Both the position numbers and the translations under genes were made by a program. From positions 1 to 40,475 of the forward strand of contig WGLV01000042.1 in assembly GCA_016125385.1 (NCBI GenBank): a DNA stretch of 40,475 bases. Direction: 5' to 3'. Position 1 is the stretch's first letter, and the number at the start of each line of letters is the position of its first letter. Positions 1-40,475 of this stretch are shown piece after piece. The DNA comes from a bacterium (GTDB lineage Bacteria; Hinthialibacterota; Hinthialibacteria; Hinthialibacterales; Hinthialibacteraceae). The notes beneath the pieces were generated by a model, which was not told the origin of the DNA, ran no database searches, and saw only the letters and a list, made by a program, of their open reading frames with translations.

Positions 1-204
1 GCCTGGTAGCATATTTCGATTACGTCAGGCCCAACGAGGCCGGTCGGTTCAGAAGCGGCTGACGGACTTGCCCCGGGCGCTGCCCGCGCGACTTGGTCAA
101 TTGAAACCCAAGCCTGGTAGCATATTTCGATTACGTCAGGCCCAACGAGGCCGGTCGGTTCAGAAGCGGCTGACGGACTTGCCTCGGGCGCTGCCCGCGC
201 GACT
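1..204. repeat. Tandem direct repeat, 93-bp unit at 111-bp period
   Basis: Positions 1-93 and 112-204 are the same 93-bp sequence with a single difference (C at 73, T at 184). The 18 bp between the copies (94-111) are not repeated after the second copy. Each copy contains a short hairpin, CGGGC-gct-GCCCG, at 74-86 and 185-197. The array probably continues to the left of the window, because the first copy starts exactly at the edge. No open frame of convincing quality spans it. It may be an intergenic repeat family or a recent local duplication; it does not have the short-repeat, unique-spacer form of a CRISPR array. Confidence 0.9.
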
Positions 205-288
205 CGCAATCGGGCGCCGTGACGGCTAAGATGGGAAAATCGTTACAACATACGCTGGAACGACTCCCCAACAAAAGGATTTCCCGGT

Positions 289-2502
289 TTGGTCTGGTTA
301 ACCGTTGCTGTCATACTGATTTGCCTCTACTTATACTCTCTGCGATTTTTCGACGCGCCGATCTCCGCCCCGGTGCGCGCGTGTTTAACCGCCTTCCGGC
401 TGGGCTTTCTCGTCTTTCTGCTCTTTCTGCTGACCATGCCCGAAACCAAAGAGACTTCCAGCATCGTCCTGCCGCCGACTCTCTACGTGGTCGCGGACGA
501 TTCGCTCAGCATGAACGCGTCCGTCGAGCCTGACGCTTCCGTCGGCGCACCTACCCGTTGGGATGAGGTCCAGAAGAGCCTGAACGGCGGCGAAATCGCG
601 CGGGTTTTCGAGGATAATGGGTTTAACCTGCGCTACGCCACGCTGTCCGGTTTGCTTCAACATCGCTCCGGCGCGTGGAGCGCGTCGTTTCCCGCCGACG
701 CTTCGCCCGCCGCGCCGTTCACCGACCTGTCGGCGGTGGTGCGGTCGTTTCAGCGCGCCGCGAGCAAGGATGAATCGGCCTGCCTGCTGATGTTCACCGA
801 CGGTCAGTGGAACCAGGGCGGAAAGCCGTTGCCTCCGGGGCGCGGCGCTGAAGACGGGGCCTCTTCCGGCTCCGCGCGCGGCGTGTATGCGTTCGGCGTG
901 GGGCCGGTGGTCGAGATGTTCGACCTTCGCGTCGACCGCTTTGACGCGCCTTCGCGCTTGCGCGCCAACGAGACCGCTCCGTTGCGCGTGACTCTGTCGG
1001 TGCAGGGCGAAGCGCCGGGCGAACCCGTCGAGACCGTGCTGCGCGTGCTTGACGCCGATGGAAACGAGGTTTATTCCGATTCACGTTCGGCGGCGTTTCC
1101 CACCGGCGGCGCGTTCGTGACGCTCGATTTCACCTCGCCCGCCTTACCGAAGGGCGAGTATACCCTCCGGGTCGAAGCCGCTCCGGCGAAGGACGAAAGC
1201 GATACGGACAACAACCGGGCCGAGCGCCGCCTCACCGTGGCTGGCGCCAAAGAGCCCATTCTGCTGGTGACTTCCGCGCCCGATTGGGAATTCAAGTTTC
1301 TCAAGCGCGCGCTGGAAGAAAACGAGGCGCTCGACGTTCAAGCCTATCTCGAACATGACGAAGGCCTGTTGCGTCTGGGCGACCGCGCCTGGGTCGCGAA
1401 CCAGGCGGGCGAAGAACCCGGCGGAGTTTCGTTCGCCAATTGGGATGAGCTGCTTCAGTCCAACACGCCCTGGTCGGTGGTGGTGGTTCATAATATGTAC
1501 TGGTCGGCGCGTAACGAGGCGTTCGCCCAATGGCTGCGCGGCTATGTTGAAAACGGCGGCGGCGTGTTGAACCTCCCCGGCGCCAATAATCGGGTGCGGC
1601 CCGCGCCTTCGTTGCAAAAGATCCTGCCGCCGCCGCTGGTCACCGCCGATGAGTTGCAATCCGTTCTGGCGGTGATTTCTCCAGAGTCGGCGGGGCCCGA
1701 GGCATTACGGGCGGCGCTGAACCGGGGCGTTCAATCGCCTCTGCCGCCGGTTGGGCCGCTGTTGCTGCCCGAAGAACGCCCGGCGGGCGCGCGCAGCCTG
1801 CTCAAAGGCGGCGGTGCGTCGGGCGGCGAATCCGTCGACCTGATTCTGCAATACCGCTTCGGTCTCGGAACCATCGTAGCTTCACAATGCGCGGGGTTCT
1901 GGCGAATCAACCTGCTCAGCGGACCCGACGCCATGCACGCCTTCTGGACGGCGCTGTTGTATCAGTGCAATCCACGGCTGCGCGGCGAACAGGGAGAGAT
2001 CGTCACCGATCAGTCCGTATACAACCTGTACGATCCGGTTCACATCGCCTATGCCGCGCCGGATGTCGTGCCCAGTGGAACGTCGAGCGGTCTGTTCGTC
2101 ACCGTCAAAAGCCCTAGTCGATCCGAATCGGTCTGGCTGACGCCCGCCGCGGGTGACACCGCCAACTTTCAGGGGCAGTACACCGTGGTCGAGTCGGGCG
2201 ATTACGAGATCGCAGATCCGGTTACCGGCGCCAGCACGGCGTTTCAGGTCGAAGCCTCCGCCGCCGAACTCTCATACCTGCGGCAGAACGTAGAGGGCCT
2301 TCGCACTCTCGCGGAAGAATCGGGCGGGGCTTACGCCAACCGGCCCGCCTGGAAAGAACTCGCCGAAAAAATCCCCAACGTCAGCCGCCGCATACAGCAG
2401 GAGCGCGCCTTCTTTCTGGGCGAAAAATGGTGGGCGGCGACGCTGCTCATCGCGCTGCTGGGCGTCGAGTGGTTCGTCCGCTGGCGTCAGGGCCTGCCAT
2501 AA
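289..2502 (+). CDS. Membrane-anchored VWA-domain protein
   Basis: A 737-residue membrane protein of the BatA-like type. Two hydrophobic segments lie near the N-terminus (about 3-17 and 37-50). They are followed by a von Willebrand factor A domain whose metal-ion-dependent adhesion site starts with D70-x-S72-x-S74; a TDG motif follows at 170-172. The middle part (about 325-560) looks like the glutamine-amidotransferase-like fold common in this protein type. A final transmembrane helix lies at about 713-730, ending in basic residues. The large central portion is therefore probably periplasmic. There is no ATG: the frame opens after a stop at 220-222, and the TTG at 289 is preceded by AAGGA at 275-279 with a 9-nt gap. 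Such proteins often sit in MoxR ATPase/VWA clusters, but the upstream partners are outside the window. Substrate or partner is unknown. Confidence 0.85.
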   Translation: MVWLTVAVILICLYLYSLRFFDAPISAPVRACLTAFRLGFLVFLLFLLTMPETKETSSIVLPPTLYVVADDSLSMNASVEPDASVGAPTRWDEVQKSLNGGEIARVFEDNGFNLRYATLSGLLQHRSGAWSASFPADASPAAPFTDLSAVVRSFQRAASKDESACLLMFTDGQWNQGGKPLPPGRGAEDGASSGSARGVYAFGVGPVVEMFDLRVDRFDAPSRLRANETAPLRVTLSVQGEAPGEPVETVLRVLDADGNEVYSDSRSAAFPTGGAFVTLDFTSPALPKGEYTLRVEAAPAKDESDTDNNRAERRLTVAGAKEPILLVTSAPDWEFKFLKRALEENEALDVQAYLEHDEGLLRLGDRAWVANQAGEEPGGVSFANWDELLQSNTPWSVVVVHNMYWSARNEAFAQWLRGYVENGGGVLNLPGANNRVRPAPSLQKILPPPLVTADELQSVLAVISPESAGPEALRAALNRGVQSPLPPVGPLLLPEERPAGARSLLKGGGASGGESVDLILQYRFGLGTIVASQCAGFWRINLLSGPDAMHAFWTALLYQCNPRLRGEQGEIVTDQSVYNLYDPVHIAYAAPDVVPSGTSSGLFVTVKSPSRSESVWLTPAAGDTANFQGQYTVVESGDYEIADPVTGASTAFQVEASAAELSYLRQNVEGLRTLAEESGGAYANRPAWKELAEKIPNVSRRIQQERAFFLGEKWWAATLLIALLGVEWFVRWRQGLP

Positions 2503-2736
2503 TCTATTCCACTTCAGGGTGAACGAAATATCTCACTATCCGAAAGATCGATATGAACCCGTCTGTGCATTTGTGCTTTAGTGCTATGGTACAATCTTTG
2601 TAAGTTTTTTTAATTAAACCCTTTACAATGCAACCAATCGGGCTAAGATTGCAAAAAAATTGAGTTGTATTGTAATACTTTTTTTTAGTACAGGGTTGCG
2701 AGGGCTTTCTATTCAGGTTTGCTGGAGTCCTTGCTT
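2503..2736 (+). promoter_or_regulatory. AT-rich leader region before pyrE
   Basis: This gap is far richer in A and T than the flanking genes. It holds two -10-like hexamers, TACAAT at 2590-2595 and 2624-2629, a palindrome TTTAATTAAA at 2609-2618, and T-runs at 2605-2610 and 2679-2686. No -35 element at good spacing is convincing, so a promoter for pyrE is likely here but its exact position is not decided. No tRNA or riboswitch fold was recognised. Confidence 0.4.
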
Positions 2737-3375
2737 ATGTGCATCAGTGGTGAAACGCCCGCAGTCTTTCCCATGGGGATATTCCGTATCGATGTCCCCA
2801 CCGCGCGGAATAAACTGAAAGAGATAATACAGTCCCGGTCTCTTTTGTTTACAACGCCCGAACGTCCGTTCGTGCTTTCCTCCGGTCAAACCTCCACTTT
2901 TTACGTCGATGGAAAGAAAGCCGTCACTTCGGCGGAGGGTCTTTATTGTCTTTCCCGCCTGATCTGGGAAGAAGTTCAGCTGCTCAAAGCAGATTCCGTG
3001 GGCGGCCCTACGTTGGGCGCCGATCCCATCGCGGCGGGGCTTTCCATGTTCAGCTATCTGGCGGGGCGCCCCATCGACTCATTCATCGTTCGGAAGGATA
3101 ACAAAACCCACGGCGCGCGCCGCCGTATCGAAGGGGCGGACGTGCGCGGAAAGCGCGTCATTCTGGTCGAGGACGTGATTACCACCGGCGCGTCCGTGTT
3201 GAGCGCGATTCAGGCGGTTCGTGAAGAACGCGCCGAAATCGTTGAGATCATCGCGCTGATCGACCGCGAAGAAGGCGCGGCGGAAGTGTTTCGCAAAGGC
3301 CAGATGAAATACAAGTCGATTTTTAAAATATCCGAGCTGTTGGATGGCCGCCGCGAAGCGTCTCCCACGGCTTGA
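2737..3375 (+). CDS. pyrE: Orotate phosphoribosyltransferase
   Basis: Makes orotidine 5'-monophosphate from orotate and PRPP in pyrimidine biosynthesis; cytoplasmic. The PRPP-binding signature VILVEDVITTGAS is at residues 141-153, and the N-terminal region has the FVLSSGQTSTFYVDGKK segment characteristic of this enzyme. The 212-residue length is normal for the family. The ATG at 2737 is chosen because GGAG (2724-2727) lies 9 nt before it; a TTG at 2719 and an ATG at 2773 are in frame but have no better ribosome binding site. No other pyr genes are next to it, so it is a stand-alone locus between the VWA gene and an enolase-superfamily gene. Confidence 0.95.
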   Translation: MCISGETPAVFPMGIFRIDVPTARNKLKEIIQSRSLLFTTPERPFVLSSGQTSTFYVDGKKAVTSAEGLYCLSRLIWEEVQLLKADSVGGPTLGADPIAAGLSMFSYLAGRPIDSFIVRKDNKTHGARRRIEGADVRGKRVILVEDVITTGASVLSAIQAVREERAEIVEIIALIDREEGAAEVFRKGQMKYKSIFKISELLDGRREASPTA

Positions 3376-3436
3376 TCCCGCCTGCCGCCGAGTCCCCCGC
3401 TATTTTCATTTCCCCACCCTCGGTTTACCATAGGCC

Positions 3437-3461
3437 GGGCCCTACTCCCGCGAGCGGGCCC
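3437..3461 (+). terminator. Possible hairpin after pyrE
   Basis: GGGCCC at 3437-3442 and GGGCCC at 3456-3461 can pair, with an inner CTC/GAG pairing (3445-3447 with 3452-3454). Only two T residues follow, so it is a weak terminator candidate at best. It may instead be a structure in the leader of the next gene, which starts 24 bp downstream. Confidence 0.3.
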
Positions 3462-3485
3462 TTCACAATTTCAGGGGAGCAAGCG

Positions 3486-4847
3486 ATGCCGTTCGATATC
3501 CACATACGGGAAGTCCGAATTGAGTATGAAAATCACGCCTATCGCACGCCGCTCAAGTTCGGCGGAGTCGTAACCGATAAAGTCACTCTGCTCAATGTGA
3601 TCGTGCGCGTTGGCGACGCCGCCGGGCGCGAGAGCCAAGGCTTCGGCTCCATGCCGCTGGGTAACGTCTGGTCGTTCCCCAGCCGGTCTCTGTCGTATGA
3701 CGAAACTCTCGCGGCGATGAAACGGCTGGCTGAAAAATGCCTCGCCTTGACGGTTTCGTGCGGTGAGACGGGCCACCCCGTCGATCTCAACGTTGCGCTG
3801 GAGCCGCTTTATCTCGCCGCCGCGCGTGAAGTCGAAACCGAACTCGCCCTTGGCGAACCGATCCCCAAACTGTGTACGCTGGTGGTCGCCAGCCCATTCG
3901 ACGCCGCCATCCATGACGCCTATGGCAAATTGCACGGCGTCAGCGCGTATGCGGCGTTGAGCCGAGACTTTATGCGGTATGATCTGGCGCATTATCTGGA
4001 CGAGTCATTCTTGGACGAGTCGCTGCAACAGTATGTGTCTCCAACGCCCAAACATTTTATGCCGCTCTATCATCTTGTCGGCGCGGTCGATCCCCTCACT
4101 GAAGCCGACGTCGAAACCCGGCTGCATGACGGCCTTGCGCAGACGCTGCCTGAATGGATCGAGCAGGACGGTCTTACCCATCTCAAGATCAAACTGAATG
4201 GCGATAATCTCGATTGGGACGTCAATCGTGTGGCGCGCGTCGATCGCCTCGCTGAAGAAACCCAGCAAAGGCTGGGCGTCGATGAGTGGGTTTACTCGCT
4301 CGACTTCAATGAACGCTGTGAGAGCGCCGACTACCTGCTCGAATTTCTACGCCGCGTTCAACAGGCGGCTCCCCGCGCGCTTGACCGCGTGCAGTATATC
4401 GAGCAGCCTACCGCGCGCGACCTGAAAGCCCATCCCGAAAATAAAATGCACAAGGCCGCCGCCGTGAAACCGGTGGTGATCGACGAATCGCTGGTCGATT
4501 ACGAAAGCCTGTTGCTGGCTCGCGAGCTGGGCTATACCGGCGTCGCGCTCAAGGCCTGCAAGGGCCAGTCGCAGGCCTTGTTGATGGCTGCCGCCGCTCA
4601 GAAATTCGGCATGTTTCTCTGCGTGCAGGACCTCACCTGCCCGGGCGCGTCGTTCGTGCATTCCGCCGGGCTGGCCGCGCACGTGCCGCCGGTCGCGGCC
4701 ATCGAGGGCAACGGCCGCCAATATTGCCCCGCCGCGAACGTTGAATGGGAGAAGCGTTTCCCCTCATTGTTCAAAGTCGCGAACGGGCGGATCGATACCT
4801 CGGCGATCGACGGGCCGGGCCTTGGCGCCACGCCTGTCGCGGACTGA
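3486..4847 (+). CDS. Enolase-superfamily (mandelate racemase/muconate lactonizing type) enzyme
   Basis: A 453-residue TIM-barrel enzyme expected to abstract a proton next to a carboxylate and hold an enediolate on Mg2+. Superfamily landmarks are in order: the KxK pair K234/K236 (HLKIKLNGD), metal ligands D273 (SLDFNE), E306 (YIEQPT) and D333 (VIDESLVD), and a second-side lysine K356 (VALKACKG). The ATG at 3486 follows AGGGGAG (3473-3479) by 6 nt; the open frame extends upstream to the pyrE stop, but that part has no start signal. The substrate cannot be read from the sequence. At 453 residues the protein is longer than most MR/MLE members (about 350-400), with extra length in the N-terminal half. 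The next gene begins 16 bp downstream, so the two are probably cotranscribed. Confidence 0.8.
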   Translation: MPFDIHIREVRIEYENHAYRTPLKFGGVVTDKVTLLNVIVRVGDAAGRESQGFGSMPLGNVWSFPSRSLSYDETLAAMKRLAEKCLALTVSCGETGHPVDLNVALEPLYLAAAREVETELALGEPIPKLCTLVVASPFDAAIHDAYGKLHGVSAYAALSRDFMRYDLAHYLDESFLDESLQQYVSPTPKHFMPLYHLVGAVDPLTEADVETRLHDGLAQTLPEWIEQDGLTHLKIKLNGDNLDWDVNRVARVDRLAEETQQRLGVDEWVYSLDFNERCESADYLLEFLRRVQQAAPRALDRVQYIEQPTARDLKAHPENKMHKAAAVKPVVIDESLVDYESLLLARELGYTGVALKACKGQSQALLMAAAAQKFGMFLCVQDLTCPGASFVHSAGLAAHVPPVAAIEGNGRQYCPAANVEWEKRFPSLFKVANGRIDTSAIDGPGLGATPVAD

Positions 4848-4863
4848 TCCGGGAGCAAAACGA

Positions 4864-6609
4864 ATGCCGGACGAATCGCCGGGTTTTTTTGAACGAAACT
4901 TGGAGGCTCTCGCCGAAATTTATCCCGGCGCGGCGAAACTGATTCGTTCCGTGCAATCGGAATCCGTTGAACTACATGAAATCCCCGACGGTTTCACCGA
5001 AGACGAAATCGAAGCGCACTGGCGCGACAGCGCCGAACTTCACTCCGTTTTCCGTTTCGCCGCCAGTCCGGTGGCGAAAAGCCTGTTCGATCGGGCGAAC
5101 CTCGCTGAATTGACTCACGATCTCAACCGCCGATTGTTATTGATTGAAGACGATCCCTTGCGGTTTCGATCGGCGTTGGAACGAGAAGACTGGACGGCGA
5201 TGCTGCGGTCGGAACGATGCCTTTTCGTCGTGACGGATGAACGGCTGACGGGCTTTCACCAACTGTTTCGGCGTTATCCTCAGATCGCTCAGGCCGCCTG
5301 CGCGGTATACGCGGGAGAGCCGGGCGTCTCTCAGGAAACGCTGGATGAATTGAGAGAACAAATCGCCCAGGTGCGCCGGACTTTGAATCTCAAACTGCTC
5401 GATCTGCTCGACCGCCTGGCGGCGCGCCCCCTGCCGCCTTATCCGCGCACCATCCGCTTTTTCGTTCCGGGCCACAACATGCTGCAGGAAGCCTGCGTGC
5501 AGGGATGCCGCGCGATGGGGTACGCTACGGAACGCCTGCGCTGGAAGAGCCCGCTCTATCGCTTCATCCGCTCTTCCGCCTGGATCAGCTGCGTTGAAAA
5601 TGAACAGACCGACGCGGCCATCCTCTTCAACGCGACGCTGCCCACTTTTACCCGGTGGCGCGACGCCTGGCGCGTGCCGTTGCGCGCGGTGTCCTGGTTC
5701 GTTGACAACCCCCGGCGTTACGTCGCGGCTCCCGCCGATCTGGAAGGCGCCGCCGCCGTGGGCGTCTTTGATAAAACCTACATTCCTTTCGTTCGTGAAC
5801 TGACTGACGCGCCGGTGGTGGAAGCCCGCACCGGGTATTGTATCGATCCCTCTCGCGCGGAACGCGATGAGGCGTTTGAAGAGATCGATCTCGCTTTCGT
5901 GGGTGAACTGGGGACGCGTGGGTTCACCGCCTATGAAGAGGCCTTTCAGCGTCTCGATCCCGAGTGGATGGCTGAAGTGCATGAATTTCTGCGCCAGCTC
6001 GACGTCACGCGCCCCATCGACGTTTGTGCGGCGGCGCTGGATTTTTTCGCCGGACGCGATCGTTCATACCGGGGCGCCTGGGTTGAATTTATTGAAAACA
6101 AGGCGACCACGTTGCGCCGGCGCTTTTTCCTGGAGGCGCTCGCCGATCGCGGCCTGCGCGTGTTCGGCGACGCCGAATGGGGCGCGCGCGAGTGGGCGGG
6201 CAAGGCGGCGGCCTGCTACGCCGGAAAGCGAATCGAGTATGAATACGAGCTGCCGCGCTTGTACGCGTCGGCGAAAATCAATATAAACATATTTCACGTC
6301 CAGTGCGTGGCGGCGCCAAACCCCCGCGTGTACGACGTACTCGCCTGCGGCGGGTTTCTGTTGTCGAACTATAACCCCGGTCTCGAGGACGAATTCAACA
6401 TTGGCGAAGACCTCGACGTATTCCACACCCGTGACGAGCTGATTGAAAAAGTCGAGTACTATCTCGCTCGCCCCCACGAACGGCAGGCGATCGCCCGGCG
6501 AGGCCGGGCGCGGGCGTTGGCCAAGTGTGGGCGGCATGATAGAATCCAGACCTTGCTATACGCCCTCAGCCTGAATTCAGGAGATAGGCATGTCAATTTT
6601 TGCGGATAA
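4864..6609 (+). CDS. CgeB-like family 1/4-type glycosyltransferase
   Basis: A 581-residue cytoplasmic protein with no signal peptide or membrane helix. The C-terminal part (about 465-570) matches the group 1 glycosyltransferase domain of CgeB/spore-maturation-like proteins: KININIFH, then [17 protein letters not shown] and the acidic stretch ending in DVF, followed by the usual helical tail. The middle (about 195-330) is the other Rossmann half, starting [13 protein letters not shown]. The N-terminal 190 residues are helical and resemble accessory regions of protein O-glycosylation enzymes. ATG 4864 follows GGGAG (4851-4855) by 8 nt. The last 20 bp overlap sucD. Donor and acceptor are unknown; a role in glycosylating a surface protein or polymer is inferred from family only. 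Confidence 0.75.
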
Positions 6610-7459
6610 ATCGACCCGGTTGATCGTACAGGGCATCACCGGAAAAGAAGGCTCGTTTCACGCCGAACAGTGCATCGCGTACGGAACCAACGTGGTCGGC
6701 GGCGTTACCCCCGGCAAGGGCGGAACCGAACATCTGGGCGTCCCCGTGTTCAACACCGTCGCCGAAGCCGTGGAAAAAGCCGGCGCCAACGCGACCATGA
6801 TCTTCGTTCCCCCCGCTTTCGCCGCCGACGCGGTGATGGAAGCCGCCGATGCGGGAATCGCGCTGATCGTGTGCATCACCGAGGGCATCCCCACCCTCGA
6901 CATGGTGACCGCCAAGCGCTTCGTCGAAAAGAAAGGCGTTCGCCTCATCGGCCCCAACTGCCCCGGAATCATCTCGCCGGGCAAGTGCAAGATCGGCATC
7001 ATGCCGGGCGCGATTCACATGGAAGGCTGCGTCGGCATCGTCTCGCGCAGCGGAACCCTCACCTACGAAGCCGTTCAACAGATTTCCGATGAGAAACTCG
7101 GCCAGTCGACCTGTATCGGCATCGGCGGAGACCCAGTGATCGGCACGACGTTTCTCGACGCGCTCAAGGCGTTTAATGAAGACGGCGAGACGCGCGGGGT
7201 GGTGATGATTGGCGAAATCGGCGGCAGCGCCGAAGAAGAAGCCGCCGCGTATATTAAAGAGAACATGAAAAAGCCGGTGGTGTCGTTCATCGCCGGCAAA
7301 ACCGCGCCTCCCGGCCGCCGCATGGGCCACGCCGGCGCCATCATCGCGGGCGGCAAGGGAACCGCCGTCGAAAAAGAAGCCGCCTTGCGCGCGGCGGGCG
7401 CTTCAGTATGCGATAGTCCCGCCGAGCTCGGCGAACGCATGAAAGCCGCGCTGAAATAA
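6590..7459 (+). CDS. sucD: Succinate-CoA ligase, alpha subunit
   Basis: Forms the alpha half of succinyl-CoA synthetase, which interconverts succinyl-CoA and succinate with NDP phosphorylation in the TCA cycle. The N-terminal CoA-binding domain has the TGKEGSFH loop (about 17-24). The phosphohistidine is H247 in GRRMGHAGA, matching the family position. The length of 289 is standard. The start ATG lies inside the end of the preceding glycosyltransferase gene, with AGGAG (6579-6583) 6 nt before it, so translation is likely coupled. The beta-subunit gene sucC, normally adjacent upstream, is absent here. A strong terminator follows at once. Confidence 0.97.
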
Positions 7460-7485
7460 CCGCGTTTTTCGCTCTGTGCAAAATC

Positions 7486-7520
7486 AAACCGCCTCTCGGT
7501 ATCCGGGAGGCGGTTTTTTT
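7486..7520 (+). terminator. Rho-independent terminator of sucD
   Basis: A perfect 10-bp stem: AAACCGCCTC at 7486-7495 pairs with GAGGCGGTTT at 7507-7516 around an 11-nt loop. It is followed by more T, giving a T run of 7514-7520. It sits between sucD and the convergent isomerase gene. On the other strand the stem lacks a good T tail, so it mainly serves the plus strand. Confidence 0.92.
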
Positions 7521-7548
7521 CATGGATAGGTGATTTTTTAACGCCGCG

Positions 7549-8628
7549 TCAGCCGCTGGCCGCCGGCCTGGCGAGTTCGGCTTTAAGAAAATCGATCGCC
7601 GGGATGGGCGTGGGATCTTCTTTATACAGCATGGAGAGGTAATAACTCACGTAATCGCCGTAATGGATGACCGAAAACATGCGAGCCAGCAGTTCCTCCC
7701 CCTCCGACTGAATCACGCTGACGCCGTGCGCGGCGGGATCGAGAATGCCCCGCATCACATCGAATCGCTTCAGGGTCTGCGGGTTATAGCCCGAGTCGAG
7801 CAGATAAACCACGTGCAGTTTTTTCAGAATGCTGGGTTTGGGGTTCTTCCAGCCGAGAATCTCATTGTGATTCATTTCAGGCACGACGGCGTTATGGGCG
7901 AAAGTCTTGGCGTTTTCATTGATCTGCGCCCGCCAGCGCGCCGCCACCGGTTCAAAGGCGTTCTGCCCGGCGTAGATGATGGGGATCGAGCCGTACAGTT
8001 CCTTGGCGGTCTGCTTGGCGGGGTTGTTTTCCGCCGGGGAATCGAAACAGTTCCGTTCTTTGGTTCGATTGAGTTGAGACAAGGTTTCTTCCAGCGGGGC
8101 CGACTGATCCTCGATCAGGCCCAGGCGTTCAAACAGCACCAGCAGCGGCATGAATGAATACCCCAACGCCGCGCGCGGCGAGTAGCCGCCGGGAGTAATG
8201 ATGGCGGGTACGCCGTCGCGGGCGCATTGCTCGGCCAGCGTGCCGCCGGTGGTGATCGCGGCGATGGCCGCGCCCCGTTCCCGCGCCGCCGCGTATGTGG
8301 AAAGGGTTTCTTCCGTGTTGCCCGAGTACGAGCTGGCGACCACGAGCGTTTCGGGACCCGCGTATCGCGGCAGGTCGTATCCGCGCACCACTTCGATGGG
8401 CGCCAGCGCGCGGGCGCTGACGTAAGCGCGCAACAGGTCGCCGCCGATGGCTGAGCCGCCCATGCCGCAGACCACCGCGTTACGGATCATTCCGAAGGGG
8501 GGCAGTTCCGTGCGGCGGGCGATCTCGACGCCCTGCCGGCATTGGGCGTCGAAGGTTTCTATCCAGTTCAACATCCCCGTCGGGTCGATTTTTTCGGGAA
8601 TGCTTCGATCGTCGAGAATACGGTCCAT
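7549..8628 (-). CDS. Bifunctional phosphoglucose/phosphomannose isomerase
   Basis: A 359-residue SIS-domain enzyme that interconverts glucose-6-phosphate, fructose-6-phosphate and mannose-6-phosphate. The first SIS domain has GMGGSAIGGD (about 55-64) and the sugar-phosphate loop SYSGNTEETL (about 99-108). RAALGYSF lies in the middle. The second half carries ENAKTFAHNAVVPEMNHNE and the C-terminal KEDPTPIPAIDFLK, which is typical of the archaeal-type bifunctional family rather than of classical pgi. The neighbouring sugar enzymes suggest a role in central sugar and nucleotide-sugar supply. It is convergent with sucD and about 190 bp downstream of the DUF5610-like gene, which has its own terminator, so it is probably a single-gene unit. 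No clear promoter was identified. Confidence 0.92.
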   Translation of the reverse strand: MDRILDDRSIPEKIDPTGMLNWIETFDAQCRQGVEIARRTELPPFGMIRNAVVCGMGGSAIGGDLLRAYVSARALAPIEVVRGYDLPRYAGPETLVVASSYSGNTEETLSTYAAARERGAAIAAITTGGTLAEQCARDGVPAIITPGGYSPRAALGYSFMPLLVLFERLGLIEDQSAPLEETLSQLNRTKERNCFDSPAENNPAKQTAKELYGSIPIIYAGQNAFEPVAARWRAQINENAKTFAHNAVVPEMNHNEILGWKNPKPSILKKLHVVYLLDSGYNPQTLKRFDVMRGILDPAAHGVSVIQSEGEELLARMFSVIHYGDYVSYYLSMLYKEDPTPIPAIDFLKAELARPAASG

Positions 8629-8754
8629 CCGGGGGGCTCCTTGGCGTTACGATCGCGGCCGCGTTCGGGCGCGTGGGTGATTACTCCCCAGTATAAAACC
8701 TCCGAGCGCCGAATCGTAGAACCGTTGTCTGTGCTCGCCGGAAATATCGCGATA

Positions 8755-8788
8755 AAAAGCGAACCGCCCGGTTAAAAAGCCCGGGCGG
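8755..8788 (-). terminator. Rho-independent terminator on the minus strand
   Basis: CCGCCCGG (8764-8771) and CCGGGCGG (8781-8788) form a perfect 8-bp stem with a 9-nt loop. Read on the minus strand, the stem is followed within 4 nt by five T residues (AAAAA at 8755-8759 on the plus strand). It lies about 30 bp past the stop of the DUF5610-like gene and before the isomerase gene. Confidence 0.75.
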
Positions 8789-8817
8789 CTGCATGGATTC
8801 CGCGGCTTCTCAAAACA

Positions 8818-9504
8818 TCAGCCGATTGGGTTGATATCCTGTCCTTCGGTTCCGGTAGTGGCGCCGTCAACGGCCGCCGGGTCGGTCCGTGGGTCCGGTT
8901 CGAGGCCCAGCTGGTTGTAGTGTTCGCGCCGGAATTCCTCAATGCGCTGTTTGACCTGTGCGTAGGTGCGCTCGATGTTCTTCGCGACCTCGCCCTGCCC
9001 GCTGGTATCGCCGAGGATGTCTTTCGCCTGGGCGAAGCCTTCATCGATGGCTTTCGACACCAGGTTGGTGAATCCATCGACGTTTTCCTTGCTGGAAGCG
9101 TCGCCGTGGTTCTTCTGATAGGCGTCAAAAAAGCCGGTGGCGAAACTGACGATGCGCGACGCCGTGTTCGAAGGGCTGAAAAAGTCCATCAACTGCTTCG
9201 CGGACGCGTTTTCCGGCGGATCGAACTCGCTGGCTTGTTCCGGGTCCTGTCCGGTCAGGCCGAAATAACGCTCCAACTGGCCTTTGACCTGGCTCTGCAC
9301 CTCGGCGACGGATTGCTGCAGGGCGGACAGATCCCCCTGGAGATTGAAGGAAATCGACACCGCGTCGCTTTTCTTCACCAGGCTGTCCGTCGAGCGCGAT
9401 TCGCTGGTTTTTTCGGCGGTCTTTTTGGATGATTCCTGAATGAGTTGCGCCGAAGCCGCCTTGACTGTGAACTGATTGCTGACTGGATCGATCAGGAGGA
9501 TCAC
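8818..9504 (-). CDS. DUF5610-like protein of unknown function
   Basis: A 228-residue soluble, mostly helical protein with no signal peptide or membrane segment. The central part (about 118-165) contains a phenylalanine-rich FDAYQKNHG...GFTNLVSKAIDEGFAQAKDIL pattern that I associate with DUF5610 proteins, recalled without a search. The N-terminus is rich in Ser, Lys, Glu and Thr and probably disordered; the last 30 residues are also low-complexity. The start is a GTG at 9504 that sits directly after a G-rich stretch, too close for a normal ribosome binding site, so the true start may be a little further in. It has its own promoter (9585-9614) and terminator. No function can be assigned. Confidence 0.7.
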   Translation of the reverse strand: MILLIDPVSNQFTVKAASAQLIQESSKKTAEKTSESRSTDSLVKKSDAVSISFNLQGDLSALQQSVAEVQSQVKGQLERYFGLTGQDPEQASEFDPPENASAKQLMDFFSPSNTASRIVSFATGFFDAYQKNHGDASSKENVDGFTNLVSKAIDEGFAQAKDILGDTSGQGEVAKNIERTYAQVKQRIEEFRREHYNQLGLEPDPRTDPAAVDGATTGTEGQDINPIG

Positions 9505-9584
9505 CCCCTCTCTCTATCTGGTATTTCTGAACTTCGGGTTCTACCCGTTATCCATTATCGGCGGGTTCATCTGCATCTTGAGCC

Positions 9585-9614
9585 AGTATAGCAAAAAAAT
9601 ACCCGATTTGTTCA
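9585..9614 (-). promoter_or_regulatory. Sigma70-type promoter with extended -10 for the DUF5610-like gene
   Basis: On the minus strand TGAACA (9614-9609) is followed after 18 nt by TATACT (9590-9585). The -10 is preceded by TGC, giving the extended -10 form TGnTATACT. Transcription would start near 9578 and leave a leader of about 75 nt before the GTG at 9504. Confidence 0.5.
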
Positions 9615-9731
9615 CGCAAATGCCTGAAACTTCCCGTTTTGAGAAAATGGGGGAAAGTTAGCGCGAAGCGGCGAATAACCGGCGCCCGCCAGTTTTCAGT
9701 CCATGGCGGGGGGGCGGGGAAGGAGTCTCTG

Positions 9732-11459
9732 TCAGCCCCGGCGGGGCGCGCCCTGTTGAGCCAGCTGGTCGATCTCACGATTAACTTCCCGCTCGATCCC
9801 GTCCAGTTTGGCTCGCAGGTCGATCCACACCGCCCGCTTGCGTTGCAGCGGGCCCTGAAAAACCTCGGCCGCCCAAGGGACGTAATCTTCATACCAGAGA
9901 TCGCGCAATTCATCCTGCCCGATGCGCAATACCCGGCGCGTGCCGCGCGCATACAGCGCCATCAGCCATAAAAAGTAAAACAGCGCGAGAAAGATCAGGC
10001 TTTCAAGCAGCGCCCCCGCGCCCAATAATGAAATCACCATTCCGAACAGGTCGCCGATCTCGCCCATCGCCGTTCCGGCGGGTTCATCCGTCGAAAGATG
10101 AAACAGCATCGGCTGCACGAAGGGAAACCAGATCAGCGGCAGATAGATCAGCGTCTTCATCCCCGAACCGGGTGGTTTAACGCCGTCGGTGATGCGCTGT
10201 ACGACCTGCTCTTCGTATCGGCGCAACATGGTTTCAAAGCGCCGTTCGGCGGCTTCGCCGAAGTTGCCGGGCGATTCGATCTGGCGCGTCACGCGGGGAA
10301 AGCGCTCTTCCAGATTCTGTTGAATGGCCAGCATACGGCCGCCCGCCGTCTGCCCCTGGTACCGCAACACGTCCTGCGGCGTCTCCACCCAGTCCGACGC
10401 GCGCGGCGTAAAACTGAACCTCCCCCCGATAAATGAAACCAGCCCCGAAAGGGGGTAAAACAGCGTGCGCAGAATGGGCCAGCCGTCGATGCGGTGATAA
10501 AACACGCCCGAGCTGATGCGCCGGTTGATGGGTTCCAGCGAAAGTACGCGTTGCTCGACGGCCTGGTAATAATCTTCGCTGAACGTCTCGCCGATGGCCT
10601 GTTGCAGGTAATCGAGCGCTTCGTCGATCTCGGCGATACGCCGGTCGAGCTCATAGTGTTTGTGCAGCCGGGCGAAGTTCTTCTCGAATTCCGACTTCAG
10701 GTTATTCGCTTTGGCGCGGGCGATCTCTTCCAGCGAATGCGCGCGGATCAGCCGCCGGTATAACTCCTTGAATTCATACTTGCCGGGATGCAGCGCCGAG
10801 GTCAGCCAGACGCGCCCCTGTCCGATGCGTGGAATCCCGGCGCGGTCGCAGCCGAAATCGAGCACCTGGCTCGCCTCGGCGCGAATCTCCTCCAGCGTGG
10901 CGCGTCCCTCGAGCTGATCGACCTTGTTCATCACCACGTACAGGTTTTCGTGGCTCTGCGCGACGGTTTCGAGCCGGTCGAGAAACTCGTGATCGGCGTA
11001 TTTGCGCGGGCTGGTGATCCAGACGATACCCTGCAGATACGGCCCCAATTTTCTTACGTCTTCCAGGTGGGCGTCGAAACGGCTGTCGAAGTCGGGAAAG
11101 TCGATCAGCACCACGTGGCGCAGTTCGTTTCGCTGGTGAGATGCGTATTGAATCGCCGCGCCGGTTTCATCGGCGAGCCTTTGCCGCAGATGGGGCAGGT
11201 CGTCTTCATGGCAATACGCCGTGCAGACGTTGGTGCCTTCGTCGAGCAGATCGGTGTCGATTGAGATTCGCGCCCCGGCCAGCAGGTTGATCAGCGAGGT
11301 CTTGCCGACGTCCTTGCCGCCGAGGATGCCGTAAAGAAACAGCATGTCGGCCTGCGATTCGCCGGTTTGAAACGAAAACGCGGCGGGCTCGCGCCCGGTG
11401 AGCTGGGCGAGGCGCTCGTTAACGGCGTCGAGTTGAGAGCGGAGGGCGTCCAGTTTCAT
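9732..11459 (-). CDS. Dynamin-like membrane GTPase (second of pair)
   Basis: A 575-residue GTPase. The P-loop is GGKDVGKTS (47-55), the switch region includes DEGTNV (73-78), G3 is the atypical DFPD (120-123) and G4 is a canonical NKVD (178-181). A long, charged helical region follows. Near the C-terminus are two hydrophobic segments, about 436-455 and 473-505, separated by a short polar loop, so the protein is likely anchored in the inner membrane by a hairpin. The ATG at 11459 overlaps the stop of the upstream GTPase gene as ATGA; a TTG at 11474 is also in frame. The coupling and the shared architecture suggest the two proteins work together, as paired bacterial dynamin-like proteins do. 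Function is unknown; membrane remodelling is inference. Confidence 0.75.
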   Translation of the reverse strand: MKLDALRSQLDAVNERLAQLTGREPAAFSFQTGESQADMLFLYGILGGKDVGKTSLINLLAGARISIDTDLLDEGTNVCTAYCHEDDLPHLRQRLADETGAAIQYASHQRNELRHVVLIDFPDFDSRFDAHLEDVRKLGPYLQGIVWITSPRKYADHEFLDRLETVAQSHENLYVVMNKVDQLEGRATLEEIRAEASQVLDFGCDRAGIPRIGQGRVWLTSALHPGKYEFKELYRRLIRAHSLEEIARAKANNLKSEFEKNFARLHKHYELDRRIAEIDEALDYLQQAIGETFSEDYYQAVEQRVLSLEPINRRISSGVFYHRIDGWPILRTLFYPLSGLVSFIGGRFSFTPRASDWVETPQDVLRYQGQTAGGRMLAIQQNLEERFPRVTRQIESPGNFGEAAERRFETMLRRYEEQVVQRITDGVKPPGSGMKTLIYLPLIWFPFVQPMLFHLSTDEPAGTAMGEIGDLFGMVISLLGAGALLESLIFLALFYFLWLMALYARGTRRVLRIGQDELRDLWYEDYVPWAAEVFQGPLQRKRAVWIDLRAKLDGIEREVNREIDQLAQQGAPRRG

Positions 11460-13120
11460 GATGCGTGCGCGCAATCGGCCAGCGCGTTCTCCAACGGGTC
11501 TGATTCGTCGAGCGTCAACCGCCCGCGCGCCTCGCGGACGGTTTGTACGGCGTAATGCAGTTCGTCGCGGATGATGTCATGCAACGACTGCTGAAAGCGC
11601 CGCTTCAGGTTTTCAAAACGTCCTACCGGAATATATTTCAACACGCTGGGAGTCAGGATGAAACTGCCGAAGCCGGGGATGGCGAACAGGTCGGCGCCCA
11701 TCGCCAGTACGATGAGCACAGCCGACAGCGGCTCGTTCCGGAGCGTTTTCTGCAATTGATCCGATTCGAGAATGACGCGGCATTGTTGTTCGATCTCGTT
11801 CGCGGCTTCCGCGCATTTGCTTCGGATGCGGTCCCGGTTGAGTTCGGCTCCGCGCCGCAGTTCGGGCGCCAGCGCGGCGAGTTCCTCTTCATCGCGCAGC
11901 GGCTTCATGACGGCGTGCAGCTGGTCGAGTTGATCGTGGACGCGGCTCTCCACCTCGGCTTGCAGTTTGTCCACGTCGAAGCGCAGCAGTTCGCTCAGCG
12001 CTTTGTCGCGTTGCCCGCCGAAAGCCACATGAAAACTGTGTGAGACCGCGCCGGTGGCGGCGGTTTTTTTGAGAAAATGATAGATGTTGCTCACCGCGAA
12101 CCGTTTCAGCCCGAGATGCTCCATCACCTGAATGACGTCGTCGTGAATGACGCGGCGCAGGGGGATGGGATTTTTCTTCTGCGCCGCTTCCTGTGTTTTC
12201 TCCTGAAGATTCTGTTCGAGCCGGCTGAGCCATTTGATGCGGCGGCGGTTTTCGCGCAGGATGCGGCCGGCGTGGGGCGCGGCCCGGCGGATCAGCGCGG
12301 CGCCGCCCGCCAGGTGCGGCGTTTTGAGAAGCGCCTCGCGAAACGCGATGAATTCGTCCTCCTGAGTGAAACGCGGGCCCTGTTTGATCTCGGGCAGAAT
12401 ATAGAGCCTTTCGGCGCCGAACAACTTCTGTACGCTGACGATATCGTGATGGCTTCGCTCGATGCGGTCGCGGCCCCGGTTATTGATGACGCAGAAACAA
12501 TGCTGCCCCAGCGCGCGCGCCAGTTCGGCGGGCGCGGCGTAATCGCGGTGATAGAGCGTTTCTTCATCCACCAGAAAGATCGCGGCGTCCAGCCACGCCA
12601 ACAGTTCGATCGCGATCAGTTTTTCATCGCGCGCCAGTGTTGTGTTGATGTCGGGCAGGTCGATCAGAGCGAGGTTTTTGAAACGCTCCGATTGAGCCGG
12701 CGCGATTTCCAGCGTGGTCCGCGAACCGGAGGCGTTTTGCGGTCCGCCTTCCGGCAGGGTCTGGCGTTCCAGCCGGGGAAACAACAGCGGTCCATCCGCC
12801 GCCTCGGCTTGACGAAGCCGTTCGATGAAATCGGTATGCGCGTGCAGAATGGGGCCGCGCGTGTTGTGAGCTTTCCAGCTGGTTTCGCTGATTTCCTGCT
12901 CGGCCAGGCTGTTGAACAGGGTCGACTTGCCGGTTCCAGTGCATCCGATCAGCCCGGCCAGCACGGGCCGGGCCCCGCCCATACGCTCCCTGAAAACCGC
13001 CGCTCCCGCCAGATTGGCGAGCGCCGAGACCGCCTCTTCGCTGAACCACATGTCGCGCATGCGCCCGCCGGAGCGGAGAATCGTTTTCATCGATGAATGG
13101 GGTTGAGTCGAGCGGGTCAT
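11456..13120 (-). CDS. Dynamin-like GTPase (first of pair)
   Basis: About 554 residues. The P-loop GCTGTGKST is at 59-67, a switch threonine lies in HNTRG (85-89), and G3 is DLPD (154-157). The expected G4 NKxD is replaced by NNRGRD (213-218), so guanine recognition may be altered. A helical region rich in charged residues follows. A hydrophobic stretch at about 464-495 (LSAVLIVLAMGADLFAI and what follows) can dip into or cross the membrane. The downstream gene, also a GTPase, overlaps by 4 bp. The start is uncertain: ATGs at 13120, 13090 and about 13060 are in frame and none has a strong ribosome binding site. It is not recognised as any named GTPase such as Era, Der or EngB. Paired bacterial dynamin-like proteins are the nearest match by layout. 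Confidence 0.72.
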   Translation of the reverse strand: MTRSTQPHSSMKTILRSGGRMRDMWFSEEAVSALANLAGAAVFRERMGGARPVLAGLIGCTGTGKSTLFNSLAEQEISETSWKAHNTRGPILHAHTDFIERLRQAEAADGPLLFPRLERQTLPEGGPQNASGSRTTLEIAPAQSERFKNLALIDLPDINTTLARDEKLIAIELLAWLDAAIFLVDEETLYHRDYAAPAELARALGQHCFCVINNRGRDRIERSHHDIVSVQKLFGAERLYILPEIKQGPRFTQEDEFIAFREALLKTPHLAGGAALIRRAAPHAGRILRENRRRIKWLSRLEQNLQEKTQEAAQKKNPIPLRRVIHDDVIQVMEHLGLKRFAVSNIYHFLKKTAATGAVSHSFHVAFGGQRDKALSELLRFDVDKLQAEVESRVHDQLDQLHAVMKPLRDEEELAALAPELRRGAELNRDRIRSKCAEAANEIEQQCRVILESDQLQKTLRNEPLSAVLIVLAMGADLFAIPGFGSFILTPSVLKYIPVGRFENLKRRFQQSLHDIIRDELHYAVQTVREARGRLTLDESDPLENALADCAHAS

Positions 13121-13157
13121 ACCGGTTCGGGCGGTCTGAAGTGTAATATAGTCTTCC

Positions 13158-13177
13158 GGCGGCGGAGTTTCGCCGCC
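13158..13177. other. Inverted repeat in divergent intergenic gap
   Basis: GGCGGCG (13158-13164) and CGCCGCC (13171-13177) form a perfect 7-bp stem with a 6-nt loop. It lies between the divergent GTPase and membrane glycosyltransferase genes. There is no T tract, so it is not a terminator; it could be an operator or a leader hairpin. No convincing promoter pair was found on either strand in this 98-bp gap. Confidence 0.35.
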
Positions 13178-13218
13178 GTCACTCTAGCAGGGTTCCGTCT
13201 GTTAAAGAATACGCATCA

Positions 13219-14766
13219 ATGAATGGAATGATTCAAAATCGATCGATATCGAATGGATGGCCCGGTTCAGTTGATAAGATGCGCATGGCCGTGAAAGACG
13301 TTTTCTCCAAATTACCCTGTTTTCGCCTGGCGGTTCTTTCGTTCGCCGCGCTGGCCGCGGCGCGCGCGCTTGGGCACTGGGGATTGAACGATTTCGCCAA
13401 CTCCGCCGATGAGTTCGCCTACCTGTTTCAGGCGCATACCTTCGCGCGGGGAGAGCCGAGCGTCGCGGCTCATTCGTTGCAGGAATACCTTTCGCCTTTT
13501 TTTATTCTCACCCGCGAGGGCCGGACCTTTTCACTGTTCCCTCCCGGATGGCCCGCCTTGTTGACGATCGGCGTCTGGGTGGGAGCGCCCTGGTGGGTGA
13601 ATCCCTGTCTGGCGGCGTTGTCGGTTCCGGCCGCGTATCATCTGGCCCGTTGCTGGCTCGATCCAGGCGGCGCGTGGCGCGCGGCGTGGCTCATGGCGTT
13701 GTCTCCGTTTTTTCTTTTTAACGCGGCGTCGCTGTTCTCACACGCCGCCGCCATGACGGCGCTGGCGTGGATGCTGGTGTTTCTCATGGCGGGCATGGAG
13801 CGTGGAGGCTGGTTTCGCGCCGCGCTTGCGGGCGTGTGTTTCGGGTACGCGTTTACGGTACGCGAATATACGGCGGTGTTGATCGCCGCCCCGCCGCTGG
13901 GGCTGGCGCTTCTTCGCGCGCCCCGGCGAGTGGCTTTCGCCACTGCGTTTTGCACGGGCGCCGCGCCCTTCGCGCTGGCTTACGCCGCATACAATCACGC
14001 CCTGACCGGCGGGTGGCTCATGCCCGCGCGGTTTCTTTCGCCTTCAGAGCGTCTCGGTTTCGGCGAGCGTGTGATCCAGGTATTCGATTACAAAGAGACG
14101 CTCTATTTCGGTCCGCTGGATGGACTCGCCAACACCGCCCGCAACCTGGGACGCCTGTTTTTATGGACTCCGCCCGGATTACCGCTTCTGGCCGCGTGGG
14201 GCGTCTGGCGTCTTCGCGCGAACGCAATGGCGCTTGCGCTGGCCGCGTCGTGTGTTCTGTTATTTACGGGCTATGCGCTCTATCCATCGGATGGTGGAAA
14301 CCAGTACGGGCCGCGGTTTTATTTCGAAGCGTTGCCTTTTCTGGCAATATTTGCTTCGGCGGGAATCGCCGATCTATACAATCGAATGAATATCGCATCC
14401 AAATCGCTCCAGCGGGGCATTGCGGCGGCGATGATCGTCCTGACCTTCGCGTTAGCCGGGTACTGGTGCGTCCAGCGGCATCATCAGATCGTGCGGCGTG
14501 AGACGCTCTTTCGCCTGGTGGAGAGCCGCCATTTACAGGATGCGCTGGTGTTTGTTTCCTCGCCCAGTGGAGATATGACCCAGGGCGACCTGATCCGCAA
14601 CCTGCCCGGTTTTGAGAACGCCGACGTCGTCTACGCCTGGAACATGGGCGAACGCAACGCTGAAATCGCCCGGGCCTTCCCTGATCGGACCCCTTTTTTA
14701 TACGGAATCGACCCCCGAAACGGCGCTCCATACCTGCAACGGATGAATTCCCGCCTTGGAGAATAA
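13219..14766 (+). CDS. GT-C type membrane glycosyltransferase
   Basis: About 515 residues with roughly ten hydrophobic helices. After the first helix comes the loop NSADEFAYLFQA (about 61-72), which fits the acidic D-E catalytic loop of the dolichol-/polyprenyl-phosphate-sugar-using PMT/ArnT-type enzymes. A loop with REGRTFSLFPPGWP (about 98-111) and the RE-Y motif REYTAV (about 215) are also typical. The C-terminal 90 residues are soluble, as in this family. It would transfer a sugar on the outer face of the inner membrane; the acceptor is unknown. The start is uncertain: ATG 13219 has no ribosome binding site, and ATG 13279 gives a start closer to the first helix. Confidence 0.7.
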   Translation: MNGMIQNRSISNGWPGSVDKMRMAVKDVFSKLPCFRLAVLSFAALAAARALGHWGLNDFANSADEFAYLFQAHTFARGEPSVAAHSLQEYLSPFFILTREGRTFSLFPPGWPALLTIGVWVGAPWWVNPCLAALSVPAAYHLARCWLDPGGAWRAAWLMALSPFFLFNAASLFSHAAAMTALAWMLVFLMAGMERGGWFRAALAGVCFGYAFTVREYTAVLIAAPPLGLALLRAPRRVAFATAFCTGAAPFALAYAAYNHALTGGWLMPARFLSPSERLGFGERVIQVFDYKETLYFGPLDGLANTARNLGRLFLWTPPGLPLLAAWGVWRLRANAMALALAASCVLLFTGYALYPSDGGNQYGPRFYFEALPFLAIFASAGIADLYNRMNIASKSLQRGIAAAMIVLTFALAGYWCVQRHHQIVRRETLFRLVESRHLQDALVFVSSPSGDMTQGDLIRNLPGFENADVVYAWNMGERNAEIARAFPDRTPFLYGIDPRNGAPYLQRMNSRLGE

Positions 14767-14912
14767 CGGGCGATCATGTAGACTTCAGTACAGACGCATT
14801 TGAATCATGGGGCGCATCGTTTTTAAGTTAAATAATCGAAGCAAGTTGGCGCGCCGTTTCGGCGAAACCGGTTCCATCGGCTTCACCCATTGATTTTTCA
14901 GGAGGCGAGCGG

Positions 14913-15851
14913 TTGCTCATGTCGACGATTCCAGCCATATCGATCAACGGAGAACTTCGCGCGAAAGAAGACGCGACGGTTTCCATCTTCGACCACGGTT
15001 TTTTGTATGGAGACGGCGTTTTTGAGGGCATCCGCGTTTACAAAGGAATCATTTTTCGCGGTGAGCGTCACGTTCGCCGCCTGTTCCGCTCCGCCCGGGT
15101 GATCGCCTTGGATCCAGTCTGGCCGGCGGAAAAATATCTCGACGAAATCAGCCGTCTCGCGCGTCATTGGGGGGAACAGAACAAGACCGATCTGAAATCC
15201 GACCCCGATCCGCTTTATGTGCGCGTGGTGATCAGCCGGGGCGATGGCGATTTGGGCTTGAACCCGGTCAAATGCCCCAATCCCAACATCATCGTCATCG
15301 TCGACCGCATCAAAATGTATCCGCCTGAGTGGTATGAAAACGGGCTGACGCTGGTGACCACCGCGATCCGGCGCAACAGTTCCGACGCGACGCCGCCCCA
15401 GGTCAAATCGTTGAATTATCTGAACAACATCCTCGCCAAGCTCGACGCGAACCGGCAGGGCGCGGCGGAGGCGATTTTTCTCAATCAGCAGGGCTACGTG
15501 TCTGAAGCCACCGCCGACAACCTGTTCGTGGTGCGCGACGGCGCGCTCGTCACGCCGCCCGTCTCAGACGGCGCGTTGCCCGGAATCACCCGCGACGCGG
15601 TGATCGAGCTGGCCCGTCAGGAAGACTTTGACTGCCGCGAGGCGCACCTGACGCTGTACGATCTATTCAGCGCGGATGAATGCTTCGTGACCGGTACGGC
15701 CGCCCGCGTGGTGCCCGTTACCAAAATCGATGGACGCGTCATCGGCGGCGGCAAGCCCGGCGCCGTGACTCAGCGTCTGATGGAACGATTCGTACAACTA
15801 TGCACCACTGATGGAGTGGACGTATTCGGCGAACCCGTGGCGGCGATGTAA
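14913..15851 (+). CDS. ilvE: Branched-chain amino acid aminotransferase (class IV PLP)
   Basis: Class IV aminotransferase that probably transaminates leucine, isoleucine and valine with 2-oxoglutarate. The N-terminal DHGFLYGDGVFEGIRVYKG (27-45) is characteristic of IlvE. The PLP lysine is K165 in QVKSLNYLNN, and E198 in SEATADN is the pyridine-nitrogen partner. Length is 312, standard. GGAGG (14901-14905) is 7 nt before TTG 14913 and 13 nt before ATG 14919, so either start is possible; TTG has the better spacing. D-amino acid aminotransferase is the main alternative within the family. The gene is 13 bp upstream of mcsA, taking the place that ctsR holds in Firmicutes. Confidence 0.88.
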   Translation: MLMSTIPAISINGELRAKEDATVSIFDHGFLYGDGVFEGIRVYKGIIFRGERHVRRLFRSARVIALDPVWPAEKYLDEISRLARHWGEQNKTDLKSDPDPLYVRVVISRGDGDLGLNPVKCPNPNIIVIVDRIKMYPPEWYENGLTLVTTAIRRNSSDATPPQVKSLNYLNNILAKLDANRQGAAEAIFLNQQGYVSEATADNLFVVRDGALVTPPVSDGALPGITRDAVIELARQEDFDCREAHLTLYDLFSADECFVTGTAARVVPVTKIDGRVIGGGKPGAVTQRLMERFVQLCTTDGVDVFGEPVAAM

Positions 15852-15864
15852 TGGGGGGACGGCC

Positions 15865-16401
15865 ATGATCTGTGAAATCTGCAAGAAAAAACCGGCGAAA
15901 TTGCACATAACGCAGATCAAGGACAACCAGAAGCTGTCCATTCATATCTGTCATGACTGCGCGCATGAAAACGGCGTGGCCGGGCCGTCGATCAACACGG
16001 CGTTTTCCATTGAAGACATCGTCGGCGGGGTGCTCAAACCGCAGGCCGACCTGGTTGAACAGAGCCGCGACGCCGAGTTGCACCAGACTTGCCCCGAATG
16101 CGGTTTGTCGTACAGCGCGTTCAAAGAGAGCGGCCGTCTGGGGTGCGCGTCCTGCTATGAAATCTTCACCGAGCGGCTGCGTCCGCTTTTACAGAAGGTT
16201 CAGAAAGACCTGGTTCACGTCGGCAAGGCGCCGCGTTCGGGCGATGAGGTTTCGGTGCTCAAGCGGGGCATCTCCGACCTGCGGCTTCAACTGAAAGAAG
16301 CCGTGCGGCAGGAACAATTTGAAATCGCCGCCCGCCTGCGGGATCAGATCCGCGATATGGAAAGCGATCTCTCGAACATCACCGGCTCGGCCAATTCGTA
16401 A
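15865..16401 (+). CDS. mcsA: McsA, activator of the protein-arginine kinase
   Basis: A 178-residue zinc protein that activates the arginine kinase McsB. Two zinc-binding pairs are visible: C3/C6 with C29/C32, and C76/C79 with C94/C97. A UVR helix pair follows at about 134-169 (VRQEQFEIAARLRDQI), the module also found in UvrB/UvrC and in the ClpC middle domain. ATG 15865 follows GGGGGGA (15853-15859). It is 13 bp after ilvE and 23 bp before mcsB. No ctsR gene is present in the window, so control differs from the Bacillus operon. Confidence 0.93.
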   Translation: MICEICKKKPAKLHITQIKDNQKLSIHICHDCAHENGVAGPSINTAFSIEDIVGGVLKPQADLVEQSRDAELHQTCPECGLSYSAFKESGRLGCASCYEIFTERLRPLLQKVQKDLVHVGKAPRSGDEVSVLKRGISDLRLQLKEAVRQEQFEIAARLRDQIRDMESDLSNITGSANS

Positions 16402-16424
16402 ACCAGGCGCTGGAGACCAACGGC

Positions 16425-17489
16425 ATGGCTGATATTCCCAAGACGTATCTTGAAGGCTGCGGATGGATCAAACACGGCGATCCCTCCAATGATCTCGTGG
16501 TCAGCAGCCGCATCCGCCTTGCGCGTAATCTCGACGGAATCCCCTTTTCACAGTGGGCTTCGTCATCCGATCTGCGCCGCATCGCCAGTCAGACGCTTGA
16601 AGCGATTCAGGCTTGCGATCACATGCCGTCCGTTCAGGTTTTCAATCTGGAAGAGATGGAATCCGTCGATCGTTCGTTTCTCTCCGAACGCTATCTGATC
16701 AGCCGCGAATTTTCCAAAAGCGGAATCGAACGCTACGCCGCCGTGCATGAAAACGAAATCGCCAGCATCATGATCAATGAAGAAGATCATCTGCGCATGC
16801 ACGCCCTGTTCTCCGGGTCGCAACTGCGCCGCGCCTGGAACCTGATCGACGCCGTCGATAGCGAGCTCGACTCGCGGCTCGACTTCGCGTTTTCGAACAC
16901 TTACGGCTATCTCACCGCCTGTCCCACCAACGTGGGAACCGGCATCCGCTGTTCGGTGATGGTTCACCTGCCCGCGCTGGTGATTTCACGTAAAATTGAA
17001 AAAGTGTTGAACGCCGTCACCCAGATCGGGTTGACCGTGCGCGGCATGGGCGGAGAAGGCAGCGAAATCAGCGGTAATCTTTTTCAGATCTCCAACCAGT
17101 GGACGCTGGGAATCTCGGAAACGGAGACCATCGACAAGATCGAGCGTATTCTTCAACAGATCCTTCAACAGGAACGCGCCGAAGAAGAAGCGATGATCGA
17201 ACGCGGCCGCACCGAACTGGAAGATAAAGTCTGGCGGGCCTACGCCGCGTTGCGCTACGCCCGCGTGATGAGTTCGTCCGAGGCGGTCGATCTGCTCTCG
17301 ACCCTGCGTCTGGGCCGAACGCTGGGCGTGATCGACACGCCCGCGTTCGAGGGGATCAATGAAATGCTGATCATGATGCGCCCCGCCCATCTCCAGAAGC
17401 GCGCCGGCCGCGCGCTCAAAACGGCGGAACGCGATGAGTTTCGAGCGGAATATATACGAGAGTGGCTTGCAGGGGCCGGTACGCGCTGA
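16425..17489 (+). CDS. mcsB: Protein-arginine kinase McsB
   Basis: Phosphorylates arginine side chains of damaged proteins, tagging them for ClpC. It belongs to the phosphagen kinase family. SSRIRLARN at 27-35 binds nucleotide, the NEEDHLR segment (about 121-127) carries the catalytic acid, and YGYLTACPTNVGTGIR and the RGMGGEGSE loop follow. The C-terminal RDEFRA at 336-341 matches the RDxxRA motif by which McsB binds phosphoarginine, so allosteric self-control appears preserved. Length 354 is standard. GGAG (16412-16415) lies 9 nt before the ATG. The phosphatase partner YwlE is not in this window. Confidence 0.97.
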   Translation: MADIPKTYLEGCGWIKHGDPSNDLVVSSRIRLARNLDGIPFSQWASSSDLRRIASQTLEAIQACDHMPSVQVFNLEEMESVDRSFLSERYLISREFSKSGIERYAAVHENEIASIMINEEDHLRMHALFSGSQLRRAWNLIDAVDSELDSRLDFAFSNTYGYLTACPTNVGTGIRCSVMVHLPALVISRKIEKVLNAVTQIGLTVRGMGGEGSEISGNLFQISNQWTLGISETETIDKIERILQQILQQERAEEEAMIERGRTELEDKVWRAYAALRYARVMSSSEAVDLLSTLRLGRTLGVIDTPAFEGINEMLIMMRPAHLQKRAGRALKTAERDEFRAEYIREWLAGAGTR

Positions 17490-17692
17490 CCGTTCATCAT
17501 CGCCGCGCCGCGCCATTGTTCCCGGTCGTCCCCTGTTTCGTGTGAAGAGAGTACACTATTGATAAACCCGCGCCTGACGTTGGTAAGCGCCGGGCGGGAG
17601 AGGCGTATCATCATCGCGCCGCTTGAAGAATTCCGTCATCCGGATGAATCCAGAAACCACACGGCAAATTTTTTGCCCAGGAGAATAGAATC

Positions 17693-20164
17693 ATGATGTT
17701 CGACCGACTGACCGAACGAGCCCGGCTCGTCATGAAGCGCGCCAAAGAAGAAGCGGCCCGCATCGGCAGCAGCCACGCGTCCACCGAACACATCCTTTTG
17801 GGGCTGATCGCTGAAGGCGAAGGCGTGGCCGCCACAGCGATGCGCAATATGGGCCTCAATCTTGAATCGCTTCGCATGGAAATCCTCAAAAATATCAACC
17901 GCGACTCGGGCGGCGGCGTCGCCGACAGCACCATCTCGCTTTCGCCCAGCGCCAAACGCGCCATCGAGTTCGCTTATCAGGAGGCGCAGGCCTTCGGCGT
18001 GAACTTCATCGGCACCGAACACCTGCTGCTCGGCGTTATTCGTGAAAACGAGGGCCTCGCCGCCCGCGTGCTCGCCAGTCACGGCATCGATCTCATCAAG
18101 GCGCGCAGCGAAATCCTGCGCCTGATGGGCGGTGGTCCTCAGCAGGAAACCGTCGCCGCCGGCGGCAAGGGCGGTGGAAAAAGCAAGACGCCCGCCCTCG
18201 ACGCTTTCGGCACTGACCTCACCGAGCTCGCCCGTCTCAGCAAACTCGATCCGGTGATCGGCCGTCAGGATGAGATCGAACGCGTCGTACAGATTCTCTG
18301 CCGGCGCACCAAGAACAACCCTGTGCTGATTGGCGAGGCCGGCGTCGGAAAAACCGCCATCGCCGAGGGGCTCGCCCAACAGATCGAGACGCGGCAGGTA
18401 CCAGACCTGCTGCTCAATCGCCGTCTTATTACTCTCGATCTCGCCGGATTGGTGGCGGGAACCAAGTATCGCGGCCAGTTCGAAGAGCGCCTCAAGGCGG
18501 TGCTTGAAGAAATCCGCCGTTCCAACAACATCATTCTCTTTATCGATGAGCTCCACACCCTTGTCGGCGCCGGCGCGGCAGAGGGTTCGATGGACGCGTC
18601 CAACATGCTGAAGCCCGCGCTCGCTCGCGGCGAGTTGCAGTGCATCGGCGCCACCACGCTGGAGGAATACCGCAAGTACATCGAGAAAGACAGCGCGCTC
18701 GAACGCCGCTTCCAGACCGTCATGGTCGATCCGCCCACGGTGGAACAGACCATCCGCATTCTTGAGGGGCTGCGCGACAAATACGAAGCCCATCACCGCG
18801 TGCGATACACCGAAAGCGCCATCGTCGCGGCCGCCGAGTTTTCCGACCGCTACGTGACCGAGCGCTATCTGCCGGACAAGGCGATCGACCTGATCGACGA
18901 AGCCGGATCGCGCACCCGCCTTCAGGCCACCACCCGGCCCAAGGAGTTGCGTGAGATCGACGATCAGATCGAGCAGATCATGAAAGAGATCGAAGCTGCC
19001 ACCGTCGCCGAAGAGTTCGAAAAATGCCTCGAACTCAAGCGCAAGCGGGAAGAACTGCGCGATCGCCAGGCTGAACTGACCCGCACCTGGGAGGAATCGC
19101 GCACCAAGGCCGGTCAGGAAGCCATCGTCGACGACGATCAGATCGCGTATGTGCTCTCCAAGTGGACGGGCATCCCCATGATGCGGCTTGAAGAGAAGGA
19201 ATCCGAGCGCATGTTGCGCATCGAGGAAGAACTGCACAAGCGCGTCATCGGTCAGGAAGAGGCGCTCAAGATCATCGCCAAGGCTTTGCGCCGGTCGCGC
19301 GCCGGTCTGGCGAATCAGAAGCGCCCCATCGGTTCGTTTCTCTTCCTCGGCCCCACCGGAACCGGCAAAACTCACCTCGCCAAGACGCTCGCCGAGTTCA
19401 TGTTCGGCGATGAAGACGCCCTGATCACCGTCGATATGTCTGAATATATGGAAAAATTCGCGGTGTCGCGCCTGGTGGGCGCCCCTCCGGGTTACATCGG
19501 CCATGACGAGGGCGGTCAGTTAACCGAAAAAGTGCGCCGCAAACCGTATTCGGTCATTTGCCTCGACGAGATCGAAAAAGCGCACCCGGACGTGTACAAC
19601 ATCCTGCTGCAGGTGCTGGAAGACGGCCGTCTGACCGATTCGACCGGACACAAGGTCGATTTTCGTCACACGATTCTGATCATGACCTCCAACATCGGCT
19701 CTCAGGAGATCACAAACCGGATTACGCTGGGCTTCTCCAAACAGACCGCCGACAACAGCTATTCGGCCATGAAAGACAAGGTCATGGGTGAACTCAAGCG
19801 CACCTTCCGGCCCGAGTTTATCAACCGCGTCGACGAGGTGGTTGTCTTCCATGAACTGGAACGCGAACACGTTCTGCATATCTGCGATATCATGCTCAAA
19901 GATGTTCAGTTGCGTCTCAAAGGCATGGGGATGAAGCTCATTCTGACCGACGCCGCCAAGTCGTTCCTGGTTGACAAAGGATACGATAAGTCGTATGGTG
20001 CTCGACCGTTAAAGCGCACGATTCAGCGCTTTGTCGAAGATCCCCTCTCAGAAGAAATTCTGTTGGGCAAGTTTAAAAACACGGCGGAAGTCGTTGTCGA
20101 TATTCATGAAAATGAATCGGAGCTCGTCTTTAGGGAGGCGTCTCCGAAGGAGGTGGTGATCTGA
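17693..20164 (+). CDS. clpC: ClpC, AAA+ unfoldase for phosphoarginine-tagged proteins
   Basis: An 823-residue Clp/Hsp100 unfoldase. The N-domain (1-150) is a double repeat; E32 and E109, in STEH and GTEH, align with the Bacillus phosphoarginine-binding glutamates. AAA-1 has GEAGVGKT at about 213-220 and Walker B LFIDE. The middle coiled coil (about 420-465) carries a UVR motif ([17 protein letters not shown]) for McsA-type adaptors. AAA-2 has GPTGTGKT at about 553-560 and Walker B VICLDE. AGGAG (17679-17683) is 9 nt before the ATG. The 203-bp gap before it shows no CtsR-type operator or clear promoter. The last codons overlap the start of bamA. ClpP is not in the window. Confidence 0.97.
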
Positions 20165-22569
20165 GCGCTCATCATCGCATTCGGCTGCTTTTGGTCTGTC
20201 TCGGATTATGTTGGCTTGCAGCGGCCGCCTTCGCCGAACCCATCAAGGATATCCGCATTGAAGGCGTGCAATTTACCAACGAGCAGAACGTTCGGGAAGT
20301 GATCACGACCCGCGTGGGCGACGAATTGACGTCGCCCGCCGTGCGTTTAAGCATTCGTGACGACGTTCGAGCCATTTGGGCGCTGGGTAAATACTCCAAT
20401 GTCGAGACGCGCACGGAACCGGTCGATTCCGGCGCCGCGCTGATTTTTTCACTTCAGGAAAAACCCCGCCTGGCGGATATCCGCTTTGAGGGCAACGACC
20501 GGCTTGGAAACAACCGGTTGCTCAAGGAACTTGGTTTCGACGAAAAACCGAAGCCGTTAGTGTTTTTTGACGACGCCGCCGCTGAATCGTATAAAACCAA
20601 ACTCTCCGACTATTACACCAAACAATCCTTCCCCAATACGGAAATTACCTGGCGCGCCGAAGACGGCTCCGAGCCAAACACCAAAGTGTTAGTCTTCACC
20701 ATCACCGAAGGCGAAAAACGTCCGGTAAAAGAAATCGTCTTTGAGGGTAATACCGTTTTGGGTGATAAAACCCTCAAAAAACGCATGCAAACCAAGGAGT
20801 CGTGGTGGTTTATTATCAAGCATGAGTTTAACGAGAGCGTCGCGTCTGATGACGCTCTTCGCATTGAACGCACCTATTGGGATTACGGATATCTTGACGC
20901 CGGCGCCGAACTGGTTGGCGCTGAACCGATGGATGGCGGCCTGCGAGTCAAATACAAAATCACCGAAGGCCAGCCCTACACGCTGGGCGGAATCAACGTT
21001 ACCGGCAACACCATCTTTTCGGATGAAGAGTTGCTATCCAAATTCACCTCCAAGCCGGGCGATACCTTTGACGCTGCCAAGATTCAGCAGGATGAGATCG
21101 AGATGCTCAACCTGTATCGCGCTCAGGGCTATCTCGATGTGTCGGCTCCCGTGCTGCCCGATCAGGTCGTCAAAGACGAGGCCAACCACGTCGCCACTAT
21201 CAACATGACGATTCGCGAGGCGCCGCGCAAATATCTCGGCAAAGTGGATATTCAGGGCGTCATCACCATGGACGATGGAACCGTCGTCCCCACGCAGGAA
21301 GGCGAGTTCAAAACCAAGGACTTCGTTATCACCCGTGAACTGGAACTGACCGAGGGCGAGCCGCTCGACTGGACGGCTGTGCTGGAGAGCGACCGCAATC
21401 TGGTCAACACCGGCTTCTTCAAGACGGTTCCCTATCGTCAGGCGGGGCAACTCAATCTGGCTCCGGGCTTCAAGCGTGAGAAGACAAACGATCCCAACGT
21501 TGAAAACCTGTTGCTTCAGCTGGAAGAGGAGCAGACCGGCTCCCTGTCGTTCGGCGGCGGCGTCAGCACGACGTATGGCCCATCGCTGTTCGCCTCCGTG
21601 GGCGAGCGCAACCTGTTCGGCTACGGCGTGAAGGGAACCATCACCGGCGAGTATGGCCAGTTCCGCCGCCGCGCGGTACTGAACATCTTCGAGCCGTACC
21701 TGCTTGGCTCCGATATCAGCGCCGACTGGGACATCTACTGGATCGACACGCAGGGCTTCGGCGGGCGTACCTTTGATGAAAATCGAGTCGGAACTTCCGT
21801 ATTGTTCAGTAAAGACCTGACCGATGAGTGGGAACTTTTATTTGGTTTCAAGATCGAAGACACCGACCTGTCGCCCGAATCGGGCAGCCAGTTCGATCTC
21901 GATCCTCTCACGATTCCTCATCAGTTTAATCTTGGTAAAAACATGACCACCAGCATTACGGTGGGCTTCCAGTATGATACGCGCGATTTCCGCATGGATC
22001 CCACCGATGGAATCTATGCGCGCAGCACGCTGGAACTGGCGGGTCTGACCGATAACGAATTCATCAAAAACCGCAACGAATTCAACTATTACTACGAACT
22101 GTTCGACCGAATGGTTCTCGCTACTTCCACGGAACTTCAGCTGGCGTACGCCTATGGCAGCCCCGGTTACGTTCCCATGCAGGAACGCTACTTCGTGGGC
22201 GGTTCGCGCACCGTGCGCGGGTTCCGCGAAGGTGGAATCGGCGAGTCGGCGCGCCTCTGGTATAAAGACCCCGTCCTGGGCAGCTTCCATAGTTACTTGG
22301 GCGGTGAGGCGTCACACGTTACGAACGCCGAAATGCGCTATAGCTTTTCAGAAGTGGTTCAGGGCGTGGTGTTTATGGACGTGGGCGCCGTCTGGCCTGA
22401 AATCGGCGATATTAACCCGGTCGACTACCGCGTCAGCACGGGGCTTGGGCTTCGCATCAAAATACCCTTCGCTAACGCAATCATCCGGTTTGATTTCCCC
22501 TTCGTCATCCGCAAAATGGATGAAGACGAGACGGAACTGTTCCACTTCAGTTTTGGTCAGACGTTTTAA
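20161..22569 (+). CDS. bamA: BamA/Omp85 outer membrane assembly factor
   Basis: Central pore-like protein that folds beta-barrels into the outer membrane. A signal peptide ends at AFA/EP, then about five POTRA domains (each starting like IKDIRIEGV or VKEIVFEGN), then a C-terminal beta-barrel with the conserved VRGF motif (GGSRTVRGFREG). The start is unusual. The frame has no ATG or GTG after the stop at 20131; a TTG at 20191 would remove the basic n-region of the signal peptide. CTG at 20161, 7 nt after GGAGG (20149-20153) and overlapping the clpC stop as CTGA, restores SAHHRIR before the hydrophobic core. That start gives 802 residues; the TTG gives 792. Confidence 0.93.
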   Translation: MSAHHRIRLLLVCLGLCWLAAAAFAEPIKDIRIEGVQFTNEQNVREVITTRVGDELTSPAVRLSIRDDVRAIWALGKYSNVETRTEPVDSGAALIFSLQEKPRLADIRFEGNDRLGNNRLLKELGFDEKPKPLVFFDDAAAESYKTKLSDYYTKQSFPNTEITWRAEDGSEPNTKVLVFTITEGEKRPVKEIVFEGNTVLGDKTLKKRMQTKESWWFIIKHEFNESVASDDALRIERTYWDYGYLDAGAELVGAEPMDGGLRVKYKITEGQPYTLGGINVTGNTIFSDEELLSKFTSKPGDTFDAAKIQQDEIEMLNLYRAQGYLDVSAPVLPDQVVKDEANHVATINMTIREAPRKYLGKVDIQGVITMDDGTVVPTQEGEFKTKDFVITRELELTEGEPLDWTAVLESDRNLVNTGFFKTVPYRQAGQLNLAPGFKREKTNDPNVENLLLQLEEEQTGSLSFGGGVSTTYGPSLFASVGERNLFGYGVKGTITGEYGQFRRRAVLNIFEPYLLGSDISADWDIYWIDTQGFGGRTFDENRVGTSVLFSKDLTDEWELLFGFKIEDTDLSPESGSQFDLDPLTIPHQFNLGKNMTTSITVGFQYDTRDFRMDPTDGIYARSTLELAGLTDNEFIKNRNEFNYYYELFDRMVLATSTELQLAYAYGSPGYVPMQERYFVGGSRTVRGFREGGIGESARLWYKDPVLGSFHSYLGGEASHVTNAEMRYSFSEVVQGVVFMDVGAVWPEIGDINPVDYRVSTGLGLRIKIPFANAIIRFDFPFVIRKMDEDETELFHFSFGQTF

Positions 22570-22731
22570 CGCGCGGCTTAACCAGACGCCGGATCATTCG
22601 GCGACGCTCCTGCTTGCCTGACGGGCTGGAAAACGCCGTTCAAGCTATCCGTGTGATCTCACAAGGGTGGGGATTTACCCATCGCTCGGTTACAATAACT
22701 CCGGTTTTGTCAAAAATGGGAGGATTCGCAA

Positions 22732-23253
22732 ATGTGTAAGCAGTTCAGCCGTATACTCATCGCCGTCGCCGTCTTCACTTTCGTGGGAGTGGTTCCCGCC
22801 GCTCACGCGCAGGGCGTCAAGATCGGCGTGATCGACATGCTGGAAATTTTCCAGAAAACCGACAAACTGCAGGCGATTTCAAAGCAATACAAGGAGTCGC
22901 TTGATAAGAAAAACAAAGAGCTCGCCGACAAAAAACAGGAGTTGAACGACAAAATCGAAAAACTTCAAGTTCAGCGCGAACTGATGCCGAAAGAAACCTA
23001 CGAAAAACAGAAGGCCGATCTGCAGAGCCAGATTCAGAACTTCGGCGAATATTACCAGACGGAACAGAAGGCGCTCGACGATAAGAAAACCGAGTTGCTC
23101 AAGCCCGTGCTGGAAGAACTTCGCGGCGTCGTCGGTGAAGTCGCCAAGGCGAAGGGCTTTTCAATCATCATCAAAAAAGAATACGTCGCGTTTTCTGAAG
23201 ACTCGCTTGATATCACCAGCGAAGTCGTTACGCGCATGAACGCGAAAAAGTAA
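22732..23253 (+). CDS. skp: Skp/OmpH-type periplasmic chaperone
   Basis: Holds unfolded outer-membrane proteins in the periplasm on their way to BamA. The protein is 173 residues: a signal peptide (cut after AHA, about residue 26), a short beta part (VKIGVIDMLEIFQ), a long charged coiled coil (about 48-120) forming the tentacles, and a C-terminal beta part (SIIIKKEYVAF). GGGAGG (22718-22723) is 8 nt before the ATG. It follows bamA by 162 bp; a lone -10-like TACAAT (22691-22696) is present without a clear -35. Order and function fit a bamA-skp-lpxD-lpxC-lpxA operon. Confidence 0.92.
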   Translation: MCKQFSRILIAVAVFTFVGVVPAAHAQGVKIGVIDMLEIFQKTDKLQAISKQYKESLDKKNKELADKKQELNDKIEKLQVQRELMPKETYEKQKADLQSQIQNFGEYYQTEQKALDDKKTELLKPVLEELRGVVGEVAKAKGFSIIIKKEYVAFSEDSLDITSEVVTRMNAKK

Positions 23254-23296
23254 GAAGGCGCATCGCTGGCGCGGACTTTTCTGGATGGAGCGGCGA

Positions 23297-24295
23297 ATGC
23301 CGACGATCAGTCTGAAGGACCTGTCGAACGAATTGGGAGAGCCGTTTGAGGGCGACGGCTCGACCCTGTTGCAAGGCGTTGCTGAAATTACAACGGCGAA
23401 ACAGGGCGATTTGTCGTTCGTTGCCAATCCCAAGTACGTTTCGAAAATTCCTCAAACGTCCGCGTCGGCTCTGATCGTCCCCAAAGACCTCGAAACCGCG
23501 TTTCGGCCTCTGATTCGCAGCGATAATCCTTATCTGACCTTTACCAAGGCGCTTCACTGGTTTCATAAACAGCAGCGGCCCACGTCGGGAGGCATTCACC
23601 CCGAGAGCCAGATCGCAACCACGGCCCGGCTGGGCGCCGACGTGACCATCATGGCCCACGCCATGATTGAAGACGGCGCGGTGTTGGGCGACCGGGTGGT
23701 GATATACCCCGGAGTCTTTGTTGGAGCGGGTGCGCGCATCGGCGATGACGTGACGCTGTACCCTCACGTGTCGGTCTACGCGGGGTGCGAGATCCAGAAC
23801 CTCTCCATCATTCACGCGGGCGCGCGCATCGGCGCCGTGTCGGGCATGACGTATGAAGAAGGCAAGGCGCCGGTCTTCATCGGCGCTGACGTCGAACTGG
23901 GCGCCAATGTGGTGGTTTCAGGCGATCCGGTCCGAACCACGAGCATTGGGGAAGGCTCCAAAATCGACAATCTGGTTCAGGTCGGCCCGGGGTCATCCAT
24001 CGGCCCTCACTGCATCATCGTCGCTCAGGTGAGTCTGGGCGCGGGGGTAGAGATCGGTGAACGCGTCACCATCGCCGGTCAGGTCGTCGTGTCTGAAAAC
24101 GTGAAAATCGGCGCTCGGTCCCGCATCGGAGCGCAAAGCGTCGTCACCGGCGATGTCCCGCCCGATTCGGATTACTGGGGCGCGCCGGCTCAACCTCATT
24201 CACAGGAAAAACGGCAGAAGGTCAACCTCGCCAGGTTGCCCCGGCTGTTCGATAAACTGAAGGAAATCGAAGAAAAACTCTCTGGAAAATCATAA
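23297..24295 (+). CDS. lpxD: LpxD-family acyltransferase lacking the usual active-site histidines
   Basis: LpxD N-acylates UDP-3-O-acyl-glucosamine in lipid A synthesis. The protein is 332 residues: an N-terminal uridine-binding domain (GDLSFVANPKYV, NPYLTFTKALHWF), a left-handed beta-helix of hexapeptide repeats, and a C-terminal helix. The landmark KIDNLVQ (222-228) is intact, but the IAHN that normally follows is VGPG, so the catalytic His is P231 (CCG at 23987). The second conserved His, in the GQxGxxGH segment, aligns with N268. The DGFGF and IDRGA motifs are also missing. ATG 23297 follows GGAG (23287-23290) by 6 nt; ATG 23285 has none. It sits in the normal operon position, so it is either an altered LpxD or a non-catalytic one. 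Confidence 0.88.
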   Translation: MPTISLKDLSNELGEPFEGDGSTLLQGVAEITTAKQGDLSFVANPKYVSKIPQTSASALIVPKDLETAFRPLIRSDNPYLTFTKALHWFHKQQRPTSGGIHPESQIATTARLGADVTIMAHAMIEDGAVLGDRVVIYPGVFVGAGARIGDDVTLYPHVSVYAGCEIQNLSIIHAGARIGAVSGMTYEEGKAPVFIGADVELGANVVVSGDPVRTTSIGEGSKIDNLVQVGPGSSIGPHCIIVAQVSLGAGVEIGERVTIAGQVVVSENVKIGARSRIGAQSVVTGDVPPDSDYWGAPAQPHSQEKRQKVNLARLPRLFDKLKEIEEKLSGKS

Positions 24296-24297
24296 TT

Positions 24298-25635
24298 ATG
24301 GTGGAGTATCAAAAAACCATCGCGGGTGAAGTCAGTATCAGCGGCGTCGGTCTGCATACCGGCCAGGAAACCACGGTTACCTTCAAGCCGGCGGACGCCG
24401 ACACCGGAATCGTATTCGTCCGGGGCGACATGCCCGGCAAACCGCGAATCGAAGCCCGGGCTGAAAACGCCATCCTCGAAGATTCATTGTATCTGACGGC
24501 GCTGGGCCGTAATGAACTGCAGATTCAGACGGTCGAACACGTTCTCGCCGCGTGCAGCGGGTTGGGAATCGATAATATCATTCTCGAACTCTCGTCCAGC
24601 GAACCTCCGATCGCTGACGGCAGCGCTCAGATATTCGTCGACGCCATCCGTAACACGGGCATCGTCACGCTCGACCGTCCTAAAAAGTTCATCGAGGTGA
24701 AAGAGCCCATCTGGCTGTTTGAAAACGGGCTTGAGATCGCAATCATCCCGTCGCACCGGCTCGAGATCACCTACAAGATCGATTACGATCATCCCGTGGT
24801 GGGCATCCGTTCCGCCTCGTTTTTAATTACCGAAGAAAACTTCGCCGAAAAGATCGCCCCGGCGCGCACCTTCTGCTTCCTGAAGGATGTGGACGTCCTT
24901 CGCCAGAATGGCAAGATCAAAGGGGGCAGCCTCGAAAACGCCATCGTGATCGGCGAGCATGACTTTCTTAACGAAGAACTGCGGTTTGAAGACGAAATCG
25001 TGCGCCATAAGATTCTCGATGTGATCGGCGACCTGACCCTGCTTGGCAGCCCGCTCAAAGGGCACGTGATCGCGGTTCGCTCGGGGCACGCGTTTAATAT
25101 CCGCTTCGTCCGCAAAGTGCTCGAAACGCTGAACGGCAAGGTATCCAAAGCCAGCGACGATCTGACCGCGCTGCCCCTGCCGATTTCATCATCTCAAATT
25201 CGCCGGATATTACCGCATCGCTATCCGTTTCTGCTGATCGATCGGGTGATCGATCTCGATTATGAAGAGATGCGCGTGGTTGCGATAAAGAACGTTACCA
25301 GCAACGAAGAGTTTTTTACCGGTCATTTTCCGCAGGAACCCATCATGCCGGGCGTGCTGCTGATTGAGGCGATGGCCCAGACCGGCGGCGTTCTGCTATT
25401 GTCGTTGGAAGCAAACCGGGGTAAAGTCGCCTACCTGGCTGGTGTGAACAACACCAAGATTCGCCGGCGGATCATTCCGGGCGACCAGTTGCGGATCGAG
25501 ACCCGTATCACCAAGCTGAAAAGCAAGGCGGGCCGGGTTGAAAGCAAGATTCACGTGGATGGCGATCTGGCGGCGGAGGCGGAAATCTTCTTCTCGATCG
25601 CCGATGCTCCCGAAAACTGGAACGCACGCCCCTGA
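24298..25635 (+). CDS. lpxC-fabZ: LpxC-FabZ fusion: lipid A deacetylase plus hydroxyacyl-ACP dehydratase
   Basis: A 445-residue two-domain enzyme. Residues 1 to about 285 are LpxC, the zinc deacetylase that commits UDP-3-O-acyl-GlcNAc to lipid A; zinc ligands H81 (TVEHVLAA), H237 and D241 (RHKILDVIGD) and the catalytic H264 are present. Residues about 296-445 are FabZ, a hot-dog-fold dehydratase of fatty acid elongation, with ILPHRYPFLLIDR and the active H343 in FFTGHFPQEPIMPG and E357. Both halves look active. The same fusion is known in Bacteroidetes and several other phyla. The start is 2 bp past the lpxD stop and has only a weak ribosome binding site, so translation is probably coupled. 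Confidence 0.96.
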   Translation: MVEYQKTIAGEVSISGVGLHTGQETTVTFKPADADTGIVFVRGDMPGKPRIEARAENAILEDSLYLTALGRNELQIQTVEHVLAACSGLGIDNIILELSSSEPPIADGSAQIFVDAIRNTGIVTLDRPKKFIEVKEPIWLFENGLEIAIIPSHRLEITYKIDYDHPVVGIRSASFLITEENFAEKIAPARTFCFLKDVDVLRQNGKIKGGSLENAIVIGEHDFLNEELRFEDEIVRHKILDVIGDLTLLGSPLKGHVIAVRSGHAFNIRFVRKVLETLNGKVSKASDDLTALPLPISSSQIRRILPHRYPFLLIDRVIDLDYEEMRVVAIKNVTSNEEFFTGHFPQEPIMPGVLLIEAMAQTGGVLLLSLEANRGKVAYLAGVNNTKIRRRIIPGDQLRIETRITKLKSKAGRVESKIHVDGDLAAEAEIFFSIADAPENWNARP

Positions 25636-25727
25636 AAATTTAGCCGCGTACAGGTGGAGCCGGCCGGAATAAAAACGTAAATGAAATAAAAATGGCATGT
25701 TCCTCGCGCAATTCGGGAAAAGTTCGA

Positions 25728-25733
25728 TATAAT
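25728..25733 (+). promoter_or_regulatory. Consensus -10 hexamer upstream of lpxA
   Basis: A perfect TATAAT at 25728-25733, in the AT-rich 157-bp gap between lpxC-fabZ and lpxA. No -35 of good quality lies 16-18 nt upstream, so this is a weak or activator-dependent promoter candidate that would give lpxA a second transcript. Confidence 0.35.
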
Positions 25734-25792
25734 GTACCCGTTTCCCGAGTACGCGGTGAAGCGAAACCATTCACAAGAAAGAAGATCGATAT

Positions 25793-26569
25793 ATGCCTTC
25801 AGTATCTAATACGGCGATCGTTCATCCTAAAGCCGAATTGCACGATACCGTAGAAATCGGTCCATACGCCATCATTGGCGAACATGTGAAGCTGGATGAA
25901 GGCGCTGTTGTCGGTCCTCACGCGATTATCGAAGGCTGGACCCAACTGGGCAAAAACTGCAAGATCGGCGCGGGCGCCGTCATCGGCAGCGAGCCTCAGG
26001 ACCTTAAGTATCGCGGCGGTGAAAGTTATGTCACCATCGGCGATAACACCGTCATTCGCGAATACGCCACCGTGAACCGGGGGACTTTTGAAGGCGAGTC
26101 GACCGTAATCGGTAACAACTGCTTTGTGATGTCGTATTGTCACATCGCTCACAACTGCATTTTGCAGGACCGCGTCATCATGTCGAGTTACGCGGGCCTC
26201 GCCGGGCATATTCTGATCGAAGAAAACGCCATCATCGGCGGGCTGGTGGGAATTCATCAGTTCGTGCGGGTGGGCCGCTGTTCCATCATTGGCGGCGGCG
26301 CCGCGGTTCGGCAGGATATCCTCCCCTATACCAAAGCGAGTGGAAACCCCTGTAAATCGCGCGGTCTCAATATCATCGGCCTCAAGCGTCTCAACTTCTC
26401 GCCCGAACGCCGTTCACTATTGAAAAAAGCCTATCGCACCATCTTCCGTTCTAACCTGACCGAAGAACGCGCCATTGAGTTGCTTGAAGAAGACATGGAC
26501 GCTTCTATCGAGATCAGGCACATGGTCGAGTTCATGCGCGCGTCGCAACGCGGCCTGGCCCGGATGTAG
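25793..26569 (+). CDS. lpxA: UDP-N-acetylglucosamine acyltransferase
   Basis: First enzyme of lipid A synthesis, adding a hydroxyacyl chain to the 3-OH of UDP-GlcNAc. The 258-residue length is standard: a left-handed beta-helix of hexapeptide repeats followed by a helical C-terminus. The catalytic His is H120 in CHIAHNC, and the flanking IREYATVNRGT and GGLVGIHQFVRVG are as in the family. In contrast to the lpxD in the same cluster, its active site is intact. lpxB does not follow; the next gene is convergent, so the lipid A cluster ends here. Confidence 0.96.
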   Translation: MPSVSNTAIVHPKAELHDTVEIGPYAIIGEHVKLDEGAVVGPHAIIEGWTQLGKNCKIGAGAVIGSEPQDLKYRGGESYVTIGDNTVIREYATVNRGTFEGESTVIGNNCFVMSYCHIAHNCILQDRVIMSSYAGLAGHILIEENAIIGGLVGIHQFVRVGRCSIIGGGAAVRQDILPYTKASGNPCKSRGLNIIGLKRLNFSPERRSLLKKAYRTIFRSNLTEERAIELLEEDMDASIEIRHMVEFMRASQRGLARM

Positions 26570-26609
26570 CCAGACCCGCCGCGTTACGTTGCGCGTGTAA
26601 TTTTCTCAA

Positions 26610-28955
26610 TCAGTCGTTTCTGACCAGCCGGCAGAAAAACAGCCCCCCCGCCATGTTCCCCGGATGCGCCTGAAAACGCACCGTGATCGATTTTTTCCCA
26701 TCCGTCAGCGCCTGGTCGATGGGGATGGTCTTGTCGAAAAACTCGCCCGGCGCATTGTTGTTCAGCGTGACCTCGTCCACCTTCTCTCCGTCGATCGTCA
26801 CGTCAAAATGGCGAGCGCCCGAGTCGCCTCCCCAATAAGTGCAGATCAGGCTCTGTGACTGTTCGGGGTCGCACTTCATCGTGAACGAAAACCACCCGCC
26901 ATCCACCGCGTGACGCCATTTCATCCCATTGAAGGCGCCAGTCTCTGTTTTTTCGCCTTTCAGGTTGTGATCGCGCTCTGGTTGCATCTCGCCGATACGC
27001 ATTACGTCAACTGTGCGCGCTTCCAGTTCCCGCTCGCGTTTTTCTTTTTCACGAATCAAGGCCTCGCGCGCTTTCCATTGCTCCTGGGTTAACACATCCC
27101 AATAGACTTCGTATCGCCGGTGGTGCATCTGGTAAAACGGAACCAGTTCGACGTCGCCGGGGCGTCCCGCGCCGCGCGTTTTAAACCGCAACGGATCGGA
27201 TGACGTGCGCCGGATCCATTGGCTAAGCGGTTTGTCATTTGTGATCAGCACAGGCGTAACGGCGTTTTCTTCTTCGGCTGGCCCGAGGTCGCCCGCCAGC
27301 AGAAGCGGCCCGTAAAACAGCGCCTCGAGTTGTGGATCGTCGGGCATGGCTTCCATGTGAAGCGACATGGGCAATTCAAACTCGACTTCATCGCCGTCGT
27401 TCCATTCGCGCGTGATCGTCAGATATCCGAAAAGCCGGGTGTCGATCGCGACCGGTTTGCCGTTGACGCGTAGATCGATCTCCGAAGCCGCCCAGCCGGG
27501 CTTGCGGATGTTCAGTGAAAACTCAGACGCCGCTTTGGTTTGAATCGTGATTTTGACTTTTCCGCCGGCAGGAAAACTGGTCTCCTGTGTGAGCGTGCAG
27601 CCTTGCTGCGGCCAGTCGAGGCGTGAGGCGATAAACAGATTGACGAAAAGGTCGTTATCGTGGTGGAAATAGATGCTTTCGCCGTAGCGCACGTGGTTTT
27701 CCATGCCGGAACCCGTGCAGCACCAGAATGAGTCATATGGCGTGGAGTAGGTTTTTAGCGCTCCCGATCGCAACGGGATGAAATAACACATCATGCCGTC
27801 GTCCGGGTTCTGCGAAGCGAGAATATGGTTGTAGAGGGCCCGCTCGATGTATTCGGCGTAGCGCGCCGCCCCGCTCCATTCAAAGAGATGGCGCGAGAGT
27901 TTGAGCATGTTGTAGGTGTTGCAGGTTTCAGACGTATTATCGCTCAGACGGTGGGAGAGGTGATCGGGTTGGCCGAGGTGCTCGTGGTCGCTGTTTCCGC
28001 CGTTGACGTAGGTGTGATGGTTGACCATGCGGTTCCAGAAAAATTCAGCGATGGAGCGGTCGCGTGGGTCGCCGGTCAACTCAAACCGCCGCGCGACGCC
28101 GATGATTTTGGGAATCTGCGTATTCGCGTGCAGCCCCGCCAGCCGGTCCTGGCCCGCCGCCAGAGGGTCGAGCACCGCCTGGTGATGAAAGCGCCGCGAG
28201 AGGTCGAGGTATTTCGTCTCGCCGGTGCGGGCGTACAGCTCAGCCAGGACCTCGTTCATGCCGCCGTGTTCACAGGCCAGCATCTTCTGAAACTGCTCGT
28301 GCGTCAGGCCTGAGGTGACTTGAATCGCCCAGTCGCCCAGTTTCTTCGCCACATCGAGCGCCTTGCCGTTCTGGCAATACTGGTTGGCGTCGAGCAGCCC
28401 CGCGAACTGCTTGTGCAGCGTATACCACGGAACCCAGCCGCCGTTCAGGTCGAAACCCGCCGAGCGGATTTCACCCCGCGCCACTTCGGCGAAGATGCGC
28501 TTGCCTTCCGGGATGGCGGCGACGTAACCGCTCTCGTCCTGACACCGCGACAGCTCATCGACGATGTACTGCACCCGTTCTTTAAACCGTTCGTCGCCGC
28601 TGGCGGCGTATGCCAGCGAACAGGCGGAGAGGTAGTGTCCCAGGCTGTGCCCCGCAATGCTCATGCTTTCCCATCCGCCGTACTTTTTGGCTTTGGGTTC
28701 CAGCCCGGCGTTCTCACGAAAGCCCGCCAGCAGACGGTCCGGCTCCAGATCGAGCAGATACTTCATGTCGCGATCCATCGCGTCTTTAAAGGGGCCGTCC
28801 AGCAGGCGCACCTGCTCCAGCGCGAAGGGCTCCGCCGCGAACGTGATGGAAGGCTGAACGGCTTCTCCCCGGGCGTTGAGCGCGTTTGTTGTCAGAGCGG
28901 CTGTGAATAAGGTGAGCAGAGCAATGCCGATGAATCGCGAGCGTTTCGCATTCAT
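26610..28955 (-). CDS. Secreted GH127 (DUF1680) beta-L-arabinofuranosidase-like enzyme
   Basis: A 781-residue glycoside hydrolase with a Sec signal peptide (MNAKRSRFIG then a hydrophobic core to about residue 28), so exported. The catalytic features of GH127 are present: E343 and C345 in SETCNTYNML, and the vicinal C412-C413 in FWCCTGSG, which in characterised members bind zinc and provide the cysteine nucleophile. The (alpha/alpha)6 barrel fills about 45-440, followed by two beta-sandwich regions; the last 150 residues may bind carbohydrate. ATG 28955 follows GGGAG (28968-28964) by 8 nt. It likely removes L-arabinofuranose or a related sugar from plant or algal polymers; the exact substrate is not settled. 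No transporter or regulator for sugars is adjacent. Confidence 0.88.
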   Translation of the reverse strand: MNAKRSRFIGIALLTLFTAALTTNALNARGEAVQPSITFAAEPFALEQVRLLDGPFKDAMDRDMKYLLDLEPDRLLAGFRENAGLEPKAKKYGGWESMSIAGHSLGHYLSACSLAYAASGDERFKERVQYIVDELSRCQDESGYVAAIPEGKRIFAEVARGEIRSAGFDLNGGWVPWYTLHKQFAGLLDANQYCQNGKALDVAKKLGDWAIQVTSGLTHEQFQKMLACEHGGMNEVLAELYARTGETKYLDLSRRFHHQAVLDPLAAGQDRLAGLHANTQIPKIIGVARRFELTGDPRDRSIAEFFWNRMVNHHTYVNGGNSDHEHLGQPDHLSHRLSDNTSETCNTYNMLKLSRHLFEWSGAARYAEYIERALYNHILASQNPDDGMMCYFIPLRSGALKTYSTPYDSFWCCTGSGMENHVRYGESIYFHHDNDLFVNLFIASRLDWPQQGCTLTQETSFPAGGKVKITIQTKAASEFSLNIRKPGWAASEIDLRVNGKPVAIDTRLFGYLTITREWNDGDEVEFELPMSLHMEAMPDDPQLEALFYGPLLLAGDLGPAEEENAVTPVLITNDKPLSQWIRRTSSDPLRFKTRGAGRPGDVELVPFYQMHHRRYEVYWDVLTQEQWKAREALIREKEKRERELEARTVDVMRIGEMQPERDHNLKGEKTETGAFNGMKWRHAVDGGWFSFTMKCDPEQSQSLICTYWGGDSGARHFDVTIDGEKVDEVTLNNNAPGEFFDKTIPIDQALTDGKKSITVRFQAHPGNMAGGLFFCRLVRND

Positions 28956-29083
28956 GAGTCGTTCTCCCGAAATAAGTTGGCGGGTTGCAATGAAAATAGC
29001 AGCGTATGCGCGGAAACGGCACAATCAGAGCCACTCCCGCGACGGAATAACGGATGAATTATACGGGATGGCTGAATCGAGGA

Positions 29084-30868
29084 CTAGCTGTGAATACCGA
29101 GGCTTTCTTCCAGAAGCTGGCGGCGATGCATCTGCGCGTAAAGGCCGTCCGTCTCGATCAGTTCCTCATGCGTCCCCTGTTCGACGATCCGGCCTTCGTT
29201 GAAGACGAGAATCCGGTCGGCGTTTTTCACGGTTGAGATGCGGTGGCTGATGATGAGCGAAGTCGAACGTTGAATCGCGCCAGAAAGTCCGCGAAGAATC
29301 GCTTCCTCGGTCTGGGTGTCGACCGCTGAAAGGCAGTCGTCCAGAATCAGAATCGGCCGATTGAGGATCAACGCGCGTGCGATGCCGGTGCGCTGTTTCT
29401 GCCCGCCCGAGAGGGTGATGCCGCGCTCTCCCACCCGCGTCAGGTAGCCTTCCGGAAAACCGGCGACCTCCGAGGCGAGTTGCGCGCGTTCCGCCGCTTC
29501 CTCGATCTCCAGTTCGCTGATTTCGACCTCTTCGGGTATCCCGAACCGAATGTTATTGCGGATGGTGTCAGAAAAGAGAAATACGTCCTGCGAAACGTAG
29601 GCGATCGCATTTTTTAAGGTCTCGCGCGGGACGTCGTTGATGTCGATTCCATCGAAAAAGATATGACCGCGCGGCGCGGCGTAGAGATGAAGCAGCAGGT
29701 TGACCACAGTGCTTTTGCCGCAGCCCGTCGGCCCCACGATGGCCAGCGTCTGCCCCGGCTCGATCTGAAAACTCACGTCATGCAATACGGGAGGCAGGTC
29801 GTCGCCGTATGAAAACGTCAGGTTTTTGAGCTCGATGCGGCCGGTCAGCGCTGGTTGATCGTCCGCCGCTTCCGGATCGAGGACGTCGGGTTCGGTTTCA
29901 AATATCGACTTCATCCGCCGCCATGAAGCCACCCCGCGGTGAATCACGTTGATGATCCACCCCAGCGCGATAATGGGCCACATCAGCAGCTGGTAATAGA
30001 ACGCGAACTGGATCAACTCGCCCAGCGTCATGCTTCCTTCGATAACGCGCACGCCGCCCAGCCATAAAATCAGCACCGTGCCCACGCCGCCCACCAGTTT
30101 CATGAAGGGGAACAGCTTGCCGCGCAATTGAATCTGCTGCACGTTGTTTTGCAGATAACGGTCGTTGATTTCGCGAAAACGTTTGTATTCCGCTTCTTCC
30201 TGACAGAACGCCTTCACCACGCGGATGCCCGCCAGGTTTTCCTGTACGCGCGCCGCCATGTCCGAGTAAATCTCCTGCCCCAGCCGGTAGACTTTATGCA
30301 ACCGGCGGGTCAGCCAGTTGACGTAAATCAGAAGAATGGTAATGGGGATCAACACGGTCAGCGTCAATCCGACATTGGTGGTCATCATCGAATAAAACGC
30401 CAGCACCATGACCACGACGGTCTCACCGGGGTACATGATGCCAGGCCCAACCAGCAGCCTCACCTGTTCGATGTCGCTGGCGAAGCGCGTCATCAGATCG
30501 CCGGTTTTCATGTTATGGAAAAAACGCGGCGTCATGCGCATGACGTGCGCGAACAGGTCGTTGCGCAGGGCCATCTCGATCTGGCGCGAGGCGCCAATGA
30601 TCAGCCAGCGCGCGAAAAACAGCGCCATCGCCGCGCTGAACGCCAGCCCTACGATGATGAGGCATTTGACCGTCAGCGCCTGCTGGGTGAGCGTGTGGTT
30701 CTGCCAGCCGTCGAAAATCTGCTTGATGACGGCCGGGATGGCGATGACGATCACGCCGTGGATGCAGAGCGCGGCTACGCCGGCGAGGTCTTGCAGCGCC
30801 ACCGGACGAAGATAGCCGATCAGCGCCTGAAACAACGTAACGGATTTATCGGTGACGGATGTTTTCAT
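29084..30868 (-). CDS. ABC exporter half-transporter (membrane domain + ATPase)
   Basis: A 594-residue type IV ABC exporter: six transmembrane helices (about 25-310) then one ATPase domain. The domain has Walker A GPTGCGKST (379-387), Q-loop Q427, signature LSGGQ (486-490), Walker B ILILD (506-510) and H-loop H542. The residue after Walker B, usually the catalytic Glu, is Asp (D511). That is the mark of the degenerate subunit in heterodimeric exporters of the YheI/BmrC group, so a partner is expected, but none is in the window. Candidate cargo is a lipid or drug. The start ATG at 30868 has no clear ribosome binding site. Confidence 0.88.
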   Translation of the reverse strand: MKTSVTDKSVTLFQALIGYLRPVALQDLAGVAALCIHGVIVIAIPAVIKQIFDGWQNHTLTQQALTVKCLIIVGLAFSAAMALFFARWLIIGASRQIEMALRNDLFAHVMRMTPRFFHNMKTGDLMTRFASDIEQVRLLVGPGIMYPGETVVVMVLAFYSMMTTNVGLTLTVLIPITILLIYVNWLTRRLHKVYRLGQEIYSDMAARVQENLAGIRVVKAFCQEEAEYKRFREINDRYLQNNVQQIQLRGKLFPFMKLVGGVGTVLILWLGGVRVIEGSMTLGELIQFAFYYQLLMWPIIALGWIINVIHRGVASWRRMKSIFETEPDVLDPEAADDQPALTGRIELKNLTFSYGDDLPPVLHDVSFQIEPGQTLAIVGPTGCGKSTVVNLLLHLYAAPRGHIFFDGIDINDVPRETLKNAIAYVSQDVFLFSDTIRNNIRFGIPEEVEISELEIEEAAERAQLASEVAGFPEGYLTRVGERGITLSGGQKQRTGIARALILNRPILILDDCLSAVDTQTEEAILRGLSGAIQRSTSLIISHRISTVKNADRILVFNEGRIVEQGTHEELIETDGLYAQMHRRQLLEESLGIHS

Positions 30869-30938
30869 GAATTCGTTTCGGGGATTGGTGGCTCTTTTCG
30901 ATTATCGTTGCGTATTGTACCCGATCCGCCGCGCCGCG

Positions 30939-30954
30939 CCAGCGTACACGCTGG
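30939..30954. other. Small inverted repeat between channel and ABC genes
   Basis: CCAGCG (30939-30944) and CGCTGG (30949-30954) pair around TACA. There is no T tract on the minus strand, so termination between the channel and ABC genes is not supported. The rest of the 123-bp gap shows a lone -10-like TACAAT on the minus strand (30919-30914). Confidence 0.25.
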
Positions 30955-30991
30955 TTTACGCATGATCGCATGGCGGCTTGTATCGATCGGG

Positions 30992-32053
30992 TTATTCGTT
31001 TTCGTTTTCGCAGCCCATCATGCGCCGCAACGCTTCAAATTGTGAATGAAAGCCCAGCCCGACCAGCGTCACGCCGGAATGCAGCGGGTAATCCGAAGGC
31101 GGGTTGATGCGAATATGGCCGCTGGTGTCTTTGACGCCCATGATGGTGACGCCCGAAATCGACTTGATGTGCGTGTCTTTCAGCATGACGCCATCCAGCC
31201 GGCTGCCTTCCCGCACGGGGATCTCTTCCAGCAGCAGCGGCTCCTCGCCTTCAAAGGCGTGCATCGACTGGTCGAGAAACTCGACCACGGTGGGCCTCAG
31301 CGCCATCGCCGCCATGCGGCCGCCGCCCAGGTGGCTGGGCAGCACCACCCGGTTCGCTCCCGCCCTGATCAGCTTGTCGTGCGTGCTCTCAGACGAGCCG
31401 CGCGCGATGACGAACAACTCCGGGTTGATGCCTTTGGCGGTTAACACGGTGAAGACGTTATCGGCGTCGCTGGGAAAACAGGCGATCAGCCCGCGCGCGT
31501 GTTTGATGTTGGCTTTCAGCAAGATCTCGTCCTGGGTGGCGTCGCCCACCAGAAACAGTTCGTCATCGTTGATGATCGAGTCGATCATTTCCTGCGACTT
31601 GTCGATGACGACGTACCGCATTGAGTATTGGCGGAAATTGCGCAACACCTCCAGGCCCACGCGGCCCAGTCCGCAGAGGATGTAGTGATCTTTCAGCGAA
31701 TCGATTTGTTTCATGATCTTCCTCATCCGCAACGATTGAGACAGGTGGCCTTCCACCATAAAGGCGACCGCGCTGGCGCCCGCCCAGGCCAGCGTGACCA
31801 CGGCGATGATGATAAAGGTGATGCCGTAGACCTTGCCGTAATACGTCTTCGGCACGAAGTCGCCGTAACCGATGGTGGTGACGGTTTCAATGGCCCACCA
31901 CAACGCGTCGATATAGGCGAGTCCTTCGGCGTGAGGCGAGTTGGAGAGTTCAACCCAATAAAACCCCGCCGCTCCCAACAGAACGATCACCACGATGACC
32001 GCGATCGAGAGTTGAAACTGGCGAAATGATGATTGAGCCGGATTGTTCCGCAT
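30992..32053 (-). CDS. Two-helix potassium channel with RCK/TrkA domains
   Basis: A 353-residue potassium channel of the Kch/MthK layout. Two membrane helices (about 14-32 and 72-92) flank a pore loop with the selectivity filter TIGYGD (60-65). A cytoplasmic RCK/TrkA-N domain follows, starting at HYILCGLGRVG (GxGxxG nucleotide-binding loop, about 108-118), then a TrkA-C domain in the last 80 residues. Ions would be gated by nucleotide or ligand binding to the RCK ring. The ATG at 32053 lies 8 bp after the GNAT gene stop. It is the last gene of a tight trio with the GNAT and PurS-like genes, though no shared function is obvious. Confidence 0.92.
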   Translation of the reverse strand: MRNNPAQSSFRQFQLSIAVIVVIVLLGAAGFYWVELSNSPHAEGLAYIDALWWAIETVTTIGYGDFVPKTYYGKVYGITFIIIAVVTLAWAGASAVAFMVEGHLSQSLRMRKIMKQIDSLKDHYILCGLGRVGLEVLRNFRQYSMRYVVIDKSQEMIDSIINDDELFLVGDATQDEILLKANIKHARGLIACFPSDADNVFTVLTAKGINPELFVIARGSSESTHDKLIRAGANRVVLPSHLGGGRMAAMALRPTVVEFLDQSMHAFEGEEPLLLEEIPVREGSRLDGVMLKDTHIKSISGVTIMGVKDTSGHIRINPPSDYPLHSGVTLVGLGFHSQFEALRRMMGCENENE

Positions 32054-32061
32054 AACTCGTC

Positions 32062-33054
32062 TCAAAACGCGTCGGTCGGCCAATAGAGAAAGCGCCCGTC
32101 CCGCGCGGCCTGCATCATCCGTTCCGCCCGGGTATGGCCGTTGGCGTCCCGCCACATCATATACCGGTTGACGTGCGTCTTGTCGATCAGGTCATGCCGC
32201 GTGACAAAGTCATACGGCGCGGCGAGCGGCTTGAAAGGCCCCCGCAGGCGATCGCAGCGCGCGTCCACCGCTTTTTCAGCCATCGCTGCGAATAATGCGC
32301 CATAGGTCTGATCGTTCGGCTCGCGGACGCCGTATTCTGAAAGGCTTAATGCCGGTTCCTCGGGATTGTATTGCGAACTCCAGAAATAGCCGTGAATCGC
32401 TCCATCGTTTTTTACGACGGTGGCGGGGTGGTTCATCCATGCGCCGCGCCGCCGCCAGAACGTCTCTGATCGAGTCAGCGTTCCGGAAGGCGGCTGGTTA
32501 TGCGGGAGTACCGCCAGTTTCATGATCTCGGGCAGGTCTTCATCTCGCATCGGCCTGCGCTGATCGAAATGGATAGCCCCCCGTTTCAGGCGCTGAATGG
32601 GGATCTCCTGCTCGTACTGCTCGATCGTGCGCCAGCCAAGCTCTTCATAGAAGGGGTGAATTTTCGTAAACAACATCGACCCCGCCATACCCGTTTCGTC
32701 CATGACCTCGATGGCCCGTTTGAGCAATGCGCGGGCGTATCCGCGGCCGCGATGGCTGGGGCGCGTACCCACGCTGCCGATTCCTCCAAAACGGACGCGT
32801 TCCCCTTCGAACATCATCTCGCGGTCGAAAATCTGAACGAACGCCAATACGCGTTCGTCCTTCTCGGCCGCCAGGCTGAATTTCGGCGAATAGTTGGGGT
32901 CTTGCAAGGTAATGGCGTGAAAAAACGACCGGCGGACGTTGGGAAAAGCGGTTTCAAGGCAATCCAGCGCCAGCGAAAACCGCTCGGGTTCCATGACGGT
33001 CAGCTGAGCGCCGTCGGGCAGGGAAACGGGCGGCGTGACGTCATCGGCGTTCAT
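32062..33054 (-). CDS. GNAT-family N-acetyltransferase
   Basis: A 330-residue acetyltransferase. The acetyl-CoA-binding motif A is clear: GGIGSVGTRPSHRGRGYARALL at about 90-111 (RGxGxA type). A second half (about 165-330) has a weaker GNAT-like fold, so the protein is likely Eis-like or a tandem GNAT. No membrane segment. It starts with an ATGA overlap of the PurS-like gene's stop. The substrate cannot be read from the sequence. Confidence 0.82.
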   Translation of the reverse strand: MNADDVTPPVSLPDGAQLTVMEPERFSLALDCLETAFPNVRRSFFHAITLQDPNYSPKFSLAAEKDERVLAFVQIFDREMMFEGERVRFGGIGSVGTRPSHRGRGYARALLKRAIEVMDETGMAGSMLFTKIHPFYEELGWRTIEQYEQEIPIQRLKRGAIHFDQRRPMRDEDLPEIMKLAVLPHNQPPSGTLTRSETFWRRRGAWMNHPATVVKNDGAIHGYFWSSQYNPEEPALSLSEYGVREPNDQTYGALFAAMAEKAVDARCDRLRGPFKPLAAPYDFVTRHDLIDKTHVNRYMMWRDANGHTRAERMMQAARDGRFLYWPTDAF

Positions 33055-33593
33055 GCGTGAAAGACGATGTGATCCTGGTAGTGGGGATTGGCGAGCAGCC
33101 CTCTGCCGCGTTCGACGGCGGGGGCCATCTCTTCGCTCATGCGCCGGGCATCATCGGCTGAAACCCCTTCAAAATACAGGTCCCACCAGACGCCGTGCTG
33201 CAGGCGGCTGGGGCGTTCGGTTCCGCCGAGTTGGCGCTGAAGCGCTTCCAGCGTGCCTTCGGCGCGGCCGTCTTCCCGGTCGCAGACCAGTACGGAAGCT
33301 TGCGCGCCGCGCATGGCCGGGTGTTCGGTTTCATCGTTCAGCGCGCGCCCGGCGTTTTCGATCTCCCAGCGGTGTTTATTCGGGTTGGCGAAGAACGCGG
33401 TTTTCCGCGTAAGCCGGTCCAGCGTTGAATGGGCCTGCTCTGGCGTGAGATCGGGAAACTCGATCTCCCAGAACTCGGAGCGCTTTAAATCCATCAACGA
33501 TGAGTACCCCATCCGCCGGCGCAAGGCGGTCAGAGCGCTGCGAGCGACGTTATCGGGAACTTTCAGTGAAACGTAAAGGCGAATTATGCTCAT
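33051..33593 (-). CDS. Protein with two fused PurS-like domains
   Basis: A 180-residue protein with two similar halves, each like PurS, the small subunit of FGAM synthase in purine synthesis. Half one (about 1-77) starts IIRLYVSLKV and ends with FFANPNKHRWEI; half two (about 98-178) starts ASVLVCDRE and ends LLANPHYQDHIVF, matching the terminal (L/F)xANPxxxxxxI of PurS. Normal PurS is one unit of about 80 residues. The two halves are diverged. No purQ or purL is near, so it may either serve as PurS or have another role. The start ATG at 33593 has no strong ribosome binding site. Its stop overlaps the GNAT start. Confidence 0.6.
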   Translation of the reverse strand: MSIIRLYVSLKVPDNVARSALTALRRRMGYSSLMDLKRSEFWEIEFPDLTPEQAHSTLDRLTRKTAFFANPNKHRWEIENAGRALNDETEHPAMRGAQASVLVCDREDGRAEGTLEALQRQLGGTERPSRLQHGVWWDLYFEGVSADDARRMSEEMAPAVERGRGLLANPHYQDHIVFHA

Positions 33594-33904
33594 AAGCGTT
33601 GAAAATTTCGTCCATTTTGAGAATGCGATGATATACTGTTGTCACGAAAGGCTTCAGGTAATTCGCCGGATTCGCTTTCGCTGACTGGCGCCGGGTTTCA
33701 AATCGCTAAGTGCTGATAAAACCGGTCTATCAGAGAAAAGCGGCCGGAATTAAACCTGAAAAACCCTGAAAAAAAGCCGATCCGGCGTCTCTCCCCCGCT
33801 TTGCCGGGGTTGACTCTCCGGTAGCGGTCATAATACTTCAGGTTAAACATGTTCTGAAGTGGGAATCGGAGAAGGCGGAAACGCTCAAAGGGATGAGGTA
33901 ATTT
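33594..33904. promoter_or_regulatory. Divergent intergenic region
   Basis: This 311-bp gap separates the minus-strand PurS-like/GNAT/channel trio from the plus-strand isomerase-ribD pair. The best plus-strand candidate is TTGACT (33810-33815), a short 15-nt spacer, then TAATAC (33831-33836). Just before it is a small hairpin, CCCCG-ctttgc-CGGGG (33794-33809). On the minus strand only a weak -10-like TATATC near 33633 is seen. A run of A-rich sequence at about 33745-33777 has no clear role. No RNA gene was recognised. Confidence 0.35.
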
Positions 33905-34723
33905 ATGAATCTTTCAATCTCTTCCTATACTTGGTTGCCAGGCTCATTTACGTCGCAGCTTGACGTATTGCAGTCACATGGCATTGAAGCGGTGGAAATC
34001 TTTTGCACCCCGCGTCATCTTGATATTCACGACCCCGAAAAAGTACAAAGCGCGGGCCTGGCTCTGCGCGATCTCGGTTTTCGCCAGATTTCGATGCACG
34101 CGCCCAGCGCCATCGGCGATCTGTCAGCGCCCGATGAAAACGAGCGCGAAGAAACCGTGCTCGCCTGCCAGCGCGCGCTGGACGCCGCCATGCTGATGGG
34201 CGCGCGTCAAATCACGTTTCACCCGTCGAGCATCGAAGGCGACGTCAGCCAGAGCGAAGACCGCTGGCCGGCGTTGTATGAAACTCTGCGCGAGATCAGC
34301 GGCTACGCGGAAGATCGCGACATTCGTATCGCGGTTGAAAATTTCCCCGCGCCGTTCTTCGGGTCGAACCCGACCGAGTTATACGACAATCTGACCGATC
34401 TGGGCATCCCCAACGTCGGCGTGTGTCTCGACATCGGCCATGCTTTCGTTGGCGGTCATCTGCCCGGCGCGCTGGAAAACTTTGGAGACAAGATCTTCTC
34501 GGTTCATGCCAGCGATAACCGGGGTACGGTGGATGAACACCTGCCGCCCGGTCAGGGGAATGTGCCGTGGGAGACGATCTTCCAGGGCCTGCATCAATTC
34601 GGCTACAACGGTCCTTTCGTCGTTGAAGTACGCGATGGACGCCGGTTTAAGGAAATCCTTCGCGACATTATTGATTTTTCCGAACAGACGGGGCTTTTCT
34701 CGTTCGGGCAACTTTCACATTGA
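33905..34723 (+). CDS. Sugar phosphate isomerase/epimerase (AP-endonuclease-2 fold)
   Basis: A 272-residue TIM-barrel protein of the xylose-isomerase-like family. Typical metal-binding strands are present: SMHAPSA (about 63-69), ITFHPSS (102-108), IAVENFPA, CLDIGHAF (about 175-182), VHASDNRG and a final VVEVRDG. It probably isomerises or epimerises a sugar or keto acid, or it could be an AP endonuclease IV relative; substrate unknown. GAGG (33895-33898) is 6 nt before the ATG. The stop overlaps the TTG start proposed for ribD, so the two are cotranscribed. Confidence 0.85.
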   Translation: MNLSISSYTWLPGSFTSQLDVLQSHGIEAVEIFCTPRHLDIHDPEKVQSAGLALRDLGFRQISMHAPSAIGDLSAPDENEREETVLACQRALDAAMLMGARQITFHPSSIEGDVSQSEDRWPALYETLREISGYAEDRDIRIAVENFPAPFFGSNPTELYDNLTDLGIPNVGVCLDIGHAFVGGHLPGALENFGDKIFSVHASDNRGTVDEHLPPGQGNVPWETIFQGLHQFGYNGPFVVEVRDGRRFKEILRDIIDFSEQTGLFSFGQLSH

Positions 34724-35865
34724 TACCGCCGCAAAAGGCCGTTGACGCCCAGATGATGAGCCGTGCGCTGTCGCTGGCGCGCCAAGGGCGTTTTATGGCC
34801 TCTCCCAACCCGCGTGTGGGGTGCGTTATCGTTCAAGCGCACCCCGGCGAACCCCCACGCATTATCGGTGAAGGATTCCACGAGCAGAGCGGCAAGCCGC
34901 ACGCCGAACGCGTCGCGTTGTCTCATTGCAGCGAAAATCCCGCCGGCGCCACGATGTACGTCTCTCTCGAACCCTGTTGTCATCACGGCCGAACCCCTCC
35001 CTGTACCGACGCCATCGTCGAAGCGGGAATCGCACGCGTGGTCGCTGCGGTGGCTGACCCGTTTCCACAGGTCTCGGGCAAGGGCTTCGAAATTCTTCGC
35101 GAAAGCGGGATCGAGGTTGAAACCGGCGTGCTGGAAGAAGAAGCCGCCTATGAGAACCGGTTTTTCATGCACGCCCATCAACGCGGCCTGCCGTGGGTGA
35201 TCCTCAAAACAGCCTGTTCGCTCGATGGAAAATCGGCGACCGCGTCCGGCCATTCGCAATGGATCACCAGCCCGCGTTCACGCGGCCATGTGCATGAGAT
35301 GCGCGCCGAGGTTGACGCGATCCTCGCGGGCATCGGAACCATCAAGGCGGATGACCCCGGTCTGACCGCCCGGCCCCCCGATCTCCCGCCTGATTCATTT
35401 CGTCAACCGACCCGGGTGATCGTCGATCCGCTGCTGGAGACGCCGCTTTCATCGCGCTTGTTCGCGACCCGCGATCAGGCTCCGCTCTGGTTTTTCTGCG
35501 GCGAACCCTCTCCCGCGGAGCGAAAACGCCGCTTTGAAGAAAACGACGCCCGCGTTTCGGTGGTTTCACGCGACGGCGACCGGCTCAATCTGCTTGAAAT
35601 TCTGACCGAGCTGGCTGCGGATTCGATCCAGAGCCTGTGGATCGAAGGCGGTCCCACGCTCCATACCGCATTTCTCGATTCTCAACTGGTGAATGAATTG
35701 TTTATCTATATCGCCCCGGTGTTGATCGGCGGCGCGGAGGCTCCCTCGTTTTATATGGGGCGCGGCGCGGCTACAATGGATGACGCCCTGCGTCTCGAAC
35801 GGATCCGGCGCCGCCTCATCGGAGAAGATACCCTGGTAAGAGGGATCGTCCGCTGGCGCTTGTAA
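34720..35865 (+). CDS. ribD: Bifunctional riboflavin deaminase/reductase
   Basis: Catalyses the second and third steps of riboflavin synthesis from GTP. The N-terminal deaminase has the zinc motif HAE (61-63) and PCCHHGRTPPC (85-95). The C-terminal reductase (about 165-381) has LKTACSLDGKSAT and the later IEGGPTLHTAFL motif. Length 381 is close to normal. TTG 34720 overlaps the stop of the preceding gene as TTGA and keeps the full N-terminal helix; the alternative ATG at 34753 would shorten it. A strong terminator follows, so ribD is separated from ribE-ribBA-ribH. Confidence 0.94.
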   Translation: MIPPQKAVDAQMMSRALSLARQGRFMASPNPRVGCVIVQAHPGEPPRIIGEGFHEQSGKPHAERVALSHCSENPAGATMYVSLEPCCHHGRTPPCTDAIVEAGIARVVAAVADPFPQVSGKGFEILRESGIEVETGVLEEEAAYENRFFMHAHQRGLPWVILKTACSLDGKSATASGHSQWITSPRSRGHVHEMRAEVDAILAGIGTIKADDPGLTARPPDLPPDSFRQPTRVIVDPLLETPLSSRLFATRDQAPLWFFCGEPSPAERKRRFEENDARVSVVSRDGDRLNLLEILTELAADSIQSLWIEGGPTLHTAFLDSQLVNELFIYIAPVLIGGAEAPSFYMGRGAATMDDALRLERIRRRLIGEDTLVRGIVRWRL

Positions 35866-35875
35866 CTGCGGACGA

Positions 35876-35902
35876 CCGGCAGTATCGGCTGCCGGGTTTT
35901 TT
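35876..35902 (+). terminator. Rho-independent terminator of ribD
   Basis: CCGGCAG (35876-35882) pairs with CTGCCGG (35889-35895) around a 6-nt loop. A T run follows at 35897-35902. It lies 10 bp past the ribD stop. Confidence 0.88.
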
Positions 35903-35931
35903 GATTTCTGCGAGCCAGGCGCTCCCGTTGG

Positions 35932-35961
35932 TTGCTGAGACGGGCGGTATCAATTTACAAT
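35932..35961 (+). promoter_or_regulatory. Probable promoter of ribE-ribBA-ribH-nusB
   Basis: TTGCTG (35932-35937) and TACAAT (35956-35961) are separated by 18 nt, a plausible sigma70-like pair directly after the ribD terminator. The leader to the ribE ATG would be about 95 nt. It does not contain an FMN riboswitch core. Confidence 0.45.
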
Positions 35962-36061
35962 ATCTCCTCCAGAGTCTGGGGAAGATAACAGGCAAGGGTT
36001 TGTAAAATCCGCCCGTTTTCCACTTGCAGCCACAAAATTCCAATCCGCGAATGAGACCATC

Positions 36062-36712
36062 ATGTTTACCGGCGTTATTCTCGAAGTGGGGCGCTTGATC
36101 ACCCTCCGCCGCGACGGCTCAACCGCCCGCGCGCGGTTTTCAGCGCCGCAAATCCGCCAGCAGGCCAACTTGGGCGACAGTATATGTTGCAATGGCGTTT
36201 GTCTGACCGTGGCCGCCCTGTATGACGATTCATTTGAAGCCGACCTGTCAGCAGAGACCTTGCGGCGATCGACCTATCAATTCGCCCGGCCCGGCGACGA
36301 GATCAATCTTGAACCCGCGTTACGGCCCATCGACCGGTTGGGCGGCCATGTTGTCGCGGGGCACGTCGACGGCGTCGGCGCCATCGAATCGCTGGTGCGG
36401 GAGGGCGAATTCTGGAACCTGGTTTTCCGCTTTCCGCCCGAACTGGCGCGCTATATCGCTGAAAAAGGCTCCATCGCCATCGATGGAATCAGCCTCACTG
36501 TGACCTTTGTCGAAGACGACCGCGCGGGCGCCGCATTGATTCCATTTACCGTGTCTCATACTTCGCTGCGATCGAAATCCGGCGGCGGCCCCGTCAATCT
36601 CGAAGCGGATCTGATGGCTCGCTACGTGGAGCGTTTGCTCCGGGTTGGACAAGAAGCCTATGGTTCCGGCCTGACGGTGGATAAACTGAAAGAAAGCGGA
36701 TTTATTCCGTAA
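36062..36712 (+). CDS. ribE: Riboflavin synthase, alpha chain
   Basis: Dismutates two lumazine molecules into riboflavin. The protein is 216 residues and made of two repeats: the first has MFTGVI, GDSICCNGVCLTV and GHVDGVG; the second has GSIAIDGISLTV. The start is the family MFTG N-terminus. It is the first gene of the rib operon, with ribBA starting 24 bp on. Confidence 0.97.
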   Translation: MFTGVILEVGRLITLRRDGSTARARFSAPQIRQQANLGDSICCNGVCLTVAALYDDSFEADLSAETLRRSTYQFARPGDEINLEPALRPIDRLGGHVVAGHVDGVGAIESLVREGEFWNLVFRFPPELARYIAEKGSIAIDGISLTVTFVEDDRAGAALIPFTVSHTSLRSKSGGGPVNLEADLMARYVERLLRVGQEAYGSGLTVDKLKESGFIP

Positions 36713-36736
36713 GACATCCTGGTAGGGACTCCTCGA

Positions 36737-37966
36737 ATGATCATCTCGCCGGAAGAAGCCGTTGAACGCCTGAAAAATGGCGAAATGCTGATCGTGGTCG
36801 ATGATGAAGACCGCGAAAACGAAGGCGATATCGTCGCCCCCGCTGAAACCATTACGCCTGATCGCGTCAACTTCATCATTAAAGAGGCGCGCGGTCTGCT
36901 GTGCGTCCCCATGCCGCAGGATTGGGCCGATCGGCTCGACCTGACGCCCATGGCGCGTGAAAACACCGCTCTGCATAACACCAACTTTTCAGTCAGCGTC
37001 GACGCCGTTCAAGACACGACAACCGGCATTTCGACACACGACCGGGCGGTCACCATCAAAAAACTCGCCGACCCGAACGCCCGTGCGGCCGATCTCGCGC
37101 GCCCGGGCCATATCTTTCCGCTGATCGCCAAGCCGGGTGGAGTATTACGACGTTCCGGTCATACCGAAGCGGTGGTCGACCTGATGCAGGCCGCCGGTTT
37201 CCAACCGGTGGGCGTGTTGTGTGAGATGCTCAACGACGACGGCACCATGTCGCGCCTTCCCAGCCTGATGGAATTCGCTCAGAAACACAATCTCGGCATC
37301 GTCACCATCGAAAGTATGATCGCGTGGCGCCGTAAATCCGAACGGCTGGTTGAAAAAGTATTGACCACGCGCATGCCAACCAAATACGGCATGTTCATGC
37401 TTCATCTGTTCTTGAGTCTTCCTGAAAAGAAAGAGCATCTCGTGCTGGTGCAGGGCGACGTCGCCACCGATGAACCCGTGCTGGTGCGCGTCCACAGCCA
37501 GTGTCTGACCGGTGACGTTCTCGGTTCGCTGCGTTGCGATTGCGGTAACCAGTTGCAATACGCCATGGAAAAGATTGGCGAAGAAAAACGCGGCGTCCTG
37601 CTCTATATGCCTCAGGAAGGGCGGGGAATCGGGCTGGTCAACAAGTTGAAGGCCTATGCTTTGCAGGATCAGGGGCTCGACACCGTCGAGGCCAATCTGC
37701 ATCTCGGACTCAAGGCTGATGACCGCGATTACGGTATCGGGGCCTTGATTCTCGCCAATCTGGGCGTAAAAAAGATGCGGTTGATGACCAATAACCCCAA
37801 AAAGATCGTCGGTCTTTCCGCCTATGGACTTGAAATCGCCGAACAGATTCCGGTTCACGTCGGCGTGAATGAATATAATTATCAGTATCTCGAAACCAAG
37901 CGCCTGAAAATGGGCCACATGCTGCAAGGATTGGAATCATGGCGAACTACATCGAAGCCCAGCTGA
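36737..37966 (+). CDS. ribBA: Bifunctional DHBP synthase/GTP cyclohydrolase II
   Basis: Makes both precursors of riboflavin: 3,4-dihydroxy-2-butanone-4-phosphate from ribulose-5-phosphate (N-terminal half) and the pyrimidine from GTP (C-terminal half). The RibB half has [10 protein letters not shown] (22-31), RSGHTEA and the GVLCE segment. The RibA half has [20 protein letters not shown] (about 254-273) with the three zinc cysteines, then [11 protein letters not shown]. Length 409 is typical of the fused form. AGGGA (36724-36728) is 8 nt before the ATG. It overlaps the ribH start by 28 bp. Confidence 0.97.
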
Positions 37967-38403
37967 ACGCTCAGGGAAAACGGTTCGGACTGGCGGTAAC
38001 CCGCTTTAACAGTTTTATCACCGAGCGCCTGCTCGAAGGCGCGCTTGATGCGCTTAAGCGTCACGGCGCCGCGGATGACGCCATCACCGTGGTGCGCATC
38101 CCCGGGTCGTACGAGTTGCCGCTGGTGGTGAAAAAGATGGCTCAGTCGGGCAAGTACGACGCCGTGATCGCCCTCGCCGCCGTGATTCGCGGCGAAACGC
38201 CTCACTTCGATTACGTGGCGGGCGAGGCCTCGCGCGGCGTCGCCGTCTCCAGCCTTGAGACCGGCGTCCCCATCGCCTTCGGCGTGTTGACCACCAATTC
38301 CATCGAACAGGCGGTCGAGCGCGCGGGAACCAAGGCGGGCAACAAAGGTTTCGACGCCGCCATGACGGCCATCGAAATGGCGAACCTGTGCGATCAGTTA
38401 TGA
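37939..38403 (+). CDS. ribH: Lumazine synthase
   Basis: Condenses the RibA/RibD pyrimidine with the RibB product to make 6,7-dimethyl-8-ribityllumazine, the RibE substrate. Length 154 is standard. The motif [13 protein letters not shown] (83-94) holds the catalytic H89, and [16 protein letters not shown] is also characteristic. The gene starts inside the end of ribBA, and its stop overlaps the nusB start, both signs of coupled translation. Confidence 0.97.
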
Positions 38404-38870
38404 ATACCGCCGGCGCCCGCCGACACGCCCGTGAGTTCGCCCTACGCATCCTGTACGCCCGCGACCTGCTTGAAGCCGCCGGGGTCGAACCGCATACCGA
38501 TTCACCCAACTGGTGGAGCTTGGACGATAATCTCTCCATCACCCATGAAGCCGAACAGTTCGCCTATCAGCTTGCCTCGGGCGTGGTGCATGAGCGCGAA
38601 CGCGTGGATGAATTCATCCGCCGAGCCGCGATCCGCTGGCGCATCGAGCGCATGGGGCCTGTCGATCGCAACATCCTCCGCATCGGCGCCTATGAACTCC
38701 TCTATCAGAATGAAACGCCCCCCAGCGTGGTAATGAATGAAGCCATCGAGCTAGCCAAATGTTACGGCGACGCCGAATCGGATCGTTTTATCAACGGAAT
38801 TCTCGATGCCATCGCTCGTGAAGCGGCGGGAGAATCCAGCGGTGAGAGCGTAAATCCAGACGAGGCGTAA
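38400..38870 (+). CDS. nusB: Transcription antitermination factor NusB
   Basis: Helical RNA-binding protein of the rRNA antitermination complex. The protein is 156 residues and begins [17 protein letters not shown], the usual NusB N-terminus, and ends with the [18 protein letters not shown]...INGILDAI signature. ATG 38400 overlaps the ribH stop as ATGA; a GTG at 38388 is also in frame. The ribH-nusB pairing is common in bacteria. Confidence 0.93.
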
Positions 38871-38898
38871 CGGGCGAAACTCGCGGGACCGTAAATCC

Positions 38899-40044
38899 AT
38901 GAGCAAACCGCTTGTTTTTTTTGTTCTCGGAACCCGCCCCGAAGCGATCAAGTGCGCTCCGGTGATTCTGCGCGCCCGCCGCGATTCTGAAATCGAGGTC
39001 GAGGTCGTCGTCACCTCGCAGCATCGCGAGTTGCAGGACGAGGTTCTTGCCGCGTTTGGCGTCGAGCCTGATTTTGACCTCAACCTGATGAAGGAAAAAT
39101 CAGACCTGACATCGCTGGTGGCGGGGGCGTGGACCGGTCTGTCGCGCCGTATGGAAGAGCGCAAGCCTGCGATGACGCTGGTGCAGGGCGATACCACCAC
39201 CGCCTGCATCGCCGCGATGGCGGCCCATTACCAGCGCGTCGCGGTGGGGCATATCGAGGCGGGGCTTCGTACGTACAACAAGTTCCATCCGTTCCCTGAA
39301 GAGAGCAACCGGCGCATGATCTCCGCCATCGCCGATCTCAACTTCGCTCCCACCGCTCAGGCGCGTGAGAATCTGCTGCGTGAAAACATCCCGCCGGATA
39401 CCATCCACGTCGTCGGCAATCCCGGAATCGACGCCCTGTTGTACATGGTCGAACGCGCGCGGACCTCGCGTTCGCGTCCAGCCGCCGCGCCTTCGGGCAG
39501 GCGATTGATTCTTGTTACCTGCCATCGCCGTGAAAACTGGGGAGAAAACCTGCAGAACATCTGCCTCGCCCTGAAAGACCTGAGCGAACGGACCCCCGAT
39601 TGTCAGATCCTCTTCGCTGTTCATCCGAATCCGGTGGTGCGTGAGACAGCCGAGCGGGTGCTCGCCGGCGTGCCGGGCGTCGAACTGCGCGGCCCGGCGC
39701 CGTACCCTGAAATGGCGGCGTTGCTCGGCGAAGCCGCGCTGGTCTTAACCGATTCGGGGGGGATTCAGGAAGAAGCGCCCGTGCTGGGCAAGCCGGTGCT
39801 GGTGATGCGCGAGACTACGGAGCGTCCCGAGGGCGTGGCGGGCGAGACCGCCCGGCTGGTCGGCGCAGACCGCGCGCTGATCGTTGAGAGCGCGTTATCG
39901 CTGTTGAACGACGAATCCGAATACAGGCGCCGCGCGGTCAGGCGTTCGCCGTTCGGCGACGGCCGCGCCGCCGAACGCATCTGGCAAGGCGTCCGCCATT
40001 ACTTCAACCTTGCCCCCGCCCCCGAACCCTTCCTGCCTGTTTGA
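38899..40044 (+). CDS. wecB: UDP-N-acetylglucosamine 2-epimerase (non-hydrolysing)
   Basis: Converts UDP-GlcNAc to UDP-ManNAc for surface polysaccharides. The 381-residue GT-B-fold enzyme has GTRPEAIK (11-18), the HIEAGLRT and FPEESNRR motifs, CHRRENWG and a DSGGIQEEAP motif near the C-terminus. GGGA (38885-38888) lies 10 nt before the ATG. It starts 28 bp after nusB, so may be read from the rib promoter. It is the last housekeeping gene before the AT-rich right edge. Confidence 0.94.
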   Translation: MSKPLVFFVLGTRPEAIKCAPVILRARRDSEIEVEVVVTSQHRELQDEVLAAFGVEPDFDLNLMKEKSDLTSLVAGAWTGLSRRMEERKPAMTLVQGDTTTACIAAMAAHYQRVAVGHIEAGLRTYNKFHPFPEESNRRMISAIADLNFAPTAQARENLLRENIPPDTIHVVGNPGIDALLYMVERARTSRSRPAAAPSGRRLILVTCHRRENWGENLQNICLALKDLSERTPDCQILFAVHPNPVVRETAERVLAGVPGVELRGPAPYPEMAALLGEAALVLTDSGGIQEEAPVLGKPVLVMRETTERPEGVAGETARLVGADRALIVESALSLLNDESEYRRRAVRRSPFGDGRAAERIWQGVRHYFNLAPAPEPFLPV

Positions 40045-40068
40045 AATTCATTAGGCCGAAAATAATAC

Positions 40069-40099
40069 TTGACGCAATTTTTTTTTTTTTTGATATTCT
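40069..40099 (+). promoter_or_regulatory. Promoter candidate with a T14 tract as spacer
   Basis: TTGACG (40069-40074) is followed after 17 nt by GATATT (40092-40097) or after 19 nt by TATTCT (40094-40099). The spacer is almost wholly a run of 14 T (40078-40091). It lies upstream of a small open frame that starts at 40140. Confidence 0.35.
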
Positions 40100-40139
40100 T
40101 TCTGTATTCGTCATTGGAAAAGACAGAATGGAGAATGTA

Positions 40140-40373
40140 ATGGAAAAGAGCGTCATACAATCTGAGAAAAGAGCTGCATTGGCGTCACTTGTGGTTTTGG
40201 CGTTTTCAAAAAAAAGTGTGGCCGATCAAAATTATGAATTCCATACGAATGGCTGGACTGAGGCCGATAATCAAGCCCCAATTCTGCCAATTCCGTTTCT
40301 ACTGGGTGCGCACTATTCCGCGATCGTTAACTCTGAGCCCGTTTGCATGAATATTCATCTTGAGCTATGCTGA
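40140..40373 (+). CDS. Small orphan protein next to an insertion sequence
   Basis: A 77-residue open frame with a start signal (GGAG at 40130-40133, 6 nt before ATG 40140) and a promoter candidate upstream. No family is recognised. A short hydrophobic run, AALASLVVLAF, sits near the N-terminus, and the rest is polar. Base composition is much poorer in G and C than the neighbours. The ORF ends about 37 bp before a transposase start, so it may be the left part of a gene cut by the insertion, or carried with the element. A 12-bp palindrome ATGAATATTCAT lies inside it at 40347-40358. Real expression is uncertain. Confidence 0.35.
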   Translation: MEKSVIQSEKRAALASLVVLAFSKKSVADQNYEFHTNGWTEADNQAPILPIPFLLGAHYSAIVNSEPVCMNIHLELC

Positions 40374-40410
40374 CTCATCTGTTTTGATTTTTTCGGTTGA
40401 GGCAAACGGA

Positions 40411-40475
40411 ATGCGGTACGAAAGCGATCTGACGGATCGGGAATGGGAAACGATTCGCCGCCATTTCGAATATGA
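40411..40475 (+). mobile_element. Start of an IS5-type transposase (cut by window edge)
   Basis: From ATG 40411 the frame reads MRYESDLTDREWETIRRHF and runs off the right edge. The pattern M-R-Y-x-S-D-L-T-D-x-x-W matches the N-terminus of IS5-family transposases of the DUF4096 type. The left end of the element must lie between 40044 and 40411, but no certain terminal inverted repeat could be fixed because the right end is outside. The AT-rich composition from 40050 onward agrees with mobile DNA. Confidence 0.75.

Follow-up and report, generated by a model that had tools for sequence, protein, structure and literature searches.

LpxD, the essential UDP-3-O-(3-hydroxyacyl)glucosamine N-acyltransferase of lipid A synthesis, is in the phylum of the bacterium studied here most probably an obligate heteromer encoded by two unlinked genes which, as judged from the sequences, would form one working cleft per trimer and make normal lipid A. 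One of these genes (lpxD-A) is located in the window, that is, the whole stretch of 40,475 nucleotides that was analysed, and the other (lpxD-B) on a different contig of the same genome. Such an enzyme, with its single active cleft, probably arose when the gene was duplicated in a common ancestor of two phyla and the copies reciprocally lost the two halves of the active site. We infer the physical complex of A and B, its stoichiometry and its activity from the residues that each protein has kept and lost. No description of a heteromeric or pseudoenzyme LpxD was found in the literature searched, which likewise reports no Lpx enzyme that works as a mixed trimer with only one active cleft.

The window gene and its neighbours, all on the forward strand, are as follows.
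20191-22569, plus strand: bamA, with which the conserved neighbourhood begins (TIGR03303).
22732-23253, plus strand: skp/ompH chaperone gene (NF008047 match below its cut-off; synteny).
23297-24295, plus strand: lpxD-A, encoding a full-length LpxD homologue of 332 aa with the uridine domain intact and the catalytic side lost (translation).
23417-23437, plus strand: uridine-binding motif FVANPKY, with F41, N44 and Y47.
23831-23875, plus strand: eroded and shortened stretch (residues 179-193) replacing the DGFGY loop (alignment).
23960-23971, plus strand: retained KIDN (K222, D224 and N225, equivalent to E. coli 230, 232 and 233), on the alpha face, in 16/16 A proteins.
23981-23992, plus strand: VGPG replacing IAHN, with Pro231 at the position of the general-base histidine, on the beta face (alignment).
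24098-24100, plus strand: Asn268 in place of the second conserved histidine, which is His276 in E. coli (alignment).
24298-25635, plus strand: lpxC-fabZ fusion (NF009667, over its cut-off; TIGR00325; TIGR01750).
25793-26569, plus strand: lpxA, with an intact HIAHN motif (TIGR01852; sequence).

Protein A passes the LpxD equivalog model of NCBIfam (TIGR01853) with 250.6 bits against a cut-off of 242.5, and matches PF04613, the uridine-binding domain. Its AlphaFold2 model, built from 51 sequences, has a mean pLDDT of 93.8 and is confident in the N-terminal domain, the beta-helix and most of the C-terminal helix. When this model was compared with the PDB, the top 25 matches were LpxD without exception, at a TM of about 0.6-0.8 and a high rmsd to the solved enzymes, a comparison which bears on the fold and not on the interface. 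The model supports an intact fold. A preliminary description, made from the letters of the window, had read the open reading frame, its coordinates and its codons correctly (KIDNLVQ followed by VGPG, with Pro231 encoded by CCG at 23987-23989), and its central observation, that both catalytic histidines are missing from this LpxD, was confirmed: Pro231 stands at E. coli His239 and Asn268 at His276. Alignment with the solved enzymes of E. coli and Chlamydia trachomatis, which it had proposed, pairs Pro231 with His239 of the former and His247 of the latter, and also bears out the loss of the DGFGY and IDRG motifs, with the next loop shortened. The same description had taken the N-terminal landmarks, the place in the lipid A operon and the site of the neighbouring LpxA to be intact, as they are: Phe41, Asn44 and Tyr47 are present, and LpxA keeps HIAHN. 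The gene order in most genomes is bamA-(skp)-lpxD-lpxC/fabZ-lpxA, and synteny on the stretches around the gene places bamA next to lpxD-A in 15/16 relatives; the LpxC-FabZ fusion is an already known arrangement (NF009667). The operon is broken up in family f4 (G010, G012 and G013; L096, L098 and L099), where the A gene follows bamA, lpxC-fabZ and lpxA lie elsewhere, and both A and B genes are nevertheless retained.

The search of the window's own genome (G000) with the LpxD model, another check that had been suggested, returned a second match of 241.6 bits on another contig (G000:C9:48815-49549) and no LpxD beyond these two. The gene is the following.
G000:C9:48773-49594 (L069:5774-6595), minus strand: lpxD-B, encoding an LpxD of 273 aa without the N-terminal domain.

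Protein B carries the motifs DGFGY, TIDRA, VGHN and MVGHI. It starts at LpxD model position 78 and has no N-terminal uridine-binding domain; in every B protein the TIGR01853 match starts at profile position 78-102 of 325. With 243.5 bits protein B of G000 passes the equivalog cut-off of 242.5, and its counterpart in G037, with 240.0 bits, falls slightly under it. B is not a fragment from a contig edge, a possibility ruled out by its position internal to contigs and by the lack of the N-terminal domain in all 17 genomes. Conserved neighbours were sought around the B loci and none was found; this, like the lack of linkage between the two genes, counts against a heteromer. The genome also encodes LpxB and LpxK, so the N-acylation step is needed by the pathway. 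According to the preliminary description, a second standard LpxD would have reduced the window gene to a mere paralogue. A second gene does exist, but that consequence does not follow, because B lacks the uridine domain and has an eroded acceptor-side face, and A keeps exactly those parts.

Crystal structures of LpxD, as reviewed in PMC6286764, show that the trimer binds its substrates between subunits. One chain holds the uracil with Phe41 and Tyr47 and part of the pyrophosphate with Asn44, and the Asp232 which holds the 3-hydroxyl of the donor belongs to this same chain, while His239, His276, Gln236, Gly257 (oxyanion) and Phe183 are given by the neighbouring chain (PMC6286764). Residues were counted in a full realignment of 16 A proteins, 17 B proteins and 110 ordinary LpxDs, from which the frameshifted A of G011 was left out. 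On the first of the two sides, F41, N44 and Y47 are found in all 16 A proteins and in 101, 67 and 82 of the 110 ordinary LpxDs respectively, and B does not have the domain that bears them; D232 is present in 16/16 A, 3/17 B and 110/110 ordinary proteins. The B proteins have lost K230 in 17/17 cases and D232 in 14/17. On the catalytic side the distribution is reversed. H239 is absent from all 16 full-length A orthologues, which carry A, S, P, Y or G at this position, and present in 17/17 B and 110/110 ordinary LpxDs, so that its loss is neither chance nor an assembly error, the A genes coming from independent assemblies. G257 is kept in 1/16 A, 17/17 B and 110/110 ordinary proteins, H276 in 2/16 A (as aligned), 16/17 B and 106/110, and F183 in 0/16 A, 17/17 B and 102/110; D181, like F183, occurs in no A protein, and D181-G184 is complete in every B. 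B thus retains the whole catalytic-side set of both histidines, DGFGY loop and oxyanion glycine, and A and B taken together hold every known active-site residue, each on the side of a single A|B interface where it belongs. A few ordinary LpxDs (L058, L030, L036 and L038) have Asn at the second histidine position and keep His239, so this position alone is not diagnostic of lost function.

The division also follows the faces of the beta-helix, which is a triangular prism with six residues a side. The register was taken from the hexapeptide repeat, independently of the result, and every position with at least 90% conservation among the ordinary LpxDs was assigned to a side. Published structures give the sides of D232 and the catalytic residues; the remaining assignments are deduced from the register. 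Among the 15 positions lost in A only, 14 lie on the beta face (177, 181, 216, 217, 236, 239, 240, 241, 254, 257, 258, 272, 276 and 290), none on the alpha face and one (205) on the gamma face. All seven B-only losses (208, 230, 232, 233, 252, 269 and 270) are on alpha, the preceding side. The partition by face has a Fisher p of 8.6e-6, and permutation of the retention differences between A and B gives p = 5e-6. Individual A proteins retain 0-4 of the 14 beta positions and individual B proteins 0-4 of the 7 alpha positions. Mean pairwise identity in the active coils agrees: for the alpha face it is 0.66 in ordinary LpxDs, 0.81 in A and 0.43 in B; for the beta face 0.66, 0.43 and 0.73; for the third (gamma) face 0.51, 0.49 and 0.47. 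The discarded face of each protein varies like the third face and the retained one is more conserved than in ordinary LpxDs, although comparing faces within one protein is the safer reading, because the ordinary proteins span a wider diversity.

As controls, seven genomes were taken that each have a pair of ordinary LpxDs, and there both copies keep 6-7 of the 7 alpha and 8-14 of the 14 beta positions. The same split was therefore ruled out in these other two-LpxD genomes. Nor do A and B resemble ordinary duplicated paralogues with a complete site each, since A has lost beta and B alpha positions.

In the mechanism we propose, A and B would form a mixed trimer of composition A2B or AB2. Subunit A would supply the uridine-binding domain and the acceptor-side (alpha) face of the left-handed beta-helix, including Asp232, and subunit B the catalytic (beta) face with the equivalents of His239 and His276, the oxyanion Gly257 and the DGFGY loop. 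A complete cleft would form only between the alpha face of A, with its uridine domain, and the beta face of B, and the A-A, B-B and B-A junctions would lack the full residue set; one of the three sites would thus work in either stoichiometry, carrying out the normal N-acylation of UDP-3-O-acyl-glucosamine. With the active site divided in this way between the two genes, activity is expected from an assembly of A and B and from neither protein alone. The preliminary description had left the choice between N-acylation by another enzyme, N-acylation by another chemistry, and an altered lipid A. The first comes close, in that a second LpxD with both histidines is encoded in the same genome; the other two become superfluous, because B could supply the histidines in trans and none of LpxA, LpxC, LpxB and LpxK is missing.

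The known LpxDs (E. coli 3eh0/4ihf, C. trachomatis 2iu8) have the same domain plan, fold and operon place as A/B and, once A and B are added together, the same active-site residues; they are, however, homotrimers with three complete sites, whereas A and B each have none. Two lpxD genes per genome also occur in Gloeobacter (PMC3087551) and in the seven two-copy genomes; unlike A/B, both copies of the seven tested pairs keep both site faces. By analogy with plant complex I, a mixed beta-helix trimer with one cleft could be stable: in the carbonic anhydrase heterotrimer of that complex, one of the three interfaces is potentially active (PMC7447434). This mitochondrial gamma-carbonic anhydrase (CA1/CA2/CA2L) is likewise a left-handed beta-helix trimer with interface sites, in which some subunits have lost ligands and a single interface can work (PMC7447434), but it differs in its metal site, its reaction, its setting in a eukaryotic organelle and the lack of a reciprocal loss involving a substrate domain. 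If the proposal is true, the A/B pair is a clean natural case of a homomeric enzyme turned into an obligate heteromer, each partner having lost the half of an interface site that the other kept, with the split kept across two phyla, and one working cleft in each LpxD trimer is enough for lipid A synthesis. There is also a caution here for annotators: A and B reach, or come close to, the cut-off of the LpxD equivalog model and neither should work alone, so a test for lpxD presence or an enzyme model based on the homotrimer would mislead.

It is unlikely that B alone is the working N-acyltransferase, as a homotrimer in which the uridine domain is dispensable, with A as a non-catalytic binding or regulatory paralogue, perhaps a UDP-sugar sensor. 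B does have every catalytic-side residue, and a regulatory role is common among pseudoenzymes. LpxA is a working relative of LpxD without the N-terminal domain and, like B, a beta-helix acyltransferase lacking the uridine domain, although by profile B is closer to LpxD (243.5 bits) than to LpxA (74). In a B homotrimer, however, the cleft wall opposite the histidines would have to come from the alpha face of B itself, which is eroded and as variable as the third face, and both the loss in A of exactly the face that B keeps and the conservation of the A alpha face beyond that of ordinary LpxDs would be left unexplained.

We give little credence to the idea that A and B act on different substrates, with B N-acylating a non-UDP or otherwise unusual sugar, A doing another job and lipid A being altered. 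The loss of the uridine domain in B would fit, as would the changed uridine residues of a protein C in family f4, a sign that the fold has been re-used in the phylum; yet A by itself lacks a full active site, B sits in orphan loci with no conserved sugar-pathway neighbours, and LpxA, LpxC, LpxB and LpxK are standard in a genome with no other LpxD. Catalysis by A itself, through other chemistry and a replacement base in the same pocket, appears very doubtful: A is conserved and placed in the lipid A operon, but positions 239, 257, 258 and 276 and the DGFGY loop, where the substitute base suggested in the preliminary description would be looked for, vary among A proteins, whereas conservation would be expected of an active site. 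An error in sequencing or assembly, or a pseudogene in decay, which draft, metagenome-type assemblies and a frameshift in G011 might bring to mind, is refuted by 16 full-length orthologues from separate assemblies that are alike and by a dN/dS of about 0.1.

The heteromer thus remains the preferred reading. One A and one B were found in all 14 genomes of the class examined (G000-G013), and the pair is shared by the three genomes G037, G061 and G062, which belong to a second phylum. When 337 genomes were surveyed, the 17 B proteins without the N-terminal domain top the ranking, with none elsewhere among the matches listed, and the ranking by the A profile is headed by the 16 full-length A proteins. 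In a tree of the beta-helix region A forms one clade (SH-aLRT 99) and B another (90), with identical sub-groups, the second phylum included, so the pair likely dates, on this tree, to the common ancestor of both phyla. Joint movement of A and B is less likely because the genes are unlinked. Since the split is confined to two phyla, the number of independent evolutionary events behind the 17 genomes is small, perhaps one. Between G006 and G008 dN/dS is 0.11 for A, 0.09 for B and 0.03 for LpxA, values that indicate purifying selection on both A and B.

Further observations count against the heteromer. Two of the three B proteins of the second phylum have D232, which suggests that B erosion is less advanced there. 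In G011 a frameshift close to a G-rich stretch interrupts the A gene (L097:5406-6411), and B has Q at the second histidine and keeps Asp232; this may be a sequence error in a MAG or a lineage leaving the two-gene system.

The third LpxD-like protein of family f4, protein C (L084:5481-6575, L085:5083-6162 and L086:5212-6435, in G010, G012 and G013), has both faces intact, a C-terminal extension, and W/S/A instead of F41/N44/Y47 at the uridine positions; judging from these replacements, its substrate may not be a UDP-sugar.
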